The notes beneath the pieces are model-generated. The model saw only the letters and a list, made by a program, of their open reading frames with translations, made no database searches and was not told the DNA's origin. Shown here in pieces: positions 1 to 64,000 of a stretch of DNA of 64,000 nucleotides. A program made the position numbers and the translations under genes. This DNA is from Lactobacillus sp. (lineage in GTDB: Bacteria > Bacillota > Bacilli > Lactobacillales > Lactobacillaceae). How positions within the stretch are numbered: the first letter of the stretch is position 1; every line of letters starts with the position of its first letter. Location: NCBI GenBank assembly GCA_022651245.1, contig JALCQM010000011.1:1-64000 (forward strand), given 5' to 3'.

Positions 1-225
1 AGGCAAGACCACATTCTACCATTGGTGTGTAGCCACTGACCGAGTTGCGTTAACGCTGTAAAGTCAGAGAAGTCAAGCCGGAAATCTGGCATAAAGCGGA
101 TTTGGTAAGTTGTTTTAAACCTCATGAGTGAGCTGCTATATAAAATGTGGAAGAATGTCCATTGACACTAGTAAAGGATTATATATTTCCTTTCTTAGTT
201 TTACATTCTGAGTTTATTTGATCCC
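1..225. other. Left-edge stretch without a recognisable gene
   Basis: I see no convincing reading frame, terminator or RNA gene here. The only point of note is that the short word ACACTAGTA occurs at about 165-173 and again at about 231-239, next to the probable right end of the neighbouring TnpB element. The stretch probably represents the insertion target flank, and a gene may lie off the window edge. Confidence 0.3.
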
Positions 226-420
226 GTCAACACTAGTATTCTTACCGCGGTATTCACCTTGGCAACAGTGACTAGCTCTTGAATCGTTAGGACATAGCCT
301 GCCCCTGTGCATACTGAATTAAATTCAACACGGCGTTTTGGTCCCGGTCCAGCCGGATGCCGCAGCCGTAACAATGAAACTCGTGATGTTTTGTGTGATG
401 ATATTGGTTACCTGCCAAGG
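226..420 (-). ncRNA. Probable omega (right-end guide) RNA region of the TnpB element
   Basis: TnpB nucleases use an RNA made from the 3' end of tnpB and the transposon right end, with the guide lying just outside the element. On the minus strand the bases after the tnpB stop carry CCGCGGTAAGAATAC, a GC-rich hairpin-prone stretch typical of this position, then GTTGAC. If the boundary is at 226, the guide would be read from 225 downward. This is inference from family knowledge; small-RNA sequencing would confirm the ends. Confidence 0.35.
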
Positions 421-1471
421 TCAATTTATCGATGCCCGTCTTGACCACGCCGCAATGACTGCACTGCTGCGTGCTAGGAAAGAAGCGGTCAACTAACACC
501 AAAGTACGACCGTACCAAGTCGCTTTGTCTTGCATCAACACCTTGAAGCGCCCGAACAAAGAGCGGTGAAGGTTCTTCGCCAGTCGTTTGTTCATCTTCA
601 TGTGCTTCGCGTCCAAATCTTCGATAGCAATAGTACCGTTGTCAACCACCAGCTGTGTTGTCAGCTTCTGTAAGAGGTCGTTTTGGATCCGTGACACTTT
701 CTGATAGGCCCGCTTCAACTTGGTTTTCGTTGCGCGGTAATGGTTAGACAAAAAGTGTCCTGGATTCGCTCGCCGCTTGCGGGCAAGTTGGCGCTGATAC
801 AAGGAGATGCGGTCGTACAGGCTGATGAGTTTGGCAGTCAGCACTGGCAGGGTTGCCATGGTGTCGCCGTCATTATAGACATACTTGCCAATATTGGCGT
901 CGACCCCGCAGACCCAATCCGAAGCCGGTAAGGGTTTCGGCTGTTCAACCTCAATGCTTAAGCTCACGTAATAACCATCAGCTTCTTCAACAATGGTTGC
1001 CAGATGAATATTACCCTTCCATCGCGGCGTTTCTGCTAACCGTATGTCATACCAAGCACCCTGATACGCATGTGGTTTGTCCAGCCGAAGCTTGCCGTCT
1101 ATGATAGTCGCCCGATCAGTCTTAAAGACCTGGCGACTACGTTTTCGAGATTTGAATTTTGGCTTAGCGTGCTCAGGCATCTTTGGGTTAAAGAAGTTCT
1201 TCCACGCCTGGGCAACGTCATGTACGGCCAACTGTAGGACACGGGCTGAACGACTGAACTGCCAGTCAGCTTTGTTGGCAACCAATTCGTCACGCACTTT
1301 GCGCTCGTTCGGGCGCAGACCCTTGTCTTCCATAATGACAGATTCATCGTACATGTCATTCCAGGTAGACAGCGCCTGGTTATAACAGTAGCGGCGATAA
1401 TCACACGCTTGTTTTAGAGCCTTTTGCATCGTGGTATTTGGATAGCAGCGTAACTTGTGAGTTCTTAGCAT
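287..1471 (-). CDS. tnpB: IS605-family TnpB, RNA-guided nuclease
   Basis: At 394 residues this is a full-length TnpB, the transposon-encoded RNA-guided DNA nuclease ancestral to Cas12. The N-terminal helix-turn-helix/OrfB region spans about residues 1-60. The RuvC-like triad looks intact: D191 in CGVDANIG, E284 in IAIEDL and D377 in LDRDQNAVLN. A zinc ribbon is formed by CSHC (337-340) and CYGC (367-370). The ATG follows a strong AGGAGGTGATG ribosome binding site. No tnpA lies beside it. The reading frame is uninterrupted, so the protein is probably still active. The family assignment is firm; whether it still mobilises is unknown. Confidence 0.93.
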   Translation of the reverse strand: MLRTHKLRCYPNTTMQKALKQACDYRRYCYNQALSTWNDMYDESVIMEDKGLRPNERKVRDELVANKADWQFSRSARVLQLAVHDVAQAWKNFFNPKMPEHAKPKFKSRKRSRQVFKTDRATIIDGKLRLDKPHAYQGAWYDIRLAETPRWKGNIHLATIVEEADGYYVSLSIEVEQPKPLPASDWVCGVDANIGKYVYNDGDTMATLPVLTAKLISLYDRISLYQRQLARKRRANPGHFLSNHYRATKTKLKRAYQKVSRIQNDLLQKLTTQLVVDNGTIAIEDLDAKHMKMNKRLAKNLHRSLFGRFKVLMQDKATWYGRTLVLVDRFFPSTQQCSHCGVVKTGIDKLTLAGNQYHHTKHHEFHCYGCGIRLDRDQNAVLNLIQYAQGQAMS

Positions 1472-1555
1472 CTCATCACCTCCTTTGTTTATAAATTACG
1501 CGAAGAAGGTGAAGCTATCTTGTCAGGACAGAGAAACTTTTAACACTAAAGGATC

Positions 1556-1876
1556 ATCAATTTGCTAAGGCTTTCTCACGAGTTCATTATTTCATCCATC
1601 GCTGCGCCGCTGCCTTCCACTTGATTACTACAGCGTCACAAAACGGGACGAGCTTCTAGATGTTTCCATGTTTTTAATTGCAGTTACCATCCTCTTTTTA
1701 TTGATTGCAGTTTGAACAATATTCTGCATTAAGAATACCACACACGTTGGAATAGCGCTTACATTTATCTATAAATGCTAGCCTTATCCCTCTCGGTGAC
1801 GCGTAGCTGGTGGGCAGTCAGCCATAACCGGAAAGCAATAGGCTCAACGAGGACCTGACCGATAAACAGCAGCACC
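1556..1876. other. Intergenic stretch between the TnpB element and the quinone operon
   Basis: No gene with a ribosome binding site was found. On the minus strand about 1880-1760 there is a stop-free run encoding a hydrophobic peptide that includes LFIGQVLVEPIAFRLWL. It begins inside the neighbouring terminator, has no start, and may be the tail of a dead membrane protein or chance. Confidence 0.3.
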
Positions 1877-1924
1877 AAAAAGCAGCCCGCAAACGCTTGT
1901 TACTTAAGCTTGCGGGCTGCTTTC
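1877..1924 (-). terminator. Rho-independent terminator of the mhq-like operon
   Basis: A stem of GCAGCCCGCAA paired with TTGCGGGCTGC is followed by a T run when read on the minus strand. It lies 16 bases behind the stop of the last operon gene. Confidence 0.8.
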
Positions 1925-1939
1925 GACGTGTGGGCCTTT

Positions 1940-2881
1940 TTATCCGGCCATGTTAGCGGCTTCTGCCGCGTCTAAAACACTCTTGGGTTGTAGGACGACG
2001 AATTTGCCACGGTGCCCGTCGTCGAGTAAGGTGTGCCCACGTTGAACGCCAGCTGTGCTGAAGGGTAGTTTTTGAGTCACCTGCAGCGCCAGGCCTGAGG
2101 TTTGTGCCAGCGTCATCAAGGCATTAAACGCCGCAGGGGTAGGGGCCATTTTTGTCAGTTGTTGGTGCGTGAATGGGCCGTCTGGTAAGGTGACGTAGGC
2201 GGTAGTCACCACGGTGCCGCCAGGGCGAACCAGCTGGCCAAGGCGCGTCAAATCGCCGCCGCCATTGATGGCGTCGACCACAAAGTCACTCGGCGCTAGC
2301 GATCCAGTATAGGTGCTCACAGAATCGGCACCGCGCTGTTGCAGCCAGTCATGGTGTTTGGCACTGGCAACGGCACGAACGATCAAGCCGCGTGCTTTGG
2401 CGAGTTGTACCAAGACATTACCGATACCACCACCGGCGCCTAAAATGGTCACGCTTTGTCCCGGATGGGCTTCAAGCATGGTCATGACAGTGTACGCGGC
2501 GATGCCGACTTGTGGCAAAGCTGCAGCAGTGGCGAAGCTGAGGGTCGTCGGTTTGTGGATCAGCTTCGTTGCGCTCGCGGTCACGAAGTCGCTGTAACCA
2601 CCGAGCGGGCGATAATTTAAGACGATGTCGCCAACCTGGAAATCATCGACTTCGGCACCGACTGACGTGATTTGGCCGACGATGTCAGTGCCCGGTACGA
2701 TCGGGAACGGCAGTGGGCGAAAGGCGGCCTGTTCGCCACGACGTAAGCTGGCGTCATACGGGTTTAAACCGAATCCTAAGACGCGGAGTTGGACTTGGTT
2801 AGGCTTAGGGATAGGTTGCTCAGCAGTCAAGGTGGTGAAGACCTCGGGACCACCGAATTGGTCGAAACCGAAACGTTGCAT
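1940..2881 (-). CDS. NADP-dependent quinone oxidoreductase (MDR superfamily)
   Basis: This 313-residue protein is a zinc-free medium-chain dehydrogenase/reductase of the quinone oxidoreductase type. The N-terminal GroES-like fold (about 1-120) includes GLNPYDASLRRG. The Rossmann nucleotide-binding motif is AGGGIGNVLVQLA, near residues 148-160. The zinc ligands of true alcohol dehydrogenases are absent. It would reduce quinones or enones with NADPH. It is the last gene of a three-gene operon with a dioxygenase and a hydrolase, starting one base after the upstream stop behind AAGGAG. The context suggests detoxification of electrophilic quinones. The exact substrate is not determined. Confidence 0.85.
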   Translation of the reverse strand: MQRFGFDQFGGPEVFTTLTAEQPIPKPNQVQLRVLGFGLNPYDASLRRGEQAAFRPLPFPIVPGTDIVGQITSVGAEVDDFQVGDIVLNYRPLGGYSDFVTASATKLIHKPTTLSFATAAALPQVGIAAYTVMTMLEAHPGQSVTILGAGGGIGNVLVQLAKARGLIVRAVASAKHHDWLQQRGADSVSTYTGSLAPSDFVVDAINGGGDLTRLGQLVRPGGTVVTTAYVTLPDGPFTHQQLTKMAPTPAAFNALMTLAQTSGLALQVTQKLPFSTAGVQRGHTLLDDGHRGKFVVLQPKSVLDAAEAANMAG

Positions 2882-2882
2882 C

Positions 2883-3482
2883 TTAAACTCCTTCCTGCAG
2901 CCAACTGCGGGCTGCTGCCAGTTCAGAGTGGGTCAGTTGATGACCGTGCGGATGATGATAAATGGTGGGTGCCGCTCCGCGCTGCCGCAGACGAGTGACT
3001 AAGGTGGCGAAGTCGGCTGACGGCACAAACGGATCATGGTCACCGTAGGATAGCCACAATGGGACCTCGGCCAGGTTCGGACCGCTGCTGTCAGCCGCGA
3101 CCGTCGTGGCATGGAAAAAGATACCGGCGGCAAACGGCGTCGGCCGTGTCAGTATCGCATGTGCCGCGATGTTAGCGCCGTTAGAGTAGCCCACTGCGAT
3201 CACGTCGCTGCCGCTAAGGCCGTTAGCTGCTAACTCAGCCGTAAGCGTCGTCATGAGCCAGTCGGTTTCGCGGGCTAAGTCGGTTTGATCGAACCCGCCA
3301 GCGACATCGTGGCGAAAATACCGGGACTGGCCATTTTCTTCTAAGCGACCGCCGATGCTAAGTTGCGGTGCGGCCGGGTCTAAGAACCGGGCGATGGGCA
3401 ACAAGTCGCGTTCGCTGCCGCCGGTTCCGTGGAGCAAGAGTAAGGGGTGATGGCCAGGTTGACCAGGCACAAAAATTGGCAT
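2883..3482 (-). CDS. MhqD-like carboxylesterase/phospholipase (alpha/beta hydrolase)
   Basis: The 199-residue protein has a compact alpha/beta hydrolase fold. The oxyanion strand LLLLHGTGG lies near residues 14-22. The nucleophile elbow is GYSNG with Ser100, and Asp150 (GDHDPFVP) and His181 (HGHQ) complete the triad. Length and motifs match the Bacillus MhqD group, a putative hydrolase induced by methylhydroquinone, rather than larger lipases. It sits between a VOC dioxygenase and an MDR oxidoreductase, the same partners as in Bacillus quinone-resistance loci. Hydrolysis of a ring-cleavage product is a reasonable inference; no direct evidence for the substrate can be read here. Confidence 0.8.
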   Translation of the reverse strand: MPIFVPGQPGHHPLLLLHGTGGSERDLLPIARFLDPAAPQLSIGGRLEENGQSRYFRHDVAGGFDQTDLARETDWLMTTLTAELAANGLSGSDVIAVGYSNGANIAAHAILTRPTPFAAGIFFHATTVAADSSGPNLAEVPLWLSYGDHDPFVPSADFATLVTRLRQRGAAPTIYHHPHGHQLTHSELAAARSWLQEGV

Positions 3483-3515
3483 AGCTTCCTCCTTAAAAAG
3501 TTATCACCGGCAGGC

Positions 3516-4379
3516 TCAATCCTGGAAGGTGACGCCTTTTGCTGCGAAAGCTTGCAAAATGGCTTGCCGTTGCGAGGCCAGGTGTGGCGGCAAGCCCAGC
3601 CCGTTTCCTAGGTTGGCCAAAGGCTCATCTAATGTGAAGCCGGGGCTGGTGGTGGCGAACTCGATACGGTTGCCTGCAGGCGTCAGTATGTACAGGCTTT
3701 GGAACCAACCGCGATCCGCGTAGCGCTCGATGGTGTAGCCGTGGGCCTTGGCGCGTTGCCGTAACACGTCAAAAAAGCTGCGGTCTGGGATGGTTATGGC
3801 GACATGGTCGATACTGCCCCGGCCGAAGCGATGCGTGCCGCTGTCCGCTTGCGTGAAGCTTAAGGTGCGCCCGTTGCCTAAAGTCAGCTGGTGGCCGTCG
3901 TTAGGTTCTGCCAGCATCGTCGCAAAAAAGGCCGCGGTTTCGGCTGGTGCCGGACTGGCGATCGTGCTGCCCCACCAGCCTAGGATCTGGGCTTCGGCGG
4001 GAATCGGGCCAGGAACGACTAGCCGTTGATCGAGCTGACCCGCGCGTTGGCGTAACGTGATGCGGACGCCGTTGGGATCCGTGGCGGTCAGACTGCCGAG
4101 GCGCGTCCGCCAAAAACTGGCGCTGCCTGTAGGGATTGCGAACGTCACGTCGGCCATGTAATGCCCTTCATCATAACGCGGCCCGAGTCGGGGCACTTCG
4201 AAAAAAGTGATCACGCTCCCAGACGTCCCGGCATAATCACCGTAAAAAAGGTGCCGCATGTGTAGGTTTTCTTGGTTGACCGTATTTTTCACCAGCCGTA
4301 AGCCCAACTGGTCGCGGTAAAAGGTGGTGGTCGCGGCGGCATCACCGGTCAGCAATGAAACGTGGTGTAAGTCGAACAT
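3516..4379 (-). CDS. Ring-cleaving dioxygenase of the VOC superfamily (MhqA/MhqO-like)
   Basis: The protein has two glyoxalase/bleomycin-type (VOC) modules. They begin with LHHVSLLTGD at the N terminus and IDHVAITIP near residue 190, and the module ends with RIEFATTSPG. The metal-binding His-His-Glu set is present in these motifs. I start it at 4379 because AGGGGGGAT precedes that ATG; an upstream in-frame start would add 33 unlike residues and run through the promoter. Members of this group open hydroquinone or catechol rings with oxygen. It is the first gene of the operon, and a palindrome overlaps its promoter. Confidence 0.82.
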   Translation of the reverse strand: MFDLHHVSLLTGDAAATTTFYRDQLGLRLVKNTVNQENLHMRHLFYGDYAGTSGSVITFFEVPRLGPRYDEGHYMADVTFAIPTGSASFWRTRLGSLTATDPNGVRITLRQRAGQLDQRLVVPGPIPAEAQILGWWGSTIASPAPAETAAFFATMLAEPNDGHQLTLGNGRTLSFTQADSGTHRFGRGSIDHVAITIPDRSFFDVLRQRAKAHGYTIERYADRGWFQSLYILTPAGNRIEFATTSPGFTLDEPLANLGNGLGLPPHLASQRQAILQAFAAKGVTFQD

Positions 4380-4394
4380 GGCAGATCCCCCCTG

Positions 4395-4438
4395 ATACTT
4401 ATTTTTAATAAGCATAACACGTTTGCTGTGACTGGCAA
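4395..4438 (-). promoter_or_regulatory. Promoter and overlapping operator of the mhq-like operon
   Basis: On the minus strand TTGCCA (4438-4433) and TATGCT (4416-4411) are 16 bases apart. An imperfect palindrome, ATACTTATT-TTT-AATAAGCAT on the plus strand (4395-4415), covers the -10 box. Nine-base arms with one mismatch suggest a repressor site, probably for a MarR- or TetR-type quinone sensor encoded elsewhere. Confidence 0.55.
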
Positions 4439-4526
4439 GTTTTTTCACTATCTTTATGGTAGCGCAATCACTGACCAAAGGCGATCTTAACGCTTGCGGG
4501 CGGTCGCATTGCGGCGGGCAATGAGA

Positions 4527-4532
4527 TATAAT
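4527..4532 (+). promoter_or_regulatory. -10 box of the yqeG operon promoter
   Basis: A consensus TATAAT lies 37 bases before the GTG of yqeG. The -35 match 17 bases upstream is weak (TCGCAT). It probably drives the ribosome assembly operon. Confidence 0.45.
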
Positions 4533-4569
4533 GAATTAGATATGCTTAAGAGAAAGAGGAGGCGGACAA

Positions 4570-5094
4570 GTGGCAGTTTTCAAACCGAGTTGGCTGGTGA
4601 AAGCCGTGTACGGCCTGACGCCCGAGCGCTTACAACAACAGGGGATCAAGGCGATCCTAACAGATCTTGATAACACCTTGATCGCATGGGACAACCCAGA
4701 TGGCACGGCGGCACTGCACGACTGGCTACGCACGATGGAGGCTGCAGGGATCACCGTGATGGTGGTTTCTAACAATAATCATGACCGGATCGCACGGGCG
4801 CTGGCAAAATTGGCGTTGCCTTTTGTATCGCGGGCGTTAAAGCCGCTACCGATCGGGATCAATCGGGCCGTTAAGCAACTGGGGTTACCCAAGTCAGCCG
4901 TCGTGATGGTCGGGGACCAGCTTCTGACGGATGTGATGGCCGGTAATGCCGCAGGGGTGCGCACGATCCTGGTTCAGCCGCTCGTGACGACAGATGCCTG
5001 GAATACCCGGATCAATCGCTTTTTTGAACGGTTTGTTTTCATGTTGCTAGGTGGCAAGGCACACTTGACCTATAAGGAGGATCTGCATGGCTGA
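4570..5094 (+). CDS. yqeG: YqeG family HAD phosphatase
   Basis: This 174-residue HAD subclass IIIA protein carries the nucleophile motif LTDLDNTL (D32, D34). The later GDQLLTDVMAGNAAG motif supplies the acidic Mg-binding residues. The family is widespread in Firmicutes and sits in ribosome assembly operons, but its substrate is not established. The GTG start follows AGAGGAGGCGG. The stop overlaps the start of yqeH by eight bases, so the two are translationally coupled. The gene opens an operon of at least eight genes. Confidence 0.92.
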   Translation: MAVFKPSWLVKAVYGLTPERLQQQGIKAILTDLDNTLIAWDNPDGTAALHDWLRTMEAAGITVMVVSNNNHDRIARALAKLALPFVSRALKPLPIGINRAVKQLGLPKSAVVMVGDQLLTDVMAGNAAGVRTILVQPLVTTDAWNTRINRFFERFVFMLLGGKAHLTYKEDLHG

Positions 5095-6214
5095 AGAAGA
5101 AACACAGGCGTTGCGTTGTATCGGGTGCGGGGCGGTCTTACAAACGACCGAGCCGCAAAAAGCTGGCTATTTGCCAGCGGCAACACTCGCCAAGATGCAG
5201 GCCGATCCAGACGCAGAGTTGTACTGCCAGCGCTGTTTTCGGTTGCGGCACTATAACGAAGTGCAAGACGTGGAATTGACAGACGATGATTTTCTCCGAT
5301 TATTGACGGCTTTGGGTGACAGTGATGCTTTGATCGTTAACGTGGTCGATATTTTCGACTTCAATGGCAGTGTGATCCCAGGATTGCACCGGTTTGTCGG
5401 TGATAATCCGGTGATCTTGGTCGGCAATAAGGCGGATGTGTTGCCGAAGTCGGTCAACCCGCGTAAGTTGACGAACTGGCTGACCCAGGCGGCGCACGCG
5501 CAAGGCTTACGGCCGGTGGCGACTTTGTTGACCAGCGCCAAAAAAGGGCAGCGCGTTGATGCCCTATTAGAATTGATCGAGAAATACCGGAACGGGCGCG
5601 ACGTTTATGTGGTCGGCGTGACGAACACGGGGAAATCGACGCTGATCAACCAGATCATTCGCCAGCTCACTGGCGTCCGCGAGTTGATCACCACGTCGCG
5701 GTTTCCAGGAACGACACTGGACCGGATTGAGATCCCGTTAGATGATGGGCAGTCGTTGATCGATACCCCAGGGATTATTCATCACGGTCAAATGGCGCAT
5801 TACGTTGATAAGCGCGATTTGAACCTGGTAGCGCCGACGAAACCGATCCGGCCGAAGGTGTATCAACTCAACCCGAGGCAGACGATTTTCTTAGCGGGCT
5901 TGGCGCGGTTTGATTTTGTTCGTGGCCAGCGCAGCGGGTTTACCATCTATGCCGATAATCAGCTGTTGCTGCACCGGACGAAGCTGGAAAACGCCGATGC
6001 GTTCTATGCCAAGCATGTTGGGGCGTTATTACAGCCACCGCGTGCGGAACAACTGGCGGATTTTCCAGCACTTGAACGCTTCGAGTTCACCCCGAAGGTC
6101 AAGTCAGACTTGGTGTTTGCCGGACTAGGCTGGATCGTGGTCCCTGCTGGGCAAACGGTGGCCGGCTACGCCCCTAAAGGCGTCGATGTGCTCTTGCGTC
6201 AGGCATTAGTGTAA
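5087..6214 (+). CDS. yqeH: Ribosome biogenesis GTPase YqeH
   Basis: YqeH is a circularly permuted GTPase needed for 30S subunit assembly. A zinc finger (C11, C14, C47, C50) leads the protein. The G motifs come in permuted order: NKAD near residue 112 and SAKKG near 150 precede the P-loop GVTNTGKST near 178 and DTPG near 227. A C-terminal domain of about 130 residues follows, as in the family, and total length (375) is normal. It is the second gene of the yqeG operon. Unlike Bacillus, no aroE separates it from yhbY. Confidence 0.95.
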   Translation: MAEEETQALRCIGCGAVLQTTEPQKAGYLPAATLAKMQADPDAELYCQRCFRLRHYNEVQDVELTDDDFLRLLTALGDSDALIVNVVDIFDFNGSVIPGLHRFVGDNPVILVGNKADVLPKSVNPRKLTNWLTQAAHAQGLRPVATLLTSAKKGQRVDALLELIEKYRNGRDVYVVGVTNTGKSTLINQIIRQLTGVRELITTSRFPGTTLDRIEIPLDDGQSLIDTPGIIHHGQMAHYVDKRDLNLVAPTKPIRPKVYQLNPRQTIFLAGLARFDFVRGQRSGFTIYADNQLLLHRTKLENADAFYAKHVGALLQPPRAEQLADFPALERFEFTPKVKSDLVFAGLGWIVVPAGQTVAGYAPKGVDVLLRQALV

Positions 6215-6229
6215 GTTAAAGGAGAAAGC

Positions 6230-6541
6230 ATGCTAACTGGAAAACAGAAACGATATTTGCGGAGTCAGGCGATGACCATGAAGCCGCTGATCAACTTGGG
6301 GAAAAATGGACTGACGGCGACCTTCATCAAAGGTGTCGCCGCGGCGGTTGAAGCACGGGAACTCGTCAAAATCAGCTTGTTACCAGCCACTGAGGAGACG
6401 CCCAAAGCCGTTGGCGCGGCTTTGGCTGAAGCCATCCCGGGTTTAGAAGTGGCCCAAACGATCGGGCGTATGGTCGTGGTTTACCGCCGCGCCTTTGATC
6501 CAGAAAACCGGCAGATTTCGGCAATTATCGCGAAACTATAA
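6230..6541 (+). CDS. yhbY: CRM-domain RNA-binding protein YhbY
   Basis: This 103-residue protein consists of a single CRM domain, an RNA-binding fold associated with pre-50S ribosomal particles. The opening LTGKQKRYLRSQA, the GKNG loop and the late VVVYRR strand are diagnostic. It follows yqeH by 15 bases behind AAAGGAG and precedes nadD, the standard Firmicute order. Confidence 0.93.
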   Translation: MLTGKQKRYLRSQAMTMKPLINLGKNGLTATFIKGVAAAVEARELVKISLLPATEETPKAVGAALAEAIPGLEVAQTIGRMVVVYRRAFDPENRQISAIIAKL

Positions 6542-6554
6542 GAGGGGTTTAGGC

Positions 6555-7211
6555 ATGAACGTGAGCACGCAAACGATCACGTTATCGCATCCGGTGATCA
6601 CTGAAGAAGTTTCAGAAGCGATCTTGGGGCCGCGGCGCAAGCAAGTCGGCTTGTTCGGCGGCACGTTCAATCCGATCCATAATGGCCATTTGATCATGGC
6701 AGAAGCGGTGGGGACGCAGTTAGGACTGAAGCAAGTGTGCTTCATGCCAGACAACCAGCCGCCGCACGTTGACCACAAAGAAGCTATCCCGGCCAAACAC
6801 CGGCTGGCGATGCTTGAAGCGGCGATTCAAGATAACCCGTTGTTTGGGCTGGAGCTTTGCGAATTACAACGCGGCGGGGTGAGCTATAGTTATGACACGC
6901 TGGTCGCGTTGAAAAAATTACACCCGGACACGGATTACTACTTCATCATCGGGGCTGACATGGTCAATTACCTGCCCAAATGGCACCGGATCGCGGAGCT
7001 TGTTAAACTGGTGACTTTTGTCGGGGTCAAACGGCGCGGCTATGCACCGCAAAGCCCGTACCCGATCTTGTGGGTCGATGCCCCTTTGATCGAAATCTCT
7101 TCGACAGAGATCAGACAGCGCGTCGCTAGGGGCCAAAGCATTCGCTATTTAGTCCCAGAAGGTGTGCGTGCTTATATTGAGAAAGAAGGATTATATCTTG
7201 ACGCAAATTGA
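6555..7211 (+). CDS. nadD: Nicotinate-nucleotide adenylyltransferase
   Basis: NadD joins nicotinate mononucleotide and ATP to make deamido-NAD in NAD synthesis. GLFGGTFNPIHNGH near residues 33-46 holds the HxGH-type nucleotidyltransferase motif, and ISSTEIRQR near 185 is the second ATP-binding signature. I start at ATG 6555 behind AGAGGGG; the longer frame would overlap yhbY. The first 30 residues are an extension before the usual start of the fold. The 3' end overlaps yqeK by 14 bases. Confidence 0.94.
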   Translation: MNVSTQTITLSHPVITEEVSEAILGPRRKQVGLFGGTFNPIHNGHLIMAEAVGTQLGLKQVCFMPDNQPPHVDHKEAIPAKHRLAMLEAAIQDNPLFGLELCELQRGGVSYSYDTLVALKKLHPDTDYYFIIGADMVNYLPKWHRIAELVKLVTFVGVKRRGYAPQSPYPILWVDAPLIEISSTEIRQRVARGQSIRYLVPEGVRAYIEKEGLYLDAN

Positions 7212-7800
7212 GTATCCGACGGCATTGACGAATGGCCGCAAACGCTCAGAAATCTTGGCGCTATTACAGAACCGGTTAGATGACGCCCGCTATCAACACT
7301 GCTTACGAGTGGAACAAACGGCGCGAGAGTTGGCGGCGCGCTTCGGCCAAGATGTTGACCGGGCTGGGTTGGCTGGGTTATTGCACGATTATGCTAAGCA
7401 GATCCCCAACCATACCTATATCGACGTGATCAAGCGCAACGGATTTGACCTCGATTTGCTCAACTATAATCGTGGAGTGTGGCATGGCTTGGTGGGCACC
7501 TGGTTCATCAAGCAAGAAGTGGGGGTCACGGACCGTTTGGTGATTCAGGCAATCGAGCGCCACACCACCGGGGATCCGAACATGTCCACGTTAGATCAGA
7601 TCATTTTTGTCGCGGACTTTATCGAACCGGCGCGCACCTTGCCGGTTGAAGATCAAGCCCGGGTCGCCGCCCAGACGAACATGCGGGAAGCGACGCTGAT
7701 CGAGCTGGAAAATACGCTGCAATACTTGATCGGCCAGCGTAAAGTGGTGTACCCGAAAACGTTGTTGACGTATAACGCATTCATCCAAATCAAGGAGTGA
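7198..7800 (+). CDS. yqeK: HD-domain Ap4A hydrolase YqeK
   Basis: YqeK enzymes are symmetrical bis(5'-nucleosyl)-tetraphosphatases of the HD superfamily that degrade the alarmone Ap4A. The metal site is built from the first His (YQHCLRVE), the HD pair in GLLHDYAK, and His/Asp residues of ERHTTGD and FVADFIEP. The start is chosen as TTG 7198: AGAAAGAAGGA precedes it by the right distance, and homologues begin at this point. That gives 200 residues. Overlap with nadD implies coupled translation. Confidence 0.9.
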   Translation: MTQIEYPTALTNGRKRSEILALLQNRLDDARYQHCLRVEQTARELAARFGQDVDRAGLAGLLHDYAKQIPNHTYIDVIKRNGFDLDLLNYNRGVWHGLVGTWFIKQEVGVTDRLVIQAIERHTTGDPNMSTLDQIIFVADFIEPARTLPVEDQARVAAQTNMREATLIELENTLQYLIGQRKVVYPKTLLTYNAFIQIKE

Positions 7801-7803
7801 ACT

Positions 7804-8160
7804 ATGGAAGCCAAACAATTACTAGAAACGATCGTTAAGGCCGCCGATGACAAGCGCGCCGAAGATATTGTGGTTTTAGATATGCAAGGGGTCAGCTTGC
7901 TAGCAGACTATTTTGTGATCATGAACGGGAATTCCGAACGGCAAGTTCAGGCCTTGGTCAATGCGATCGAAGACCAAGTGGAAGCTGAAGGCGGCAACCA
8001 GCCGCGGATCGAAGGCCAAAAAGGCTCCAAGTGGATGCTGATGGACTTCCATGATGTCGTGGTTCACGTCTTCGTCCCAGAGGAACGCGAATTCTATAAC
8101 TTAGAGAAACTGTGGAGCGAGGCCCCACTGGTCGACGTCCAAGACTGGGTCACAGAATAA
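7804..8160 (+). CDS. rsfS: Ribosomal silencing factor RsfS
   Basis: RsfS binds ribosomal protein uL14 and blocks subunit joining when nutrients are short. The 118-residue length, the DIVVLDMQG strand, DYFVIMNGNSERQVQAL and the late HDVVVHVFVPEERE-YY-like segment (EFYNLEKLW) fit the YbeB/Iojap family throughout. It lies three bases after yqeK. The last stop base is shared with the ATG of the methyltransferase. Confidence 0.95.
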   Translation: MEAKQLLETIVKAADDKRAEDIVVLDMQGVSLLADYFVIMNGNSERQVQALVNAIEDQVEAEGGNQPRIEGQKGSKWMLMDFHDVVVHVFVPEEREFYNLEKLWSEAPLVDVQDWVTE

Positions 8161-8897
8161 TGATCTACAGCACATTCGCCCAGGTTTATGACACCTTGAT
8201 GGACGACAGCTTGTACTTGCAGTGGCGCGATTATGTCCAGCAACGCGTTACTCCGAGCCAGCAGCCGTTGTTGGAGTTGGCAGGGGGTTCCGGTAGCCTA
8301 GCGGTCTTGCTGGCACAAGCCGGGTATGCGGTGAGCGATCTAGATCTCAGTGCCGAAATGCTGGCCTTGGCCGAACAAAAACTGGCGGCTGCCGGCCTTG
8401 AGGTCCCTTTATTGCAAGGGGATATGCAAGACCTCAGTGGTTTGCCCGAATACGCTGTGGTGACGTGTTTTGATGATTCGTTGTGTTATATGCCGGATCT
8501 GGCTGCTGTGGCGACGGTATTCGAACAGGTGCACGCACATTTGCAGCCGGGTGGGGATTTCTTTTTCGATGCCCATTCGCTGTACCAAATGGACACGGTG
8601 TTCCCGGGGTATATGTACAATTATCAAACCGAAGACTACGCGTTCATGTGGCAAAGTTATGCCGGAGAGGTGCCACATACGATCGAGCACGATCTGACGT
8701 TCTTCGTTTACGATGAGGCGATCGATGCTTACCACCCGCTGATCGAAACCCACCACGAACGGACTTATCCGCTAGCGGATTGGGTGGCGACACTTGAAGC
8801 TGCTGGTTTTCACGACGTGACCGTGACGGCGGATTTCGGCCAAAATGCGGTCCAGCCTGATAGTACGCGGTGGTTCTTCCACGCGAAGAGGGATTAA
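8160..8897 (+). CDS. yqeM: SAM-dependent methyltransferase YqeM
   Basis: This is a 245-residue class I methyltransferase. The SAM-binding glycine motif is LELAGGSGSLAV near residues 38-49, followed by the acidic strand end DLDLSAEM. A conserved tail (YDEAIDAYHPLIETHHER) is typical of YqeM. I use ATG 8160, which overlaps the rsfS stop by one base; an upstream start would lie inside rsfS. The target is not known, although operon context suggests ribosome or tRNA. Confidence 0.88.
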   Translation: MIYSTFAQVYDTLMDDSLYLQWRDYVQQRVTPSQQPLLELAGGSGSLAVLLAQAGYAVSDLDLSAEMLALAEQKLAAAGLEVPLLQGDMQDLSGLPEYAVVTCFDDSLCYMPDLAAVATVFEQVHAHLQPGGDFFFDAHSLYQMDTVFPGYMYNYQTEDYAFMWQSYAGEVPHTIEHDLTFFVYDEAIDAYHPLIETHHERTYPLADWVATLEAAGFHDVTVTADFGQNAVQPDSTRWFFHAKRD

Positions 8898-8898
8898 G

Positions 8899-10035
8899 AT
8901 GCAAGCAGTGGGGATGATCGCGGAGTTCAATCCGCTACATCATGGCCATGTGTTCGCGCTGAGGCAGGCACGGCGGCAAAGCGGCGCAGCGGTCGTGGTC
9001 GTCGCGCTGGCGGGTAACTATGTACAGCGCGGGGAGCCGGCAATCGTCGACAAGTGGGCGCGGACGCAGGCAGCATTGGCTGCAGGCGCCGATGTCGTCG
9101 TCGAACTGCCGACCGCCGTGGCGAATCAAGCTGCTCCTGGGTTTGCAGCAGGCGGGGTCGGCGTGTTAGCTGCACTCGGCGTTGAGGCTTTGGCCTTTGG
9201 GACCGAGGCGGCCGAGCTCGATTATATGGCGGCGGCTAAGCAGTTGGCGGCGCTACCGCCGGCCACGGGGCATTTTCAAGATTTCACCCAGACTTATGCC
9301 ACGCAACTGAATCGCTACTATCAGCAAGCGGCCGGAATCGATCTAGCGGCCCCGAACCTGCTGTTGGGGATGAGTTACGCGCAGGCCAACCTGGCGTTAG
9401 GTGAGCCATTGCGGTTACTACCAATCGCCCGGACTGGCGTGGCGCATGATGCCTCTGAGTTGGTCGGCACCTTTGCGAGCGCCAGCCAGTTACGGGAACG
9501 GTTGGCTCAAGGGTCGTCGGTTGCCGAGTTGGTTCCTGTAGCGACACAAACCGCGCTGCAAGCGCGTCATCAAACCTGGCCAGACTTTTTCCCGTGGTTA
9601 AAATACCGCTTGCAAACCGCAGACCTGGCAGCACTGCGCATGATCGACGCGATGGCGGAAGGCTTGGAATACCGCTTGACCCAAAATATCGATGCCGCGG
9701 CTGATTTTTCACAGTTTTTGGCGGCGATCAAGTCGAAGCGGTATACGTATGCGCGCTTGCGGCGGCTGTGCCTAGCGGTGGTCTTGAACCAGACGCAAGC
9801 GGCAGTGGCGGCGGCTAGAGCACAGCCGGTTATCCGGGTGCTCGGCTTCACCCAACCGGGCCGCGCCTATCTGCACACGGTGAAAAAAACGGTCGCGTGG
9901 CCGCTGATCACGAAGGCGAGTGCCGCAATGCTGGCCCCTGGTGGGTGTCTGTATTGGCAACAGCGTGCGGACCGCTTAATCGAAACGTTGACTGGCCAGT
10001 CCCAGAACTACGGGCGGCGGCCGATCATGATGTGA
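8899..10035 (+). CDS. tmcAL: tRNA(Met) cytidine acetate ligase
   Basis: TmcAL makes N4-acetylcytidine at the wobble base of elongator tRNA(Met) from acetate and ATP. The nucleotidyltransferase HIGH-like motif lies in GMIAEFNPLHHGH (residues 5-17). GNYVQRGEPA and the following DKWART are characteristic of the family once called YlbM. Length is 378 residues. The ATG is two bases after the yqeM stop, and GAGGG inside yqeM serves as ribosome binding site. The coding sequence is especially GC-rich. Confidence 0.92.
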   Translation: MQAVGMIAEFNPLHHGHVFALRQARRQSGAAVVVVALAGNYVQRGEPAIVDKWARTQAALAAGADVVVELPTAVANQAAPGFAAGGVGVLAALGVEALAFGTEAAELDYMAAAKQLAALPPATGHFQDFTQTYATQLNRYYQQAAGIDLAAPNLLLGMSYAQANLALGEPLRLLPIARTGVAHDASELVGTFASASQLRERLAQGSSVAELVPVATQTALQARHQTWPDFFPWLKYRLQTADLAALRMIDAMAEGLEYRLTQNIDAAADFSQFLAAIKSKRYTYARLRRLCLAVVLNQTQAAVAAARAQPVIRVLGFTQPGRAYLHTVKKTVAWPLITKASAAMLAPGGCLYWQQRADRLIETLTGQSQNYGRRPIMM

Positions 10036-10048
10036 CAAAGGAGGAAAA

Positions 10049-10603
10049 ATGCTAAAATTTACAGTGGCCGATTTGGCTAAATACAAGCACGACCCCTTGC
10101 ACGTCGAAGAGACGTTGCAGGTCAAAGACGCACTGATGACCCGTGATCCTGAGATCCTCGACGTCAGCCCGATCAAAGTGGACGCTTATATCAGTGCCGA
10201 TGATGGGGACTTCCTACTGTCTGCGACATTGATTGGGAAGCTGACCGTGCCTTCGACGCGCAGCCTGAAGCCAGTGGTGTTGCCGTTAGACTTCACCTTC
10301 AGCGAAGTCTATGTGCAAGATGACGACCGCAAGGATAAGTACGAAAATGGCGAATTGGTGATCACGATGGCAGACGACGAACTCGATTTGGAAGCCGCCG
10401 TGCTCGACCATGTTTTGTTGAGTATCCCGATGCAGGTCTTGACGCCAGAAGAAGCGGCGGGTGAAGCGATGCCAAGCGGGGCAGACTGGGAGGTCGTCGC
10501 TGAAGACGACTTCAAGGCCTTACAACAAGAAGAAAAAGCCGCAGATTCGCCTTTTGCCAAGTTGCAAGGGCTGTTCGACGCAGATTCTGATAAAAAAGAG
10601 TGA
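10049..10603 (+). CDS. yceD: YceD family protein (DUF177)
   Basis: At 184 residues this is a DUF177/YceD protein, a family linked to 23S rRNA metabolism in plants and bacteria. The opening (LKFTVADLAKYK), the CC-free middle VKVDAYISADDG-type strand and the acidic C terminus match. It starts 13 bases after tmcAL behind AAAGGAGGA. In many bacteria rpmF (L32) follows directly; here it does not, and a terminator-like hairpin and gnd follow instead. Confidence 0.9.
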   Translation: MLKFTVADLAKYKHDPLHVEETLQVKDALMTRDPEILDVSPIKVDAYISADDGDFLLSATLIGKLTVPSTRSLKPVVLPLDFTFSEVYVQDDDRKDKYENGELVITMADDELDLEAAVLDHVLLSIPMQVLTPEEAAGEAMPSGADWEVVAEDDFKALQQEEKAADSPFAKLQGLFDADSDKKE

Positions 10604-10661
10604 CGAAACTTTTAATCAGTCGCTCATTCTGCTACCATGAAGCGGTAACGGAACACAAACG

Positions 10662-10684
10662 AAGGCGAGACAGACTCGCCTTTT
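10662..10684 (+). terminator. Terminator-like hairpin between yceD and gnd
   Basis: AAGGCGAG pairs with CTCGCCTT around the five-base loop ACAGA and leads into TTTTG. It ends only two bases before the AGGAGG of gnd. It could end the yqeG operon or act as an attenuator in the gnd leader. A weak promoter-like TTTTAA/TACCAT pair at 10610-10638 lies upstream. Confidence 0.5.
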
Positions 10685-10699
10685 GTAGGAGGCAAATTG

Positions 10700-12124
10700 A
10701 TGAATAAACCAACAATCGGCGTTATTGGGATGGCCGTCATGGGCAAGAACTTGGCCCTCAACATCGAAAGTCGCGGCTATACGGTTGCGATTTACAACCG
10801 GACTGGCAGCAAGACGGAAGAGGTCGTTAAAGACCACGCCGACAAGCAACTCGTCCCAAGCTACTCCATTGAAGACTTCGTGGCGTCTTTGGAAAAGCCT
10901 CGGCGGATCATTTTGATGGTCAAAGCCGGCGCCGGTACCGATGCCGTGATCAGTCAGTTGCTCCCATTACTCGATAAAGGCGACGTCTTGATCGATGGTG
11001 GGAACACCAACTTCCACGACACCCGTCGGCGTAACAAGGACTTGGCTGATTCTGGGATCAACTTTATCGGCATGGGCGTTTCTGGTGGCGAATTAGGTGC
11101 CTTACAAGGGCCTTCCTTGATGCCAGGTGGCCAGCGTGAAGCGTATGATCTGGTGGCCCCGATCTTGGAACAGATCTCAGCTAAGGCTGACGAAGACGGC
11201 GCCCCATGTGTCACCTATATCGGCCCGGATGGTGCCGGTCACTACGTTAAGATGGTCCATAACGGGATTGAATACGGTGACATGGAACTGATTTCCGAAT
11301 CGTATAACCTATTGCGCAACCTGTTGGGCTTAGATATGGATGAAATCGCGAAGGTGTTTGCGGATTGGTCCAAAGGTGAACTGCATTCTTACCTGATCGA
11401 TATCACGGCCGAAATCGTGACCCGCAAGGATGATCTGGGTTCCGGTAAGCCGATTGTCGACGTGATCTTAGACCGCGCCGGCAACAAGGGAACTGGTAAG
11501 TGGAGCACCCAATCTGCCGCAGAATTAGGCGTACCACAGAGTGTGATCACCGAATCCTTGTACGCGCGCTACATCTCCGCGATGAAGGACGAACGTGTCG
11601 CGGCAAGCAAGGTCTTGCCAAAGCCTGTTGGCAACGTTGACTTGCCAGACAAGGCGGCTGCGATCGAATTGATCCGCAAGGCCCTGTACTTCTCTAAGGT
11701 CATGAGTTATGCGCAAGGCTTCGAACAGATGCGCGTGGCCTCTGAGCACTATGACTGGGATCTGAACTATGGGAAGATCGCTTCGATCTGGCGTGCAGGC
11801 TGCATCATCCGCGCGCAATTCTTGCAGAACATCACCAACGCCTATGAAAAAGATCCGGCTTTGAAGAACCTCTTGTTGGATGACTATTTCTTAGACATCA
11901 CCAAGAATTATCAAGAAGCTGTCCGTGACCTGGTTGCCTTGGCAACCAAGGCTGGCCTGCCAGTTCCAGGGTTCATGGCTGCGATCAGCTACTTCGATTC
12001 CTACCGGAGTGAAGTCCTGCCAGCGAACATGATCCAGGCCCAACGCGATTACTTCGGTGCGCACACATACGAGCGTAACGACCGCGAGGGTATCTTCCAT
12101 TACACCTGGTACACGGAACAATGA
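10700..12124 (+). CDS. gnd: 6-phosphogluconate dehydrogenase, decarboxylating
   Basis: The enzyme oxidises 6-phosphogluconate to ribulose 5-phosphate, CO2 and NADPH; it is central to hexose breakdown in many lactobacilli. The N-terminal Rossmann motif is [16 protein letters not shown]. Substrate residues occur in [11 protein letters not shown] and [12 protein letters not shown], and the C-terminal helical domain ends with [14 protein letters not shown] prefer ATG 10700 over the in-frame TTG three bases earlier because it has seven bases after AGGAGG. The length of 474 residues is standard. Confidence 0.96.
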
Positions 12125-12141
12125 TGATTTAGAACCGATCC

Positions 12142-12194
12142 AGCGGCTCCTATCCGCGACCTTACCTTTGGTCAGCGGATAGGAGCCGCTTTTT
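12142..12194 (+). terminator. Strong terminator behind gnd
   Basis: A perfect 16-base stem (12142-12157 with 12175-12190, AGCGGCTCCTATCCGC) is followed by TTTT. It lies 17 bases behind the stop. Confidence 0.92.
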
Positions 12195-12589
12195 GGGTTA
12201 TTTCGTTCTGGTTGCTGGTACCTTCGGAGTTTGGCGTGTAGACTTGTTCGAGCAATTTTATTGCGAACGCAAAACCGCAAACATGTGTCGGCGTGGCAGC
12301 TAACTGTGGCGCAACAATAGTGCCCGTTAATAGGTATACACCAATTTATATTTTCTTTTAAATTTACTAATCTCGATATAACCGGGCTATACCAGTAGCG
12401 GCCTGTCTCATCTTGTCATTTTGCGTTATTTTTCTCCGGTTAAGAATACCTGTGATAGTCAAGCAAAAAGGACTATGGTACAATAGGCGAAGCAACCTAT
12501 TACATGAGAAAAAAACGCTACCGTCCCGATGCGAAATGAGAGTTTTGCCAGAGGACTGGTACTTGGGAAAATGATAAAGGAGTCCGATC
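12195..12589. other. Intergenic region before the two-component system
   Basis: This AT-richer stretch shows no coding region with a ribosome binding site. Its last third carries the promoter described separately; the remainder holds nothing I can name. Confidence 0.5.
12456..12484 (+). promoter_or_regulatory. Promoter of the two-component operon
   Basis: TAGTCA (12456-12461) and TACAAT (12479-12484) are 17 bases apart. TGG directly before the -10 makes it an extended -10 promoter. The leader is about 100 bases long. Confidence 0.65.
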
Positions 12590-13276
12590 ATGAGTCGTAT
12601 TTTAATTATTGAAGATGAGAAAAACTTAGCCCGCTTCGTCGAATTGGAACTGAAGCACGAAGGTTACGATACTGCTGTGCACTTTAACGGGCGGACAGGT
12701 TTAGATGCCGCTTTGAGTGAAGACTGGGATGCGATCTTGCTTGATTTGATGCTTCCAGAACTCAATGGCTTGGAAGTTTGTCGGCGTGTGCGCCAAACCA
12801 AGAACACTCCGATCATTATGATGACTGCGCGGGATTCTGTGATCGACCGGGTCAGTGGTTTGGACCACGGGGCCGATGATTACATCGTCAAGCCGTTTGC
12901 CATCGAAGAATTGTTGGCCCGATTGCGTGCGTTGTTGCGGCGCATCAGCATTGAAGGTGAACATAACGCGGCCAAGCAAACCACGCTGACCTATCGCGAT
13001 TTGACGATTGAAAAAGAAAACAGAGTCGTTCGGCGTGGTGATGACATCATCGAACTGACGAAGCGGGAATACGAATTACTGTTGACCTTGATGGAAAACA
13101 TCAACGTTGTCTTGGCGCGTGACGTGTTATTGTCTAAGGTCTGGGGCTATAACTCCGATGTTGAAACCAACGTCGTCGATGTTTATGTCCGTTATATTCG
13201 TAATAAGATCGATCGCCAAGGCGAACCAAGTTACATCCAAACCGTTCGGGGAACCGGTTACGTGATGCGGTCTTAA
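12590..13276 (+). CDS. OmpR/PhoB-type response regulator
   Basis: The 228-residue regulator has a receiver domain (about 1-115) with the acidic pocket E8/D9, phosphoacceptor D52 in LLDLMLPE, and conserved T and K in MMTARDS and IVKPF. A winged-helix DNA-binding domain follows, with LTKREYELL and the terminal [11 protein letters not shown]. It resembles the ArlR/CsrR branch of Firmicutes. The stop shares a base with the kinase start, so the pair is co-translated. The signal it responds to cannot be told from sequence. Confidence 0.93.
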
Positions 13277-14841
13277 TGACAAACAATGAACCTTCTCCCA
13301 AGCGCCGGTTGTCTTTAGCCTTCAAATGGACGGCCGTCGTTGGCGTTGGCATTTTTGTGACGTTCCTGGTGTTTTCGCTGATCCTGTATGGCGCGACGGG
13401 TCAGATTTTGGCCAGTCAAGAGCGAAGCACGCTACGGGATACGTTGAATGCGGTGGAGCAGCGATTGTCCCCGATCGCGACGAAACTTACCGATAAAAAT
13501 GTCTCGCCGTTACTCGAAGTGGATGGTAGTGATTATCAAACCAGCGCGGGTACTGGGGTTTCTTTGGTGGGTGGCAATGACGAAAGCGTCTTTGCTGACT
13601 CCGTGATCCAAAAACTCTCCCGAGCAGATGTCAGCGTCGCCGTGTACAACAACGGCGGCGATCAGATCTTCAGCTCGCGGAATCAAGATCAACCTTTGAA
13701 TAAGGTGACGACCACCACGATCAAACAGGTCAAGACCAATGACTTTAACGGCTTGGTGGTGACGGCGCCGATCGTTTCGAGTACCACGGGTAAACACTTG
13801 GGGTACGTGCAGATCACCGACCGGATGAAGGCGATTCACGCCACGATGCGGCGGGTGTTCAATATGATCTTGCTCCTGAGTGGTGTCGCACTCCTAGTTT
13901 CTTTGCTGGTGGGCTACATCATGGCGCGGCGCTTCTTGCGGCCGATCCGGTCGATCACCAAGACGATCAATGTGGTCAATGAGGAGCCGCAGTCTAGTGT
14001 GCGGATCCCTGAATTGAAGCAAAATGATGAGCTCGGTGACTTGGTCAATGAGTTCAACGGGATGTTGGACCGGATCCAACGGTTCATCGATCAGCAAGGT
14101 GATTTTGTCCAAGATGTGTCGCATGAATTGCGGACGCCGGTGGCGATCCTTGAAGGTCATCTCCAGTTGTTGAATCGCTGGGGCAAAGACGATCCTGAGG
14201 TTTTGGAAGAATCTTTGAGCGCCAGCCTACAAGAGATCACGCGGATGAAATCGTTGATCCAAGAGATGCTGGATTTGACCCGTGCGGATCAAGTCGACGT
14301 GCAGTTCCCGAATGCGGTGTGTGATCTGAATCAGATTCTCGAACAAGTCGTCAATGACTTCAAGATGATCCATCCGGATTTTGTTTTCATCCTGGATAAT
14401 GACCTTGAGGGATCGGTGTTCGTGCGCGTGTACCGCAATCACCTTGAGCAAGTCTTGATTATTTTGCTGGACAACGCCGTCAAGTATTCGTTGACGCGCA
14501 AGGAGATCCATATTTCTGCGGCGCGGAATTCGGATGGGGTCGCTTTGGTGGTCCAAGACTTCGGTGAAGGGTTGTCTAACGAAGACCGTGACCGCGTTTT
14601 TAACCGCTTCTACCGGGTAGATAAGGCGCGCAGTCGCGAAAAAGGCGGCAATGGACTGGGCTTATCGATCGCCCAACAGCTGGTTGAAAGCTATCACGGC
14701 GAGATCACCGTGGACTCCGCCTTAGGGCACGGGTCTGCTTTCCGGATCGACTTACCGACGATTACAGAAGAAGAGGCTGACCATTTGCGCGAACAAGCGG
14801 AAAAGCAGCCGGAAGATCCTTTTGCAAACAGTAACCTATAA
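13276..14841 (+). CDS. Membrane sensor histidine kinase (ArlS-like)
   Basis: The kinase has 521 residues. A transmembrane helix lies near 14-36, an extracytoplasmic domain of about 150 residues follows, and a second helix lies near 193-215. HAMP, then the dimerisation box VSHELRTPVAI with phosphoacceptor His283, and a HATPase_c domain with N box (ILLDNAVKYS), G1 (VQDFGEGLS), F box and G2 (GGNGLGLSIA) complete the protein. It is cognate to the overlapping response regulator. The architecture fits the ArlS group; the ligand is unknown. Confidence 0.93.
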   Translation: MTNNEPSPKRRLSLAFKWTAVVGVGIFVTFLVFSLILYGATGQILASQERSTLRDTLNAVEQRLSPIATKLTDKNVSPLLEVDGSDYQTSAGTGVSLVGGNDESVFADSVIQKLSRADVSVAVYNNGGDQIFSSRNQDQPLNKVTTTTIKQVKTNDFNGLVVTAPIVSSTTGKHLGYVQITDRMKAIHATMRRVFNMILLLSGVALLVSLLVGYIMARRFLRPIRSITKTINVVNEEPQSSVRIPELKQNDELGDLVNEFNGMLDRIQRFIDQQGDFVQDVSHELRTPVAILEGHLQLLNRWGKDDPEVLEESLSASLQEITRMKSLIQEMLDLTRADQVDVQFPNAVCDLNQILEQVVNDFKMIHPDFVFILDNDLEGSVFVRVYRNHLEQVLIILLDNAVKYSLTRKEIHISAARNSDGVALVVQDFGEGLSNEDRDRVFNRFYRVDKARSREKGGNGLGLSIAQQLVESYHGEITVDSALGHGSAFRIDLPTITEEEADHLREQAEKQPEDPFANSNL

Positions 14842-14852
14842 TCACGTCAACG

Positions 14853-14891
14853 GCGCCAGCAGCGGAGAGTATTCCGCTGCTGGCGCTTTTT
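14853..14891 (+). terminator. Terminator of the two-component operon
   Basis: A perfect 14-base stem GCGCCAGCAGCGGA/TCCGCTGCTGGCGC encloses a six-base loop and runs into TTTTT. Confidence 0.93.
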
Positions 14892-14927
14892 GTTGTCGCC
14901 ATTTGCGACGCGCATCGCCAAAAAATG

Positions 14928-14980
14928 TTGACATTCGGGTGATTTAGCGGCATATTAAACGTTATGTTAATGGCATTAAC
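14928..14980 (+). promoter_or_regulatory. Promoter and palindromic operator of the yhgE-marR operon
   Basis: TTGACA (14928-14933), a 17-base spacer and CATATT (14951-14956) form the promoter. Immediately after the expected start lies the perfect palindrome GTTAATG-G-CATTAAC (14966-14980), a typical winged-helix repressor site. The MarR protein encoded at the end of the operon is the natural candidate to bind it. Confidence 0.7.
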
Positions 14981-15031
14981 GGTATAGGGGATTACATATT
15001 ATGCCGATAAATTTGAAGGAGTTGAAGTCAC

Positions 15032-18000
15032 GTGTTTAAGCGGGAATTTACTGCGCTCATGCACAACAAGGGGTTAATGATCACAATGGTTGCGATCATT
15101 TTGATTCCATTTATCTATTCGTTTTGTTTCTTAACGAGCGCCTGGGATCCATACGGGAATACGGGGAAAATCCCGGTGGCTGTCGTGAACCTCGACAAGC
15201 CAGCGAGCCTGTCGGGTAAGACGATTCAAGCAGGGGCGGATACCGTCAAGCAATTGCGCGACGATAACCAGTTGGAATGGCATTTCGTCACGGCTAAACA
15301 AGCAGCTAAGGGGTTAAAAGACAACCAGTACTATACGGTCGTCACCATCCCGAGTGATTTTTCACAAGATGCCGCGACGGTTTTGGACAAACATCCCAAG
15401 CAAATGAAGCTGACTTATCAGACTAACGGGTCTTTGAACTATGTCTCGGAAATTATCAGCCAAGTCGGGACGGACAAGTTAAACAGTCAGATCAAAGAAA
15501 AGGTGACCACTGCCTTCGTGACGGAGCTATTTTCGAATATCGACACAATCGGTAAGAAGCTGAAGACCGCCTCTAACGGCGCTAAGCAGCTCAAAGACGG
15601 TGTGGTCAAGTATACCGGTGGGGTCACCCAAGTCGACAACGGCTTGACGACCTTGAATGGCAAAGTGCCGGAACTCACGAGTGGCGTGCAGAAGCTGGCT
15701 GACGGCGGCACCACCTTGCATAATGGCCTGGGGACGTTAAACAGTAAAGTGCCTGCTTTGGCTAGCGGCGTTAATCAGTTGGCGGCCGGAGGCAATACCT
15801 TGCATAGTGGCCTTGGCAGTTTAAACGGGCAAATACCAACATTGGCTGGCGGTGTTAATCAGTTGGCGGCAGGTGAGAGTCAATTAGCAACCGGTAGTGG
15901 TAGTTTGTATGGTGGATTAGGTCAGCTGTATGGTCAAGTGCCCGCATTATCTAGTGGCGTTAGTGCACTGGCGACAGGCGGGGGACAACTTAATGCTGGC
16001 CTGAAAACGCTCAATAATAAATTACCTGCGCTCTCGACTGGTGTCGTTAAGCTTAATGACGGCAGCTTGGCACTCAAGAATGGTTTGGGGCAAATTAATG
16101 GCGAGGTGAATGGTAATACGCCAGACACCGACCTGACCACAAGTGTTCAACAGTTAACCACCGGAATGGATCAGCTGTATCAAGCCGTTTCAACCAGCTC
16201 ACAGGAAAATGGTGTGACCTACCCTGCGATGACAGAGGGGGTACAACAGATACAAGACGGCCTACAAAAATTACAGACCTCGACAGCGGATCTGCCAGCT
16301 GGTGCGGCAGCGTTAAGTGCTGCAATGACGAAGTTACAAAAAACAGTTACCTCTCAAATAGGCTTGTTTAGGGCCTTTTATAACGACGCACAGTATCCTG
16401 CTACCGCAAATATGCTAGGGACAGGCAGCGGTTTTGATACTGAAAAGAAGCAATTACAGGCCAACTTGACGAGTGCAGATTCCAAAATGCAGGCCGCAAT
16501 TGACGCGGTCACCGATCCGACACAAAAGGCGGCCTTAGTGGCAGCCTTCAAGGAAGACAAAGCGGCCTCTGGCGCCAGTCAAGCTAAGTTAAATAAAGCG
16601 TACATGGTGTTAAATACAGTTAAATATAATTTAACTAACACAGATACAGAAGCGACAATCAATCCTGCCACGGGTAAAGCAGATCCTAAAGGTCTACTGA
16701 ACGCTGTGACGCAGATCAACGAGAACCTGTCTACACTCAGCACAGGATTAAACAACCCGCAAGCTGATACTGGACAAACGTTTGCGCAAGGCATCGCCGC
16801 ATTGTTGGCCGGGGTTAAGCACCTTAATGCAAATGTGCCTGCGTTGGTGGCAGGCGCTCAAAAGCTAGACGAAGGCTTGAACAAGTTGAATGTTAAGGCG
16901 CCGAAATTAGCGAGTGGCATCTCTAACTTGTATTCAGGGTCAACTGAATTGAGTGGTGGATTAGGGTCCTTAAATGAGCAAGTGCCGAGCTTAACTGCCG
17001 GTGTTGGACAGCTCTACAGCGGCTCTGGTCAGCTAGTAAGTGGCCTGAATGAATTAAATGGCAAAGTACCGGTACTCAAATCGGGTGTTGCGTTGCTTTA
17101 TAGCGGTGCCGGTAAGCTTTATGGTGGTACGAGACAAATGAGTGATGGTTTGAACCGATTACAATCTAACGTACCTGCCCTGACCTCTGGCGTCAGCCAA
17201 CTCTACACGGGTTCAGGTCAACTCTCCGCTGGCCTCAACCAACTCCAAGGTCAAGTTCCGGCCCTGACCTCCGGCGTCAGTCAGCTTTACAACGGGTCCG
17301 GACAGCTTTCCAGTGGCCTCGACCAGCTCAATGGCCAAGTGCCAGCATTGACGTCTGGGATCAAGCAACTCAAGGATGGCACGACCCAGTTGACGGCCAA
17401 GAACCAAGAGCTGAATGACGGGGAACAAACACTGTCTGACGGTTTGACGGATGGCTATCAACAAGTGGCCGGCCAACATTTGACCAAGTTGACAGCCAAG
17501 ATGTTTGCCAATCCCTCTAAGGATGTCCAAAAGAAGTACACGAGCGTGAAGAACTATGGTGCGGCGCTTGCGCCTTATGTACTCGCATTAGCCTTGTTCA
17601 TCGCGATCATCATTTTCAATTTTGCTTATCCAATGCGGCGTACGGCAGATGATGACCGAACGCTGGGGCAATGGCTCGGTGGCAAGATCGCCGTTGGTAC
17701 CGTTATCGCCGTTGCGGCGGCGCTGGTGGAAGCGACCTTGATCTTGTTCGTCCACTTGCCAGTGGCGCATATCGCTGGATTCTACGCGATGACGATCTTG
17801 TTCGCCTTGTCCGCGATGTACTTGACGCAAATGCTCAATCTTGCCTTTAACCGGGTGGGGATCTTTATTGCTTTAGGGTTGCTGACGTTGAGCGGTTCTG
17901 GTGGGTTATTCCCTGCCGAAACGATCAGCCCGCTGTATGAAGCAACGCAGAAATTCCTGCCGATGACTTACGCGATCAATGGCTATCGTGAGGCGATTTC

Positions 18001-18127
18001 TGGTGGGATCGCAGGCGGGACCGTCACGACCAGTGTGATCGTTCTGCTCGTCGTGGCCGTGCTCTCCTTGCTCTTAATGGTGCCGGCGACGATCGCCCAA
18101 GGCAAGACCAAGACGACGGCAGGTTAA
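15032..18127 (+). CDS. YhgE/Pip family membrane protein with long 28-residue repeat arrays
   Basis: The N terminus (MITMVAIILIPFIYSF) and the multi-helix C terminus (about residues 845-1025) match the YhgE/Pip family, related to ABC-2 permeases; Lactococcus Pip is a phage receptor component. The 1031-residue length is large for the family. Residues about 190-360 and 620-800 hold two arrays of a 28-residue unit of the form SGVxxLxxGxxxLxxGLxxLNGxVPAL, four heptads long, which suggests rod-like extracellular coiled coil. The GTG start follows AAGGAG by ten bases. A MarR gene follows. The middle part has AT-richer codons than the ends. Confidence 0.85.
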   Translation: MFKREFTALMHNKGLMITMVAIILIPFIYSFCFLTSAWDPYGNTGKIPVAVVNLDKPASLSGKTIQAGADTVKQLRDDNQLEWHFVTAKQAAKGLKDNQYYTVVTIPSDFSQDAATVLDKHPKQMKLTYQTNGSLNYVSEIISQVGTDKLNSQIKEKVTTAFVTELFSNIDTIGKKLKTASNGAKQLKDGVVKYTGGVTQVDNGLTTLNGKVPELTSGVQKLADGGTTLHNGLGTLNSKVPALASGVNQLAAGGNTLHSGLGSLNGQIPTLAGGVNQLAAGESQLATGSGSLYGGLGQLYGQVPALSSGVSALATGGGQLNAGLKTLNNKLPALSTGVVKLNDGSLALKNGLGQINGEVNGNTPDTDLTTSVQQLTTGMDQLYQAVSTSSQENGVTYPAMTEGVQQIQDGLQKLQTSTADLPAGAAALSAAMTKLQKTVTSQIGLFRAFYNDAQYPATANMLGTGSGFDTEKKQLQANLTSADSKMQAAIDAVTDPTQKAALVAAFKEDKAASGASQAKLNKAYMVLNTVKYNLTNTDTEATINPATGKADPKGLLNAVTQINENLSTLSTGLNNPQADTGQTFAQGIAALLAGVKHLNANVPALVAGAQKLDEGLNKLNVKAPKLASGISNLYSGSTELSGGLGSLNEQVPSLTAGVGQLYSGSGQLVSGLNELNGKVPVLKSGVALLYSGAGKLYGGTRQMSDGLNRLQSNVPALTSGVSQLYTGSGQLSAGLNQLQGQVPALTSGVSQLYNGSGQLSSGLDQLNGQVPALTSGIKQLKDGTTQLTAKNQELNDGEQTLSDGLTDGYQQVAGQHLTKLTAKMFANPSKDVQKKYTSVKNYGAALAPYVLALALFIAIIIFNFAYPMRRTADDDRTLGQWLGGKIAVGTVIAVAAALVEATLILFVHLPVAHIAGFYAMTILFALSAMYLTQMLNLAFNRVGIFIALGLLTLSGSGGLFPAETISPLYEATQKFLPMTYAINGYREAISGGIAGGTVTTSVIVLLVVAVLSLLLMVPATIAQGKTKTTAG
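15640..16090 (+). repeat. First in-gene array of 84-base repeats
   Basis: About five consecutive 84-base units within the YhgE/Pip gene encode 28-residue repeats, each carrying a variant of LNGKVPAL. The units have diverged at the DNA level, more than those in the second array. Confidence 0.75.
16890..17380 (+). repeat. Second in-gene array of 84-base repeats
   Basis: About six units of 28 codons carry variants of SGVSQLYTGSGQLSAGL. The last two or three (17170-17360) are close copies and GC-rich, the earlier ones AT-richer, which suggests recent duplication at the 3' side. Confidence 0.75.
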
Positions 18128-18185
18128 AAGCCGTATCATCGCACTGTTGATTGTGGTACGCTTGTGTCCAGGAGGGTGATGCAAA

Positions 18186-18638
18186 ATGGCCAACACTGAC
18201 TTGTTAGAGGCGTATATCGAAGTGTATTTCCGCGCATTCAAGTACGTGGGAGATTTGATCTCAGAGCCGATGAAGGCCGACGGGATTTCGTTTGAACAGT
18301 TTTTGATCATGCGAGACCTCGCCGCTGGGCATCAACTGAGTTTGTCTGAAATTGCGCAGCGTCGTGGGGTGACCCGCGCAGCGATTTCGCGGCAGATCAA
18401 GACCTTATTGGAAAAAGAGACGATCGTGCAAGAACGTGACGCCGATGACCGTCGGCGCTTGTACCTGCGGTTGACGCCGCATGGTGAAGAAGTCACCACG
18501 CGGGTCAATAAGGTGATCCATAAGCGGTTCTACGATTGGGTCGAGGCGCTGGGTGAAGATGACGCCAAGGAGCTCCTGCGCATTATGCGCAAAGTGGGCG
18601 CAACCATCATCGCCAAAGACCGCGCGCAAACGGACTAG
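18186..18638 (+). CDS. MarR family transcriptional regulator
   Basis: The 150-residue winged-helix regulator contains the MarR signature: recognition segment LSLSEIAQRRGVTRAAISRQI and wing DADDRRRLYLRLT. It starts at ATG 18186 behind AGGAGGGTGATG. Lying 58 bases after the YhgE/Pip gene and ahead of a terminator, it is probably co-transcribed and likely represses the operon through the palindrome at 14966-14980. The ligand is unknown. Confidence 0.92.
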   Translation: MANTDLLEAYIEVYFRAFKYVGDLISEPMKADGISFEQFLIMRDLAAGHQLSLSEIAQRRGVTRAAISRQIKTLLEKETIVQERDADDRRRLYLRLTPHGEEVTTRVNKVIHKRFYDWVEALGEDDAKELLRIMRKVGATIIAKDRAQTD

Positions 18639-18649
18639 ATGACAAAATT

Positions 18650-18683
18650 GGGACCCTGTCCGAAGATGGCAGGGTCCCTTTTT
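18650..18683 (+). terminator. Terminator behind the marR gene
   Basis: GGGACCCTG pairs with CAGGGTCCC around an 11-base loop and is followed by TTTTT. Confidence 0.92.
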
Positions 18684-18704
18684 AAATTAAAAAATTAAAA
18701 ACTG

Positions 18705-18733
18705 TTGACAAAGAATGAGAAAGAGTTTATCTT
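18705..18733 (+). promoter_or_regulatory. Promoter of the trp operon
   Basis: A perfect TTGACA (18705-18710) and TATCTT (18728-18733) are separated by exactly 17 bases, just upstream of the T-box leader. Confidence 0.85.
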
Positions 18734-18744
18734 ATTCACAACAA

Positions 18745-19145
18745 AACAAGTTCGTCCATAAACCGATGAGGTGGAGATCAAGATCATTGTGCGCGCACAG
18801 AGAGCGGCCGTTGCTGGGAATGCCGTCGAACGCAGGTGATTAAATGGACCACCGAGGGACAAGCCAAAAGAACCAAGTGCGCAAGGATGGCGCATTTAGG
18901 GCTACGGCTAGCGGATCGTGAGCGTCGCGTGCAAAGCACGCAAGCGAATGATCGCTAGGCGCTAGCCCGTTGCCATTCTGTAGCACGATGATCGAGTCAG
19001 CTTGTACGTCAGGCATACGTCAGTTGCCGGGAGGGTGTTAGCCCTTCGCTGAGTGGGGGTAGTGTTGTTTGCATTACCCAATTAAGGTGGCACCGCGGAA
19101 TAATCCGTCCTTAAACAGTATGACTGTTTATGGGCGGATTTTTTG
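18745..19145 (+). promoter_or_regulatory. T-box riboswitch, tRNA(Trp)-responsive leader
   Basis: A leader of about 400 bases has the T-box layout. Stem I closes with AGGTGG near 18766 against CCACC at 18849-18853, and the distal part contains AGAGAGCGG and GCTGGGAAT. The probable specifier codon TGG (18845-18847), for tryptophan, is followed by a purine. The conserved T-box AAGGTGGCACCGCGG spans 19084-19098 and overlaps the antiterminator. The competing terminator is AATCCGTCC (19102-19110) with GGGCGGATT ending at 19140 and a T run. Uncharged tRNA(Trp) would permit transcription of trpDCFBA. Confidence 0.93.
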
Positions 19146-19241
19146 TATTCTGTGAAAACGAGGTCAATAAAATGACATTGAACGAGCGATGGCGACGCCA
19201 GTAATTGAGCTGATGCGACGACCAAACGAGGAGGAACTACG

Positions 19242-20261
19242 ATGTTAAACCAAACGATCAACACTTTATTGCAACATACCGACTTATCTTTTGCTGAAAC
19301 GAAAGCGGCCCATGATGAACTCTTACAAGGCCAGGTGCCAGACGGCTTGATCGCCAGCTACTTGACCGCGATGGCGGCTAAAGGGGCGACGGCCACGGAA
19401 ATCGCCGGTGCCGCCGAATCGATGCGGGCCAACGCCTTGGCGTTTTCAGCCCCAGAACCAGTGCTAGAAATCGTCGGGACAGGGGGCGATCATGCCAACA
19501 CGTTTAACATTTCGACCACGAGCATGTTCGTGATCGCCGCAGCTGGTGTGCCGATCGCCAAGCACGGCAACCGGGCTGCGAGTTCTAAGTCGGGCGCCGC
19601 CGATGTCCTAGAGGCGTTAGGCTACAATATCAACGCCTCTGTGGCGGAAAGCGAAGCCTTGTTGGCTAAGTACCATGCGTGCTTCTTATTCGCCCAAAAG
19701 TACCACGCGTCCATGCGGTTTGTCGGCCCGATGCGTAAGCTGTTAGGTTTCCCGACGATCTTCAACTTGATCGGGCCCTTGGCCAATCCAGCCAAGCCCA
19801 CCTACCAACTGCTCGGGGTTTACCGCGAAGACTTGATGCAACCGATGGCTGACGCCTTGATCCAACTCGGCGTGAAGCGGGGGATGGTCGTTCATGGTGA
19901 AGATGGCTTGGATGAAGTCACTGCCACCGGCAAAACCGATGCCTTGTTGATCGCCGATGGTCAAGTCACCGCCTTAACCATCGACCCGGCTGATTACGGG
20001 ATCGCTTATGCTGATCCGGCCGCCTTAGTCGGTGGGACCCCCGCTGAAAATGCGGCGATCACCCGCGAGATCTTGGGTGGTGCGCAAGGCCCTAAAACCG
20101 ATGCCGTGATCTTGAACGGCGGGGTAGCGCTGTTCGTTGCTGGGCAAGCAGCCACGATCGCCGATGGTATCGCCCAAGTACGGACCATTTTGGCCGAAAA
20201 GCGGGCCTTGACCTTGCTAGATCACTTAGTGGCAGACAGTACCCAAGAGGTGAGTGCATGA
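19242..20261 (+). CDS. trpD: Anthranilate phosphoribosyltransferase
   Basis: TrpD transfers phosphoribose from PRPP to anthranilate, the second step of tryptophan synthesis. The glycine-rich PRPP loop GTGGDHANTFNIST lies near residues 80-93, and KHGNRAASSKSGAADVLEALG is the conserved anthranilate-side segment. Length is 339 residues. The ATG follows GAGGAGG and lies about 100 bases after the T-box terminator. It is the first gene of the operon; trpE and trpG, which make anthranilate, are not present upstream. Confidence 0.95.
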   Translation: MLNQTINTLLQHTDLSFAETKAAHDELLQGQVPDGLIASYLTAMAAKGATATEIAGAAESMRANALAFSAPEPVLEIVGTGGDHANTFNISTTSMFVIAAAGVPIAKHGNRAASSKSGAADVLEALGYNINASVAESEALLAKYHACFLFAQKYHASMRFVGPMRKLLGFPTIFNLIGPLANPAKPTYQLLGVYREDLMQPMADALIQLGVKRGMVVHGEDGLDEVTATGKTDALLIADGQVTALTIDPADYGIAYADPAALVGGTPAENAAITREILGGAQGPKTDAVILNGGVALFVAGQAATIADGIAQVRTILAEKRALTLLDHLVADSTQEVSA

Positions 20262-21040
20262 TCTTAGATGACCTGGTAGCCGCCACAGAGAAGCGGCTCG
20301 CCGTGGAACAGGCGGCGGTGCCGTTGGCAGCGGTACAGGCGCAAGCAGCAGCTTTTGCAGGGCCACAAAAGCCAAGTTTTATCGCCGGTTTAGCCTCGCA
20401 CTTCGGCATCATCGCCGAAGTCAAGCAGGCGTCCCCGTCCAAAGGCGTGATCGCTAGCGATTTTCCTTATCAACAAATCGCGGCGGATTATACGGCCGCT
20501 GGGGTCGATGCGATTTCGGTGCTGACCGAACCCGACTTTTTCCACGGGGACTTGCGGTATCTCGAAACGATTGCGGCAGCTTCGCCTAAGCCAGTGCTGC
20601 GCAAGGACTTTGTGATCGATCCGTACATGTTGTATCAGGCCAAGGCGGCCGGCGCGAGTCTCGTTTTGCTGATTGTCGCGATCTTGTCGGATCAGCAGCT
20701 ACAAGATTATTACCAGCTTGCGACCGACTTGGGGCTGGAAGTCTTGGTCGAATGCCACGACGCCCAAGAGGTGCAACGGGCTTTGGCGGTGCAGCCGCGA
20801 CTGATCGGCGTCAACAACCGTAACTTGAAGGACTTCTCCGTAGACATCACCACCAGCGTACGCTTGCGCGAAGCGATTCCTGCCGAGATCAAGGTATTAG
20901 CCGAAAGTGGCATCACCGCGGCATCGCAATTGGCCGAGCTCAAAGCCGCTGGGATCAATGGCGTCTTGATCGGTGAAACCTTCATGCGGGCACCGGATCG
21001 ACAGGCGATCATTCGCCGCTATCAGGCGGTGGTCGCATGA
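20258..21040 (+). CDS. trpC: Indole-3-glycerol phosphate synthase
   Basis: TrpC closes the indole ring of CdRP. The barrel carries the substrate motif IIAEVKQASPSKG near residues 50-62, LRKDFVIDPYM with the catalytic Lys, and AESGI near the C-terminal phosphate site. Length is 260 residues. Its start overlaps the trpD stop by four bases. Confidence 0.95.
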   Translation: MILDDLVAATEKRLAVEQAAVPLAAVQAQAAAFAGPQKPSFIAGLASHFGIIAEVKQASPSKGVIASDFPYQQIAADYTAAGVDAISVLTEPDFFHGDLRYLETIAAASPKPVLRKDFVIDPYMLYQAKAAGASLVLLIVAILSDQQLQDYYQLATDLGLEVLVECHDAQEVQRALAVQPRLIGVNNRNLKDFSVDITTSVRLREAIPAEIKVLAESGITAASQLAELKAAGINGVLIGETFMRAPDRQAIIRRYQAVVA

Positions 21041-21621
21041 GCCAAGTGAAAGTTTGTGGCCTGATGACCCCGGCAGACATCGCGATCGTCAATGCGGTCC
21101 ACCCTGATTACGCAGGGTTCGTGCTCGCAGGTGGGAGGCACCATGTGTCGGACGCGACCTTGCGCACCTTGGTCGCCCAACTCGATCCTAAGATCTGCAA
21201 GGTCGCGGTGGTGGTTGAGCCTGATTGCCGGCATTTGATCCGGCTTCACGACGCCGGATTGATCGACGCGGTCCAACTCCACCGGGTCAGTCGCAAAGCC
21301 GTGATCGCACAGTTGCAACAAGCTGGATTGATGGTAATTGCCCGCATAGCTCTCACTGCGCCGCGGACAGTCGCCGATATTGCGTTGCTGGATGCCGGAG
21401 ATGGCTCTGGCCAGACGCTAGATTGGTCGCAATTACCGTCAGTCACGCAACCCTTGATGCTGGCAGGCGGCTTAGATGCCAGCAACGTCCAACAGGCGAT
21501 CCGCGCGGTGCATCCGCAGATCGTGGATGCTTCCAGTCGCTTAGAAACTAATGGCCAAAAAGACGCGGCGAAAGTCACCGCTTATGTGACCGCCGTTTTA
21601 AACATGAAAGAGGAAAGCTAA
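21037..21621 (+). CDS. trpF: Phosphoribosylanthranilate isomerase
   Basis: TrpF isomerises PRA to CdRP. The catalytic Cys sits in [11 protein letters not shown] at the N terminus, and the general acid Asp is near the C-terminal [10 protein letters not shown] region. At 194 residues it is a small single-domain barrel of usual size. Overlaps of four bases with trpC and one base with trpB show tight coupling. Confidence 0.94.
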
Positions 21622-22814
21622 TGGTAGAAGAAAACATGAACCGCTACGGTGAATTTGGGGGCCAATACGTCCCAGAAACCTTGATGGCCGCTTTGGACCA
21701 GTTGAACATCGCGTTTGCAGAAGCAAAGCAGGATCCAAGCTTCTATGATGAGTTCCACCGCTTGTTGAATGATTACGCCAACCGCCCATCCTTGTTGTAT
21801 TATGCCAAGCGGATGACCGAAGACCTTGGCGGCGCCAAGATCTACTTGAAGCGTGAGGACCTGAACCATACCGGCGCGCATAAGATCAACAACGTGATCG
21901 GCCAAGTGCTGTTGGCGCGACGTCTAGGCAAGACCCGCTTGATCGCTGAAACCGGTGCCGGCCAGCATGGGGTCGCCACCGCGACGATCGCGGCGTTGTT
22001 CGGCATGAAGTGTGAAGTCTTCATGGGTAAAGAAGACACCGAACGCCAAAAGCTAAACGTTTACCGGATGGAATTATTAGGCACCAAGGTCAACGCGGTC
22101 ACTTCTGGGCAAGGTTTGCTCAAAGACGCCGTGAACGCGGCCTTACAAGACTGGGCTGCGCATCCCGATGACACCTTTTATGTGATCGGGTCGGCGATGG
22201 GACCCGCCCCTTATCCGGCAATGGTCCATGAATTCCAAAGCGTGATCTCAAAGGAAGCCAAAGAACAGATCATGGACGCCGAAGGCAAGCTGCCAGATGC
22301 CGTTGTCGCCTGTGTGGGTGGCGGGTCGAACGCCATCGGCTCATTTGCAGACTTCATCGATGATCCAGAAGTCGGCTTGTATGGGGTCGAAGCGGCGGGT
22401 GAAGGGGTCGATTCAGGGCATACCGCGGCCACATTGGAAACCGGCACGCCGGGGATCTTCCACGGCATGAAGTCGATCTTCATGCAAAATACCGAAGGCC
22501 AGATCGCGAAAGTCTATTCGATTTCTGCCGGTCTCGATTATCCTGGTGTCGGGCCGGAACATGCGGCGTTAGACGCTTCCGGACGTGCGCATTACGTTGG
22601 GATCACCGACGACGAATCAGTGGCCGCCTTCGAATACATTGCCAAGCAAGAAGGCATCATCGCGGCGATCGAATCCTGCCATGCGGTCGCTTATGTGCAA
22701 AAATTAGCGCCGACGATGCGCAAGGATCAAGTCATCATCTGCACCTTATCTGGGCGCGGAGACAAAGACGTGGCGCAAGTTGCAGATTACCGGGGGATTG
22801 ATATCAATGAGTAA
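21621..22814 (+). CDS. trpB: Tryptophan synthase beta subunit
   Basis: TrpB condenses indole with serine using PLP. The Schiff-base lysine is in [10 protein letters not shown] near residue 85, and the phosphate-binding loop is GGGSNAIG near 230. The N-terminal [14 protein letters not shown] and 397-residue length mark a TrpB1-type enzyme that pairs with TrpA. Its stop overlaps the trpA start. Confidence 0.96.
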
Positions 22815-23580
22815 ATTAAGAGACGTCTTCACGAACCACAAAGCCTTCATTCCATTCGTTACCGCTGGCGATCCGACCGCCGCAGACACCGTGGCGCAGG
22901 TGGTCGCATTAGCCCAAAATGGCGCCGACATCGTTGAGCTTGGCGTCCCGTTTTCAGATCCGATCGCCGATGGTCCCGTGATCCAAGCGGCGGGCTTGCG
23001 GGCCTTCGCCGGTGGCATCACTGTGGATGGCGTGTTTGCCATCGTCAAGCAGATCCGCGAACAGACGCAGGTGCCACTAGTCTTTTTGACTTATGCCAAC
23101 ATCCCGTTCAAATACGGCTATGATGCTTTTTGTGCCCGTTGTGAAGAACTTGGCGTCTACGGCTTGGTGATCCCAGATCTGCCGGCTGAAGAAGCCGGTG
23201 AGATCTTACCGTATACCAAGCAGCACGGCCTCGACTTGATTCCGCTGGTGAGCCCAACGTCTGGGCCGCGGTTGGCGAAATTGGTGACCAACGCGACAGG
23301 CTTCATCTACATCGTGTCGGCGCTAGGCGTCACTGGTCAGCGTGAAGGCTTCGCCCAAAACCTGGACGACTTGATCGCCGACCTCCGGCAGGTGACTGAC
23401 GCGCCGTTGTGCGTCGGCTTCGGGGTACATACCCCCGCCCAGGCCAAAGAATTGGCCCAGGTGGCAGATGGGGTGATCGTCGGCAGTGCGATCGTCGCGT
23501 TGGCGGCTGAAAGCTCTGACGCGCCACAGGCTGTGGGTGCGTACACCAAGTCCATGGTCACAGCGATCGCAGAAGCATAA
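22807..23580 (+). CDS. trpA: Tryptophan synthase alpha subunit
   Basis: TrpA cleaves indole-glycerol phosphate and channels indole to TrpB. The catalytic Glu is in [18 protein letters not shown] near residue 45, and Asp is in FLTYANIPF-type strand context. GFGVHTPAQ marks the phosphate loop. ATG 22807 is selected because it overlaps the trpB stop by eight bases and fits homologue length (257 residues). It is the last operon gene. Confidence 0.95.
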
Positions 23581-23598
23581 CAAAATTTAAAGTAAGTA

Positions 23599-23628
23599 GG
23601 TGAGTCGCTCGGCGACTCGCCTTTTTTT
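23599..23628 (+). terminator. Terminator of the trp operon
   Basis: GGTGAGTCGC pairs with GCGACTCGCC around TCG and is followed by seven T. Confidence 0.93.
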
Positions 23629-23721
23629 GCGTCATGGTGGCTTGTCACCCATCTAATACCAAATAGAATACCCCACAAATACCGGCCAACTTTTTGAAAA
23701 AAAATATCTTAAACGCTATCG

Positions 23722-23750
23722 TCGGCATATTGGGAAATACGTGTTATACT
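23722..23750 (+). promoter_or_regulatory. Promoter of the glycogen operon
   Basis: TCGGCA (23722-23727) and TATACT (23745-23750) are 17 bases apart. The start would fall near 23757, inside the catabolite site described next. Confidence 0.7.
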
Positions 23751-23754
23751 GCAA

Positions 23755-23769
23755 ATGAAAGCGGTATCA
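23755..23769 (+). promoter_or_regulatory. Catabolite-responsive element (cre) at the glgB promoter
   Basis: ATGAAAGCGGTATCA matches the CcpA consensus WTGNAANCGNWNNCW at every fixed position. It begins five bases after the -10 box and covers the expected start point, where bound CcpA represses. The operon is therefore probably repressed on glucose. Confidence 0.75.
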
Positions 23770-23790
23770 CAATAGAGGGAGGCGACCGGG

Positions 23791-25647
23791 ATGACAGAAA
23801 GACAATCACCGTGGCTCTATCTGTTCAACCGTGGTGAAGAATATCAGGCTTATCGGCACTTTGGCGCCCATGAGATCGCACCTGGGCGGTGGCAGCTTTT
23901 GGTTTGGGCCCCTCATGCCCAGGCGGTAGCGGTGGTAGGCGACTGGACGCAATGGGAACCGGTCGCACTACAGCCGATCGCCGAAACGGGATGTTGGCAA
24001 GGTGACTTTGCCGCGTCAGCGGGCCAACTGTACAAGTTACGCATTACGACCCCCGACGGTACCGAAGTCGAAAAGATCGACCCCTTCGCCTTCGCCTTCG
24101 AGCCGAAACCAGGGACGGCGGCCAAACTCGTCGGCTTGCCGCAACATGACTGGCACGACGCAGCTTGGCGGGAACAAGTCACCGCTGAACCGGTGTACTC
24201 GCGGCCGCTGAATATTTATGAAGTGCACCTAGGGTCGTTCAAGCGCAATCCGGATGGTAGCTACTTGAGCTATCGACAGATGATTCCCCAGATCTTGCCG
24301 TATGTGAAGCAAATGGGCTACACCCACATCGAGTTAATGCCTGTGATGGAGCATTTGCTCGATGCCAGTTGGGGGTATCAGCTACTCGGGTACTTTGCGG
24401 CGACCAGCCGCTTTGGACCGCCAGAGGACTTGTTGGCCTTCATCGATGCGGCGCATCACTTGGGGTTAGGCGTGATCATGGATTGGGTGCCTGGGCATTT
24501 TATTCGCAATACGGATACCTTGGCGCAGTTCGATGGCACCGCGACCTTCGAGTATCAAGATCCGCACCGCGCCGACAATGTGCGCTGGGGGACATGGAAT
24601 TTTGACTTAGGGAAGACGCAGGTCCAAAGCTTCTTGATTTCCAGTGCGATGTATTGGCTCGATTACTGTCACTTAGACGGACTGCGGGTCGACGCGGTGT
24701 CCAACATGTTGTATATGGACTACGATGCGGGTAAAGAAAACGACCGCAACCGTGATGGTGGCCGAGATAACTTAGAAGGCCAAGCATTCCTGAAGAAGCT
24801 CAACACCGCGGTGTTTGCGGCGCATCCTGAGGCGTTGATGATCGCTGAAGAGTCGTCGGCCTTTCCGCGGGTATCGGCGCCGATCGATGCAGGGGGCTTG
24901 GGGTTCAATTACAAATGGAATATGGGGTGGATGAACGACACGCTGAAGTATTTCGCGATGGATCCCTATGCGCGGCGCGAACATCTGGACTTATTGACCT
25001 TTTCTTGGGTGTATATGTATGACGAGCAGTTCATCTTACCGTTTTCACATGATGAAGTGGTGCACGGGAAAAAATCGCTGATGCACAAGATGACCGGCGA
25101 CCGCTATAATCAGTTCGCCAATTTGCGGGTGATGTTCATTTGGTTGATCACGCATCCGGGCAAGAAATTGTTATTTATGGGCGGTGAATGGGGGCAGTTC
25201 CTCGAGTGGCGCGATTATACCCAACTCGAATGGGTCGACCTCGAAGACCCGCTCAATGCGGGCATGCAAAACTTCACCCGTACCTTGAATAAGTTATACG
25301 CGAAGACCCCGAGCCTATGGGCGCAAGACCATGATCCAGACGGGATGCAGGTCACCATCGGCAACGGGCCAGAGCAGTTGAGTTACATCCGTTGGGGCCA
25401 GGCGCCAGAAGATTGCACCGTCGTGGTGTTGAATTTGATGCCAGTAGAGGTGCAAAACTTCCGGGTACCGGTCCCGGCGGCCGGCGTTTATACGGTGGTT
25501 TTGAACACGGAAAGTCAGCATTTCGGCGGGACATGGCGACGCCTGCAACGCACCTTGAAAACCACAGGCATTCCTGCCCAAGGCCAACCCGACAGTGTCG
25601 AAGTCGTGTTGCCGGCCATGGGCGCGCTGTTGATCCAACCGAAGTGA
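23791..25647 (+). CDS. glgB: 1,4-alpha-glucan branching enzyme
   Basis: GlgB introduces alpha-1,6 branches in glycogen. A CBM48 domain (about residues 20-115) precedes a GH13 barrel. Catalytic residues are seen in [12 protein letters not shown] (Asp nucleophile), [11 protein letters not shown] (Glu acid/base) and [13 protein letters not shown] (Asp). Length is 618 residues. The ATG follows GAGGGAGGCG. It is the first gene of an operon with glgC, glgD, glgA, glgP and an amylase, so the cell stores and remobilises glycogen. Confidence 0.95.
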
Positions 25648-25660
25648 AGGAGGGAGTCAG

Positions 25661-26803
25661 ATGAGCACTGAGATGTTAGGAATGATCCTCGCCGGCGGCC
25701 AAGGGACGCGGCTAGGAAAATTGACGAAAAATACCGCCAAGCCATCCGTCCCATTTGGTGGCCGCTATCGCATCATTGATTTTACCTTGAGCAACTTGTC
25801 TAACTCTGGCGTCAATACGGTCGGCGTGATCACCCAATACCAGCCGCTAGAGTTAAACCGCCACGTCCAAAACGGGGCCAGTTGGGGCTTGAACGAGCGC
25901 GGCGCCGGGGTGACGATCCTACAGCCTTACGCTTCGAGTGAAGGCGAGAAATTCTTCGAAGGCACGGCGCACGCGATCTACCAAAACATGGCCTACATCG
26001 ATTCTTATAACCCGCAATACGTGTTGATCCTGTCGGGGGACCATATTTACAAGATGGATTACGAGCGGATGTTGGCGTTTCACAAGGCGAAAAAAGCGAC
26101 GCTGACGGTGGCCGTGATGCCGGTTTCGCTAGAAGAAGCGACCCGCTTTGGGATCATGAACACCGATGACACGGACCGGATCATCGCCTTTGAAGAGAAA
26201 CCGGAAAAGCCGAAGTCCGACTTGGCGTCGATGGGGATCTATATTTTCGATTGGGCGCCGTTGAAGAAGTACCTGTCAGATTCTTATGCGACCGATGGCA
26301 AGATGGAAGATTTTGGCAAGGACGTGATCCCGGCTTATCTCGCGCATAATGAGCCGACCTTCGCGTACGCTTTCCACGGGTATTGGAAAGACGTTGGGAC
26401 GATTCAGTCGTTATGGGAAGCAAACATGGAATTTCTGTCGCCGAACAATCCGTTGAACATCAGTAACCGCAACTGGCGGATCTATTCGCAAACCGAGGCG
26501 TTGCCGCCGATGTTTTTCACCAACACCGCGAAGGTTCACCGCTCGATGGTCACCGATGGCTCTTATGTGGCCGGCGACGTTGAACACAGTATCTTGAGTC
26601 AAAACGTCAAGATCGGCGTGGGCAGTCAGGTCAAGGATTCGATGATCATGCCCAACGCCGTGATCGGTAAAAACGTCACCATCGACCATGCGATTATCGG
26701 CGAAGATGCCGTGGTTGGGGACAATGGTGAGGTGATCGGCACCCCAGATGACATTGCTGTGGTTGGGTACGGCGAGGTCGTTGGGCGAAAGGAGAAAGCA
26801 TGA
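25661..26803 (+). CDS. glgC: Glucose-1-phosphate adenylyltransferase, catalytic subunit
   Basis: GlgC makes ADP-glucose, the committed step. The N-terminal nucleotidyltransferase motif [20 protein letters not shown] is intact, with [10 protein letters not shown] for the metal-binding Asp and [10 protein letters not shown] for substrate. The C-terminal left-handed beta helix starts near residue 290. It forms a heterotetramer with the shorter-active GlgD partner in lactobacilli. Overlap with glgD is ATGA. Confidence 0.95.
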
Positions 26804-27969
26804 GACAAGGAGAAATGGCCGCCGTCATCGATTTGAACGAAGACGTGCACACCTTATTGCCGTTAACGGAACACCGGCCGATCGGGACGTTGCCTTTTGC
26901 CGGGCGCTACCGCCTGTTAGATTTTCCGTTGTCTGCGATCACTGCGGCTGACATTCACTCGGTCGGGTTATTCATGCCGGAATCCGAGCGGAGTGTCCAA
27001 GATCATATCCGCAGCGGGGCAGCCTGGAACCTCGATTTGATCCAAGGCGGCGTGTTCTTGTTCCCGTATGTGGCCACGCGTGATTACAATGACCGTACCT
27101 TGCGGGATCGTTACTATGAGAATTACATCCAGTTCTTACGGGGATCGGGCTCGAAATACACGGTGGTGATGGGCGCCAAAAACGTCGCCAACGTTAATTT
27201 GACGGCGATCTTGGACTACCACAAAGCGGGTGATCTGCGGATCACGACGGTGTACAAACAGTTGCCGCCAGAGCGGATCGAGCCGGACGATTGGACCCTC
27301 AGCCTTTCGGAGCAAGGCACTGCCAGCTCGGTGATCCAAGCCAAGGAGCGCTCGGGGGATGCGGCTGACACCGCGATCCCGAGCTTTATGGATATGTATG
27401 TGTTAGGCACGAACGACTTGATCGAACTGTTAGAAGACGCGGCACAACACCAAGTTTTCCGCCGCCTACCCGAACTCTTGCGGGATTACGTCCTCGCCAA
27501 TAACGCCAATGCGTTCGAATACACCGGCTATTTGGCGCGGATCGATTCGATCCCACGGTATTATCTAGCGAATATGGAGATGTTGGATGATGTGAATTTC
27601 CAATCCTTGTTGTTGTCCAGTGTCCCGATCTTGACCAAGAGCAAAAACGAGGTCCCGAGTTTCTTCGCCAAAGATTCGACGGTGTTGAACTCACTGTTGG
27701 GCACCGGAACCTATATTGAAGGCACCGTGCAAGACTCTGTTGTTTTCCGCAATGTTGTGGTGCACCGAGACGCGACGGTCGATCACAGCATCGTCATGCA
27801 AGGGGCCAAGATTTCAACGGGCACGACGGTGGAATACGCGATTTTGGACAAAGGGGTGGTCATCGGGCCGAACCTAAAGATTGCAGGAACACCAGAAAAG
27901 CCGCTGGTCTTGCGGAAGAATCAAACGGTGTTTCGGGAAAGCGAGTTGGAGGTAGGAGAAGATGCTTAA
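26800..27969 (+). CDS. glgD: Glucose-1-phosphate adenylyltransferase regulatory subunit GlgD
   Basis: GlgD is a GlgC paralogue without the catalytic signature. Where GlgC has GGQGTRLG, this 389-residue protein has only [19 protein letters not shown], so the nucleotide loop is lost. The beta-helix C terminus is kept. In Firmicutes GlgD raises the activity of GlgC in a GlgCD complex. It overlaps glgC by four bases and glgA by eight bases. Confidence 0.94.
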
Positions 27970-29401
27970 AGTCTTATTCGCCGCCGCAGAAGGGGCGCCG
28001 TTCTATAAGACCGGCGGGTTAGGGGATGTGGCGTACGCGTTGCCCAAAGCACTGCGGCAAGCTGGCGTCGACATTCGCGTGGTACTCCCTTTTTATACGC
28101 GGCTGTTTCCAGAACAATATCGCGATGCCCTGAAGCCCAAGGCCCGCTTTTCCGTGAAAGTGGGGCAGCAAGAACAGTACGTTGGCGTCTTGACGATGAA
28201 ACTTGGCGACGTCACGTATTACTTTATTGATAACGAAGCCTTTTTTGCCCGGGATCAGCTTTACGGCTATTGGGATGATGGGGGCCGCTTTGGCTTCTAC
28301 CAAATGGCGATCATCGAGATGTTGCAGGTGATCGGCTTCATTCCGGATATCTTGCACCTCAACGACTGGCACACCGCCTTTATTCCGGTGCTGTTGAAGG
28401 ATAAGTACCAGTGGATCACGCCTTATCAGCAGATCAAGACCCAGCTGACCATCCACAACTTGCAGTTTCAAGGCTGGTTCCCGCCATCTGTCTTAACGGA
28501 TGTTTTCGGTATCGGGCGGCAGTTCTTCAACGACAACGGGTACGCGCAAGACGGTTCGGTGAATTACCTCAAAGGCGGGATCAACTTCGCCGATTTGGTC
28601 ACGACGGTCAGCCCGAGTTATGCCGGCGAGATCCAAACGCCGGAGTTCGGCGAGCACCTCGATGGCACGCTGCGTCAACAAAATTGGAAGCTACGCGGCA
28701 TTTTGAACGGGATCGACACGGCGCTGTACGACCCACAAACCGACGCCCAGCTGTACGCCAACTACAGTGCGGCCGATCTCAGTGGTAAGCACCAAGACAA
28801 GCGGGCGTTGCAGCGTGAATTGGGGTTGCCAGAAGCCGATGTGCCCCTGTTTGGTGTGGTCTCGCGCCTGACTCGGCAAAAAGGGATGGATATATTGGCT
28901 TCGGCGTTAGACCAGCTCTTACCAGACACGGATTTGCAGGTTGTTTTGTTGGGCACAGGGGATGGCGACTTAGAGGCGCGGTTTGACGCCTTGCACATCC
29001 ACTATGCCGGCAAGGTCGCGACTGTGATCGGGTTTGACACCGCCTTGGCCCAGCGAATTTATGCTGGTGCGGACTATTTCGTGATGCCATCAGCCTTTGA
29101 ACCCAGCGGCTTAGCCCAGATGATGGCGATGCGCTACGGCACCTTACCCGTCGTCCATGAAACGGGCGGCCTGCGCGATTCGGTTACGCCGTACAACGCC
29201 ACGGATGGAACGGGGGATGGCTTCACCTTCTGGGAGTTCACCCAAGACGTTCTGGCGGCCACCTTGCAACGCGCCGCCTTAGTCTACCAAGCTGAACCCG
29301 CCGTCTACGCACAACTGCAACAAAACGCAATGGCCAAAGACTTCGACTGGATCCACGCCGCCCAAGATTACCTGAGCGGCTATCAGGGACTATTAGGATA
29401 G
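27962..29401 (+). CDS. glgA: Glycogen synthase (GT5)
   Basis: GlgA extends alpha-1,4 chains from ADP-glucose. The ADP-glucose motif KTGGLGDVAYALPKAL lies at residues 17-32, DWHT near 140, and the C-terminal acceptor-side EPSGLAQMMAMRYG near 380. Length is 479 residues. The stop codon lies within a 19-base sequence that is repeated 124 bases downstream, so the last codons belong to the tandem repeat array behind the gene. Confidence 0.95.
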   Translation: MLKVLFAAAEGAPFYKTGGLGDVAYALPKALRQAGVDIRVVLPFYTRLFPEQYRDALKPKARFSVKVGQQEQYVGVLTMKLGDVTYYFIDNEAFFARDQLYGYWDDGGRFGFYQMAIIEMLQVIGFIPDILHLNDWHTAFIPVLLKDKYQWITPYQQIKTQLTIHNLQFQGWFPPSVLTDVFGIGRQFFNDNGYAQDGSVNYLKGGINFADLVTTVSPSYAGEIQTPEFGEHLDGTLRQQNWKLRGILNGIDTALYDPQTDAQLYANYSAADLSGKHQDKRALQRELGLPEADVPLFGVVSRLTRQKGMDILASALDQLLPDTDLQVVLLGTGDGDLEARFDALHIHYAGKVATVIGFDTALAQRIYAGADYFVMPSAFEPSGLAQMMAMRYGTLPVVHETGGLRDSVTPYNATDGTGDGFTFWEFTQDVLAATLQRAALVYQAEPAVYAQLQQNAMAKDFDWIHAAQDYLSGYQGLLG

Positions 29402-29640
29402 AGCGCGACCCGACCCGCATTTAGGCGAGTGCATAAGGCAGCGTGGCGGGGTGCGGCGGCAGCCGCGCACAGACGCGATGACTTATGCGCAGCGCCGTTG
29501 GGTCGAGGGAGCGCGTTTAGGATAGAGCGCGACCCAGCACGGTTTTAGGGGAGAGTGTAAGGCAGCGTGGCACGATGCGGCGACAGCCGTAGCGGGACGC
29601 GAAGACTTACACACCTCCCCGTTGCCTTGGAGAAGCGCGT
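29393..29640 (+). repeat. Structured tandem repeat, locus A (two units, glgA-glgP gap)
   Basis: Two units with a period of about 124 bases fill the gap. Both open with TTAGGATAGAGCGCGACCC, pass an AUUUAG/UUUUAG motif, and fold back. Unit 1 pairs GTGCATAAG with CTTATGCGC, and unit 2 pairs AGTGTAAG with CTTACAC, with GGGGAG against CTCCCC outside it. The arms differ between units but stay complementary. A truncated third start (AAGCGCGTTTAG) sits at 29632. The same family occurs at 36.1 and 49.9 kb. Confidence 0.8.
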
Positions 29641-29698
29641 TTAGATACTTTGACCTGGCCACACTTTCCAAGCGGCAGGGGCATAGGAGGACTTTTTC

Positions 29699-32086
29699 AT
29701 GACACTAACCAAAGAACGCTTCATGGCAGATTATCAAGCGGAGGCGCTGCACCTTTTTGCGGATAAGTTAGAGAACTTGTCGGCGATGCAGCAATATCAA
29801 GCCCTGGCCTTTTTGGTCAAGGGGTATTACGCCTCGGATTGGGCGCAAACCAAAGCGGCGTATGATCGTCAGCAACAAAAACAACTATATTATTTTTCCA
29901 TCGAATTCTTACCTGGTCGCTTACTGGGGTCCAACCTGTTGAACTTAGGGATCAAAGAGACAGTTGATGCCGGGTTGGTGACACTAGGATTACAGCCGGA
30001 GACACTGTACGCGGCAGAAGGTGACCCGGGCCTGGGCAACGGTGGTTTAGGGCGGTTGGCGAGTGCCTTTTTGGACGCGATGGCCAGCGTCGGGATGGCG
30101 GGCAACGGGAATGGGATCCGCTATCAATACGGGCTGTTTAAGCAGCGCTTCATCGATGGCTATCAAGTGGAGTTACCAGACGACTGGTTGCGCGATCCCT
30201 ATGTGTGGGAGACGCGCAAGGAAAACCGGGCGGTGATCGTGCGCTTCGGCGGGGACGTGAGTTTGATGGCGCGGCCGGATGGTAGTTTGGAGGCCGTGTA
30301 CCATAATACCGATGATGTGCTGGCGGTGCCTTATGATACCGCGATGGTCGGCTACCACAACCAAGTCGTCAACACCATGCGACTGTGGAGCGCAGAGCCG
30401 GTACCAGGCGGCGCACACAGCCTTGAAGAAAAGGCGCGCGTGAACGCGATCACGCAGATCTTGTATCCCGACGATTCAGATACGGCCGGCCGGGAGTTAC
30501 GGTTGCGCCAGGAGTACTTCTTCACGTCTGCCGGGGTGCAAAGTATCATCACGCATTTTCGCCGGTATCATCATGACTTGCGCTTATTGCCGGAGTTTGT
30601 CGCCATCCACATCAACGACACGCATCCGGCGATGGCAGTGCTGGAGTTGATGCGTGTCTTGCTCGATGACGCCGAGCTTGATTGGGACACCGCCTGGGAC
30701 ATCACAGTCAAAACGCTCAGCTACACCAACCATACCTTGATGGCAGAGGCGCTAGAAACGTGGCCGCAAAGCATGTTTGCGCAGCTATTGCCACGACTGG
30801 AACAAATCGCGATCGAGGTGGACCGCCGCTTCCGCGAGACGTACACCCGACAGTTTGGTGAGCTGTTGGTCGGTCGGTGTGCCCCGATCGCCGATGGTCA
30901 GTTACGCATGGCGTATTTGGCCGTGATCGGGAGCCACGCGGTAAACGGGGTGGCGAAGCTGCATTCGAAGTTGTTGCAACAAAGCGTTCTACGCGATTTG
31001 TACATGATTTTTCCGGAACGCTTCAATAATAAGACCAATGGCATCACGCCGCGACGGTGGGTCCAGTTGGCCAATCCTGAGCTGAGTGGCTTGATCGATA
31101 CCACGGTCGGGCGCAAATGGCGGCGCGATCCGCGGGAGTTGGTGCCGTTAGTGGCGCAGTTGAATGCGCCAGACTTCTTGCAGCAACTACAAGCGACCAA
31201 GCGCGCTAATAAGGTACGTTTAGCGGCCTTAGTCAAAGATGAACTCGGTTTGACGATGCCGCTAGATGCCATCTATGACGTGCAGATCAAGCGACTACAC
31301 GCATACAAGCGCCAACTGTTGCATGTTTTCGGCATCTTAGAAGCCTACCTCGCAATCAAAAATGGGGAAGAGCGGCCGCCGCGGGTGCATATTTTTGGCG
31401 CTAAAGCGGCTCCGAGCTACCGCTATGCGAAGTCGGTGATCCGCTTGATGAACGCGGTGGCGGATATGATCAATCACGATCCGGACATGACCGGTAAGCT
31501 TCAAGTCGTGTTCGTGCCGAATTATGGGGTCAGCTTGGCAGAAACGATCATCCCGGCGGCGGATATTTCCGAGCAGATCTCCTTGGCCGGCACCGAAGCG
31601 TCGGGGACTAGTAATATGAAGCTGATGAGTAACGGGGCGTTGACCTTGGCGACCTTAGACGGTGCCAACATTGAGATCCAAGAAGCCGCTGGGGAAGACG
31701 CGATGGTCACCTTCGGTTTGACCACGAGTGAAGTCGAGCAGCTGCAAGCCAGCCACGCCTATTCCGCGAAAGCCTTGTATGAGGCGAACCCGACGCTGCA
31801 CCGGATCGTCGACATGTTGACAGATGGCAGTATCCCAGGCATCGCCAGTGAAGGCCAAGAGATCTCTTCGGAGCTGTTGGAATATAACGACACGTATTTG
31901 GTGTTGGCCGATTTTGACAGTTATGTGGCGGCTAGCCGGCGCCTGGATGACTTGTGGCAGACCCCTGAACAGTGGGCCCAAGCGGCGTTGAAAAATATTG
32001 CCGCTTCTGGGCAATTTTCGGCAGATTTCACCGTCCAGCGCTATGGGCGCGACGTGTGGGACGTGTTGCCGACAACTGGGATCTGA
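29699..32086 (+). CDS. glgP: Glycogen phosphorylase
   Basis: GlgP releases glucose 1-phosphate from glycogen. The 795-residue GT35 enzyme shows LPGRLLGSNLLNLG near residue 70, GNGGLGRLASAFLD near 110 and the PLP-lysine motif EASGTSNMKLMSNGALT near 640. It starts at ATG behind ATAGGAGG, after the 300-base repeat-containing gap. The gap may lower or separate expression from glgA. It is followed at 17 bases by the amylase. Confidence 0.95.
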   Translation: MTLTKERFMADYQAEALHLFADKLENLSAMQQYQALAFLVKGYYASDWAQTKAAYDRQQQKQLYYFSIEFLPGRLLGSNLLNLGIKETVDAGLVTLGLQPETLYAAEGDPGLGNGGLGRLASAFLDAMASVGMAGNGNGIRYQYGLFKQRFIDGYQVELPDDWLRDPYVWETRKENRAVIVRFGGDVSLMARPDGSLEAVYHNTDDVLAVPYDTAMVGYHNQVVNTMRLWSAEPVPGGAHSLEEKARVNAITQILYPDDSDTAGRELRLRQEYFFTSAGVQSIITHFRRYHHDLRLLPEFVAIHINDTHPAMAVLELMRVLLDDAELDWDTAWDITVKTLSYTNHTLMAEALETWPQSMFAQLLPRLEQIAIEVDRRFRETYTRQFGELLVGRCAPIADGQLRMAYLAVIGSHAVNGVAKLHSKLLQQSVLRDLYMIFPERFNNKTNGITPRRWVQLANPELSGLIDTTVGRKWRRDPRELVPLVAQLNAPDFLQQLQATKRANKVRLAALVKDELGLTMPLDAIYDVQIKRLHAYKRQLLHVFGILEAYLAIKNGEERPPRVHIFGAKAAPSYRYAKSVIRLMNAVADMINHDPDMTGKLQVVFVPNYGVSLAETIIPAADISEQISLAGTEASGTSNMKLMSNGALTLATLDGANIEIQEAAGEDAMVTFGLTTSEVEQLQASHAYSAKALYEANPTLHRIVDMLTDGSIPGIASEGQEISSELLEYNDTYLVLADFDSYVAASRRLDDLWQTPEQWAQAALKNIAASGQFSADFTVQRYGRDVWDVLPTTGI

Positions 32087-32103
32087 GCTAAAGGAGTGGT
32101 TGG

Positions 32104-33870
32104 ATGCCATATGATTCATTTCTCGACCGGACACCAGCCGGGCCGGTCGTTGCGGGAACACCGGTCACCTGGCGCCTGGTTGCGCCTGATGCGCGGGTGG
32201 TGACCTTGTTGTTGTCGGCGCCAGATAGTGGCATGCAGGCGGTGGTCATGGACGCGACAGCGACGGGGTGGACGGCGACGTTCACGCCGCCACAAATTGG
32301 GGCGTGGTATTATGCCTTTCGCCTTGAAACCGCAACCGGCCAAATGACTTGGGCGGCCGTGACCGGTGGTTATGGGGGACGCGCGCAGCAGTACCATGAT
32401 CCCAATACGGCGCCGTGGTATCAGCTTAGTGTGGTCGCTAAGTTGGAAACCGTCCCGGCGTGGTATCGGGATGCCAAAATTTACCATATCTTCGTCGACC
32501 GCTTTGCCAATGGTAATCCCGATGGTCATGTGAATGCGCCCAAGCCCAGTAGTTTCTTATATGGGCAGCTGAGTGACCACCCTTATTACGTTAAGGATGC
32601 CGCCGGCGAAGTGGTGCGCTGGGATTTTTATGGTGGGAACTTGCAAGGCATCCGTGCCAAGCTCGATTGGCTTCAACAACAAGGCGTGACTGCGTTGTAC
32701 TTGAGTCCGATTTTTGAAGCGCGCAGTAATCATCGTTACGATACCGGGGATTATAAGCGCATCGACCCGATGCTAGGCACCTTAGATGACTTCAAGGCGC
32801 TGGTGGCCGATTTGCACGAACGGGGCATGCACTTGATCTTAGACGGCGTGTTCAACCATGTCGGGCGCGATTCGCGGTATTTTAACGCCTTAGGCACCTA
32901 CGATGACGTGGGGGCGGCGCAAAGTCGCGACAGTCCGTATGCCGACTGGTTCAACTTCAAACACTATCCTGACGATTACGATAGTTGGTGGGGCGTCAAG
33001 GACTTGCCGGCGATCTGTAAAGACGCGCAGAGTTTCCATGACTTCATTGCGGGTGGTCCAGATTCGGTGATCGGTTACTGGACGGGCTTAGGCGTGGATG
33101 GTTGGCGGCTCGATGTGGTCGATGAGTTGGCTAGCGACTTCGTGACGCAGATCCGGACGCTTTTGGCGACGTATCCTGACCGGGTCTTGATCGGCGAGGT
33201 CTGGGAAGATGCCTCACACAAGGTCGCTTACGGCAAGCGACGCCCGTATTTTGACGGGGGCCAGTTGCAGGCGGTGATGAATTACCCGCAGCGGCAGTTG
33301 ATGTTGGACTTTGTGCAAGGACAGCTGGCGCCGGCGCAATTGGGCCGACGGTTGCTGACACTACAAGAAAATTATCCGCCGGCGGTGTTCGCGTATAACT
33401 TCACCAGCTTGTCCACCCATGATACGCCGCGGGTGCTGACCGTTTTGGATCATGATCTGGCGCGATTGCAACAGGTATTGATGCTGTGGGCCGTTTTACC
33501 AGGGAACCTGGTGCAATTCTATGGGGATGAAGCCGGCCTAGAAGGCGGCCCAGACCCCCAAAACCGGCGGTACTACCCTTGGGGACACGAGGATAAAGCT
33601 GTCCAAGCGCTGTACGCACAAGTGACTCAGTGGCGGCAGCTCCCAGCATTGGCCGGGGCCGCGGGCTTCGCACCGTTTTGGGATGGCGAGGTATTCGGCG
33701 TGGTGCGCTACGCCCAGGCCCAAGTGGTCGTGGCCGTGTTCAACGCGGGGGCGCAACCGGTGACGCTGGACCCGGCTTCGGCCGACTTACGCTATGTGCC
33801 AGAGTGGCTACGCAGCGTTGTGCGGCCGGTCACGGTCGCGGCACACGGTTGCGACTTGCAAACACACTAG
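32104..33870 (+). CDS. GH13 alpha-amylase/amylopullulanase-like enzyme of the glycogen operon
   Basis: The 588-residue protein has an N-terminal beta domain (about 1-120), then a GH13 barrel opening with KIYHIFVDRFANGN. Catalytic residues are in GWRLDVVDELA (Asp), LIGEVWED (Glu) and LSTHDTPR (Asp). There is no signal peptide, so it acts in the cytoplasm. Such enzymes close lactobacillus glycogen operons and trim or debranch limit dextrins. Whether it cuts alpha-1,6 or alpha-1,4 bonds cannot be told from sequence. Confidence 0.88.
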   Translation: MPYDSFLDRTPAGPVVAGTPVTWRLVAPDARVVTLLLSAPDSGMQAVVMDATATGWTATFTPPQIGAWYYAFRLETATGQMTWAAVTGGYGGRAQQYHDPNTAPWYQLSVVAKLETVPAWYRDAKIYHIFVDRFANGNPDGHVNAPKPSSFLYGQLSDHPYYVKDAAGEVVRWDFYGGNLQGIRAKLDWLQQQGVTALYLSPIFEARSNHRYDTGDYKRIDPMLGTLDDFKALVADLHERGMHLILDGVFNHVGRDSRYFNALGTYDDVGAAQSRDSPYADWFNFKHYPDDYDSWWGVKDLPAICKDAQSFHDFIAGGPDSVIGYWTGLGVDGWRLDVVDELASDFVTQIRTLLATYPDRVLIGEVWEDASHKVAYGKRRPYFDGGQLQAVMNYPQRQLMLDFVQGQLAPAQLGRRLLTLQENYPPAVFAYNFTSLSTHDTPRVLTVLDHDLARLQQVLMLWAVLPGNLVQFYGDEAGLEGGPDPQNRRYYPWGHEDKAVQALYAQVTQWRQLPALAGAAGFAPFWDGEVFGVVRYAQAQVVVAVFNAGAQPVTLDPASADLRYVPEWLRSVVRPVTVAAHGCDLQTH

Positions 33871-33872
33871 CA

Positions 33873-33914
33873 AAAAAGGGACCGTGACAAATGTTGACGT
33901 CACAGTCCCTTTTT
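33873..33914. terminator. Bidirectional terminator between the glycogen operon and the TIM-barrel gene
   Basis: AAAAAGGGACCGTGAC faces GTCACAGTCCCTTTTT with one mismatch, giving A and T tails on both sides of a convergent gene pair. Confidence 0.9.
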
Positions 33915-33937
33915 AGGTTGGCCAAGCGGTTGCCCAG

Positions 33938-34621
33938 TTATTCTGGGTGCTCTTCGCGGTATTTGGCCATTTTTTCGTGGAAGGTTTTTTCTGTCATGCC
34001 GTAAGCCGTGTAGGTGATGGCGTTGGCCCCGGCGGTGATCGTCGCTTGGATCTGCTCGTCTGTCTTGCCGCCAGAAGCGATGATTGGGAAGTCTTCTGGG
34101 ACTTGTTGGCGGGCCCAGGCAACAAGCGCGGCGGTCTCTTTACCACCGGCGATGTTTAAGGCGTTCACACCGGCAGCGACATAGGCAGTTAAATCTGCAC
34201 TTTGGTTGACAACCGTGTAAAAAATCGGCACGTCAACGATCTGGCGGACGCTTTTCAGTGTTTCTAAGCCGGTCGGCGCGTTGAGCACGACGGCTTGGGC
34301 GCCGTTTTCCTCGGCAAAGCGGGCGACGGTGGCAGATCGCAGGCCCTTGGTCAAGCCGCCACCGACGCCGGCGAGGATCGGCACGTTGGCGACGCGGCTG
34401 ATCGCGTCGAGGATGCGGGTGTTGGGCGTCCACGGGTACACCGCGAGGATCGCGTCGGCGTCACAGTTTGCGATCAGTGCCACATCGGTCGAGTAGACAA
34501 TGGTCTTGATGCGTTTGCCGAACAGACGCAGGCCAGACGCGTGCCGAATCACGTCTGGCGACTCGACGATGCTAGTCCGCAGCGCCGAGGTCAGGTTCGG
34601 AATGGTGGTTTTAATCGACAT
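33938..34621 (-). CDS. TIM-barrel protein of unknown function (annotated 'hydrolase' in relatives)
   Basis: The 227-residue protein has the pattern of a small phosphate-binding beta/alpha barrel. Alternating strands include VALIANCDADAILAVYP, VPILAGVGGG, AQAVVLNAP, VPIFYTVVN, ALNIAGGKE and FPIIASGGKTDEQI. The last two look like the glycine-rich phosphate loops seen in HisA/TrpC-like barrels. It stands alone behind a CCCCCTTATT-type (AAGGGGG on its strand) ribosome binding site. Substrate and pathway are unknown; I do not assign a reaction. Confidence 0.75.
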   Translation of the reverse strand: MSIKTTIPNLTSALRTSIVESPDVIRHASGLRLFGKRIKTIVYSTDVALIANCDADAILAVYPWTPNTRILDAISRVANVPILAGVGGGLTKGLRSATVARFAEENGAQAVVLNAPTGLETLKSVRQIVDVPIFYTVVNQSADLTAYVAAGVNALNIAGGKETAALVAWARQQVPEDFPIIASGGKTDEQIQATITAGANAITYTAYGMTEKTFHEKMAKYREEHPE

Positions 34622-34711
34622 ATTGATTCCCCCTTATTAAGACGACAATACCACCAATACAGGACGGGAAGCAAAAAGCGTTAAAAAGCGCGCTGGGATG
34701 TCTGCATTTCG

Positions 34712-34740
34712 TTTACAAATCGCGTCAATTCGGGTATCAT
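34712..34740 (+). promoter_or_regulatory. Promoter of tig
   Basis: TTTACA (34712-34717) and TATCAT (34735-34740) are spaced by 17 bases, 43 bases before the start codon. Confidence 0.7.
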
Positions 34741-34783
34741 GGTCAGGTATGCAATAAGAAAATGACTATGTCGGAGGTACAGC

Positions 34784-36067
34784 ATGGCTGCAAAATGGGA
34801 AAAGCAAGGCGCAAATGACGGCGCTTTGACTTTTGAAATCGCACAAGACAAGATCAAAGAAGGGTTGGACGCTGCGTTCAACCGCGTGAAGAAGAACCTC
34901 AACGTTCCTGGTTTCCGGAAGGGGCACGTATCCCGTACCGTGTTCAACCGGATGTACGGTGAAGCGGCATTGTACGAAGATGCTTTGAACATCCTTTTGC
35001 CAGACGCTTATGAAGCTGCTGTTGGCGAAGCCGGCATCGATCCTGTTGACCAACCACAGATCGACGTTGAAAAGATGGACGAAGGCGAAGATTGGGTCAT
35101 CAAGGCGACCGTTACCGTTAAGCCAGAAGTGAAGCTTGGCGACTACAAGGGCCTGACCGTGGACAAGCAAGACCGTGACGTCACTGACGCCGACGTGGCT
35201 GAAGAATTACAAAAGCGTCGCGAAGGCCAAGCTGAATTGGTCCTCAAAGAAGACGCAGCCGCTGAAAAAGGCGACACCGTTACGATCGACTACGCCGGTA
35301 CCGTTGACGGCTTTGCGTTCGATGGCGGCACGGCTAAGAACTACAGCCTCGAACTCGGCTCTGGTTCCTTCATCCCTGGCTTTGAAGATCAATTGATCGG
35401 CCACAAGGCTGGCGAAGACGTGACCGTTAAGGTGACCTTCCCAGAAGACTACCAAGCTGAAGACCTTAAGGGTAAGGACGCCGAATTCAAGACGACTATC
35501 CACGAAGTCAAGACCAAGGAACTGCCTGACTTGGATGACGATTTTGCTAAGGATCTCGACGAAGACGTTGATACCTTGGACGAATTGAAGGCTAAGGTTC
35601 GGACAGAACTTGAATCCAAGAAGGCTGAAGCCGCAGACAATGCCCTCCAAGAACAAGCCATTGGTGAAGCTGTCGAAAATGCGACGATCGACGAAGTGCC
35701 GCAAGCAATGATCGACACCGAAGTGAAAAACCAGATGGATCAATTCATGGGCAACATGCAGCGCCAAGGCATCAACCCACAAATGTACTATCAATTGACC
35801 GGTACCAAGGAAGAAGACTTGAAGAAGCAGTTCACGGCTGATGCCGAAACCCGCGTCAAGACTGACTTGGTTCTTGAAGCTGTGGTTGCAGCCGAAAAGA
35901 TCACGCCTTCCGAAAAGGAAATCGAAGCCGAAGTCAAAGACTTAGCTGAAGAATACAAGATGGAAGAAAAGGCCGTTCGTCAGGCCCTTTCCGACGACAT
36001 GTTGAAGCATGATATCGGCGTCAAAGCCGCTATCCGCGTCATCACAGAATCCGCAAAAGAAGCTTAA
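34784..36067 (+). CDS. tig: Trigger factor
   Basis: Trigger factor is the ribosome-bound chaperone and prolyl isomerase. The N-terminal ribosome-binding region contains [11 protein letters not shown] near residues 42-52. The FKBP-type PPIase domain (about 160-245) opens with [21 protein letters not shown] helical C-terminal domain follows. The 427-residue length and very biased codons indicate a highly expressed gene. An array of structured repeats begins within ten bases of its stop codon. Confidence 0.96.
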
Positions 36068-36071
36068 TTAA

Positions 36072-36428
36072 AAACCAAAGCGGAGCCGGGCGCATTTAGC
36101 AATGTGTGTAAGACAGCGTGGGTGCGTACCGGCAAGGCCGGTGCGTGACCGTGATGACTTACACGCAATTGCGTTGCCCGGCGCAGCTCGAGGAAGAGCC
36201 AAAGCGGAGCATCGCGTTTTAGCGGGTCAAAATAATAAGGGGTAGTGGTGCGCAAGCTTGCTTGCGTGCCGCTGCGCCTTTTATTTTGTGCCCGCGGTGC
36301 GGTGCGCAGCTCGAGGAAAAACCAAAGCGAGGCACCGTGTTTTAACGAGTCAAAGTAAATCAGGTGTCGTGGTGCGCAAGTTTACTCGCGTACCACGGCG
36401 CCTTATTATTTTGGGCTCTTCGTCAAGT
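36072..36428 (+). repeat. Structured tandem repeat, locus B (three units behind tig)
   Basis: Units begin with CCAAAGCG at about 36074, 36199 and 36322, and the first two end in AGCTCGAGGA. Unit 1 pairs GTGTGTAAG with CTTACACGC, then GCAAT with ATTGC. Units 2 and 3 replace this by CAAAATAATAAGG facing CCTTTTATTTTG, and CAAAGTAAATCAGG facing CCTTATTATTTTG. The lower stem of unit 2, GCATCGCG with CGCGGTGC, is fully paired with one wobble. Unit 1 is nearly identical to the first unit at 49.9 kb. Confidence 0.8.
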
Positions 36429-36447
36429 AGGATTGTGAGATTATATT

Positions 36448-36476
36448 TTGCCTCCGAGTGCCTGCATCGCTATAAT
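36448..36476 (+). promoter_or_regulatory. Promoter of the ElaA-like acetyltransferase gene
   Basis: TTGCCT (36448-36453), a 17-base spacer and a consensus TATAAT (36471-36476) precede the gene. Confidence 0.75.
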
Positions 36477-36514
36477 GAGAGCATTCGACCGCAGCAAGCG
36501 GTGAAGGAGGATGT

Positions 36515-36955
36515 ATGGATTTTTCAATTCAAATCAAAGAGACAGCGGCATTAACTCCGGATGAGTTGTTGACGATACTAGCGGCCCGGATTCGTGTGTT
36601 TGTGGTCGAACAGGCGTGTGCTTACCAAGAAGTCGACGACCAAGACTTTGAGGCGCGGCACATCATGTTCTATCGCGAGTCTAAGTTGGTGGCGTATGCC
36701 CGGATCATTCCCCATGCCGACGGCCAACATATCAGTTTCGGTCGAGTCTTGGTGGTCAAAGAATATCGCGGGCAACAACTCGGTCAGCAATTGATTGATA
36801 CCGTGCTGGCCGAAATTGCGCGTCTTTTTCCCGATCAAGCCATCAAGATCCAAGCGCAAAACTACTTACGGGACTTCTATGGCCGTTTCGGTTTCGTGGC
36901 CGTTTCTGACGTTTATTTAGAAGATGGTATTGCCCATGTCGACATGTGCCGTTGA
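36515..36955 (+). CDS. GNAT acetyltransferase, ElaA-like
   Basis: The 146-residue protein is a single GNAT domain. The opening LTPDELLTILAARIRVFVVEQ with YQEVDDQDFEARH matches the ElaA subgroup. The acetyl-CoA loop is VVKEYRGQQLGQQL, and the late YLRDFYGRFGFVAVSD is the usual C-terminal element. The start is ATG 36515 behind GAAGGAGGATG. The acceptor substrate is unknown. Confidence 0.88.
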   Translation: MDFSIQIKETAALTPDELLTILAARIRVFVVEQACAYQEVDDQDFEARHIMFYRESKLVAYARIIPHADGQHISFGRVLVVKEYRGQQLGQQLIDTVLAEIARLFPDQAIKIQAQNYLRDFYGRFGFVAVSDVYLEDGIAHVDMCR

Positions 36956-37032
36956 GCAGTCAAAAAACTTGCGAAACGCGTTTTTTTCGTGTAACTTATT
37001 TTATGTAAGTGAAGGCGGAAAGAAGGGGTACT

Positions 37033-37977
37033 ATGCTGGCAATTGTGATTGGTTTGATCATTGGGTTTGGCATTCCGGTCCAAACCGCGATCAATTCTCG
37101 TTTACGTGACGCCGTTGGGTCGCCGTTTTGGTCCTCATTGATCTCGTTTGCGATCGGGACCGTCGGCTTGGCCGTGGCGACGCTCCTCAGTGGGGCAGCG
37201 TTGTTGCCGTCGGCGCAAGTGATCGCGGCCCAGCCGTGGTGGTTGTGGCTAGGCGGCTTGTTCGGGGTCGTTTATTTAACCAGTAATATCTTATTATTCC
37301 CGAAGTTGGGAAGCGTGCAAACGGTGATTTTTCCCGTCACCGGACAGATCTTGATGGGACTGTTGATCGATAACGGCGGGTGGTTTGCGGCGCCTGTGCA
37401 ATCCTTGACCGTTATGCGTGTGCTTGGTGCTGTTTTGGTGGTCGGCGGGGTATTGATCACCGTCGCCTTGCCAGCATTCTTGGCCCGTCAGCACGATTTT
37501 GGCGGCGGTCAGGAATTGGTGCCTCAAGGCGCGAACTTGTGGTTGTGGCGGCTGTTAGGCATCATTGCTGGGATGTTATCGGCGAGCCAAACTGCGGTCA
37601 ACGGGCACCTCGGCGTGGTGTTGGGCTCAACGGCGCAAAGTGCGTTGATCTCCTTTGCGATTGGGACCGTGATCTTGGTCGTGATCGTCGCGATCTTACA
37701 CCCGCATTTTACCCTCGCGCAAACGCGGCCGACGCATCGCTGGTGGATGTGGATCGGTGGGTTGCTCGGGGCCACGTTCGTCTTGGGTAACGCCTATTTG
37801 GCGCCGACGATCGGGACAGGGCTAGCAGTCGTGATCGTCTTGGTCGGGTTGATGGTCGGGAGTTTAGCGATCGATCAATTCGGCTGGCTTTCCGCGCCGC
37901 GCAGCCCAGTGTCGAAGGTGCAGCTGCTAGGGCTGTTAATCATGATCCTCGGCGTGGTTGCGATTCGCCTTTTGTAA
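37033..37977 (+). CDS. DMT-family transporter of the DUF606/YdcZ type
   Basis: The membrane protein has about ten helices in two homologous halves. The repeats are visible as PVQTAINSRLRDAVGSPFWSSLISFAIGT near the start and SQTAVNGHLGVVLGSTAQSALISFAIGT near residue 195, which is the DUF606 signature. ATG 37033 is chosen because AAGAAGGGG lies directly upstream; a GTG 24 bases earlier would add a hydrophilic octapeptide. The substrate is unknown. Confidence 0.85.
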   Translation: MLAIVIGLIIGFGIPVQTAINSRLRDAVGSPFWSSLISFAIGTVGLAVATLLSGAALLPSAQVIAAQPWWLWLGGLFGVVYLTSNILLFPKLGSVQTVIFPVTGQILMGLLIDNGGWFAAPVQSLTVMRVLGAVLVVGGVLITVALPAFLARQHDFGGGQELVPQGANLWLWRLLGIIAGMLSASQTAVNGHLGVVLGSTAQSALISFAIGTVILVVIVAILHPHFTLAQTRPTHRWWMWIGGLLGATFVLGNAYLAPTIGTGLAVVIVLVGLMVGSLAIDQFGWLSAPRSPVSKVQLLGLLIMILGVVAIRLL

Positions 37978-37991
37978 AAAAATGGGCTTTG

Positions 37992-38025
37992 GCGCTTCGA
38001 TTCCGTGAAATCGAAGCGCTTTTTT
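37992..38025 (+). terminator. Terminator behind the DMT transporter
   Basis: GCGCTTCGATT and AATCGAAGCGC form a perfect 11-base stem with a six-base loop, followed by six T. Confidence 0.93.
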
Positions 38026-38098
38026 GGTGCCGTCAAGTCAAACTCGCGTTGCAGACCTGTGAGCGGTATACTGATAGTACTTGGAGGACGATTAAACT

Positions 38099-38164
38099 GT
38101 GTACGAGCTTTCTTCCTGGCACATATCTGGACGGGTAAAATTTTCCCTCAGATACCGGTTTTAG
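38099..38164 (+). CDS. Possible 21-residue leader peptide upstream of clpX
   Basis: A GTG-started frame of 21 codons follows GGAGG at 38083-38087 with an 11-base gap, and a TATACT at 38067-38072 precedes both. The peptide (MYELSSWHISGRVKF...) matches nothing I recognise. It ends at the base of a predicted hairpin. Short length and a long gap make this tentative. Confidence 0.25.
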   Translation: MYELSSWHISGRVKFSLRYRF

Positions 38165-38227
38165 TCGTGATGCAATGAGAAGATTGCAACCAAGTTTTCA
38201 CTATGTTAGGCTAGACCAAGTCACGAC
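38164..38227 (+). other. Structured leader with nested inverted repeats before clpX
   Basis: GTCGTGA near 38164 pairs with TCACGAC near 38221, and inside it TGCAAT-N6-ATTGCA forms a perfect hairpin. This may be a regulatory fold in the clpX leader or a protein-binding site; I cannot tell which. Confidence 0.4.
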
Positions 38228-38248
38228 CTATGCAGAACCACCCTGTTT

Positions 38249-38257
38249 TGGTATGAT
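38249..38257 (+). promoter_or_regulatory. Extended -10 promoter of clpX
   Basis: TGG followed by TATGAT (38252-38257) lies 27 bases before the clpX ATG. The -35 region (TATGCA) is poor. Confidence 0.5.
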
Positions 38258-38284
38258 GAAGATAACAAGAAGGGGTTGAAAAAT

Positions 38285-39541
38285 ATGTTTGACAACGTTG
38301 AGACCACTGGTCCAGTGACTTGCAGTTTCTGCGGGAAGTCTCAGGACCAAGTGAAGAAGATCGTTGCTGGCCCTGGCGTATATATTTGTAACGAATGTAT
38401 CGAGTTATGCAAGCAGATCATCGATGAAGAGTTCAAAGAAGATGCGTACCAGAACCTGTTAGAGGTCCCGAAGCCAATCGAGATCTTGAAGATCTTGAAT
38501 GACTACGTGATCGGCCAAGATGACGCCAAGCGCGCGTTGTCGGTTGCCGTGTATAACCACTACAAGCGGGTCAACCAGATGGAAGTCGCTGAAAAAGACG
38601 ATACGGAATTGCAAAAGTCCAACATCGCCTTGATCGGCCCGACCGGTTCTGGGAAGACGTTCTTGGCGCAAAGCCTGGCGCGGATCTTGAACGTCCCGTT
38701 CGCGATCGCGGATGCGACGACCTTAACCGAAGCCGGTTATGTCGGTGAAGACGTCGAGAATATTCTGCTGAAGCTATTGCAAAGTGCAGACTACGACGTT
38801 GAGCGGGCCCAAAAGGGGATCATCTATATCGATGAAATCGATAAGATCGCCAAGAAATCGGAGAACGTCTCGATCACGCGTGATGTGTCTGGCGAAGGGG
38901 TTCAGCAAGCCTTGCTGAAGATCTTGGAAGGCACGATCGCCAACGTGCCACCTCAAGGCGGTCGTAAGCACCCGCAACAAGAATTCATCCAGATCGATAC
39001 GACGAACATCTTGTTCATCGTTGGCGGGGCCTTCGACGGCATCGAACAGATCGTGAAGAACCGGATGGGCGAAAAGGTCATCGGTTTCGGCGCGAATTCG
39101 GATGAAGCCAAGGGTTACGATGAATCCAAGTCTGTGATGCAGCAGATCGTGCCAGAAGACTTGATGAAATTCGGGATCATCCCCGAATTCATCGGGCGGA
39201 TCCCGATCATTGCGGCGTTAGAGAAGCTGACTGAAGACGACTTGGTTCGGATCTTGACCGAACCAAAGAACGCCTTGGTCAAGCAGTATCAGAAGTTGTT
39301 GTCCTTGGATGACACGACGCTGGAATTCACGAACCCAGCCTTGCACGCGATCGCGCATCAAGCGATCGAGCGCGATACCGGTGCACGTGGCTTACGGTCG
39401 ATCATCGAAGCCGTGATGCAAGATCTAATGTTTGAATTGCCGAGCCGCCCAGAAGTGGCTAAGGCAGTGGTGACTAAGGCCGCTGTTGAAGGTAAAGGGG
39501 CACCAGAAATGATCTTAGAAGACGGTCAAGAGGCTTCTTAA
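38285..39541 (+). CDS. clpX: ATP-dependent Clp protease ATP-binding subunit ClpX
   Basis: ClpX unfolds substrates and feeds them to ClpP. An N-terminal zinc-binding domain with CSFCGK and CNECIELC leads a AAA+ module: Walker A GPTGSGKT near residue 120, Walker [10 protein letters not shown] near 180, the pore loop GYVGEDVE and sensor 2 region GARGLRS. The start is ATG 38285, nine bases after AAGGGG; the TTG nine bases earlier lies too close to that site. Length is 418 residues. Confidence 0.96.
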
Positions 39542-39549
39542 GCAATCAA

Positions 39550-39588
39550 AATAAGGCGAGTGGCTGCTGCCACCCGCCTTATTTTGTT
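39550..39588 (+). terminator. Terminator of clpX
   Basis: AATAAGGCGAGTGG faces CCACCCGCCTTATT with a T-rich tail, just behind the stop codon. Confidence 0.85.
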
Positions 39589-39592
39589 TGTC

Positions 39593-39906
39593 AAAAAAAA
39601 GGCGGCGCGACTAAACTCGTCGCACCGCCTCCGGACAGGTCCAGGCCACCTGCATGAAGCAAGTCTGGACTGTGTCACCACCAGGTTCACACTGAGTCTC
39701 TTGGAATGCCTCTCGGCAAGCCGGACTCTGCTGTGGAAGCCGATGGGATCACCTACCAAGTAGGCGTGCAAGCGTCCCATTGCGTTGACGCCTCACCATC
39801 ACCCGCGCTCTAGAAACGTGGGGACATCGTGAGCCTGCGTCGTGATGCGCAATGACCGGTACTTGCTTGCCAGCGTCAACACGCGCTGGCGCTATCGATT
39901 TCCACA
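39593..39906 (-). ncRNA. Unassigned structured RNA of about 310 bases
   Basis: A minus-strand transcription unit without a reading frame lies between clpX and ysxC. Its promoter has TTGCAA (39939-39934), a 16-base spacer and an extended TGC-TATAAT (39917-39912). It ends in a strong terminator: GGCGGTGCGACGAG paired with the complementary arm around TTTAG, then eight T (39593-39630). Inside, several hairpins form, including GCCAGCG/CGCTGGC, ATTGCG/CGCAAT, CCTAC/GTAGG within ATGGGA/TCCCAT, and GTCCAG/CTGGAC. It lacks the conserved words of RNase P RNA, tmRNA and SRP RNA. Confidence 0.65.
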
Positions 39907-39911
39907 CTCTT

Positions 39912-39939
39912 ATTATAGCAGATCCGCCAAACTTTGCAA
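39912..39939 (-). promoter_or_regulatory. Strong minus-strand promoter of the unassigned RNA
   Basis: Read on the minus strand, TTGCAA and TATAAT are 16 bases apart, with TGC immediately before the -10. It is among the best promoters in the window. Confidence 0.8.
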
Positions 39940-40151
39940 GCGTTTTCTTCAATAAAAATAACAAATTTTTCTCGGCTAAGACCACAACGAATTGGCATAG
40001 CTAAAACCTGCTCTCCTACCAAGGGTAAGGTTAAATAACGTTGGGGCAACTGCTCGTCCAAGCCGGGCGACCGCCACCGCGTCATGTGTTTGTCACTAGG
40101 TGCGACGCACGAGGTATGCTAAACTAGAGCGGTGAGATTGGAGTGAAATGC

Positions 40152-40751
40152 GTGAAAGTAAACAACGTAGAACTGACGATCAGTGCCGTGAGTGCCAAGC
40201 AGTATCCCGATACTGGCTTTCCGGAGATCGCCTTCGTCGGCCGCAGTAACGTCGGTAAGTCGAGTTTGATCAATAAGCTGATCGACCGCAAAGCCATGGC
40301 CCGGACCTCGAGCGTGCCGGGGAAGACCCAGACGCTGAATTTTTATTTGCTCGAAGACAGCCTGTACTTCGTGGACGTGCCGGGGTATGGCTTCGCCAAG
40401 GTGTCCAAGGCGGACCGGGCGAAGTTTGCGACCATGATCGAGGAGTACCTGACGACGCGTGGGCAGTTGCGTGGGGTGGTGCAGCTGGTCGACGCGCGTC
40501 ACGCGCCCAGCGCCGATGATGTCAGCATGTACCAGTACCTCAAGTATTACCATGTGAAGACGTTGGTCATCGCGACCAAGATCGATAAGACCAGTCGTGC
40601 CAAGCGCGCCAGCGTGATCAAGACGATCAAGCAAACACTCGATTTGAACCAAACAGACGAGCTGATCCTGTTTTCCGCTGAGACAGGGGAAGGTAAGGCC
40701 CAAGTCTGGAAGTGGTTGGAACAAACGGCAGGTTTTGTGGGGGAAGCATAA
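40152..40751 (+). CDS. ysxC: Ribosome biogenesis GTPase YsxC/EngB
   Basis: YsxC is an essential GTPase for 50S assembly. G motifs are in normal order: FVGRSNVGKSSLIN near residue 30, the switch TSSVPGKTQTLN, VDVPGYGFAK near 75, TKIDK near 142 and SAETGEG near 175. GTG 40152 is preferred because GGAG lies eight bases upstream; the GTG nine bases earlier is too close. Length is 199 residues. It is separated from clpX by the RNA gene on the opposite strand. Confidence 0.94.
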   Translation: MKVNNVELTISAVSAKQYPDTGFPEIAFVGRSNVGKSSLINKLIDRKAMARTSSVPGKTQTLNFYLLEDSLYFVDVPGYGFAKVSKADRAKFATMIEEYLTTRGQLRGVVQLVDARHAPSADDVSMYQYLKYYHVKTLVIATKIDKTSRAKRASVIKTIKQTLDLNQTDELILFSAETGEGKAQVWKWLEQTAGFVGEA

Positions 40752-41035
40752 TGGAACTTAACGATTATCAAAAAGAAGCGAACAAGACGCTCGCTGGCAA
40801 TGAGCACGTGTTGACGAACTTGGCGCTAGGTTTGAGCAGTGATGCTGGCCAAGTGGTCGACTCGATCAAGCGCTACACGTTCCAAGGACAGGACTTGAAC
40901 AAAGATAAGCTGCAACACGAGCTCGGCGATGTTTTGTGGTACTTATCGCAGATTGCTTTGTGGGCAGACATCGACTTCGAAGCGGTAGGGCAAGCCAACC
41001 TGGAGTCGCTTGCCAAGCGCTACCCGCAAAAATAA
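40751..41035 (+). CDS. MazG-like nucleotide pyrophosphohydrolase
   Basis: The 94-residue all-alpha protein has the MazG fold's metal-binding signature: LGLSSDAGQVVDSIKR, the equivalent of GEExxE, followed by HELGDVLWYLSQIALW. Members hydrolyse nucleoside triphosphates, often house-cleaning of abnormal ones. The ATG shares one base with the ysxC stop, so it is coupled to the GTPase. The first acidic motif is weaker than in typical MazG, so activity is not certain. Confidence 0.82.
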   Translation: MELNDYQKEANKTLAGNEHVLTNLALGLSSDAGQVVDSIKRYTFQGQDLNKDKLQHELGDVLWYLSQIALWADIDFEAVGQANLESLAKRYPQK

Positions 41036-41088
41036 TCAGCTGTCAGGCGCCTGCGATTCTGTAGGCAGAAAGCTAAGAGGCAAACAAA

Positions 41089-41277
41089 ATGGCTAAAGCA
41101 GAAAAGCGCTTTGTTGCGATCGAAAAAACCACGACCGCAGGCGCGCATGTCGTTGACGTCTTCGTCGATCGCCAAACCCGGGTCCAATACCTTGCCGTGT
41201 CGATCTCTGGTGGCGGTGGGTTGACCGTCTTGGTCGATGCTCAAGGCAAGCCATTGCTGTATGACGGTGACTTCTAG
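41089..41277 (+). CDS. DUF6440 family small protein
   Basis: The 62-residue protein matches the DUF6440 pattern: an early charged strand (KRFVAIEKT), VDVFVDRQTRVQYLAVS, GGGGLTVLVDAQGKPLLY. The function is unknown. It has its own ribosome binding site (AAGAGG) and ends just before a long bidirectional terminator. Confidence 0.75.
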   Translation: MAKAEKRFVAIEKTTTAGAHVVDVFVDRQTRVQYLAVSISGGGGLTVLVDAQGKPLLYDGDF

Positions 41278-41280
41278 CAC

Positions 41281-41323
41281 CAAAATAAGAGGATCTGCCA
41301 CAGCGGCAGATCCTCTTATTTTG
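41281..41323. terminator. Bidirectional terminator between convergent genes
   Basis: A perfect 19-base stem (41281-41299 with 41305-41323, CAAAATAAGAGGATCTGCC) has A and T tails. The last codons of the antiporter gene lie inside it. Confidence 0.95.
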
Positions 41324-42476
41324 GTGAAACGGGAGTTGGGTCCGCAGACGCATGCTTCAACAAGAATGGAGCCAGTAAGGTGGTGATGATGATCACCGCG
41401 ATCATGACCGAATAATCTTGGCGCCCTAACAGGTGTGCTTGATAACCGATCTGCGCGACGATCAGTGCCATTTCGCCGCGGGACACCATCCCCGCACCGA
41501 CGAAGTACGCCTCAGGCATGGTGAAGCTAGCCAGGCGCGCCCCGCCGCCGGCCCCGAACAGTTTGCTGGCGACCGCAGCCAGGGTCAAAACGAGGATAAA
41601 GCCGAGCTGGCTGCCCATACCATTCATCGTCAGGCTCAAGCCGATGCTGACGAAGAAAACCGGAATAAACACCGCGTAGCCGATCGGTTCGAGGTGGGCG
41701 GCGACGGTGTGCCGGGCGGTGGTTTGGCCGATGGCAATCCCGGCGAAAAAGGCGCCAACCGCCGCGCTGAGGCCGACAAAATCCGCCACATAGGCCATCC
41801 CAAAACATAAGATCAACGCGATCAAGGTTTCCCCGACCGGCAGCAATAAAGCCGCCCCTAGCCGCGCCATGATCGGGGCGAGAAAGCGGACCACGACGTA
41901 GATACCGACGAAGTATAAGGCTTGTTCGGCAAACCGCAAGACTAGCGGAATGCTCGGCCCGGCGCTGGCCCCAAGGGTGGCGACCATTAGGCTCAATAAC
42001 ACCACCGCCAAGACATCGTCGACGACCGCCGCGCCTAGGATCGTGGCGGCGCCTTTGCCTTCCATTTGCCCAAGCTCTTTCATTACCGCTACGGAAATCG
42101 ACACCGAGGTGGCAGCGAAAATCACCCCGACAAAGAGGCTTTCCTTCCAAGGCAACCCAAAAATCAAGGCGACGCCGCCAGTCAACACGATGGGTAACAG
42201 CATACCGATGACCGCGACCAACACGCTGGGGCGCAGGTATTTTTTCAATAAGCCGAGGTCGCTTTCGATCCCGGCTAAAAACATCAAGCAGATCACCCCG
42301 ATCTCGGCGAAATCATGGATAAAGGCTGTCGGGTGCAGCCAGCCCAGTAGCGCCGGGCCGAGCACGATGCCGGCCGCTAGCTGCCCGAGCACAGCCGGAA
42401 TGCCGCAGCGCACGCTGATGTGACCGATCAACGTTGTTGCGATCAAGATCAAAACTAAGTCGCCTAAAAATGTCAT
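41316..42476 (-). CDS. CPA2-type cation:proton antiporter
   Basis: The 386-residue protein has about twelve hydrophobic segments and the monovalent cation:proton antiporter-2 pattern: an early FGIPAVLGQ-type segment (RCGIPAVLGQLAAGIVLGP), EIGVICLMFLAGIESD near residue 55, and the ion-site stretch GAAVVDDVLAVVLLS near 150 with two adjacent Asp. It lacks the C-terminal TrkA-N domain of larger homologues. Expression probably depends on the attenuator in its leader. Confidence 0.87.
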   Translation of the reverse strand: MTFLGDLVLILIATTLIGHISVRCGIPAVLGQLAAGIVLGPALLGWLHPTAFIHDFAEIGVICLMFLAGIESDLGLLKKYLRPSVLVAVIGMLLPIVLTGGVALIFGLPWKESLFVGVIFAATSVSISVAVMKELGQMEGKGAATILGAAVVDDVLAVVLLSLMVATLGASAGPSIPLVLRFAEQALYFVGIYVVVRFLAPIMARLGAALLLPVGETLIALILCFGMAYVADFVGLSAAVGAFFAGIAIGQTTARHTVAAHLEPIGYAVFIPVFFVSIGLSLTMNGMGSQLGFILVLTLAAVASKLFGAGGGARLASFTMPEAYFVGAGMVSRGEMALIVAQIGYQAHLLGRQDYSVMIAVIIITTLLAPFLLKHASADPTPVSPK

Positions 42477-42479
42477 TCA

Positions 42480-42582
42480 AGTCCTCCTCAATAAAAAAAG
42501 TGCCAAAGAACCTCTTTTCCGCCCCGAAAAGAGAAGTTCCTTGGCACTTTGCCAACCGTTTGGTCAATAAATTGTATATAAT
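42480..42582 (-). promoter_or_regulatory. Attenuator leader of the antiporter gene
   Basis: Read on the minus strand, a leader of about 100 bases contains CCAAACGGTTGG, then TTGGCA-AAG-TGCCAA, then a long terminator stem. In that stem AAAGTGCCAA pairs with TTGGCACTTT and CTCTTTTC with GAAAAGAG, followed by seven T and the ribosome binding site. The second hairpin uses the same TGCCAA as the terminator, so the two are mutually exclusive. This is the design of a riboswitch or protein-controlled attenuator; the signal is unknown. Confidence 0.7.
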
Positions 42583-42611
42583 ATTGTAGCAAAATGAGCT
42601 GTAGGTGTCAA
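42583..42611 (-). promoter_or_regulatory. Consensus promoter of the antiporter gene
   Basis: On the minus strand a perfect TTGACA (42611-42606), a 17-base spacer and TACAAT (42588-42583) preceded by TGC form a very strong promoter. Confidence 0.88.
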
Positions 42612-42705
42612 TTAACTGAAACCAGGCGCAAGCGGGATGACCTTTGTCATGGCTAAATGATGACAGGCGTGACTAGGAGGCCCGCTAGTAAGCGCCCTAA
42701 AACAG

Positions 42706-42763
42706 ATAAGAGGCGGCCCTTGTGCAACCCTAAATTGGGGGGTTCACAAGGGCCGCCTCTTAT
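42706..42763. terminator. Long hairpin terminator behind the CadD-like gene
   Basis: ATAAGAGGCGGCCCTTGTG and its exact complement (42745-42763) form a 19-base stem; the loop itself pairs AACCC with GGGTT. It serves the minus-strand transporter. Confidence 0.88.
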
Positions 42764-42785
42764 GCTGGTTAGGGTCTCAGCCTAC

Positions 42786-43355
42786 TTACAGCCAGCTCAA
42801 AACGTGCGTGATCAAGCCGCTGTCCCAGAAGACATACAGGCCGATCAAGATGTAGCAAGCCTTCATCAAAGGTTCGCCGTAGCGGTCCATGACCTTGGTG
42901 ACGACAGGGATGTCTGCGATCAGCTTGAGTACAGCGACCACTAAAAGCGTCAAGACGCCGATGAAAATCAAGGTCTCGCCAAAATGCGGCAAGGTCTCGC
43001 CGGCCAACACTGGCAAGAAGATCGACAAGTTACACCCGGCGCAAACCGACAAATAGGTGACGAGGACCGTTAATACTGGCCCGCCGTGCGCTTTATCGCC
43101 GGCATCGTCGTCATCATCGTCGTGAAGGGCCATGTAGATCGGCAACACGCCGAGGATCCCGAGGAGCCACTCCGGTAAGAAGGACGCCAACACTTTGCCG
43201 ACCGCAAAACTCAAGGTCAACAGGATCAAAGTCCCGAGTAAGTAGCCCAGCATCACTTGTTGGACGCGGTATTTCTTGAGTAAAAATAAGAGCATGAAGA
43301 AAAAGTCTAAATTGACGCTGAGAAACGTCAGCGCAAGGAGCCAATAATTCATCAC
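42786..43355 (-). CDS. CadD-like cadmium resistance family transporter
   Basis: The 189-residue membrane protein has five to six helices and matches the CadD family. It opens with LTFLSVNLDFFFMLLFLLKKY, has ILGVLPIYMAL before a run of six Asp (DDDDDDAGDK, near residues 78-87), then VCAGCNLSIFLPVLAG. A second family member is encoded at 54068. No metal sensor adjoins this copy, so its substrate and control are open. The acidic loop could bind divalent metal. Confidence 0.8.
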   Translation of the reverse strand: MMNYWLLALTFLSVNLDFFFMLLFLLKKYRVQQVMLGYLLGTLILLTLSFAVGKVLASFLPEWLLGILGVLPIYMALHDDDDDDAGDKAHGGPVLTVLVTYLSVCAGCNLSIFLPVLAGETLPHFGETLIFIGVLTLLVVAVLKLIADIPVVTKVMDRYGEPLMKACYILIGLYVFWDSGLITHVLSWL

Positions 43356-43501
43356 TATCCCAACTTTCTAAATCAGTTCGATTTTAGGCCAGTGGCTGAT
43401 GCATGGCAAGAAAAAATTAGTCACTGCTTAACATTTTTTTGCTCAGATTAAAAAATGCCTATTAAAAGGCGTTTTCATCGTCACTATTTGTTAGTTAGGC
43501 C

Positions 43502-43527
43502 GAAAAATCCTTTACTTTGGATTTTTC
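43502..43527. other. Hairpin in the cadD-like/mntH divergent gap
   Basis: GAAAAATCC-N7-GGATTTTTC is a perfect nine-base inverted repeat about 100 bases upstream of the transporter start. It may be a regulator site or a leader hairpin. A second inverted repeat GCCAC-N6-GTGGC lies near 43573. Confidence 0.4.
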
Positions 43528-43627
43528 CGGGAGTATCTTAATTGATGGCTTTATAAAAACTAAATCATTTCGCCACCACCGAGTGGCAGTTGTGTCAATG
43601 ATCGGCACAACAGGAGGGGAAGACATT

Positions 43628-45190
43628 ATGAAGAATTCAGATCCTGGCCGCAAGCATAAGCTGATCGAATATGCGAATGGCCCGTCGTTGGAAGAAATCA
43701 ACGGAACGGTGGAAGTCCCAAAGGGCAAAGGCTTCTGGCGCACCCTTTTCGCCTATTCTGGCCCTGGCGCGTTAGTCGCTGTGGGGTATATGGACCCTGG
43801 TAACTGGTCGACGTCCATCACCGGTGGGCAGAATTTTGGCTACTTGCTGATGACGGTCATCTTGGTTTCCAGTTTGATCGCGATGTTGTTACAGAACATG
43901 GCGGCCAAACTGGGGATCGTGGGCCAAATGGACTTGGCCCAAGCGATTCGGGCGCGGACCAGCAAGACGTTAGGCGTGATCTTATGGATCATGACCGAGC
44001 TGGCGATCATGGCGACGGATATTGCCGAAGTGATCGGCGCGGCGATCGCCTTGTACTTGTTGTTCCACATTCCGTTAGTGATCGCGGTGTTCTTGACCGT
44101 TTTAGACGTGCTGATCTTATTACTGTTGACCAAGATCGGGTTTCGGAAGATCGAAGCGATCGTCGTGTGTTTGATCATGGTGATCTTGTTCGTTTTCGTT
44201 TACCAAGTGGCCTTGTCTGACCCGCAGTGGGGCAGTGTGATCAAGGGCTTGGTGCCTTCCGCAGGCGCGATTGCGACGCACCCGACGGTCAATGGCATGA
44301 CGCCATTGTCTGGGGCGCTAGGGATCATCGGGGCTACCGTGATGCCGCATAATTTGTACCTGCACAGTGCGGTATCGCAAACCCGCCGGATCGACCACAA
44401 TGATGAAGAAGAAGTGGCGACGGCTGTACGTTTTTCCCAGTGGGATTCGAACATTCAGCTGAGTTTCGCCTTCGTCGTCAACTCCTTGTTACTGATCATG
44501 GGCGTGGCTGTGTTCAAGTCTGGTGCCGTCAAGGACCCGTCGTTCTTCGGGCTGTATGAGGCGTTATCAGATACTTCGATGTTGTCCAACGGCGTCTTGA
44601 TCGCCGTGGCGAAGTCAGGGATCTTGTCGATCCTCTTCGCCGTGGCCTTGCTGGCTTCTGGGCAAAACTCCACGATCACCGGGACCTTGACCGGGCAGGT
44701 GATCATGGAAGGGTTTGTGCACATGCGGATGCCGTTGTGGGCGCGCCGGTTAGTGACACGTTTGATCTCGGTGATCCCCGTTTTGATCTGTGTGGCGATG
44801 ACCAGCCGACTGAACAAGGTCGACCAGCACGAGGCGTTGAATACCTTGATGAACAACTCACAAGTGTTCCTAGCCTTTGCGTTACCGTTCTCGATGTTAC
44901 CGCTGTTGATGTTGACCGACAGCAAGGCAGAAATGGGCGGCCGGTTCAAAAACAGCACCTGGGTCAAGGTGTGTGGCTGGATCGCGGTGATCGGCTTGAC
45001 GTTCTTGAACCTGTTGAACCTGCCGGATTCGTTTGCGGCGTTCTTAGGGGCTAACCCGACGGCGGCGGCCTTGCGCGGTGCGCACATTGCCGCTTATATC
45101 GCGATCGTGTTGATCATCGCCTTGTTAGTGTGGTGCCTGTCTGACTTGTACCGTGGTGATAAGCGGTTGGCAGCTGAGGCGAAAAAGTGA
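43628..45190 (+). CDS. mntH: NRAMP family divalent metal transporter
   Basis: The 520-residue protein is a proton-coupled Mn2+/Fe2+ importer of the NRAMP family. The metal-binding helix 1 motif is in AVGYMDPGNWSTS near residue 55 (DPGN). The helix 6 motif is seen in GATVMPHNLYLHSA near 240 (MPH). About eleven helices are visible. The start is ATG 43628, eight bases after AGGAGGGG; the upstream in-frame ATG at 43517 would run through the leader. Lactobacilli accumulate Mn and often carry several NRAMP copies. Confidence 0.92.
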   Translation: MKNSDPGRKHKLIEYANGPSLEEINGTVEVPKGKGFWRTLFAYSGPGALVAVGYMDPGNWSTSITGGQNFGYLLMTVILVSSLIAMLLQNMAAKLGIVGQMDLAQAIRARTSKTLGVILWIMTELAIMATDIAEVIGAAIALYLLFHIPLVIAVFLTVLDVLILLLLTKIGFRKIEAIVVCLIMVILFVFVYQVALSDPQWGSVIKGLVPSAGAIATHPTVNGMTPLSGALGIIGATVMPHNLYLHSAVSQTRRIDHNDEEEVATAVRFSQWDSNIQLSFAFVVNSLLLIMGVAVFKSGAVKDPSFFGLYEALSDTSMLSNGVLIAVAKSGILSILFAVALLASGQNSTITGTLTGQVIMEGFVHMRMPLWARRLVTRLISVIPVLICVAMTSRLNKVDQHEALNTLMNNSQVFLAFALPFSMLPLLMLTDSKAEMGGRFKNSTWVKVCGWIAVIGLTFLNLLNLPDSFAAFLGANPTAAALRGAHIAAYIAIVLIIALLVWCLSDLYRGDKRLAAEAKK

Positions 45191-45299
45191 GTGAAAACTG
45201 GCAACGTAGCGGTAGCCAAGCGGTCTGTATGGCGCAACCGACACTGATTTCAGCGTTGCTCGGACGGCAGGGTTCGTGACGAAGGGAGTGGGGGTAACG

Positions 45300-45908
45300 A
45301 TGGCGAAGCCACCATTGAGAACCGAATTTTTAACCGTCGCGCGCCAACGTTTTGCTCAAAAAGGGTTCCACGCCACGACCACCCGAGAACTCAATGCGGC
45401 GTTGGCCGCCAGCGAAGGCTCACTGTACTATTATTTTCCCAAAGGCAAACGGCAGCTACTGGATGAAATCGTGGCCGCCGGTGCCACGTGGCCAGCGCCT
45501 GGCGCTTGGTCGTTGGCGCAAGTGGACACGCCGGAAGCGGTGGAACGGCAATTGTTGGCTGGGCTTGCCAGTTGGTGGCAAGCGTTCTTGCGACCAGAAG
45601 TGTACCAAACGTTGCTGATCGTGGTCCGCGAGCGGGCCGAGTTGCGCAGCGCGCAAGTCGCCTGGTTTCAGAAGCGGCGCGACCAAATGCAGGCCCAAGT
45701 GCAACAAGCGCTACAAACGCTGACTGGGCCGCTGCGCCTGCCGCTGGCACAAGCTCAAGCTTTGGCGGTCTTGATCGTGGCCTTATACCGGAACTGCTTG
45801 TGGGAGACGCTAGGCCTAGCTGGGCAGCCGAATGGCAGCCGTGATTTGCCGGCTGCCTTGCGCCCAGAGCTCCACCTTTTGGTCCAACAATGTTGGGGGT
45901 TAACATGA
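45300..45908 (+). CDS. TetR family regulator
   Basis: The 202-residue protein has an N-terminal TetR helix-turn-helix: FLTVARQRFAQKGFHATTTRELNAALAASEGSLYYYFPKGKRQL (given here in part as GFHATTTRELN and EGSLYYYFP). The C-terminal ligand domain is not close to any group I know. It starts at ATG 45300 behind GGGAGTGGGGG. Its stop overlaps the next gene by the ATGA arrangement, so both are made together. Targets may be this operon or mntH. Confidence 0.88.
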   Translation: MAKPPLRTEFLTVARQRFAQKGFHATTTRELNAALAASEGSLYYYFPKGKRQLLDEIVAAGATWPAPGAWSLAQVDTPEAVERQLLAGLASWWQAFLRPEVYQTLLIVVRERAELRSAQVAWFQKRRDQMQAQVQQALQTLTGPLRLPLAQAQALAVLIVALYRNCLWETLGLAGQPNGSRDLPAALRPELHLLVQQCWGLT

Positions 45909-46501
45909 GCGTGGTGGTGTTACCGGCAGTCGTGAGCCAGCTACAAAAAACCAACCGCGCTGCCGTTGGCCCAGTGGTTTTGCGGCGGCTGTGGCACGCG
46001 TTGGATTTGCTGGAGTTGGTGGGCGAACAGTTGCCGGCGCCCTTGTTGAAATCCCGGTCAGTGCAGTCGGTGCCGATGGCGCTCTTGCGTCCGAGCCCGC
46101 ATCTGGCCTGTTATCTCCAGCGCCAAGCGGCGACGTGGACATTGGTGTCTTGCCGGCATTATCAAGACGAGCGTGATCAAGAGCAAGCCTTATGCCAAGC
46201 GGCCACCGTGCCGGTAGGTGAAGCCGGCTTACCGTGGTCACTGGTGCGGGTCAGCTTACCATGGTTTCCGCCTGACAAGCGGCTGGTCTTGGCCGCACTC
46301 GCGCAATTGGTCGCCGCCCGTTTGCGGCGCTCTTTGACCGTCGCCCAAGTCGCACAGCGAATGGGGATGAACGTTCTCCAGTTGGAAAAGTTAGAGCGGC
46401 TTGATTCCTGGCCAACGTTGCAGACCTTGCAACGGTACGCGCAGGCCTTGGCGCTTGACCTGGAGCTCGCCGTCGTCGCCCGACCAAAATACAGGGATTG
46501 A
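45905..46501 (+). CDS. Unknown protein with a C-terminal XRE-type helix-turn-helix
   Basis: This 198-residue protein is translationally coupled to the TetR gene. Residues about 1-120 (rich in Gln, Pro and Leu, with ACYLQRQAATWTL) match nothing I recognise. Residues about 138-190 form an XRE-like helix-turn-helix: LTVAQVAQRMGMNVLQLEKLE followed by PTLQTLQRYAQALALD. The pair could be a two-regulator switch. The role is unknown. Confidence 0.7.
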   Translation: MSVVVLPAVVSQLQKTNRAAVGPVVLRRLWHALDLLELVGEQLPAPLLKSRSVQSVPMALLRPSPHLACYLQRQAATWTLVSCRHYQDERDQEQALCQAATVPVGEAGLPWSLVRVSLPWFPPDKRLVLAALAQLVAARLRRSLTVAQVAQRMGMNVLQLEKLERLDSWPTLQTLQRYAQALALDLELAVVARPKYRD

Positions 46502-46505
46502 AACG

Positions 46506-46543
46506 CAAACAAGGCGTGTGACTTTTGTCACACGCCTTGTTTG
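46506..46543. terminator. Bidirectional terminator behind the XRE-type gene
   Basis: A perfect 17-base stem CAAACAAGGCGTGTGAC with a TTTT loop ends in GTTTGGTTT. It would also end the minus-strand small ORF. Confidence 0.93.
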
Positions 46544-46581
46544 GTTTAGTAGCGGATGATGGACAATAACGCGTCTCTCGT

Positions 46582-46698
46582 CTAGCGGGCAAACAGCCAG
46601 GAGGTTTGTTGCCAAAAGGCTGAAAAGTACGAGGCAACAGGACCGGCCGGCATGCAAGGCATGGGCGTCAAAACAAAGTAGCGATAAATGCCAGACAT
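46582..46698 (-). CDS. 38-residue small protein of unknown function
   Basis: A 38-codon frame begins at ATG 46698 behind an excellent ribosome binding site, AGAAAGGAGG, eight bases upstream. The peptide starts MSGIYRYFVLTPMPCMPAG and continues with a hydrophobic, Trp-rich tail ending SWLFAR. It is too short for a full domain and lacks a clear transmembrane helix. A terminator follows in the same direction and a 30-base palindrome lies upstream, so it looks like a genuine regulated unit. No relative is known to me. Confidence 0.5.
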   Translation of the reverse strand: MSGIYRYFVLTPMPCMPAGPVASYFSAFWQQTSWLFAR

Positions 46699-46749
46699 GG
46701 TGGACGCCTCCTTTCTGTTCGGACTAATAGAGAAACGAATACGCTCAAA

Positions 46750-46779
46750 AGGTAAGTTATGGCTAGCCTTAACTTACCT
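46750..46779. promoter_or_regulatory. Thirty-base palindrome in a divergent gap
   Basis: AGGTAAGTTA and TAACTTACCT flank the palindromic core GGCTAGCC, leaving only two unpaired bases in 30. It lies between the small ORF (minus) and the GNAT gene (plus) and near an ATTATA that reads TATAAT on the minus strand (46801-46806). It is probably an operator for a dimeric regulator. Confidence 0.6.
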
Positions 46780-46865
46780 CTAGAGCATACTGCGGATCAG
46801 ATTATAAGTCCATTTTCAATAGGAATCTTCGTTGCTATTAATTTTTATAGGCACCTTAATATTGC

Positions 46866-46894
46866 TTGCTTTTTGGCAGTAATTAAGGTATATC
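46866..46894 (+). promoter_or_regulatory. Promoter of the GNAT gene
   Basis: TTGCTT (46866-46871) and TATATC (46889-46894) are 17 bases apart and 33 bases before the start codon. Confidence 0.55.
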
Positions 46895-46926
46895 TAAATT
46901 GCACCATGCCAAAGGGGGAATGTTGA

Positions 46927-47421
46927 ATGGAGCTCACTTATCGCCCGGTCCGCTCGATGCCACAGCGTAATGCCGTCTTGACAATTTATCGCGGGGCACT
47001 CGACTATTTTCGCCGAACTGCTCAACCGGCACCGACACGCGGTACGGTTCAAACTGACCGCCACCATGTGCCTGCAGGCTGTTCTTCGACGGCTAAGCGG
47101 TTTGACTTGTTGTATGCTGATGCGCAGCCAGTTGGGGTTTTAGATCTGGTCATGCCATATCCGACCGTCGATGCCGTTTACCTGCAACTGTTGTTGGTGC
47201 CTAGGCAACTGCGCCACCGCGGCATTGGTTCAGCAGTGGTGGCCCATTTGCGAAAGCAATATGGGCCGACGCGGGACTGGTTGCTGACCACGGTGATCAA
47301 CGCTGACGCGGCACAATTGCAGTTTTGGCAACAAGCGGGGTTTGCGGTGCTGAATGCAACGCGTGTGGCCAAGGCGTCTGGTGATTGGCAGACTGAAACC
47401 ACCTTGCGCCTAGCCCTATAG
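46927..47421 (+). CDS. GNAT family N-acetyltransferase
   Basis: The 164-residue protein is a GNAT domain. The acetyl-CoA loop is RQLRHRGIGSAVVAHL near residues 96-111, preceded by AVYLQLLLVP, and the late QFWQQAGFAVLNATR matches motif B. The start is ATG behind AAAGGGGGAATG. The acceptor is unknown. Confidence 0.85.
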   Translation: MELTYRPVRSMPQRNAVLTIYRGALDYFRRTAQPAPTRGTVQTDRHHVPAGCSSTAKRFDLLYADAQPVGVLDLVMPYPTVDAVYLQLLLVPRQLRHRGIGSAVVAHLRKQYGPTRDWLLTTVINADAAQLQFWQQAGFAVLNATRVAKASGDWQTETTLRLAL

Positions 47422-47448
47422 AAGAAACCAGTTGCCGTTGGGTTAAAC

Positions 47449-47492
47449 AACGCTGCCTGTAAACACGTTTCGCGTTTGCAGGCAGCGTTTTT
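47449..47492 (+). terminator. Terminator behind the GNAT gene
   Basis: ACGCTGCCTG pairs with CAGGCAGCGT, extended inward by AAAC/GTTT, and is followed by six T. Confidence 0.9.
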
Positions 47493-47606
47493 TGGCATGG
47501 CCTCACTTTTTAATAGTAGCCGGCTGGTTGGGGCGACAAAATTGTGCGCAGGCAACTTGATCGTTGTGCACCGACCCTGCTAGCATCCCCATATGTAGAA
47601 GTCAAG

Positions 47607-47636
47607 ACTACACAAGCACAAGATATGGTGTAGTAT
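47607..47636 (+). promoter_or_regulatory. Candidate NrdR-type operator upstream of the RNR gene
   Basis: GCACAAGATATGGTGT (47616-47631) resembles the 16-base NrdR box, and ACTACAC/GTGTAGT (47607-47613 and 47628-47634) adds an inverted repeat. It overlaps a possible -10 (TAGTAT). I see no convincing second box at the usual spacing, so this is tentative. Confidence 0.4.
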
Positions 47637-47671
47637 GGACGTTGCACTTGAAGATATGGGGGAACGACAAT

Positions 47672-49879
47672 ATGAGTATGACAATCCAATTAGCACCGGA
47701 AGCCGTGGCAGCTATCACCGAGCAGGTGACGCCGCATTGGGGCCCACTCGGCTGGGTCACGTATAAGCGCACCTACGCCCGTTGGCGCGATGATCAAGGG
47801 CGCAGCGAGGAGTGGGCCGAAACCGTCCAGCGCGTCGTCGAAGGCAACATCAACTTGGACCCGCGCTTGCAAGACGCGACGCCGGCTTCGCCTGTCGTGG
47901 CGGAATTACAGGCAGAAGCCGTACAACTGTTCAAGCTGGTTTACGGCTTGGCGGCGACGCCAAGCGGGCGCAACTTGTGGATCTCAGGGTCAGACTACCA
48001 GCACCGCAACGGGGATGCGTTGAATAACTGTTGGTTCATTGCGGTGCGGCCGCAAGCCTATGGCGATAGTCATATTCAGCCGTTTTACCTGCATCGTGAC
48101 ACGATCGCACCATCAATGCCGTTCGCGTTCTTGTTCGATCAATTGATGAAAGGTGGCGGCGTGGGCTTTTCGGTTGCCAATGACAATGTGGCCCAGCTAC
48201 CGCCGGTCGATCAAAAAATTACCGTCGCCATCACCAGCGACCAAGGCGCCAAGGCCTACGACGAGGCCTTAGCGGTCGGAGCCGTGGATGCTGCCAGTGA
48301 TGAAGCTGTCCACGGAACCGAAGACGCTTTACGCTACCGCCTGCCAGACACCCGCGAAGGCTGGGTCGTCGCGTTGGCCGCGTTGATCGATGCGCATTTT
48401 AACAGCATTAACGAGGCGCAAACACCGCGCGTGGTCTTGGATATTTCCAATATCCGTGCGCGTGGTGCCCGCATCCACGGCTTCGGCGGGACTGCCTCAG
48501 GCCCGGCACCGTTGATCGAAATGCTCCAAGACGTGAACGCGATCCTCAATGCGCGGGTGGGCAAGCAGCTCTCTGCCGTCGATTGCACGGATATCGGCAA
48601 CCTGATCGGCAAGGCCGTGGTCGCCGGTAACGTGCGCCGCTCGGCGGAGATTGCCTTAGGCGATAGTACCAACAACGAGTTTATCACCATGAAGCAAGAC
48701 AAGGACAAGCTCTACCACCACCGGTGGGCGTCGAATAACTCTGTGATCGTGACCAGCGCCTTCACGACGTATGCGGAAGTCGCCCAAGCCGTCGCGCAAA
48801 ATGGGGAGCCGGGGATGTTCAACCTTGAGCTGTCCCAAAACTACGGACGGCTGATCGATGGGTTGCAACCGGGGATCGACGCGACGGTCGAAGGCACGAA
48901 TCCGTGTGGGGAGATCTCCTTAGCCAATGGCGAGCCTTGTAACTTGTTCGAAGTTTTCCCGACCATCGCCACGCAACAAGGCTGGGATTTGAAAACCGTC
49001 ATGGCTTTGGCGGCGCGCTACACCAAGCGGGTGACCTTCAGCGCGTATGATTGGGAAGTGTCCCGGCGCGTGATCACGCACAACCGGCGCATTGGCGTGT
49101 CTTTGTCCGGCCTGCAAGACTGGCTCTTGACGCAGTTTGGCCACCGGGTCGTGACCGGGTTTGACGCACAGGGGCAGGCGCAATATGACCCGACGATCGT
49201 GCAGGCGGTCGATGACTTGTATCACGCCGTAGTCGCAGCCGATGAGGCGTATTCGACGACCTTGCACTGCAACCCGTCGCTGAAGCATACGACCGTCAAG
49301 CCCAGTGGCACTGTGTCCAAGTTGGCCGGCGTGTCGGAAGGGATGCATTTTCACTACAGCAACTACTTGATCCAGCGCATTCGCTTCCAAGACACCGACC
49401 CGCTGCTGCCGGCGCTAGAAGCGTGTGGTTATGCGATCGAGCCCGACATCTACACGAAAAATACGATGTGCGTCTCCTTCCCTGTGCGGGCTGCCAACGC
49501 CGATGATCCCGCGTTCGCCAGTGCCGGGAACGTTTCGATCGAAGAGCAATTCGCGACGCAGGCCTTCTTGCAGACATATTGGTCTGATAACGCGGTTTCG
49601 TGCACGATTACCTTCCAACCAGAAGAAGCGCCCAAAATCGCGGGTTTGCTGCGGCAATATCGGCACACGATCAAGTCCACCTCATTGCTGCCATACGCCG
49701 GGGACGTCTACGAACAAGCCCCCAAGCAGCCGATCACCAAAGCGCAATACCTTGACGAAGTGATCAAGATCAAAGGCGACGTCCAAACCGTTTACGCCCA
49801 ACTCAACGGCCAAGAAAACAAGGACCTCGAACTGGTCGGCCAAGAAGACTGCGCAACAGGCGCCTGCCCGATAAAGTAA
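47672..49879 (+). CDS. nrdJ: Adenosylcobalamin-dependent ribonucleoside-triphosphate reductase (class II)
   Basis: This is a monomeric class II RNR that reduces NTPs using coenzyme B12. The length (735) and layout follow the L. leichmannii enzyme (739). The first redox Cys is in NNCWFIAVRP (about C120), the thiyl-radical Cys in NPCGEISLANGEPC (about C412) and its partner about C423. The shuttle pair CATGAC lies at the C terminus (C727, C732). ATG 47672 follows GGGGGAA. Downstream genes import and adenosylate cobalamin. A tandem array of structured repeats starts at its stop codon. Confidence 0.95.
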   Translation: MSMTIQLAPEAVAAITEQVTPHWGPLGWVTYKRTYARWRDDQGRSEEWAETVQRVVEGNINLDPRLQDATPASPVVAELQAEAVQLFKLVYGLAATPSGRNLWISGSDYQHRNGDALNNCWFIAVRPQAYGDSHIQPFYLHRDTIAPSMPFAFLFDQLMKGGGVGFSVANDNVAQLPPVDQKITVAITSDQGAKAYDEALAVGAVDAASDEAVHGTEDALRYRLPDTREGWVVALAALIDAHFNSINEAQTPRVVLDISNIRARGARIHGFGGTASGPAPLIEMLQDVNAILNARVGKQLSAVDCTDIGNLIGKAVVAGNVRRSAEIALGDSTNNEFITMKQDKDKLYHHRWASNNSVIVTSAFTTYAEVAQAVAQNGEPGMFNLELSQNYGRLIDGLQPGIDATVEGTNPCGEISLANGEPCNLFEVFPTIATQQGWDLKTVMALAARYTKRVTFSAYDWEVSRRVITHNRRIGVSLSGLQDWLLTQFGHRVVTGFDAQGQAQYDPTIVQAVDDLYHAVVAADEAYSTTLHCNPSLKHTTVKPSGTVSKLAGVSEGMHFHYSNYLIQRIRFQDTDPLLPALEACGYAIEPDIYTKNTMCVSFPVRAANADDPAFASAGNVSIEEQFATQAFLQTYWSDNAVSCTITFQPEEAPKIAGLLRQYRHTIKSTSLLPYAGDVYEQAPKQPITKAQYLDEVIKIKGDVQTVYAQLNGQENKDLELVGQEDCATGACPIK

Positions 49880-50375
49880 ACCAGAGCGGAGCCGGGCGTA
49901 TTTAGCAATGTGTGTAAGGCAGCGTGGGTGCGTACCGGCACAGCCGGTGCGTGACCGCGATGACTTAGACGCAATTGCGTTGCCCGACGGAGCTCGAGGA
50001 GAAAACCAGAGCGCAGTGGCGCGGTTTTAGCGGTGTGTGTAAGGTAGCCTGGTCGTTGTGCGGCGAAGCCGTGCAGCGGCCGGGATGACTTAGACGCAAC
50101 CGCATTGCGGCACGGAGCTCGAGGAGAAAACCAGAGCGCAGTGGCGTGGTTTTAGCGGTGTGTGTAAGGTAGCCTGGTCGTTGTGCGGCGAAGCCGTGCA
50201 GCGGCCGGGATGACTTACTCGCAACCGCATTGCGCCAAGGAGCTCGAGGAGAAACCCAGAGCGCAGTGGCGCGGTTATGGGAGACGGGCTAACAGGGATT
50301 GGTGGTGGGTGGCGACAGCCGCGCGCCGCCGAGACCGGTTAGAACGCTCGCCCATGCGCCAAGGAGCGCGACGAC
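49879..50375 (+). repeat. Structured tandem repeat, locus C (four units behind nrdJ)
   Basis: Units start with CCAGAGCG at about 49880, 50006, 50130 and with CCCAGAGCG near 50254; the first three end in GGAGCTCGAGGAG. Unit 1 pairs GCAAT with ATTGC, while units 2 and 3 pair GCGGT with ACCGC at the same place, above the common GTGTGTAAG/CTTA arm. Units 2 and 3 are near-identical. Unit 4 has diverged (GGGCTAAC facing GTTAG). An inner hairpin GCGGC-GAA-GCCGT or CCGGC/GCCGG caps each unit. Confidence 0.82.
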
Positions 50376-50467
50376 GTCCCAACTGCAGTGGCGCGACATA
50401 GAATCACCCACCTAAAAATGGTAAGCTTAACCACACACCCAACACTTGAAGGAGACTCACATACACC

Positions 50468-50857
50468 ATGCAAAAATCGCTCACACGTTCTTTTACCGCC
50501 ATCGTTGCCGTCGTTACCTTGAGTACAGGACTGGCCGCTTGCGGTACGCCGGCTAAAAAAACCACCGCTAAGCCAGTGGCCAAGGCGACCATCAAACTCG
50601 TCGTCAACAAGAAAGCCTTGAGCACCAAGAAGGTCACCATCGCCAAAAAAGAAACCATCTTAGCCGCGATGAAGAAGCACTACCAAGTCAAGGTGACGAA
50701 AGGCTTCATCACCGCAATCAACGGCCACGCCCAAGACCCGGCGACGAACACCTACTGGATGTACAAGGTCAACGGTAAGATGGCGACGAAAGGCGCCAAC
50801 CAGCTGACCCTGAAGAAAGGGGACCAAGTGACATGGACCCTCGCGCCGACCAAGTAA
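50468..50857 (+). CDS. DUF4430 lipoprotein, probable cobalamin-capture component
   Basis: The 129-residue protein has a lipoprotein signal with lipobox LAAC (Cys25). After a Lys/Thr linker comes a DUF4430 domain (about 50-127): KKETILAAMKKHY, GFITAINGHAQDPATNTYWMYKVNG and LKKGDQVTW. DUF4430 is the fold of the C-terminal domain of transcobalamin and intrinsic factor. It overlaps the start of a cobalamin-type ECF S component by 25 bases, and an adenosyltransferase follows. Capture of cobalamin outside the membrane is inferred, not proved. Confidence 0.82.
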   Translation: MQKSLTRSFTAIVAVVTLSTGLAACGTPAKKTTAKPVAKATIKLVVNKKALSTKKVTIAKKETILAAMKKHYQVKVTKGFITAINGHAQDPATNTYWMYKVNGKMATKGANQLTLKKGDQVTWTLAPTK

Positions 50858-51375
50858 GCCCGACGCGCCGCATCGCTTTTTTGGCGGTGATGACCGCCTT
50901 GTGCGTGGTGGGGCGGTTCTTGTTCCAATTCATCCCCAACGTCCAACCGGTGACGGCGATCGTCATTTTTTTGACGTTGACTTACGGCATCGGCACCGGG
51001 TTAGTAGTGGCCGAGTTGAGCATGTTGATCACGAACCTGTTCATGGGGATGGGTATCTGGACGCTGGCCCAGCTCGGCGCCTACGCCGCAGTGGTGTTAC
51101 TGACGGCGTTGTTGGGTCGGCTGCCAGGGGTGAAGCAAAAACTGCTGGCGCAAACCGGCCTGGCCGTCGCCATGGGCTTCGTGTACGGCTTCTTCGTCAG
51201 CGTCTTGCAGGCGCCATTACTCGGTGGCTTGTGGCCGGCGTTGGCTTATTGGGTTAGCGGGCTGTCGTTTGACGCGCTGCACGCCGGCGGCAATCTGGTC
51301 TTGTACCCGCTGCTGGCACCCGCTTTAGGCGCGGTCGTGCGCCGGCGGCAATTATTCGGAGGAAAACCATGGTAA
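50833..51375 (+). CDS. ECF transporter S component, CbrT-like (vitamin B12)
   Basis: The 180-residue protein has six predicted helices with the ECF substrate-binding pattern. The N-terminal RRIAFLAVMTALCVVGRFLF carries the small-residue motif used to dock EcfT, and VVAELSMLITNLFMGMGIWTLAQ forms the second conserved block. Its place between a DUF4430 lipoprotein and a PduO-type adenosyltransferase, behind B12-dependent RNR, points to cobalamin as substrate, as for CbrT of L. delbrueckii. The energising EcfA/EcfT genes are not in the window. Confidence 0.85.
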   Translation: MDPRADQVSPTRRIAFLAVMTALCVVGRFLFQFIPNVQPVTAIVIFLTLTYGIGTGLVVAELSMLITNLFMGMGIWTLAQLGAYAAVVLLTALLGRLPGVKQKLLAQTGLAVAMGFVYGFFVSVLQAPLLGGLWPALAYWVSGLSFDALHAGGNLVLYPLLAPALGAVVRRRQLFGGKPW

Positions 51376-51941
51376 AAATTTATACCAAGCGCGGCGATGC
51401 CGGGCAAACCATGCAAACCACAGGCAAAATGGTGGCCAAAACGGACCCGCAAATCGAAGCACTCGGGGCGATCGACGAGTGTCAATCATACTTGGGCGTG
51501 GTGGTGTCTGCCTTACAGCCGGGCAAAAGTGCCCAGCTGGCGCCAGAACTCCAATTGGTGCAGCGAACGCTGTACCAATTGCAAGCCGATATCGCGGTGC
51601 CGCGGTGTCACAATCTCACGGCAGAAGACGTGACCCAGTTGGAAGGACGGATCGATGCCATCATGGCGCACACGCCGCGGATCAAAGGCTTCATTTTACC
51701 TGGTGGCGGCCCAGCTGGTTCGCGACTGCAATATGCCCGCACCTTGGCGCGGCGGGCGGAGCGTGATGCGGTGGCGCTAGGGGCGCATCAGGAATTGGCG
51801 CCGGTCTTGCTGCAATACCTCAACCGGCTATCGGACTACTTGTTCGCGTTGGCGTTGCGGGCCAACTTCTTGGATGGGGTAGCCGAGGTCCCCAGCAAGC
51901 CTAGCGATGCCACGCGGGTGACGAAGGTGAACCCAGAATAG
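51369..51941 (+). CDS. Cob(I)alamin adenosyltransferase, PduO type
   Basis: The enzyme adenosylates cob(I)alamin with ATP to give coenzyme B12. The N-terminal ATP motif KIYTKRGDAGQT is followed by EALGAIDECQSYLG. FILPGGGPAGSRLQYARTLARRAERDAV and LNRLSDYLFALALRAN are characteristic of the PduO family. The 190-residue length is usual. It overlaps the S component by seven bases behind GGAGGAAA. It supplies the cofactor for the class II reductase just upstream. Confidence 0.93.
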   Translation: MVKIYTKRGDAGQTMQTTGKMVAKTDPQIEALGAIDECQSYLGVVVSALQPGKSAQLAPELQLVQRTLYQLQADIAVPRCHNLTAEDVTQLEGRIDAIMAHTPRIKGFILPGGGPAGSRLQYARTLARRAERDAVALGAHQELAPVLLQYLNRLSDYLFALALRANFLDGVAEVPSKPSDATRVTKVNPE

Positions 51942-51952
51942 CCACGCCTTGT

Positions 51953-51998
51953 AGCGGGCCACACGGACAATCAAAATTGCCGGTGTGGCCCGCTTTTT
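51953..51998 (+). terminator. Terminator of the cobalamin cluster
   Basis: AGCGGGCCACAC and GTGTGGCCCGCT form a 12-base stem, with CAAT/ATTG paired inside the loop, followed by TTTT. Confidence 0.9.
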
Positions 51999-52063
51999 GG
52001 GTGGTCAAACCACCGCCGAATAGGTTAGGATGGGAAACAGGTACTTTTTTGGGGGTCGTTTAC

Positions 52064-53617
52064 GTGAAAAAGAAAATTGAATCGCCCATGGGCATTCGCA
52101 CCACGCTCCAGTCGTTGTGGCAATTTGTCGTGGCAAACAAGGGGCCAGTGGCGCTCATCTATGCGCTGACATGGGTGCTGTATGCGCCAATCATCACCAA
52201 CTTCAACTACTCGATCGATTCTGAAGTGCTGGTAAGCAAGCCGCATCACTTACTGTATTCGTGGCTGGGGATCGGCTGCTTCGGGCTAGTGGCGCTTAAG
52301 AAGCTCGCCATGGTCGGGCTCACGATGAACCCGTATTTCACCAACACCATGGCGGTGCTTTTCCTTGCTAGCGCCGGCGTGCTGGTGTTCTACTTATTGG
52401 CCGCGTTACCGAAAATGGGCCGCTGGCTGAAGCTGCTATTGGTCGGTGTTTTTGTGGCGTCACCGGTGCACGTCGAACAAGTGGCCTTCACCCTGCAAGC
52501 GGCACAATTCTTCTTCGCAGTCGCTTGCTTGACCCTTGCAGTGGTGCTGGTGGGCCAGCCGAACCGCAAAACCAGTTGGCCGGCCTTGGCCCTGGCCGCG
52601 GTGGCGCTAGTCGTGAGTTTTAGTGTCTATCCATCTTTGGCCACTGGCTATGTGGCCTTGGCAATTTTAGTCAACCAAGTCGCCGCCCTCGCACACGCCA
52701 CCATGCGGTTATCGGTGTGGTTCAAAGCCTATCTCAAGTACATCTTGGTCTTCGGCGTCGGGGTGTTGGGTTATAAGTTGCTGGATCAGCTGGCGATGCA
52801 CATGCTGGGGGTCCAAGCGGATGACTATGTGACCAAAGGCATTGTCTGGGGGAAATTACCGCTAGCGCAGATCTGGCAGGCGATCACGACCCAGTTCAGC
52901 CAACATTATCTGGCGCTACAAGCGCCTTTTGCGCTGGCGTGGTTGACTTACCTGCTAGGGTTAAGCGTGGGCTTGTGGCTGTTGGCGGCGGTCCGCCAAA
53001 GACGGCTGCGTTTGCCGTTACTACTCAATACCTTGAGTGCCTACCTGGTGTCGCTGGCGTTACTCGTGGTGATGGGCACCTCGATCGGCCCGGTGCGCTC
53101 GATGACGCCGACCGTACCAGTGGTGCTGGTGACGCTGCTCATGACGAGCATGGCCTTGCTCAACTGGCGGCGCGCGCAGCCGCTGATCGGCGTGGTCGTC
53201 GCGGCATTACTGGTCTTTTTAGGGAAAAATACTATGGATCTTGAGCAAACTGAGATCTTAACTTATCAGGCCGCGGACCGAACGGCAGACCTGCTGGTCC
53301 AAAAAGTTGCAGAACGCGGCATTACCGATTACGGGCACTATACTTTGAGCGTGGTCGGCGGCAAACTGTTCGCCAGCCCATTAACGACCATGGGCGACGT
53401 GGTCGGCCATAGCTTCTGGGATTGGGATAGTAGTTCACCGGTGAAAAGCACGGGCCGCATCACCGGCTTCTTGCGGAGCAAAGGCTATCCATTTCAAGAA
53501 AGTTCGGCGGCGACCTATCAACAAGCGCTGCAAACCGCGACCCATATGGGCGTCTTTCCGGCTGCAAGCGGCCTGCGCATCCAAGGCCACCACATCATCG
53601 TGAAGCTCAGCCAGTAA
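52064..53617 (+). CDS. GtrII-like multi-spanning glucosyltransferase domain protein
   Basis: The protein has about eleven hydrophobic segments. The early FNYSIDSEVLV, with an acidic residue in the first extracellular loop, and the LLYSWLGIGCFGLVALKKL segment resemble the GtrII glucosyltransferase family (GT-C fold). A C-terminal extracellular domain of about 110 residues follows the last helix. GTG 52064 is chosen as it follows GGGGGT by seven bases; the ATG 24 bases later is an alternative. It could decorate surface polymers. The gene stands alone between terminators. Confidence 0.75.
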   Translation: MKKKIESPMGIRTTLQSLWQFVVANKGPVALIYALTWVLYAPIITNFNYSIDSEVLVSKPHHLLYSWLGIGCFGLVALKKLAMVGLTMNPYFTNTMAVLFLASAGVLVFYLLAALPKMGRWLKLLLVGVFVASPVHVEQVAFTLQAAQFFFAVACLTLAVVLVGQPNRKTSWPALALAAVALVVSFSVYPSLATGYVALAILVNQVAALAHATMRLSVWFKAYLKYILVFGVGVLGYKLLDQLAMHMLGVQADDYVTKGIVWGKLPLAQIWQAITTQFSQHYLALQAPFALAWLTYLLGLSVGLWLLAAVRQRRLRLPLLLNTLSAYLVSLALLVVMGTSIGPVRSMTPTVPVVLVTLLMTSMALLNWRRAQPLIGVVVAALLVFLGKNTMDLEQTEILTYQAADRTADLLVQKVAERGITDYGHYTLSVVGGKLFASPLTTMGDVVGHSFWDWDSSSPVKSTGRITGFLRSKGYPFQESSAATYQQALQTATHMGVFPAASGLRIQGHHIIVKLSQ

Positions 53618-53638
53618 CGGTCGGCTCTTGGCGCACCA

Positions 53639-53687
53639 AAAAAGTCTGGGACAGCAAGCCATCATCGCTTGCTGTCCCAGACTTTTT
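53639..53687. terminator. Bidirectional terminator between gtrII-like and arsR genes
   Basis: A perfect 21-base stem holds AAAAAGTCTGGGACAGCAAG and its complement around a seven-base loop. The GTCTGGGACA core is a common Lactobacillales terminator word. Confidence 0.95.
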
Positions 53688-54010
53688 CATTCTCCGTGGC
53701 GCTTGCCGCGCAGCACGTGGTCGGCGTGGGCCAAGGTCTTGTCGACCACAGCCAAAATATGAGGGTCGTCTAGGCGATAGTAGATGGACTTGCCTTCGCG
53801 GCGGGTATCGACAAGCTGGTATTGGCGCAGGTGGGCGAGCTGGTGGGAAACCACCGACTGTTCGCAGCCTAAGGCCGCCACCAGTTCACTGACGTTGTAC
53901 TCGCGTTGTTCTAAGAGGTTCAGCATCTGCAAGCGGATGGGATGGCTTAAGAGTTTATAGATGCGAACGGCTTCTTCTAAATGGGCATCATCAATAAGAT
54001 GTTCAGACAT
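53687..54010 (-). CDS. ArsR/SmtB metal-sensing repressor, CzrA-like
   Basis: The 107-residue winged-helix repressor has its recognition region at [20 protein letters not shown]. The C-terminal helix carries D82, H84, H95 and H98, which is exactly the spacing of the alpha-5 zinc site of CzrA/SmtB. The CadC-type N-terminal Cys pair is missing. The start is ATG 54010 behind AGGAGGAT. It is divergent from a CadD transporter across 57 bases that contain a palindrome, so it probably releases that promoter on Zn or Cd. Confidence 0.88.
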
Positions 54011-54026
54011 GCGAAATCCTCCTTCG

Positions 54027-54044
54027 TATGTTATTATCAACATA
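54027..54044. promoter_or_regulatory. Probable ArsR operator between arsR and cadD
   Basis: TATGTT-N6-AACATA is a perfect inverted repeat, followed at once by TGAACTTCA, an additional short palindrome. Both lie in the divergent gap, where SmtB-type sensors bind. Confidence 0.6.
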
Positions 54045-54067
54045 TGAACTTCAGGGAGGAGTTGCAC

Positions 54068-54661
54068 ATGTTAACATCAATTCTAACGGGCGTTACGGCC
54101 TATATCTCAACGAGTCTAGATTACCTCATTATTCTGATGGTCATTTTCGGTACCGTCAAGCCCCACCAGCGCCACCTAGTGTACTGGGGGGACCTGCTGG
54201 GGACCAGCATCTTAGTGGCGGCGAGCCTGTTTATGGCCTTCGTCTTGAAACTGGTCCCAGCCGAGTGGGTCTTGGGACTGATCGGCTTGATTCCAATTTA
54301 CATGGGACTCAAGTTGCTGATCAAAGGCGAAGACGATGACGACGATGCGATCGCCAGCCGCTTGAAGCAGGCCAACGTCGTCCTTAGCGTGGCGATGATC
54401 ACCGTGGCCACTTGTGGCGCCGACAACATCGGGGTCTATGTGCCGTTGTTTGCAGCCCAAACTTGGTCGAGCATCGTGATCATCTTGGTGACGTTTTTCG
54501 TGATGTTGTCGCTGTTTTGCTTCATCGGCGCGCAACTCGGGCGCCTGCCGGTGATCGCGACCGGGCTGGAGCGCTGGGGCCGCTGGATCACTAGCGTCGT
54601 CTACATCGGCATCGGGTGCTTCATCTTGATCGAAAGTGGCACCATCACCCATTTCTTCTAA
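54068..54661 (+). CDS. cadD: Cadmium resistance transporter CadD
   Basis: The 197-residue protein is a CadD family transporter with about six helices. It opens with [23 protein letters not shown], has [14 protein letters not shown] before an acidic loop (EDDDDD near residue 83), and [21 protein letters not shown] 54068 follows GGGAGGAG; an earlier in-frame ATG lacks a site. The divergent CzrA-like repressor supports a role in divalent metal resistance. A related gene is at 42786. Confidence 0.88.
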
Positions 54662-54667
54662 CCACAG

Positions 54668-54716
54668 GCGTCCTCGCGGCACGATTCGACTGAATCGCGG
54701 TGCGGGGGCGCTTTTT
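54668..54716 (+). terminator. Hairpin of the GAATCGCGGTGCG family, copy 1
   Basis: GCGTCCTCGC faces GCGGGGGCGC, with CGATTC/GAATCG at the top and TTTTT behind. The 3' arm (GAATCGCGGTGCGGGGGCGC) recurs near-identically at 56941 and 60760. Confidence 0.85.
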
Positions 54717-54719
54717 GGT

Positions 54720-55295
54720 TTAGGCCAACACCATGTCGTTGATCAAGGCGATGATCGCGTCTTCACTGAGTTGCGGGGCATAAGCTTCTTGCGCCAACTG
54801 GGCGTAACAAAAATCGACGATCACCGAAAACACCGTCTCGGCTAAAAACTCGGCCGGCAGAGGTTTGACCACGCCGCGTGCTTGATAATCTGTAAGCCGC
54901 TTGAACAAGGTGGTGAAAACGTGGCTGTCGCGGATGGTCGGCAACTGGGCGCGAAAACTCGGCTGGGCGCGGAAAGCGGCCACGATTTGAATCGAGGTCG
55001 GGTGTGTCTTGGCGAATTGCAACAAGGCGCGCGTGATTGCGGCGATCTGGGTCTGGGGGTCCAGGTCGGCGTTGAGCACCGGCGTGAGCGCAGCAGTCAG
55101 TAACTGTTGGTGGTAGGTAAACACCCCCAGCACTAACGCGTCTTTGTTCTTGAAGTAGGAATAGATGTTGGACTGGGCGCCGTTGATCCGTTTAGCCACC
55201 TTTACGGTCGAGGTCCCGGCCACGCCGGCTTCGATGATCGAGGCAGTGGTTTCATCGATGATTTGTTGGCGCATGGTTTCGTTTTTAGGTTTCAT
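54720..55295 (-). CDS. TetR family repressor of the adjacent SDR gene
   Basis: The 191-residue protein has an N-terminal TetR helix-turn-helix (VAKRINGAQSNIYSYFKNKDALVLG, given in part) and a ligand domain. It is divergent from a short-chain dehydrogenase, and two copies of a palindrome lie between them, one inside the SDR promoter. That makes it the likely repressor of the SDR gene and of itself. The ribosome binding site of the first ATG is weak; an ATG 21 bases later is possible. Confidence 0.88.
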   Translation of the reverse strand: MKPKNETMRQQIIDETTASIIEAGVAGTSTVKVAKRINGAQSNIYSYFKNKDALVLGVFTYHQQLLTAALTPVLNADLDPQTQIAAITRALLQFAKTHPTSIQIVAAFRAQPSFRAQLPTIRDSHVFTTLFKRLTDYQARGVVKPLPAEFLAETVFSVIVDFCYAQLAQEAYAPQLSEDAIIALINDMVLA

Positions 55296-55311
55296 GGCTT
55301 CATTTTACCAG

Positions 55312-55370
55312 TTGACAAGCGATAGGTCTATCGCTATACTGCAAACAGTTTAACAGATAGACCTATCGCT
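55312..55370 (+). promoter_or_regulatory. SDR promoter with two TetR operators
   Basis: TTGACA (55312-55317) and TATACT (55335-55340) are 17 bases apart. The spacer is filled by the palindrome AGCGATAG-GT-CTATCGCT (55318-55335). A second copy, AGATAGACCTATCGCT, lies at 55355-55370 in the leader. Binding at both would block polymerase entry and escape. Confidence 0.85.
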
Positions 55371-55385
55371 AAAAGGAGAATACAC

Positions 55386-56192
55386 ATGAAAAAAGTCGCA
55401 TTAGTCACCGGCGCATCGTCGGGAATCGGGGAACAAGTCGCCTTACAGCTGGCGGATCAAGGCTACCAAGTGGTGGGCGGCGCCCGGCACATCGCCGAAT
55501 CGAAAGCCTTTACCGCTCGCGGCATCACCACGCACCAATTGGACGTGACGGCACACGAAAGCGTGGTGGCCTTCGTCGCCGATACCGTCAAGCAGTACGG
55601 GCGGGTGGATGTGGTGGTCAACTCGGCGGGTTACGGGTCGTTTGGCGCACTGGAGGAGGTGCCGCTAGCGGAAGCCCGGCGGCAGCTGGACGTGAACGTT
55701 CTCGGCGCCATGGACCTGGTCCAACAGGTCACGCCGTACATGCGGCAACAACATAGTGGCAAGGTCATCAACATTTCGTCGATGGCGGGCCAGACCTACG
55801 GCGTGCTCGGAGGCTGGTACTTCGTCTCCAAGCACGCACTGGAAACCATGAGCGATGTTTTGCGCTTGGAATTGGCGCCTGCGGGGATCGACGTGGTGAT
55901 CGTCGAACCAGGCGTGACGGCCACCAATTGGGCGAGCGTCACCAATCAAAAAATGGCGGCGGCGACCCCGGATGATTCGCCGTACCAGGCGCTGGCCGCC
56001 AAGCAAGCGGCGATGATCACCCATGCATCGCAAACCGCCGCCCAAGTCGCGCAGGTGGTGTGCAAGGCGATTGCGGCGCGCAAACCCAAAACGCGCTATG
56101 CAGTCCGCTGGCAAGAAGGGGTGATGATGACTTTATGGCGGCTGGCGAGCTACAAGCGCCAGGATAAGTTGGCGCTGCGGTTGGCGAAGTAG
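55386..56192 (+). CDS. Short-chain dehydrogenase/reductase
   Basis: The 268-residue classical SDR has the cofactor motif TGASSGIGEQVA (residues 8-19), NSAGYG near 80, and the catalytic set with Ser in INISSMAG and YFVSK (YxxxK). The missing acidic residue at the end of strand 2 and Arg in GGARHIAE suggest NADPH preference. It is controlled by the divergent TetR regulator. The substrate is unknown; ketones or aldehydes are plausible. Confidence 0.9.
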   Translation: MKKVALVTGASSGIGEQVALQLADQGYQVVGGARHIAESKAFTARGITTHQLDVTAHESVVAFVADTVKQYGRVDVVVNSAGYGSFGALEEVPLAEARRQLDVNVLGAMDLVQQVTPYMRQQHSGKVINISSMAGQTYGVLGGWYFVSKHALETMSDVLRLELAPAGIDVVIVEPGVTATNWASVTNQKMAAATPDDSPYQALAAKQAAMITHASQTAAQVAQVVCKAIAARKPKTRYAVRWQEGVMMTLWRLASYKRQDKLALRLAK

Positions 56193-56280
56193 ACGAGATA
56201 GGCGCCAGTATTAGAGAAGGATACGCAAGTAATTCGCAGGAAATACGACATGATCTGTGACTGCTCATTGACCTATCAAC

Positions 56281-56312
56281 GACTAGCCATTGTCTAGCCA
56301 ATGTGGTATTGT
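56281..56312 (+). promoter_or_regulatory. Promoter and repeats of the toxin-antitoxin operon
   Basis: The direct repeats CTAGCCATTG and CTAGCCAATG (56283-56303) precede an extended -10 (TGG-TATTGT, 56304-56312). Antitoxins of this kind usually bind such repeats to repress their own operon. Confidence 0.5.
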
Positions 56313-56333
56313 TTAAGCGCAGGAGGCGATAGC

Positions 56334-56612
56334 ATGAGCACAAAAAAGAAAGCAGTGATTACTGCACGGGTCGATTTGGATACCAAAGAGCGCGCCCGGA
56401 AAGTATTTGAGAATGCTGGTTTGGATATGACAACTGCGATCAATATCTATTTGAAAAAGGCGATTGCGATCAATGGCGTCCCATTTGCCGTGACCGCCAA
56501 CGATTCACTAGACGAAGCGACCTTGCGCGCTCACGAAGAAATTAAACGGGGCGAGTATGACAGCTTTGACAGCGTCGATGACTGGTTTAAGGATTTAACT
56601 GATGGAAATTAG
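56334..56612 (+). CDS. RelB/DinJ family antitoxin
   Basis: The 92-residue protein has an N-terminal ribbon-helix-helix segment (AVITARVDLDTKERARKVFENAGLDMTTAINIYLKKA, seen in part as DLDTKERARKV and GLDMTTAINIYL). The acidic C terminus would wrap and neutralise the toxin. ATG 56334 follows AGGAGGCGAT. It overlaps the toxin gene by 11 bases. Confidence 0.92.
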   Translation: MSTKKKAVITARVDLDTKERARKVFENAGLDMTTAINIYLKKAIAINGVPFAVTANDSLDEATLRAHEEIKRGEYDSFDSVDDWFKDLTDGN

Positions 56613-56889
56613 GCAAGCTAAGTTATTTAAAAAACAAGCACGATTGATGCAAAAACGCGGCGCGAATATGCTTGAATTGCGAGCCGCCGTTGAGGCAATC
56701 GTTGCCAATGACCGGACTCAGCTTGCCAAAATGCGCGACCACGTGTTGAAAGGACGACTGAAAGCTGATCGTGAGTTGCACATCAGTGGCCGCGGTGATT
56801 GGTTATTACGCTACCGGGTCACTGGCGACACAGTGGTTCTATGGTTGCTAGCGACTGGTTCGCATCGAGATGTGCTAAGCATTGAATAA
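56602..56889 (+). CDS. YafQ family mRNA interferase toxin
   Basis: The 95-residue RelE-superfamily toxin matches YafQ. Conserved elements are FKKQARLMQKRG, DHVLKGRLKADRELHISGRGDWLLRY and the terminal GSHRDVL. Catalytic His residues are present in DHVL, ELHI and GSHRD. YafQ cuts mRNA on the ribosome. It is coupled to the upstream antitoxin, and no truncation is seen. Confidence 0.92.
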   Translation: MEIRQAKLFKKQARLMQKRGANMLELRAAVEAIVANDRTQLAKMRDHVLKGRLKADRELHISGRGDWLLRYRVTGDTVVLWLLATGSHRDVLSIE

Positions 56890-56912
56890 TCGCGTGATTT
56901 CACGCCATAACC

Positions 56913-56965
56913 AGCGCCCCCACACCACGGTTCGTTCCTCGAATCGCGGTGCGGGGGCGCTTGTA
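56913..56965 (+). terminator. Hairpin of the GAATCGCGGTGCG family, copy 2
   Basis: AGCGCCCCC pairs with GGGGGCGCT, continuing to CGGTTCG/CGAATCG at the top. It lies 24 bases behind the toxin gene and ends in TTGTATTT. Confidence 0.8.
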
Positions 56966-57149
56966 TTTCTAGGTCTGAAAACCCGCTGCTTAGCTCGTGA
57001 TTGCTGTGCGTTGTGCTTGCCTAGTCATAAGTGACCTGTCTTGTCGCGTTAAAGGTAGCAAAACCAAGGCCAGTTGCGTTAGGATGTGAAGGTAAGATTT
57101 TCAGAAAAAGACCATAGGCGCGGCATCGCCTACAGAAAGCAGGGGTATT

Positions 57150-58592
57150 GTGTTGAAACGAGGGCTCGTCGCCGTGTTGGTGTTGGCGGCGTTAGGGTTG
57201 GGGAAGCGGCAGCCGGTGCAGGCAGCGCCGCCGGTTAGTGATCAGGCGTTGCAAGCGTATGTGGCGCATTTGAGTTTGCAACGGCAGCTGGGGCAGTTGT
57301 TCATCGCCTATGCGCCGGCCAACGCGAAAGCCGCCAAGCAAGCGGTGGCCAAGTACCACCTAGGCGGCTTGGTGTTGTTCGGGGTAGATTTTGCCCACGG
57401 TAATGCGGCCACCAAGCGCCGGATCGCCAGTTACCAGCACGCGAGCACGGTGCCGCTGTTGATCGCGACGGATCAAGAAGGCGGCAGCGTTTCGCGGCTC
57501 AGTGGCAGTCCCAATTATGCCAACCGGCCGTGGTTGTCGCCGCAAGAGGCGTATTATCGTGGCGGTATGCCAGGCGTTTTGCGTGAGGCCGCCCAGATGC
57601 AAGCCGCGTTGCAGCGCGTCGGGGTGAACTGGAATTTTGCCCCGTTGGCCGACGTGGCGCCGGACCCCAAGAGTTATATCTACACGCGCACCATGGGGCT
57701 AGGGTATCAAGGGACAGCCGCGTATATTCGCCAAGTTGTGCCAGTGATGCAAACCGGCAAAGTGGCGGCGACGTTGAAGCATTTTCCCGGGTATGGGGAT
57801 GACGGCAATACCCACACTGGTTTTGCCGCCGATGACCGGCCGCTGACGCAGTTGACCCAAGCAGACTTGTTGCCTTTTGAGGCGGGGATCAAGCAACACG
57901 TGGCGGCGATCATGGTCACCCACATCATGTTGCCGGCGCTCGACGCGGCGTACCCGGCCTCGCTGTCGCACAAAGTCGTGACTGGCTTGTTGCGCCAAAA
58001 GCTCCACTATTCGGGCATCATCATCACCGACGGGTTGGAAATGGCGGCGATCACCGATTTCGCCAAGGCCCATCACCTCAACGCCGATGTGGCCGCAGTG
58101 CAAGCCGGCAATGACTGCCTGCTCAATGATGATTACGCCACCGGCATCCCCGCGTTGGCCAAGGCGGTGCAAATTGGGAAGCTCAGCCGCCAACAAGTGG
58201 CTGCCTCTGTGTTGCGGGTGCTGAAGTTGAAGCGGCAACTCGGCTTGCTTGACAGCAAGCAGTTCCCACCGGCGCAAGTGCGGGTGACCAAGCACCAAGA
58301 AGCGCGGCGCAGCGTCGTCGTGTCTGGGCAAGTCTATGCGGCGAAGGCCCGGCGCGTCCAGGCGGTCGTCGCGGGGAAAACAGTCGCCAGCGCACCGCTC
58401 AAGGCTGATGGCCGCTACCGCTTGCGCGTGGCTAAAACAACGGCGGTCCAGCACGTGCGATTGCAGGCCAGCGGTGCGGCGGTAGCCAAGCTCAAGGTAG
58501 CGGCGAAACCGGCGTGGTGGCCTTATGTGGCTGGGGCGCTCGGTAGCGTGGCGGTGCTTTTGGCCGCTGTCTGGTGGCGACTGCGGCGGTAG
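57150..58592 (+). CDS. Membrane-anchored GH3 beta-N-acetylhexosaminidase-like enzyme
   Basis: A signal peptide with AQA-like cleavage (PVQAAPP) leads a GH3 domain (about 40-350). NagZ-type motifs are visible: ATDQEGGSVSRL, the KHFPGYGDDGNTHTG loop with its Asp-His dyad, and IIITDGLEM with the nucleophile Asp. A small beta domain (about 385-450) and a C-terminal transmembrane helix with positive tail follow. The enzyme likely trims peptidoglycan or glycans at the outer membrane face. The GTG 57150 start could instead be TTG 57153. Confidence 0.85.
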   Translation: MLKRGLVAVLVLAALGLGKRQPVQAAPPVSDQALQAYVAHLSLQRQLGQLFIAYAPANAKAAKQAVAKYHLGGLVLFGVDFAHGNAATKRRIASYQHASTVPLLIATDQEGGSVSRLSGSPNYANRPWLSPQEAYYRGGMPGVLREAAQMQAALQRVGVNWNFAPLADVAPDPKSYIYTRTMGLGYQGTAAYIRQVVPVMQTGKVAATLKHFPGYGDDGNTHTGFAADDRPLTQLTQADLLPFEAGIKQHVAAIMVTHIMLPALDAAYPASLSHKVVTGLLRQKLHYSGIIITDGLEMAAITDFAKAHHLNADVAAVQAGNDCLLNDDYATGIPALAKAVQIGKLSRQQVAASVLRVLKLKRQLGLLDSKQFPPAQVRVTKHQEARRSVVVSGQVYAAKARRVQAVVAGKTVASAPLKADGRYRLRVAKTTAVQHVRLQASGAAVAKLKVAAKPAWWPYVAGALGSVAVLLAAVWWRLRR

Positions 58593-58612
58593 GTGCGGTG
58601 CCGGGCTAGCTT

Positions 58613-58621
58613 TGCTACAAT
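58613..58621 (+). promoter_or_regulatory. Extended -10 promoter of the gene at 58647
   Basis: TGC followed by TACAAT (58616-58621) lies 26 bases before the start codon; no clear -35 is present. Confidence 0.5.
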
Positions 58622-58646
58622 GGGCCTATGACCGGAGGAGGAAGAG

Positions 58647-59942
58647 ATGAAAAAATGGGGATGGGTGCTTACCGGCAGCATCGCGGTATTGTTGCTGCTT
58701 GGTGGCGGCCTTTTTTGGCGGCACCAGCAAGCCGCCACGGCTGCACAGGCGCAACAAAGCCAGCAATTGGCGCGCAACACCAAGGTGGCGCGCCGAATCA
58801 GTGCGCAGTGGACCAATCAGCACCACCACTACGTCAAGGCGAGTGTCGACGCAGACGGGCTCAAGCAGCTGACCGTCGCGCAGCACGACGCAGCCAAAAA
58901 CGCGCGCGGCCAAGCCGAACGCCAGGCGACGGCCAACGAGCTGGCCTTGAGCAAGCTCAAACGGGCATACGCTGCCACCAAACGGGTCAACGCGTTGTTC
59001 GACGCCCCAGCCTTGGTAGACGCCAAGCTGACGGGGGATCCGCTGATCGCGGCACACACCACTACCATTACGATCACCAAAGCGACGGCTAACGGCGTCA
59101 ACCCGACTTTGGCTAAGACTTTAGCGAACTTACGGACGCTGGCCAGTGCCCAAGTCGCCGAACGGACCACGCTCAAAGCGGCGGTCGCGAAGATCGCCGA
59201 CGATGGGACGCTTAAAGCTGACGTGACCAGCGCGGACTTGCAGGCGTTTCAAACGACGGTCGCCGGCCTCAAGTATCCGGCATTGGCGGCCAGTTACCAC
59301 AGCCTGCAAACCGCCGTAGCGACCAAACTGTCCGCGCTGAACCAACTCAAAGCGCTGGACGCTAAAGAGCGTGACCGACGGATCTTATACTTAGTCAGCG
59401 GCGTAGGGACGCACGAACCGGAGATGGCCATGATGTGGGCCTCTTGGATCAGCAATGGCCGCTTTGTCGGCGATACCTATCAGGCAGACGTGACCAATTT
59501 GAGCATGCGTGATGACCTGGACAGCACGGAAGTTGGGGCAGATGTGGTCGTCAAAGCGGATGGCACCCTTGTGGTTCACGAGCACCAGTCTGGGGCCAGC
59601 AAGACCTACGGCAACGTCTTAAAAGACATGCCGGCCGACTTGGCCACCCAACGTCCCGATCCCAACAGCAAGCCCGCGCCGAAGATCACAACTTTTGCCA
59701 CCTTGAAAACCTTGTTGCAGCAAGCCGGCGCGTCAATCGATGCCGACGCGCAAGCGCGCAGCGGTTCTGACCTAATCGGGGTGGCCAATGCCGATGGCAG
59801 CGGCTATTACTACGACAAGCGGGATAGTGGCATCTATACTTGCCACTATCCGGCCGCCAATGCCGCACCAATAGGCAGCCAACTGTCCCTTGAATTGACC
59901 GCGGCGGTGTGGCAAAAGGCGCTGGGGCAAACCGGCGATTAG
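58647..59942 (+). CDS. Membrane-anchored extracellular protein of unknown function
   Basis: The 431-residue protein has an N-terminal anchor (WVLTGSIAVLLLLGGGLFW). A helical, Ala/Lys/Gln-rich region (about 30-240) probably forms coiled coil. A C-terminal globular domain (about 250-431) contains LVSGVGTHEPEMAMMWASWI and SGYYYDKRDSGIYTCHYP. I recognise no family. It starts behind GGAGGAGG, 55 bases after the GH3 gene, and may work with it at the cell surface. Confidence 0.6.
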   Translation: MKKWGWVLTGSIAVLLLLGGGLFWRHQQAATAAQAQQSQQLARNTKVARRISAQWTNQHHHYVKASVDADGLKQLTVAQHDAAKNARGQAERQATANELALSKLKRAYAATKRVNALFDAPALVDAKLTGDPLIAAHTTTITITKATANGVNPTLAKTLANLRTLASAQVAERTTLKAAVAKIADDGTLKADVTSADLQAFQTTVAGLKYPALAASYHSLQTAVATKLSALNQLKALDAKERDRRILYLVSGVGTHEPEMAMMWASWISNGRFVGDTYQADVTNLSMRDDLDSTEVGADVVVKADGTLVVHEHQSGASKTYGNVLKDMPADLATQRPDPNSKPAPKITTFATLKTLLQQAGASIDADAQARSGSDLIGVANADGSGYYYDKRDSGIYTCHYPAANAAPIGSQLSLELTAAVWQKALGQTGD

Positions 59943-59994
59943 TGCCCGATCGTGATTAATTGCGGCGGGGTCCTTTTCTCATAGGGGCAAGTAT

Positions 59995-60003
59995 TGCTAT
60001 AAT
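59995..60003 (+). promoter_or_regulatory. Extended -10 promoter of the gene at 60044
   Basis: TGC directly precedes a consensus TATAAT (59998-60003), 41 bases before the start. Confidence 0.6.
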
Positions 60004-60043
60004 AGGAAGCATGTTATTCGGGATCTAGGAGGTCGTTGGGGCG

Positions 60044-60694
60044 ATGTTAGTGGGAAGTACGATGGCAAGTGGCGGGATCGGCGACACGCTGCTACATAAT
60101 ATGTTATTGCGGGAATTGGTGCTAGTCGCGCTGATTTTGATGCTGCTGATCCGGTTTTACTTTCAGTACGTCAACGCGGCGACGCGCAAAATTGAGCGCA
60201 TCCGGCGCCGGCGCACGCGCCAAACCTTGGTCAACACGCGGATCGCGTTGACGATTCTGGTGGTGGCGCTGCTCGCGGTGTTGGCTTATGACCGCTTGTT
60301 GCCGCATTTTGGCTACGGGGCCCAAGCAGCGCGGGTGAGCCAGACCAGCGCGCACAGCAGTATCGCTAAGATCAGCGTCAGCTCGTCGTCAACTTCGGCC
60401 AAAACCAGCAGCAGCCGTAGCAGCCAAGCCGCTAGCAGCACGACCACCTCGAGTAGTAGCAGCACCGAGATCACGGCCAAGCGGGCGGTGGCGATCGTCA
60501 AAAGCTACTATAGTAAACACCCCAACGATTCCGGGGCGAACGTCGACAGCTACTCTTACGTCGAAAAAGGCACCGATGATTCGGGTGCACCGGTTTTTGA
60601 AGTCGGCGGCTTCGTCACCAACCAAGACGGCAGCAGTTCCCAACAGCACCTATACTACGTGCATAAAGATGGTAAGTTCGACATTGCCTATTAA
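60044..60694 (+). CDS. Two-helix membrane protein with Ser-rich linker, unknown function
   Basis: The 216-residue protein has helices near residues 24-45 and 70-92 with a basic loop between (RRRRTRQTL). A Ser/Thr stretch (about 100-145) follows, then a small C-terminal domain ending QHLYYVHKDGKFDIAY. The repeated Ser suggests an extracellular linker. No family is recognised. Translation start is uncertain: AGGAGG lies 11 bases before ATG 60044, and an in-frame ATG occurs at 60062. Confidence 0.6.
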   Translation: MLVGSTMASGGIGDTLLHNMLLRELVLVALILMLLIRFYFQYVNAATRKIERIRRRRTRQTLVNTRIALTILVVALLAVLAYDRLLPHFGYGAQAARVSQTSAHSSIAKISVSSSSTSAKTSSSRSSQAASSTTTSSSSSTEITAKRAVAIVKSYYSKHPNDSGANVDSYSYVEKGTDDSGAPVFEVGGFVTNQDGSSSQQHLYYVHKDGKFDIAY

Positions 60695-60731
60695 ATCCGC
60701 AGGCTGAGACATGCGCAACGACCATAACAAC

Positions 60732-60787
60732 AGCGCCCTCGTCCCCCGATTCGTTTCTTGAATCGCGGTGCGAGGGCGCTTGTGTTT
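60732..60787 (+). terminator. Hairpin of the GAATCGCGGTGCG family, copy 3
   Basis: AGCGCCCTCG pairs with CGAGGGCGCT and CGATTC with GAATCG at the top; TTGTGTTTT follows. The base change in the lower stem relative to copy 2 (CTC/GAG for CCC/GGG) is compensated. Confidence 0.82.
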
Positions 60788-60897
60788 TGGGCGTTGCTTT
60801 GTGGCACGCGACTATTGCATTTTGTCTCGGCGTCATCGATTTTTTCCCAGTGAAGGCCTACAATGGGGAAGATACTTCTGAGAAAGAGATGATTGTT

Positions 60898-62307
60898 TTG
60901 ACCAAAACATACAAAGGTTCCTGCACGACCATCCTGGTGGGCAAAAAAGCCAGCATCGATGGTTCTACGATGATTGCCCGCAACGAAGACGGCGCTGAAG
61001 CGCTGAACCCGGAGAAATTCGTCTACGTGAATCCAGAAACGCAGCCGCGCCACTACCAAGCCGTGCTGTCCAAGTTCCATCTCGACTTACCAGATGACCC
61101 GTTGGGCTACACGTCCACGCCAGATGCCGTTGCCGGCCACGGCATCTGGGCCGCCGCCGGCATCAACAGTGCCAACGTTGCCATGACTGCAACGGAAACC
61201 ATTACCACCAACTCCCGTGCGCTGGGAGTCGACCCACTGAATCCAGACGGGTTAGGCGAAGAGGACATTACCGCGATCGTTTTGCCGTATAGCCATAGCG
61301 CGCGCGAAGGCGTGGCGCGCTTGGGCAAGCTACTCGAAGAATACGGGACCTACGAAACCAACGGCATCTGCTTCTCGGATCAAGACGAGTGCTGGTATTT
61401 TGACAGCATCGCCGGGCATCACTGGGCCGCGGTTCGCATCCCAGACGACGCCTATGTCATCGCCCCGAACCGCTTCAACATCGACCATTTTGACTTCGCG
61501 TCCGCAGACACCATGTGCGCGCCGGACCTCAAGCAGCTCATCGACGACCACCACCTGAACCCCGACGCAAAAGGCTACAACCTGCGGCATATCTTCGGTT
61601 CGGCGACGGTCAAAGACACGCGCTACAACAACCCGCGCGCCTGGTACGGCCAGAAGTACTTCAACCCGGAGATCGTCCAAAGCCCGATCGACCAGGACTT
61701 GCCTTTCATCTGCCGCAGCACTAAAAAAATCGCGGTGGAAGACGTGAAGTTCGTGTTGAGCTCGCATTACGAAAATACCGCCTTCGATCCATACGGCACC
61801 ACCAACACCGAAGGCCAAAAGCAGCTCTACCGGCCGATCGGCATCAATCGTAACCAGGAACTGCACATCTTGCAGATCCGCAACGATGTTCCTCAAGCCA
61901 TCGCCGGGATCCACTGGCTGGCGTATGGCCCGAACACCTTTAACGCGATCGTGCCGTTTTACGCCAACATTACCGACACGCCAGCTCAGTATAAAAACAC
62001 CGGCGCGCACTACACGCCCGGCAGTCAATATTGGCTGTCCTACTTACTGGCGACCTTTGGTGATTACGACTTCCACTTGTTCGAGGACTTCGAGAACATT
62101 TTCGAGCAAAATACGGTAGGGGCCTGCCGCCACCTCCAGCTGGAAACGGACAAAGTCGCCTTGTCCCAGCCAGATACCGCTGCTTACCTTACAGAGGTCA
62201 ACGCGCAGTTAGCCGACATCTCCTTCAATAACTCCAACCAGTTGTTGGGCCAGATGATCGAACTAGCCGCCCCGCGGATGAAATTACAATTTACCTTGCA
62301 CGACTGA
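60898..62307 (+). CDS. pepD: C69 family dipeptidase
   Basis: The protein is an Ntn-hydrolase dipeptidase of family C69, like lactobacillus PepD enzymes. The nucleophile Cys lies in GSCTTILVGKKASIDGS close to the N terminus, and NEDG follows. TTG 60898 is chosen as start because AGAAAGAG lies nine bases upstream, whereas ATG 60889 abuts that site. This gives 469 residues, normal for the family. It is cytoplasmic and contributes to peptide use. The gene is preceded by a GAATCGCGG-family hairpin and followed by a terminator. Confidence 0.9.
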   Translation: MTKTYKGSCTTILVGKKASIDGSTMIARNEDGAEALNPEKFVYVNPETQPRHYQAVLSKFHLDLPDDPLGYTSTPDAVAGHGIWAAAGINSANVAMTATETITTNSRALGVDPLNPDGLGEEDITAIVLPYSHSAREGVARLGKLLEEYGTYETNGICFSDQDECWYFDSIAGHHWAAVRIPDDAYVIAPNRFNIDHFDFASADTMCAPDLKQLIDDHHLNPDAKGYNLRHIFGSATVKDTRYNNPRAWYGQKYFNPEIVQSPIDQDLPFICRSTKKIAVEDVKFVLSSHYENTAFDPYGTTNTEGQKQLYRPIGINRNQELHILQIRNDVPQAIAGIHWLAYGPNTFNAIVPFYANITDTPAQYKNTGAHYTPGSQYWLSYLLATFGDYDFHLFEDFENIFEQNTVGACRHLQLETDKVALSQPDTAAYLTEVNAQLADISFNNSNQLLGQMIELAAPRMKLQFTLHD

Positions 62308-62310
62308 TGC

Positions 62311-62357
62311 CAAAAGCACCTTGTCACCCTCAATTTGGGGTGGCAAGGTGCTTTTTT
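62311..62357 (+). terminator. Terminator of the dipeptidase gene
   Basis: AAAGCACCTTG(T)CACCC pairs with GGGTGGCAAGGTGCTTT and is followed by six T. Confidence 0.92.
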
Positions 62358-62776
62358 GTTGAGCTTGCCCCACTGAAGCGCAAAATAATCTTGAATAGTG
62401 GGACAAATCGGAACGACTACCGTGATTGGTCCCCGTTAAATGTGGAAGATGTCGATTGTAAAGGCCTTCGTCATCGATTTGTCATATTTATCAGAAAATC
62501 AAATATGACAATTTTATTTAGACCAAAACAGATTCACATTAAAGGTATAGCTTTTTGAATATTTGCTTCTATCATACTTAATATCCCACAACTATTGATA
62601 ACCATGCGTCTTTGTGACCTGCATCACGGCCCTAATGGGTATTCGCTAACAATTAATTAGTGACACCATATTGGGTGAGTGATGGTCAGGCTTACAAAGT
62701 GCAAATTTTTCTCATAGTATCTATTTCAAAAAAAGGGCAAAAATGAAGTTTCTTTGAACAATATATTATTTTTTCT
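62358..62776. other. AT-rich intergenic stretch
   Basis: No gene with a ribosome binding site was seen. The stretch is strikingly AT-rich compared with the rest of the window and contains a long inverted repeat (listed separately). Confidence 0.45.
62479..62515 (+). other. Inverted repeat TTGTCATATTT/AAATATGACAA
   Basis: Two perfect 11-base arms (62479-62489, 62501-62511) flank an 11-base loop and lead into TTTTATTT. It could be a weak terminator, a protein site or the relic of a mobile element end. Confidence 0.45.
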
Positions 62777-62805
62777 TTGACGAAACAGGTGCCTCGTCAT
62801 ATAAT
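62777..62805 (+). promoter_or_regulatory. Near-consensus promoter of the surface protein gene
   Basis: TTGACG (62777-62782) and a perfect TATAAT (62800-62805) are 17 bases apart. The leader is about 95 bases and ends in GAGGAGGAG. Confidence 0.88.
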
Positions 62806-62905
62806 CAGCGTAGATGAGATGGCTGGTGATCACTTTCGTCTTCGATAAGATTAATGTAGCCACCGTCCTTCTATACTTTGATTTCTTCCTGAGGAGGAGT
62901 TTTTT

Positions 62906-64000
62906 ATGACAAAACATAACACTAAAGCAGTTATCGCTGCTGGGGTAGCGGCTGCAGGGTTGTTCTCTGTTGCTGCGTTTGGGTCCAACAACGTTTCCGC
63001 TGATACCACGACTTTTGGTCAAAAGTTGCAACAGCAAAACAGCGTTAACTCGACGACTGACACGAAGGATCCGGTTGCGGTAGCAGCACCATCTACCAGC
63101 ACAACTGGCAAGACGTTCGGTCAAAAGCTGCAAGAAAACAGCGCCAACGCTAACACCACGACGCCAACAACGACGACCACCACGCCTACTACTACCACGA
63201 CTGGCAACAAGACGTTCGGTCAAAAGTTGCAAGAACACAGCGCCAATGCTAACACCACGACGCCAACAACCACAACGACTACGCCTACTACCACCACAAC
63301 TGATAACAAGACGTTTGGTCAAAAGTTGCAAGAAGGTAATGGTTCTGCCTCTACCACAACCACGACCACTTCTACAACTACGACGACCAACGACAACAAG
63401 ACGTTCGGTCAAAAGTTGCAAGACAAGAGCAACACTGGCGCAACGACAACTGACACCAAGACCACGACTACTGACACTAAGAAGGGTGCCAATGGTCTGA
63501 TCACCAACACCGACGAATACACTGCTGACCAACTCGGCATCACCGTTGATCAGTTGCATGCACAACAAGACCTGACCAAGTTGAACGAACTGAAGGCCTT
63601 GTACGAAAACAGCTTGAAGCAAGGTTTCACCGCCCAAGCTAACATCGCTAAGCAACAATACGACGCTTTGAAGGCTAAGATGGAAGCCGCTGGCGAACCT
63701 ACCGACGACACCAAGACGCCTGATAACGGTGGCAAGGACACTGATACCAACACCAACACTGGTGACGATACCAAGACCGACACCGACACAACCACCGACA
63801 CCAAGAAGGACGACGTTACGACGCCAGCCAAGGAAGGCGATAAGACCCCAGCGAAGACGGCTACCGTTGCGACTGCAACCAAGACCGCTACCGTTAAGGC
63901 TACCGCTGCCAAGACTGCTACTGCAACGACCGTAGCCGCTGCTAAGACAGCTGCTGCAGCTGCTGCTAAGTCCGCAACCTACCCAGCAACTGGTGATAAC
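62906..64000 (+). CDS. Secreted surface protein with repeated TFGQKLQ motifs (3' end cut by window)
   Basis: The frame is open for 365 codons to the window edge. A signal peptide (MTKHNTKAVIAAGVAAAG..., cleavage near VSA-DT) leads five copies of TFGQKLQ separated by Thr-rich linkers, spanning about residues 35-180. A helical segment follows (LGITVDQLHAQQDLTKLNELKALYENSL). Then come an acidic Asp/Thr linker and an Ala/Thr/Lys-rich wall-spanning stretch. The last visible residues, YPATGDN, look like a variant LPxTG sorting signal, so the gene probably ends shortly after the edge. No named family is recognised. Strong promoter and codons suggest abundance. Confidence 0.8.
   Translation, partial: MTKHNTKAVIAAGVAAAGLFSVAAFGSNNVSADTTTFGQKLQQQNSVNSTTDTKDPVAVAAPSTSTTGKTFGQKLQENSANANTTTPTTTTTTPTTTTTGNKTFGQKLQEHSANANTTTPTTTTTTPTTTTTDNKTFGQKLQEGNGSASTTTTTTSTTTTTNDNKTFGQKLQDKSNTGATTTDTKTTTTDTKKGANGLITNTDEYTADQLGITVDQLHAQQDLTKLNELKALYENSLKQGFTAQANIAKQQYDALKAKMEAAGEPTDDTKTPDNGGKDTDTNTNTGDDTKTDTDTTTDTKKDDVTTPAKEGDKTPAKTATVATATKTATVKATAAKTATATTVAAAKTAAAAAAKSATYPATGDN

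Follow-up and report, generated by a model that had tools for sequence, protein, structure and literature searches.

Tandem arrays of a covarying hairpin unit at gene ends in Lacticaseibacillus and other Bacilli

A hairpin unit of about 115 nt (mostly 109–116 nt) is repeated in tandem behind gene ends in a 64,000-nt stretch of lactobacillus DNA, called the window in the following, and at many further places of the source genome. Each unit is one long hairpin with conserved internal loops, and its paired arms covary. Taken as a whole, the best explanation in our view, with a probability of about 0.5, is that the units are hairpin RNA elements of 3′-UTRs and intercistronic regions which, in the manner of REP and BOX sequences, stabilise the upstream mRNA.

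Arrays in the window and in the source genome

The initial annotation of the window had listed nine units at three loci. All nine were found, eight with a covariance model (R1), which also supplied their coordinates, and the truncated tig unit with nhmmer; a tenth, weaker unit that R1 places alone at 18.9 kb had been overlooked (Table 1). The arrays stand behind glgA (two units), tig (three, one of them truncated) and nrdJ (four), all in sense orientation, and each begins within 10 nt of the stop codon, as had been claimed; glgA, glgP, tig and nrdJ were named by NCBIfam. A GATGACTTA motif thought to be common to all units is not shared by the second and third unit behind tig and the fourth unit behind nrdJ, which are variants with other arms. 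The hairpin and T-rich arm of the second tig unit resemble an intrinsic terminator, and this unit was flagged by a terminator scan. The array period in the window is 123–125 nt, and linkers between neighbouring units measure 3–13 nt in 116 of 119 cases.

Table 1. Positions of units, linker and adjoining stop codons in the window
Feature	Positions	Strand	Evidence and remarks
Single divergent unit	18877–18988	+	R1 50.6 bits, E 8.8e-11
glgA stop codon TAG	29399–29401		1 nt before array A unit 1
Array A unit 1	29403–29516	+	R1 90.2 bits; between glgA and glgP
Array A linker TTAGGATAGA	29517–29526	+	Sequence
Array A unit 2	29527–29640	+	R1 82.4 bits
tig stop codon TAA	36065–36067		10 nt before array B unit 1
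Array B unit 1	36078–36191	+	R1 113.2 bits
Array B unit 2, CAAAATAATAA/TTTTATTTTG variant	36202–36314	+	R1 70.6 bits
Array B unit 3, CAAAATAATAA/TTTTATTTTG variant, 3′ end lost	36326–36410	+	nhmmer 18.6 bits, model positions 2–85
nrdJ stop codon TAA	49877–49879		4 nt before array C unit 1
Array C unit 1	49884–49997	+	R1 113.8 bits
Array C unit 2	50009–50122	+	R1 111.2 bits
Array C unit 3	50134–50247	+	R1 107.6 bits
Array C unit 4, TTATGG variant	50259–50371	+	R1 79.1 bits; model R2 E 4e-7

That the units belong to a dispersed family was borne out by many further copies in the source genome: blastn pointed to 57 places, and R1 gave at least 150 matches, which equals the number of candidates scored. 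With R1 run on the stretches around candidate matches we obtained 193 units in 74 places, kept from 244 matches after weaker opposite-strand matches lying on a unit had been removed by hand; these places make up at least 0.84% of the assembly. Sixteen of them hold a single unit, 22 two, 20 three and 16 between four and seven.

Genes were called as longest ORFs. The gene upstream of an array lies on the same strand at 53 places and on the opposite strand at 16, and none was called at five. At 43 of the 74 places an ORF of 80 codons or more has its stop codon within 25 nt upstream (TAA 34, TAG 7 and TGA 2 times); two of these stop codons (L200 and L204) are doubtful, as the ORFs that they end are short and lie next to a longer gene on the opposite strand. 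For 49 arrays the upstream gene lies on the same strand and both neighbours were called. Of these, 40 start within 11 nt of the stop codon (a called ORF running into the array, as in a few cases, counting as distance 0), whereas 8.6 would be expected if arrays were placed uniformly in the gap; none of 20000 simulations reached the observed number. Array ends seldom come as close to the downstream gene, with only 7 of 64 cases at 11 nt or less. The stop-codon rule of the initial annotation holds as a genome-wide excess and not at every place: 31 of the 74 have no long ORF ending nearby, and in 4 of these the scan detected a terminator within 90 nt upstream. Within the 33 of 43 host proteins and ten downstream proteins scanned for naming, intercistronic arrays separate atpG from atpD, gyrB from gyrA, hslV from hslU, hisD from hisB, tdk from prfA, glyS from dnaG and glgA from glgP; arrays also stand behind nrd, topA and tRNA-synthetase genes.

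RNA fold and strand of selection

The covariation claimed for the paired arms, and with it a selected RNA fold, found support in 42 dissimilar units (89 had been extracted from the source genome, two failed trimming and the rest were redundant). In a structure of 43 pairs, 33 vary on both sides; 90.9% of cells pair compared with 73.8% after shuffling, and 308 double-sided changes stand against 95. On all five measures the alignment surpassed every one of 500 shuffles, although related rows depend on each other and may do so even if there is no structure. When the partner columns were slid by 1–3 positions only 28.5–45.2% of cells paired, a comparison favouring the true register since the structure had been drawn up manually from this very alignment. 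An alignment of 18 units from other Bacilli, themselves detected with the first model, gave by RNAalifold a structure of its own in which 97.8% of cells are paired and 21 of 35 pairs carry double changes (0 of 500 shuffles). A near-identical dot-bracket string was also obtained from one unit-like sequence per group, each folded alone, and the TAAG/CTTA motif and loop positions are conserved in the units of other Bacilli as well.

On the array strand, the 42-unit structure contains 195 G-U cells versus 26 A-C cells, and without four wobble-dominated column pairs still 91 versus 24. The asymmetry suggests selection on array-strand RNA, that is, on RNA of the sense strand. Closely related units agree with a maintained fold: between units that are 93–99.9% identical, paired positions differ at 0.027 and unpaired ones at 0.109, counted over 117 pairs that are not independent, come from the best 150 matches and stand in an alignment fitted to the model. 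Within base pairs of these units 86 single changes keep and 122 break pairing (41% kept versus 28% expected at random); of the double changes 19 keep it and 3 break it.

The initial annotation had not recognised the unit among known lactobacillus RNAs, and in Rfam 15 no family reached its gathering cut-off in the window. Twenty further loci yielded only RNase P, T-box and PyrR, all outside units, and ten Bacilli loci yielded none. Permissive scans returned sub-threshold matches only, the best being the plant family MIR531 over the first unit behind nrdJ (E 0.0028; 29.3 bits, cut-off 70). In the literature, searched by titles and abstract beginnings with subscription papers mostly outside it, and hence weak evidence, nothing was recognised as these hairpins. 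Neither outcome named beforehand as speaking against the family, a significant match in Rfam or missing support for covariation together with a lack of other copies, was observed.

Turnover and spread of the units

Linkers, flanks and cores of the arrays were compared. The clearest linker–flank match is found behind glgA, where TTAGGATAGA repeats the 10 nt that precede the first unit, namely the end of glgA, its stop codon and one base. Over 55 arrays the likeness of a linker to its own left flank was 4.52, compared with 3.04 ± 0.16 for the flanks of other arrays. Because linker classes have their last bases in common, the permutation was redone within classes for 52 arrays, the remaining three belonging to classes too small to permute. 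Likeness was still raised for the left flank (4.34 versus 3.76 ± 0.14), the right flank (4.05 versus 3.36 ± 0.16) and the left flank shortened by its last 3 nt (2.61 versus 2.23 ± 0.11), each with 0 of 1000 permutations. Exact common endings of at least 6 nt occur in 22 of the 55 arrays versus 13.1 by permutation. The likeness is real but modest; part of it could stem from a pairing constraint, and as a whole it agrees with insertion that duplicates a short target or with a joint duplication of flank and unit.

Outer stems are more alike within arrays (0.80 identity) than between them (0.68). For cores no such difference was seen: identity is 0.633 within and 0.626 between arrays, with 0.626 ± 0.009 for shuffled labels (192 units, one of the 193 being omitted for its length). 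Cores are not wholly mixed, however. Of 192 units, 41 have their nearest core within their own array where 2.3 would be expected, and cores are near-identical in 18 of 218 pairs taken from one array, so tandem duplication also occurs.

A second genome, G002, whose tig locus lies letter for letter within an L. baoqingensis contig, was used for comparison with 28 of its arrays (25 stretches and L250), picked from the listed matches and covering part of its copies. Locus L186, taken at an assumed position, contained no match. Sixteen of the 28 lie at counterparts of array-bearing regions of the source genome, with flanks 77–88% identical; at several of them the flank is kept nearly to the base. 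Their cores are no more alike than in random pairings (0.626 versus 0.627 ± 0.011; best-match identity 0.691 versus 0.689 ± 0.014), whereas outer stems are slightly closer (0.776 versus 0.744 ± 0.013). Comparison of the two genomes shows many array places in common between these species, with apparently replaced contents. Cores at least 95% alike in different arrays make up 200 of 18310 pairs in the source genome and 33 of 2822 in G002 compared with 6 of 14861 across the genomes; at 90% or more the counts are 615, 126 and 135, respectively. In the source genome 77 pairs have like arms with different tips and 12 have like tips with different arms. As cores are alike within a genome and hardly across, they seem to be copied among the arrays of one genome while the array ends stay local. 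G002 nrdJ also bears units. Behind tig and glgA units are absent in G002/L. baoqingensis, and as both proteins end there at the same place without arrays, the tig and glgA stop codons are native. By eye, a terminator-like hairpin with a T-run can be seen behind tig in L. baoqingensis and three other Lacticaseibacillus species.

By best named trigger-factor matches the source genus is Lacticaseibacillus. R1 units were found in 27 of its 30 genomes and in none of G004, G009 and G012. In a sample of the family they occur in at least 50 of 397 genomes (9 of 40 genera) and in a sample of the class in at least 8 of 299, 7 of them outside the family, so that the units are not confined to lactobacilli. 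A model built only from units outside the family (R2) matches at least 55 of 398 class genomes (30 of 146 genera) and, in turn, units of the window, namely the TTATGG variant behind nrdJ and, with E 4.8e-7, the first unit behind tig. Absences in these surveys carry little weight, because just 9 (family R1, R2) or 12 (class R1) candidates per genome were scored. Outside the family, units again stand in tandem 123–125 nt apart (L350, L351, L352 and L357), and 5 of 11 arrays start 0–6 nt past the stop codon that ends a long ORF (L350, L352, L354, L355 and L357). By eye, linkers of these distant arrays match the flank of their own array. In some Lactobacillaceae, again by eye and with two antisense mirror matches left aside, units were seen to stand alone, to follow T-runs, or to lie in antisense next to what may be ribosome-binding sites.

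Blastn searches of plasmids and phages gave zero matches for the window's unit type and for one Bacilli array. An L. paracasei-like array matched 14 plasmid records from Lacticaseibacillus and Pediococcus and no phage; R1 confirmed three of four plasmid loci, one each of L. paracasei, L. rhamnosus and Pediococcus acidilactici, and gave no match at the fourth, L383. Viral contigs scanned with two patterns contained none. As candidate mobilisers, Y1 transposases (PF01797, RAYTs and IS200-type enzymes pooled) are present in 13 of the 30 genus genomes, namely in 12 of the 27 that carry units and one of the three that lack them, and do not track the units; reverse transcriptases, present in 10 and one of these genomes, respectively, were likewise rejected. 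Two genomes rich in units, G006 (116) and G027 (95), have neither, and no mobilising enzyme was found among these two enzyme classes in the genus genomes.

Interpretation and comparison with known systems

Of the roles suggested in the initial annotation, namely protection of 3′ ends, processed small RNAs and a REP-like element, the results lean towards a REP- or BOX-like intercistronic RNA element. We infer that the arrays would be transcribed along with the upstream gene, as its 3′-UTR or as intercistronic RNA. The stack of hairpins would then block 3′-to-5′ decay, so that the upstream message could outlive the rest of the operon transcript. REP sequences shield the upstream message in this way, for example in malE-malF. 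By analogy, the arrays described here probably act on mRNA stability as well; similar shielding from 3′ exonucleases has been proposed for the pneumococcal BOX in the available part of its description (PMC3049150). As to their origin, a founding unit may insert beside a stop codon or terminator and thereby duplicate a short run of bases; arrays may enlarge through re-insertion or tandem duplication, and cores would be rewritten by gene conversion from other arrays. A 3′-UTR role for the upstream gene is inapplicable at 21 of the 74 places, because this gene lies on the opposite strand (16) or is uncalled (5). Some units of G027, which by eye stand antisense beside apparent ribosome-binding sites, also count against a stabilising role.

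The units might instead be a purely selfish mobile repeat, whose positions reflect tolerated or targeted insertion and whose fold serves mobilisation and not the host. Flank-like linkers, the copying of cores among arrays, the position of some units behind terminators and the plasmid-borne matches would all suit such a repeat. We consider it a serious but unlikely alternative, since 16 of 28 G002 arrays have stayed at matching genes despite the divergence of their flanks, pairing is still kept in more than nine tenths of cells across 42 dissimilar units, and neither Y1 transposase nor reverse transcriptase follows the presence of units. A more speculative proposal, which we regard as doubtful, is that of long-lived docking arrays at gene ends: RNA cassettes would be rewritten from a genome-wide pool while each array keeps its own ends and linkers, by a capture or RNA-templated copying system operating across Bacilli.

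The arrays could also hold up ribosomes at the stop codon and so regulate termination of upstream translation, an effect reported for those E. coli REPs that lie no further than 15 nt from a stop codon (PMC12306157). Distances of 1–11 nt between stop codon and array would agree with stalling, but the 21 places without a called same-strand upstream gene make it improbable as an explanation of the family. That each unit is excised and acts as a small RNA or as a decoy for a protein would account for its discrete form and for the TAAG/CTTA motif and loop positions conserved in other Bacilli; as cores vary widely and are exchanged, we find this quite improbable.

By a strict, home-made scan, 9 of 43 arrays have a terminator within 255 nt and so do 31 of 136 control genes, which is no difference; a general terminator role was rejected, and the frequency of downstream terminators neither supports nor weakens the reading as stabilising elements. 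That the arrays are tandem transcription terminators is very improbable: the same strict scan placed a GC hairpin with T-run, in terminator-like variant units, inside only 4 of 74 arrays and none inside the other 70. L. baoqingensis does have its apparent terminator behind tig at the array's place here, but arrays also lie between atpG and atpD and between gyrB and gyrA, genes that are normally co-transcribed, so RNA polymerase should traverse them. A DNA-level element similar to attC, which as single-stranded DNA forms an imperfect hairpin of comparable length, could explain the cassette-like turnover but is extremely improbable in view of the G-U over A-C asymmetry and of linkers too short, in 116 of 119 cases, for a gene to lie between units.

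If the preferred reading as stabilising 3′-UTR and intercistronic elements is correct, the arrays may set mRNA levels of the atp, gyr, hsl and his operons and of nrd, topA and tRNA-synthetase genes. They represent a structured RNA without Rfam match in genera of food and probiotic use (Lacticaseibacillus, and Pediococcus by its plasmids) and in other Bacilli. With fixed positions and replaced contents they also offer a natural system for the study of repeat spread and homogenisation, in which single arrays could be deleted.

REP sequences (BIMEs) of enterobacteria are among the closest known systems. They occur between the genes of operons and have a size of 20–40 nt, whereas the present units are about 115 nt long, lie in one orientation instead of alternating, show RNA covariation over their full length and are not consistently accompanied by a Y1 transposase. 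What they have in common with REP/BIME elements, as far as the available part of the report goes, is that they are intergenic hairpins in many copies with a share near stop codons, for E. coli REPs 446 of 4,072 within 15 nt (PMC12306157). The REP definition of an extragenic sequence often lying within 15 nt of a stop codon thus applies here.

The BOX of Streptococcus pneumoniae is modular, forms arrays and, in the part of its description available, is transcribed as 3′ or 5′ extension of operons (PMC3049150). It is built as boxA-boxB(n)-boxC with only boxB repeated, unlike the arrays here, in which the whole hairpin unit repeats and linkers resemble the flanks; this separation rests on anatomy and not on sequence alignment. 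Correia, ERIC, bcr and MITE sequences are small dispersed repeats that form hairpins, in part with target duplications; MITEs have terminal inverted repeats, and a known transposase makes their target duplication. By description, the present units differ in their tandem arrays of whole units; their linkers resemble the flanks, and no transposase could be linked to them. Integron attC arrays carry cassette genes between the sites, along with an integron integrase; in the present arrays 116 of 119 linkers, at 3–13 nt, are too short to hold a gene.

Stem-loop families such as Bhal-1, Efa-1 and Lac-1, collected from 40 genomes, are also intergenic, occur in Bacilli and reach tens of copies (PMC2267715). 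By size, the sole point of comparison, the families listed in the available text differ (74 and 163 nt, for example), and an earlier sighting of the present unit under one of those names is possible. Bacillaceae-1, Lacto-rpoB, Lacto-usp and L17DE, candidate RNAs of the same bacterial groups in the accessible part of PMC2864571, gave no match that reached the gathering cut-off, be it in the window or at 30 further loci. The units described here are REP- and BOX-like in working, yet stand outside the anatomical definitions of both.

A lone unit and copies elsewhere

One divergent copy of the ~115-nt hairpin unit stands singly in the window, flanked by an ORF that ends at 18638 and one that starts at 19242; its score with R1, the covariance model of units built from the source genome, is listed in the table. 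In G006, another Lacticaseibacillus genome, the RNase P RNA gene is followed, after a gap of ~50 nt, by a four-unit array whose start adjoins a T-run. On plasmid pWX3, with PTS genes on one side and a DUF956 gene on the other, a hairpin unit recognized by eye is followed by the R1-matched unit and finally by a remnant in which, again by eye, both ends are kept and the core is absent.

Coordinates of units, arrays and other repeats
Feature	Location	R1 score
Single divergent unit	window 18877-18988	50.6 bits
RNase P RNA gene and four-unit array, G006	L189:1043-1401 and 1451-1940	
pWX3 units and remnant	L382:2500-2795	
R1-matched unit, pWX3	L382:2630-2743	
1031-aa ORF	window 15032-18127	
Imperfect 84-nt duplications	window 15713-15870 and 17177-17340	
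99-nt tandem repeat	window 63109-63334	

Sequences shared upstream of arrays

Three source-genome arrays have the upstream sequence TGGGGGTCTTTGGTGTG in common (before positions 2501, 2501 and 183 of L230, L238 and L246, respectively), and some arrays of L. baoqingensis share CTTTGGCGTGTC or ACTGGACGTGTCTTTGTCGTGAGA. These shared sequences may represent another repeat or the end of a mobile element.

Other repeats in the window

The 1031-aa ORF contains both 84-nt duplications. Alongside the 99-nt tandem repeat, 21- and 24-nt repeats extend to 63856; the region perhaps encodes the stalk of a putative threonine-rich surface protein.
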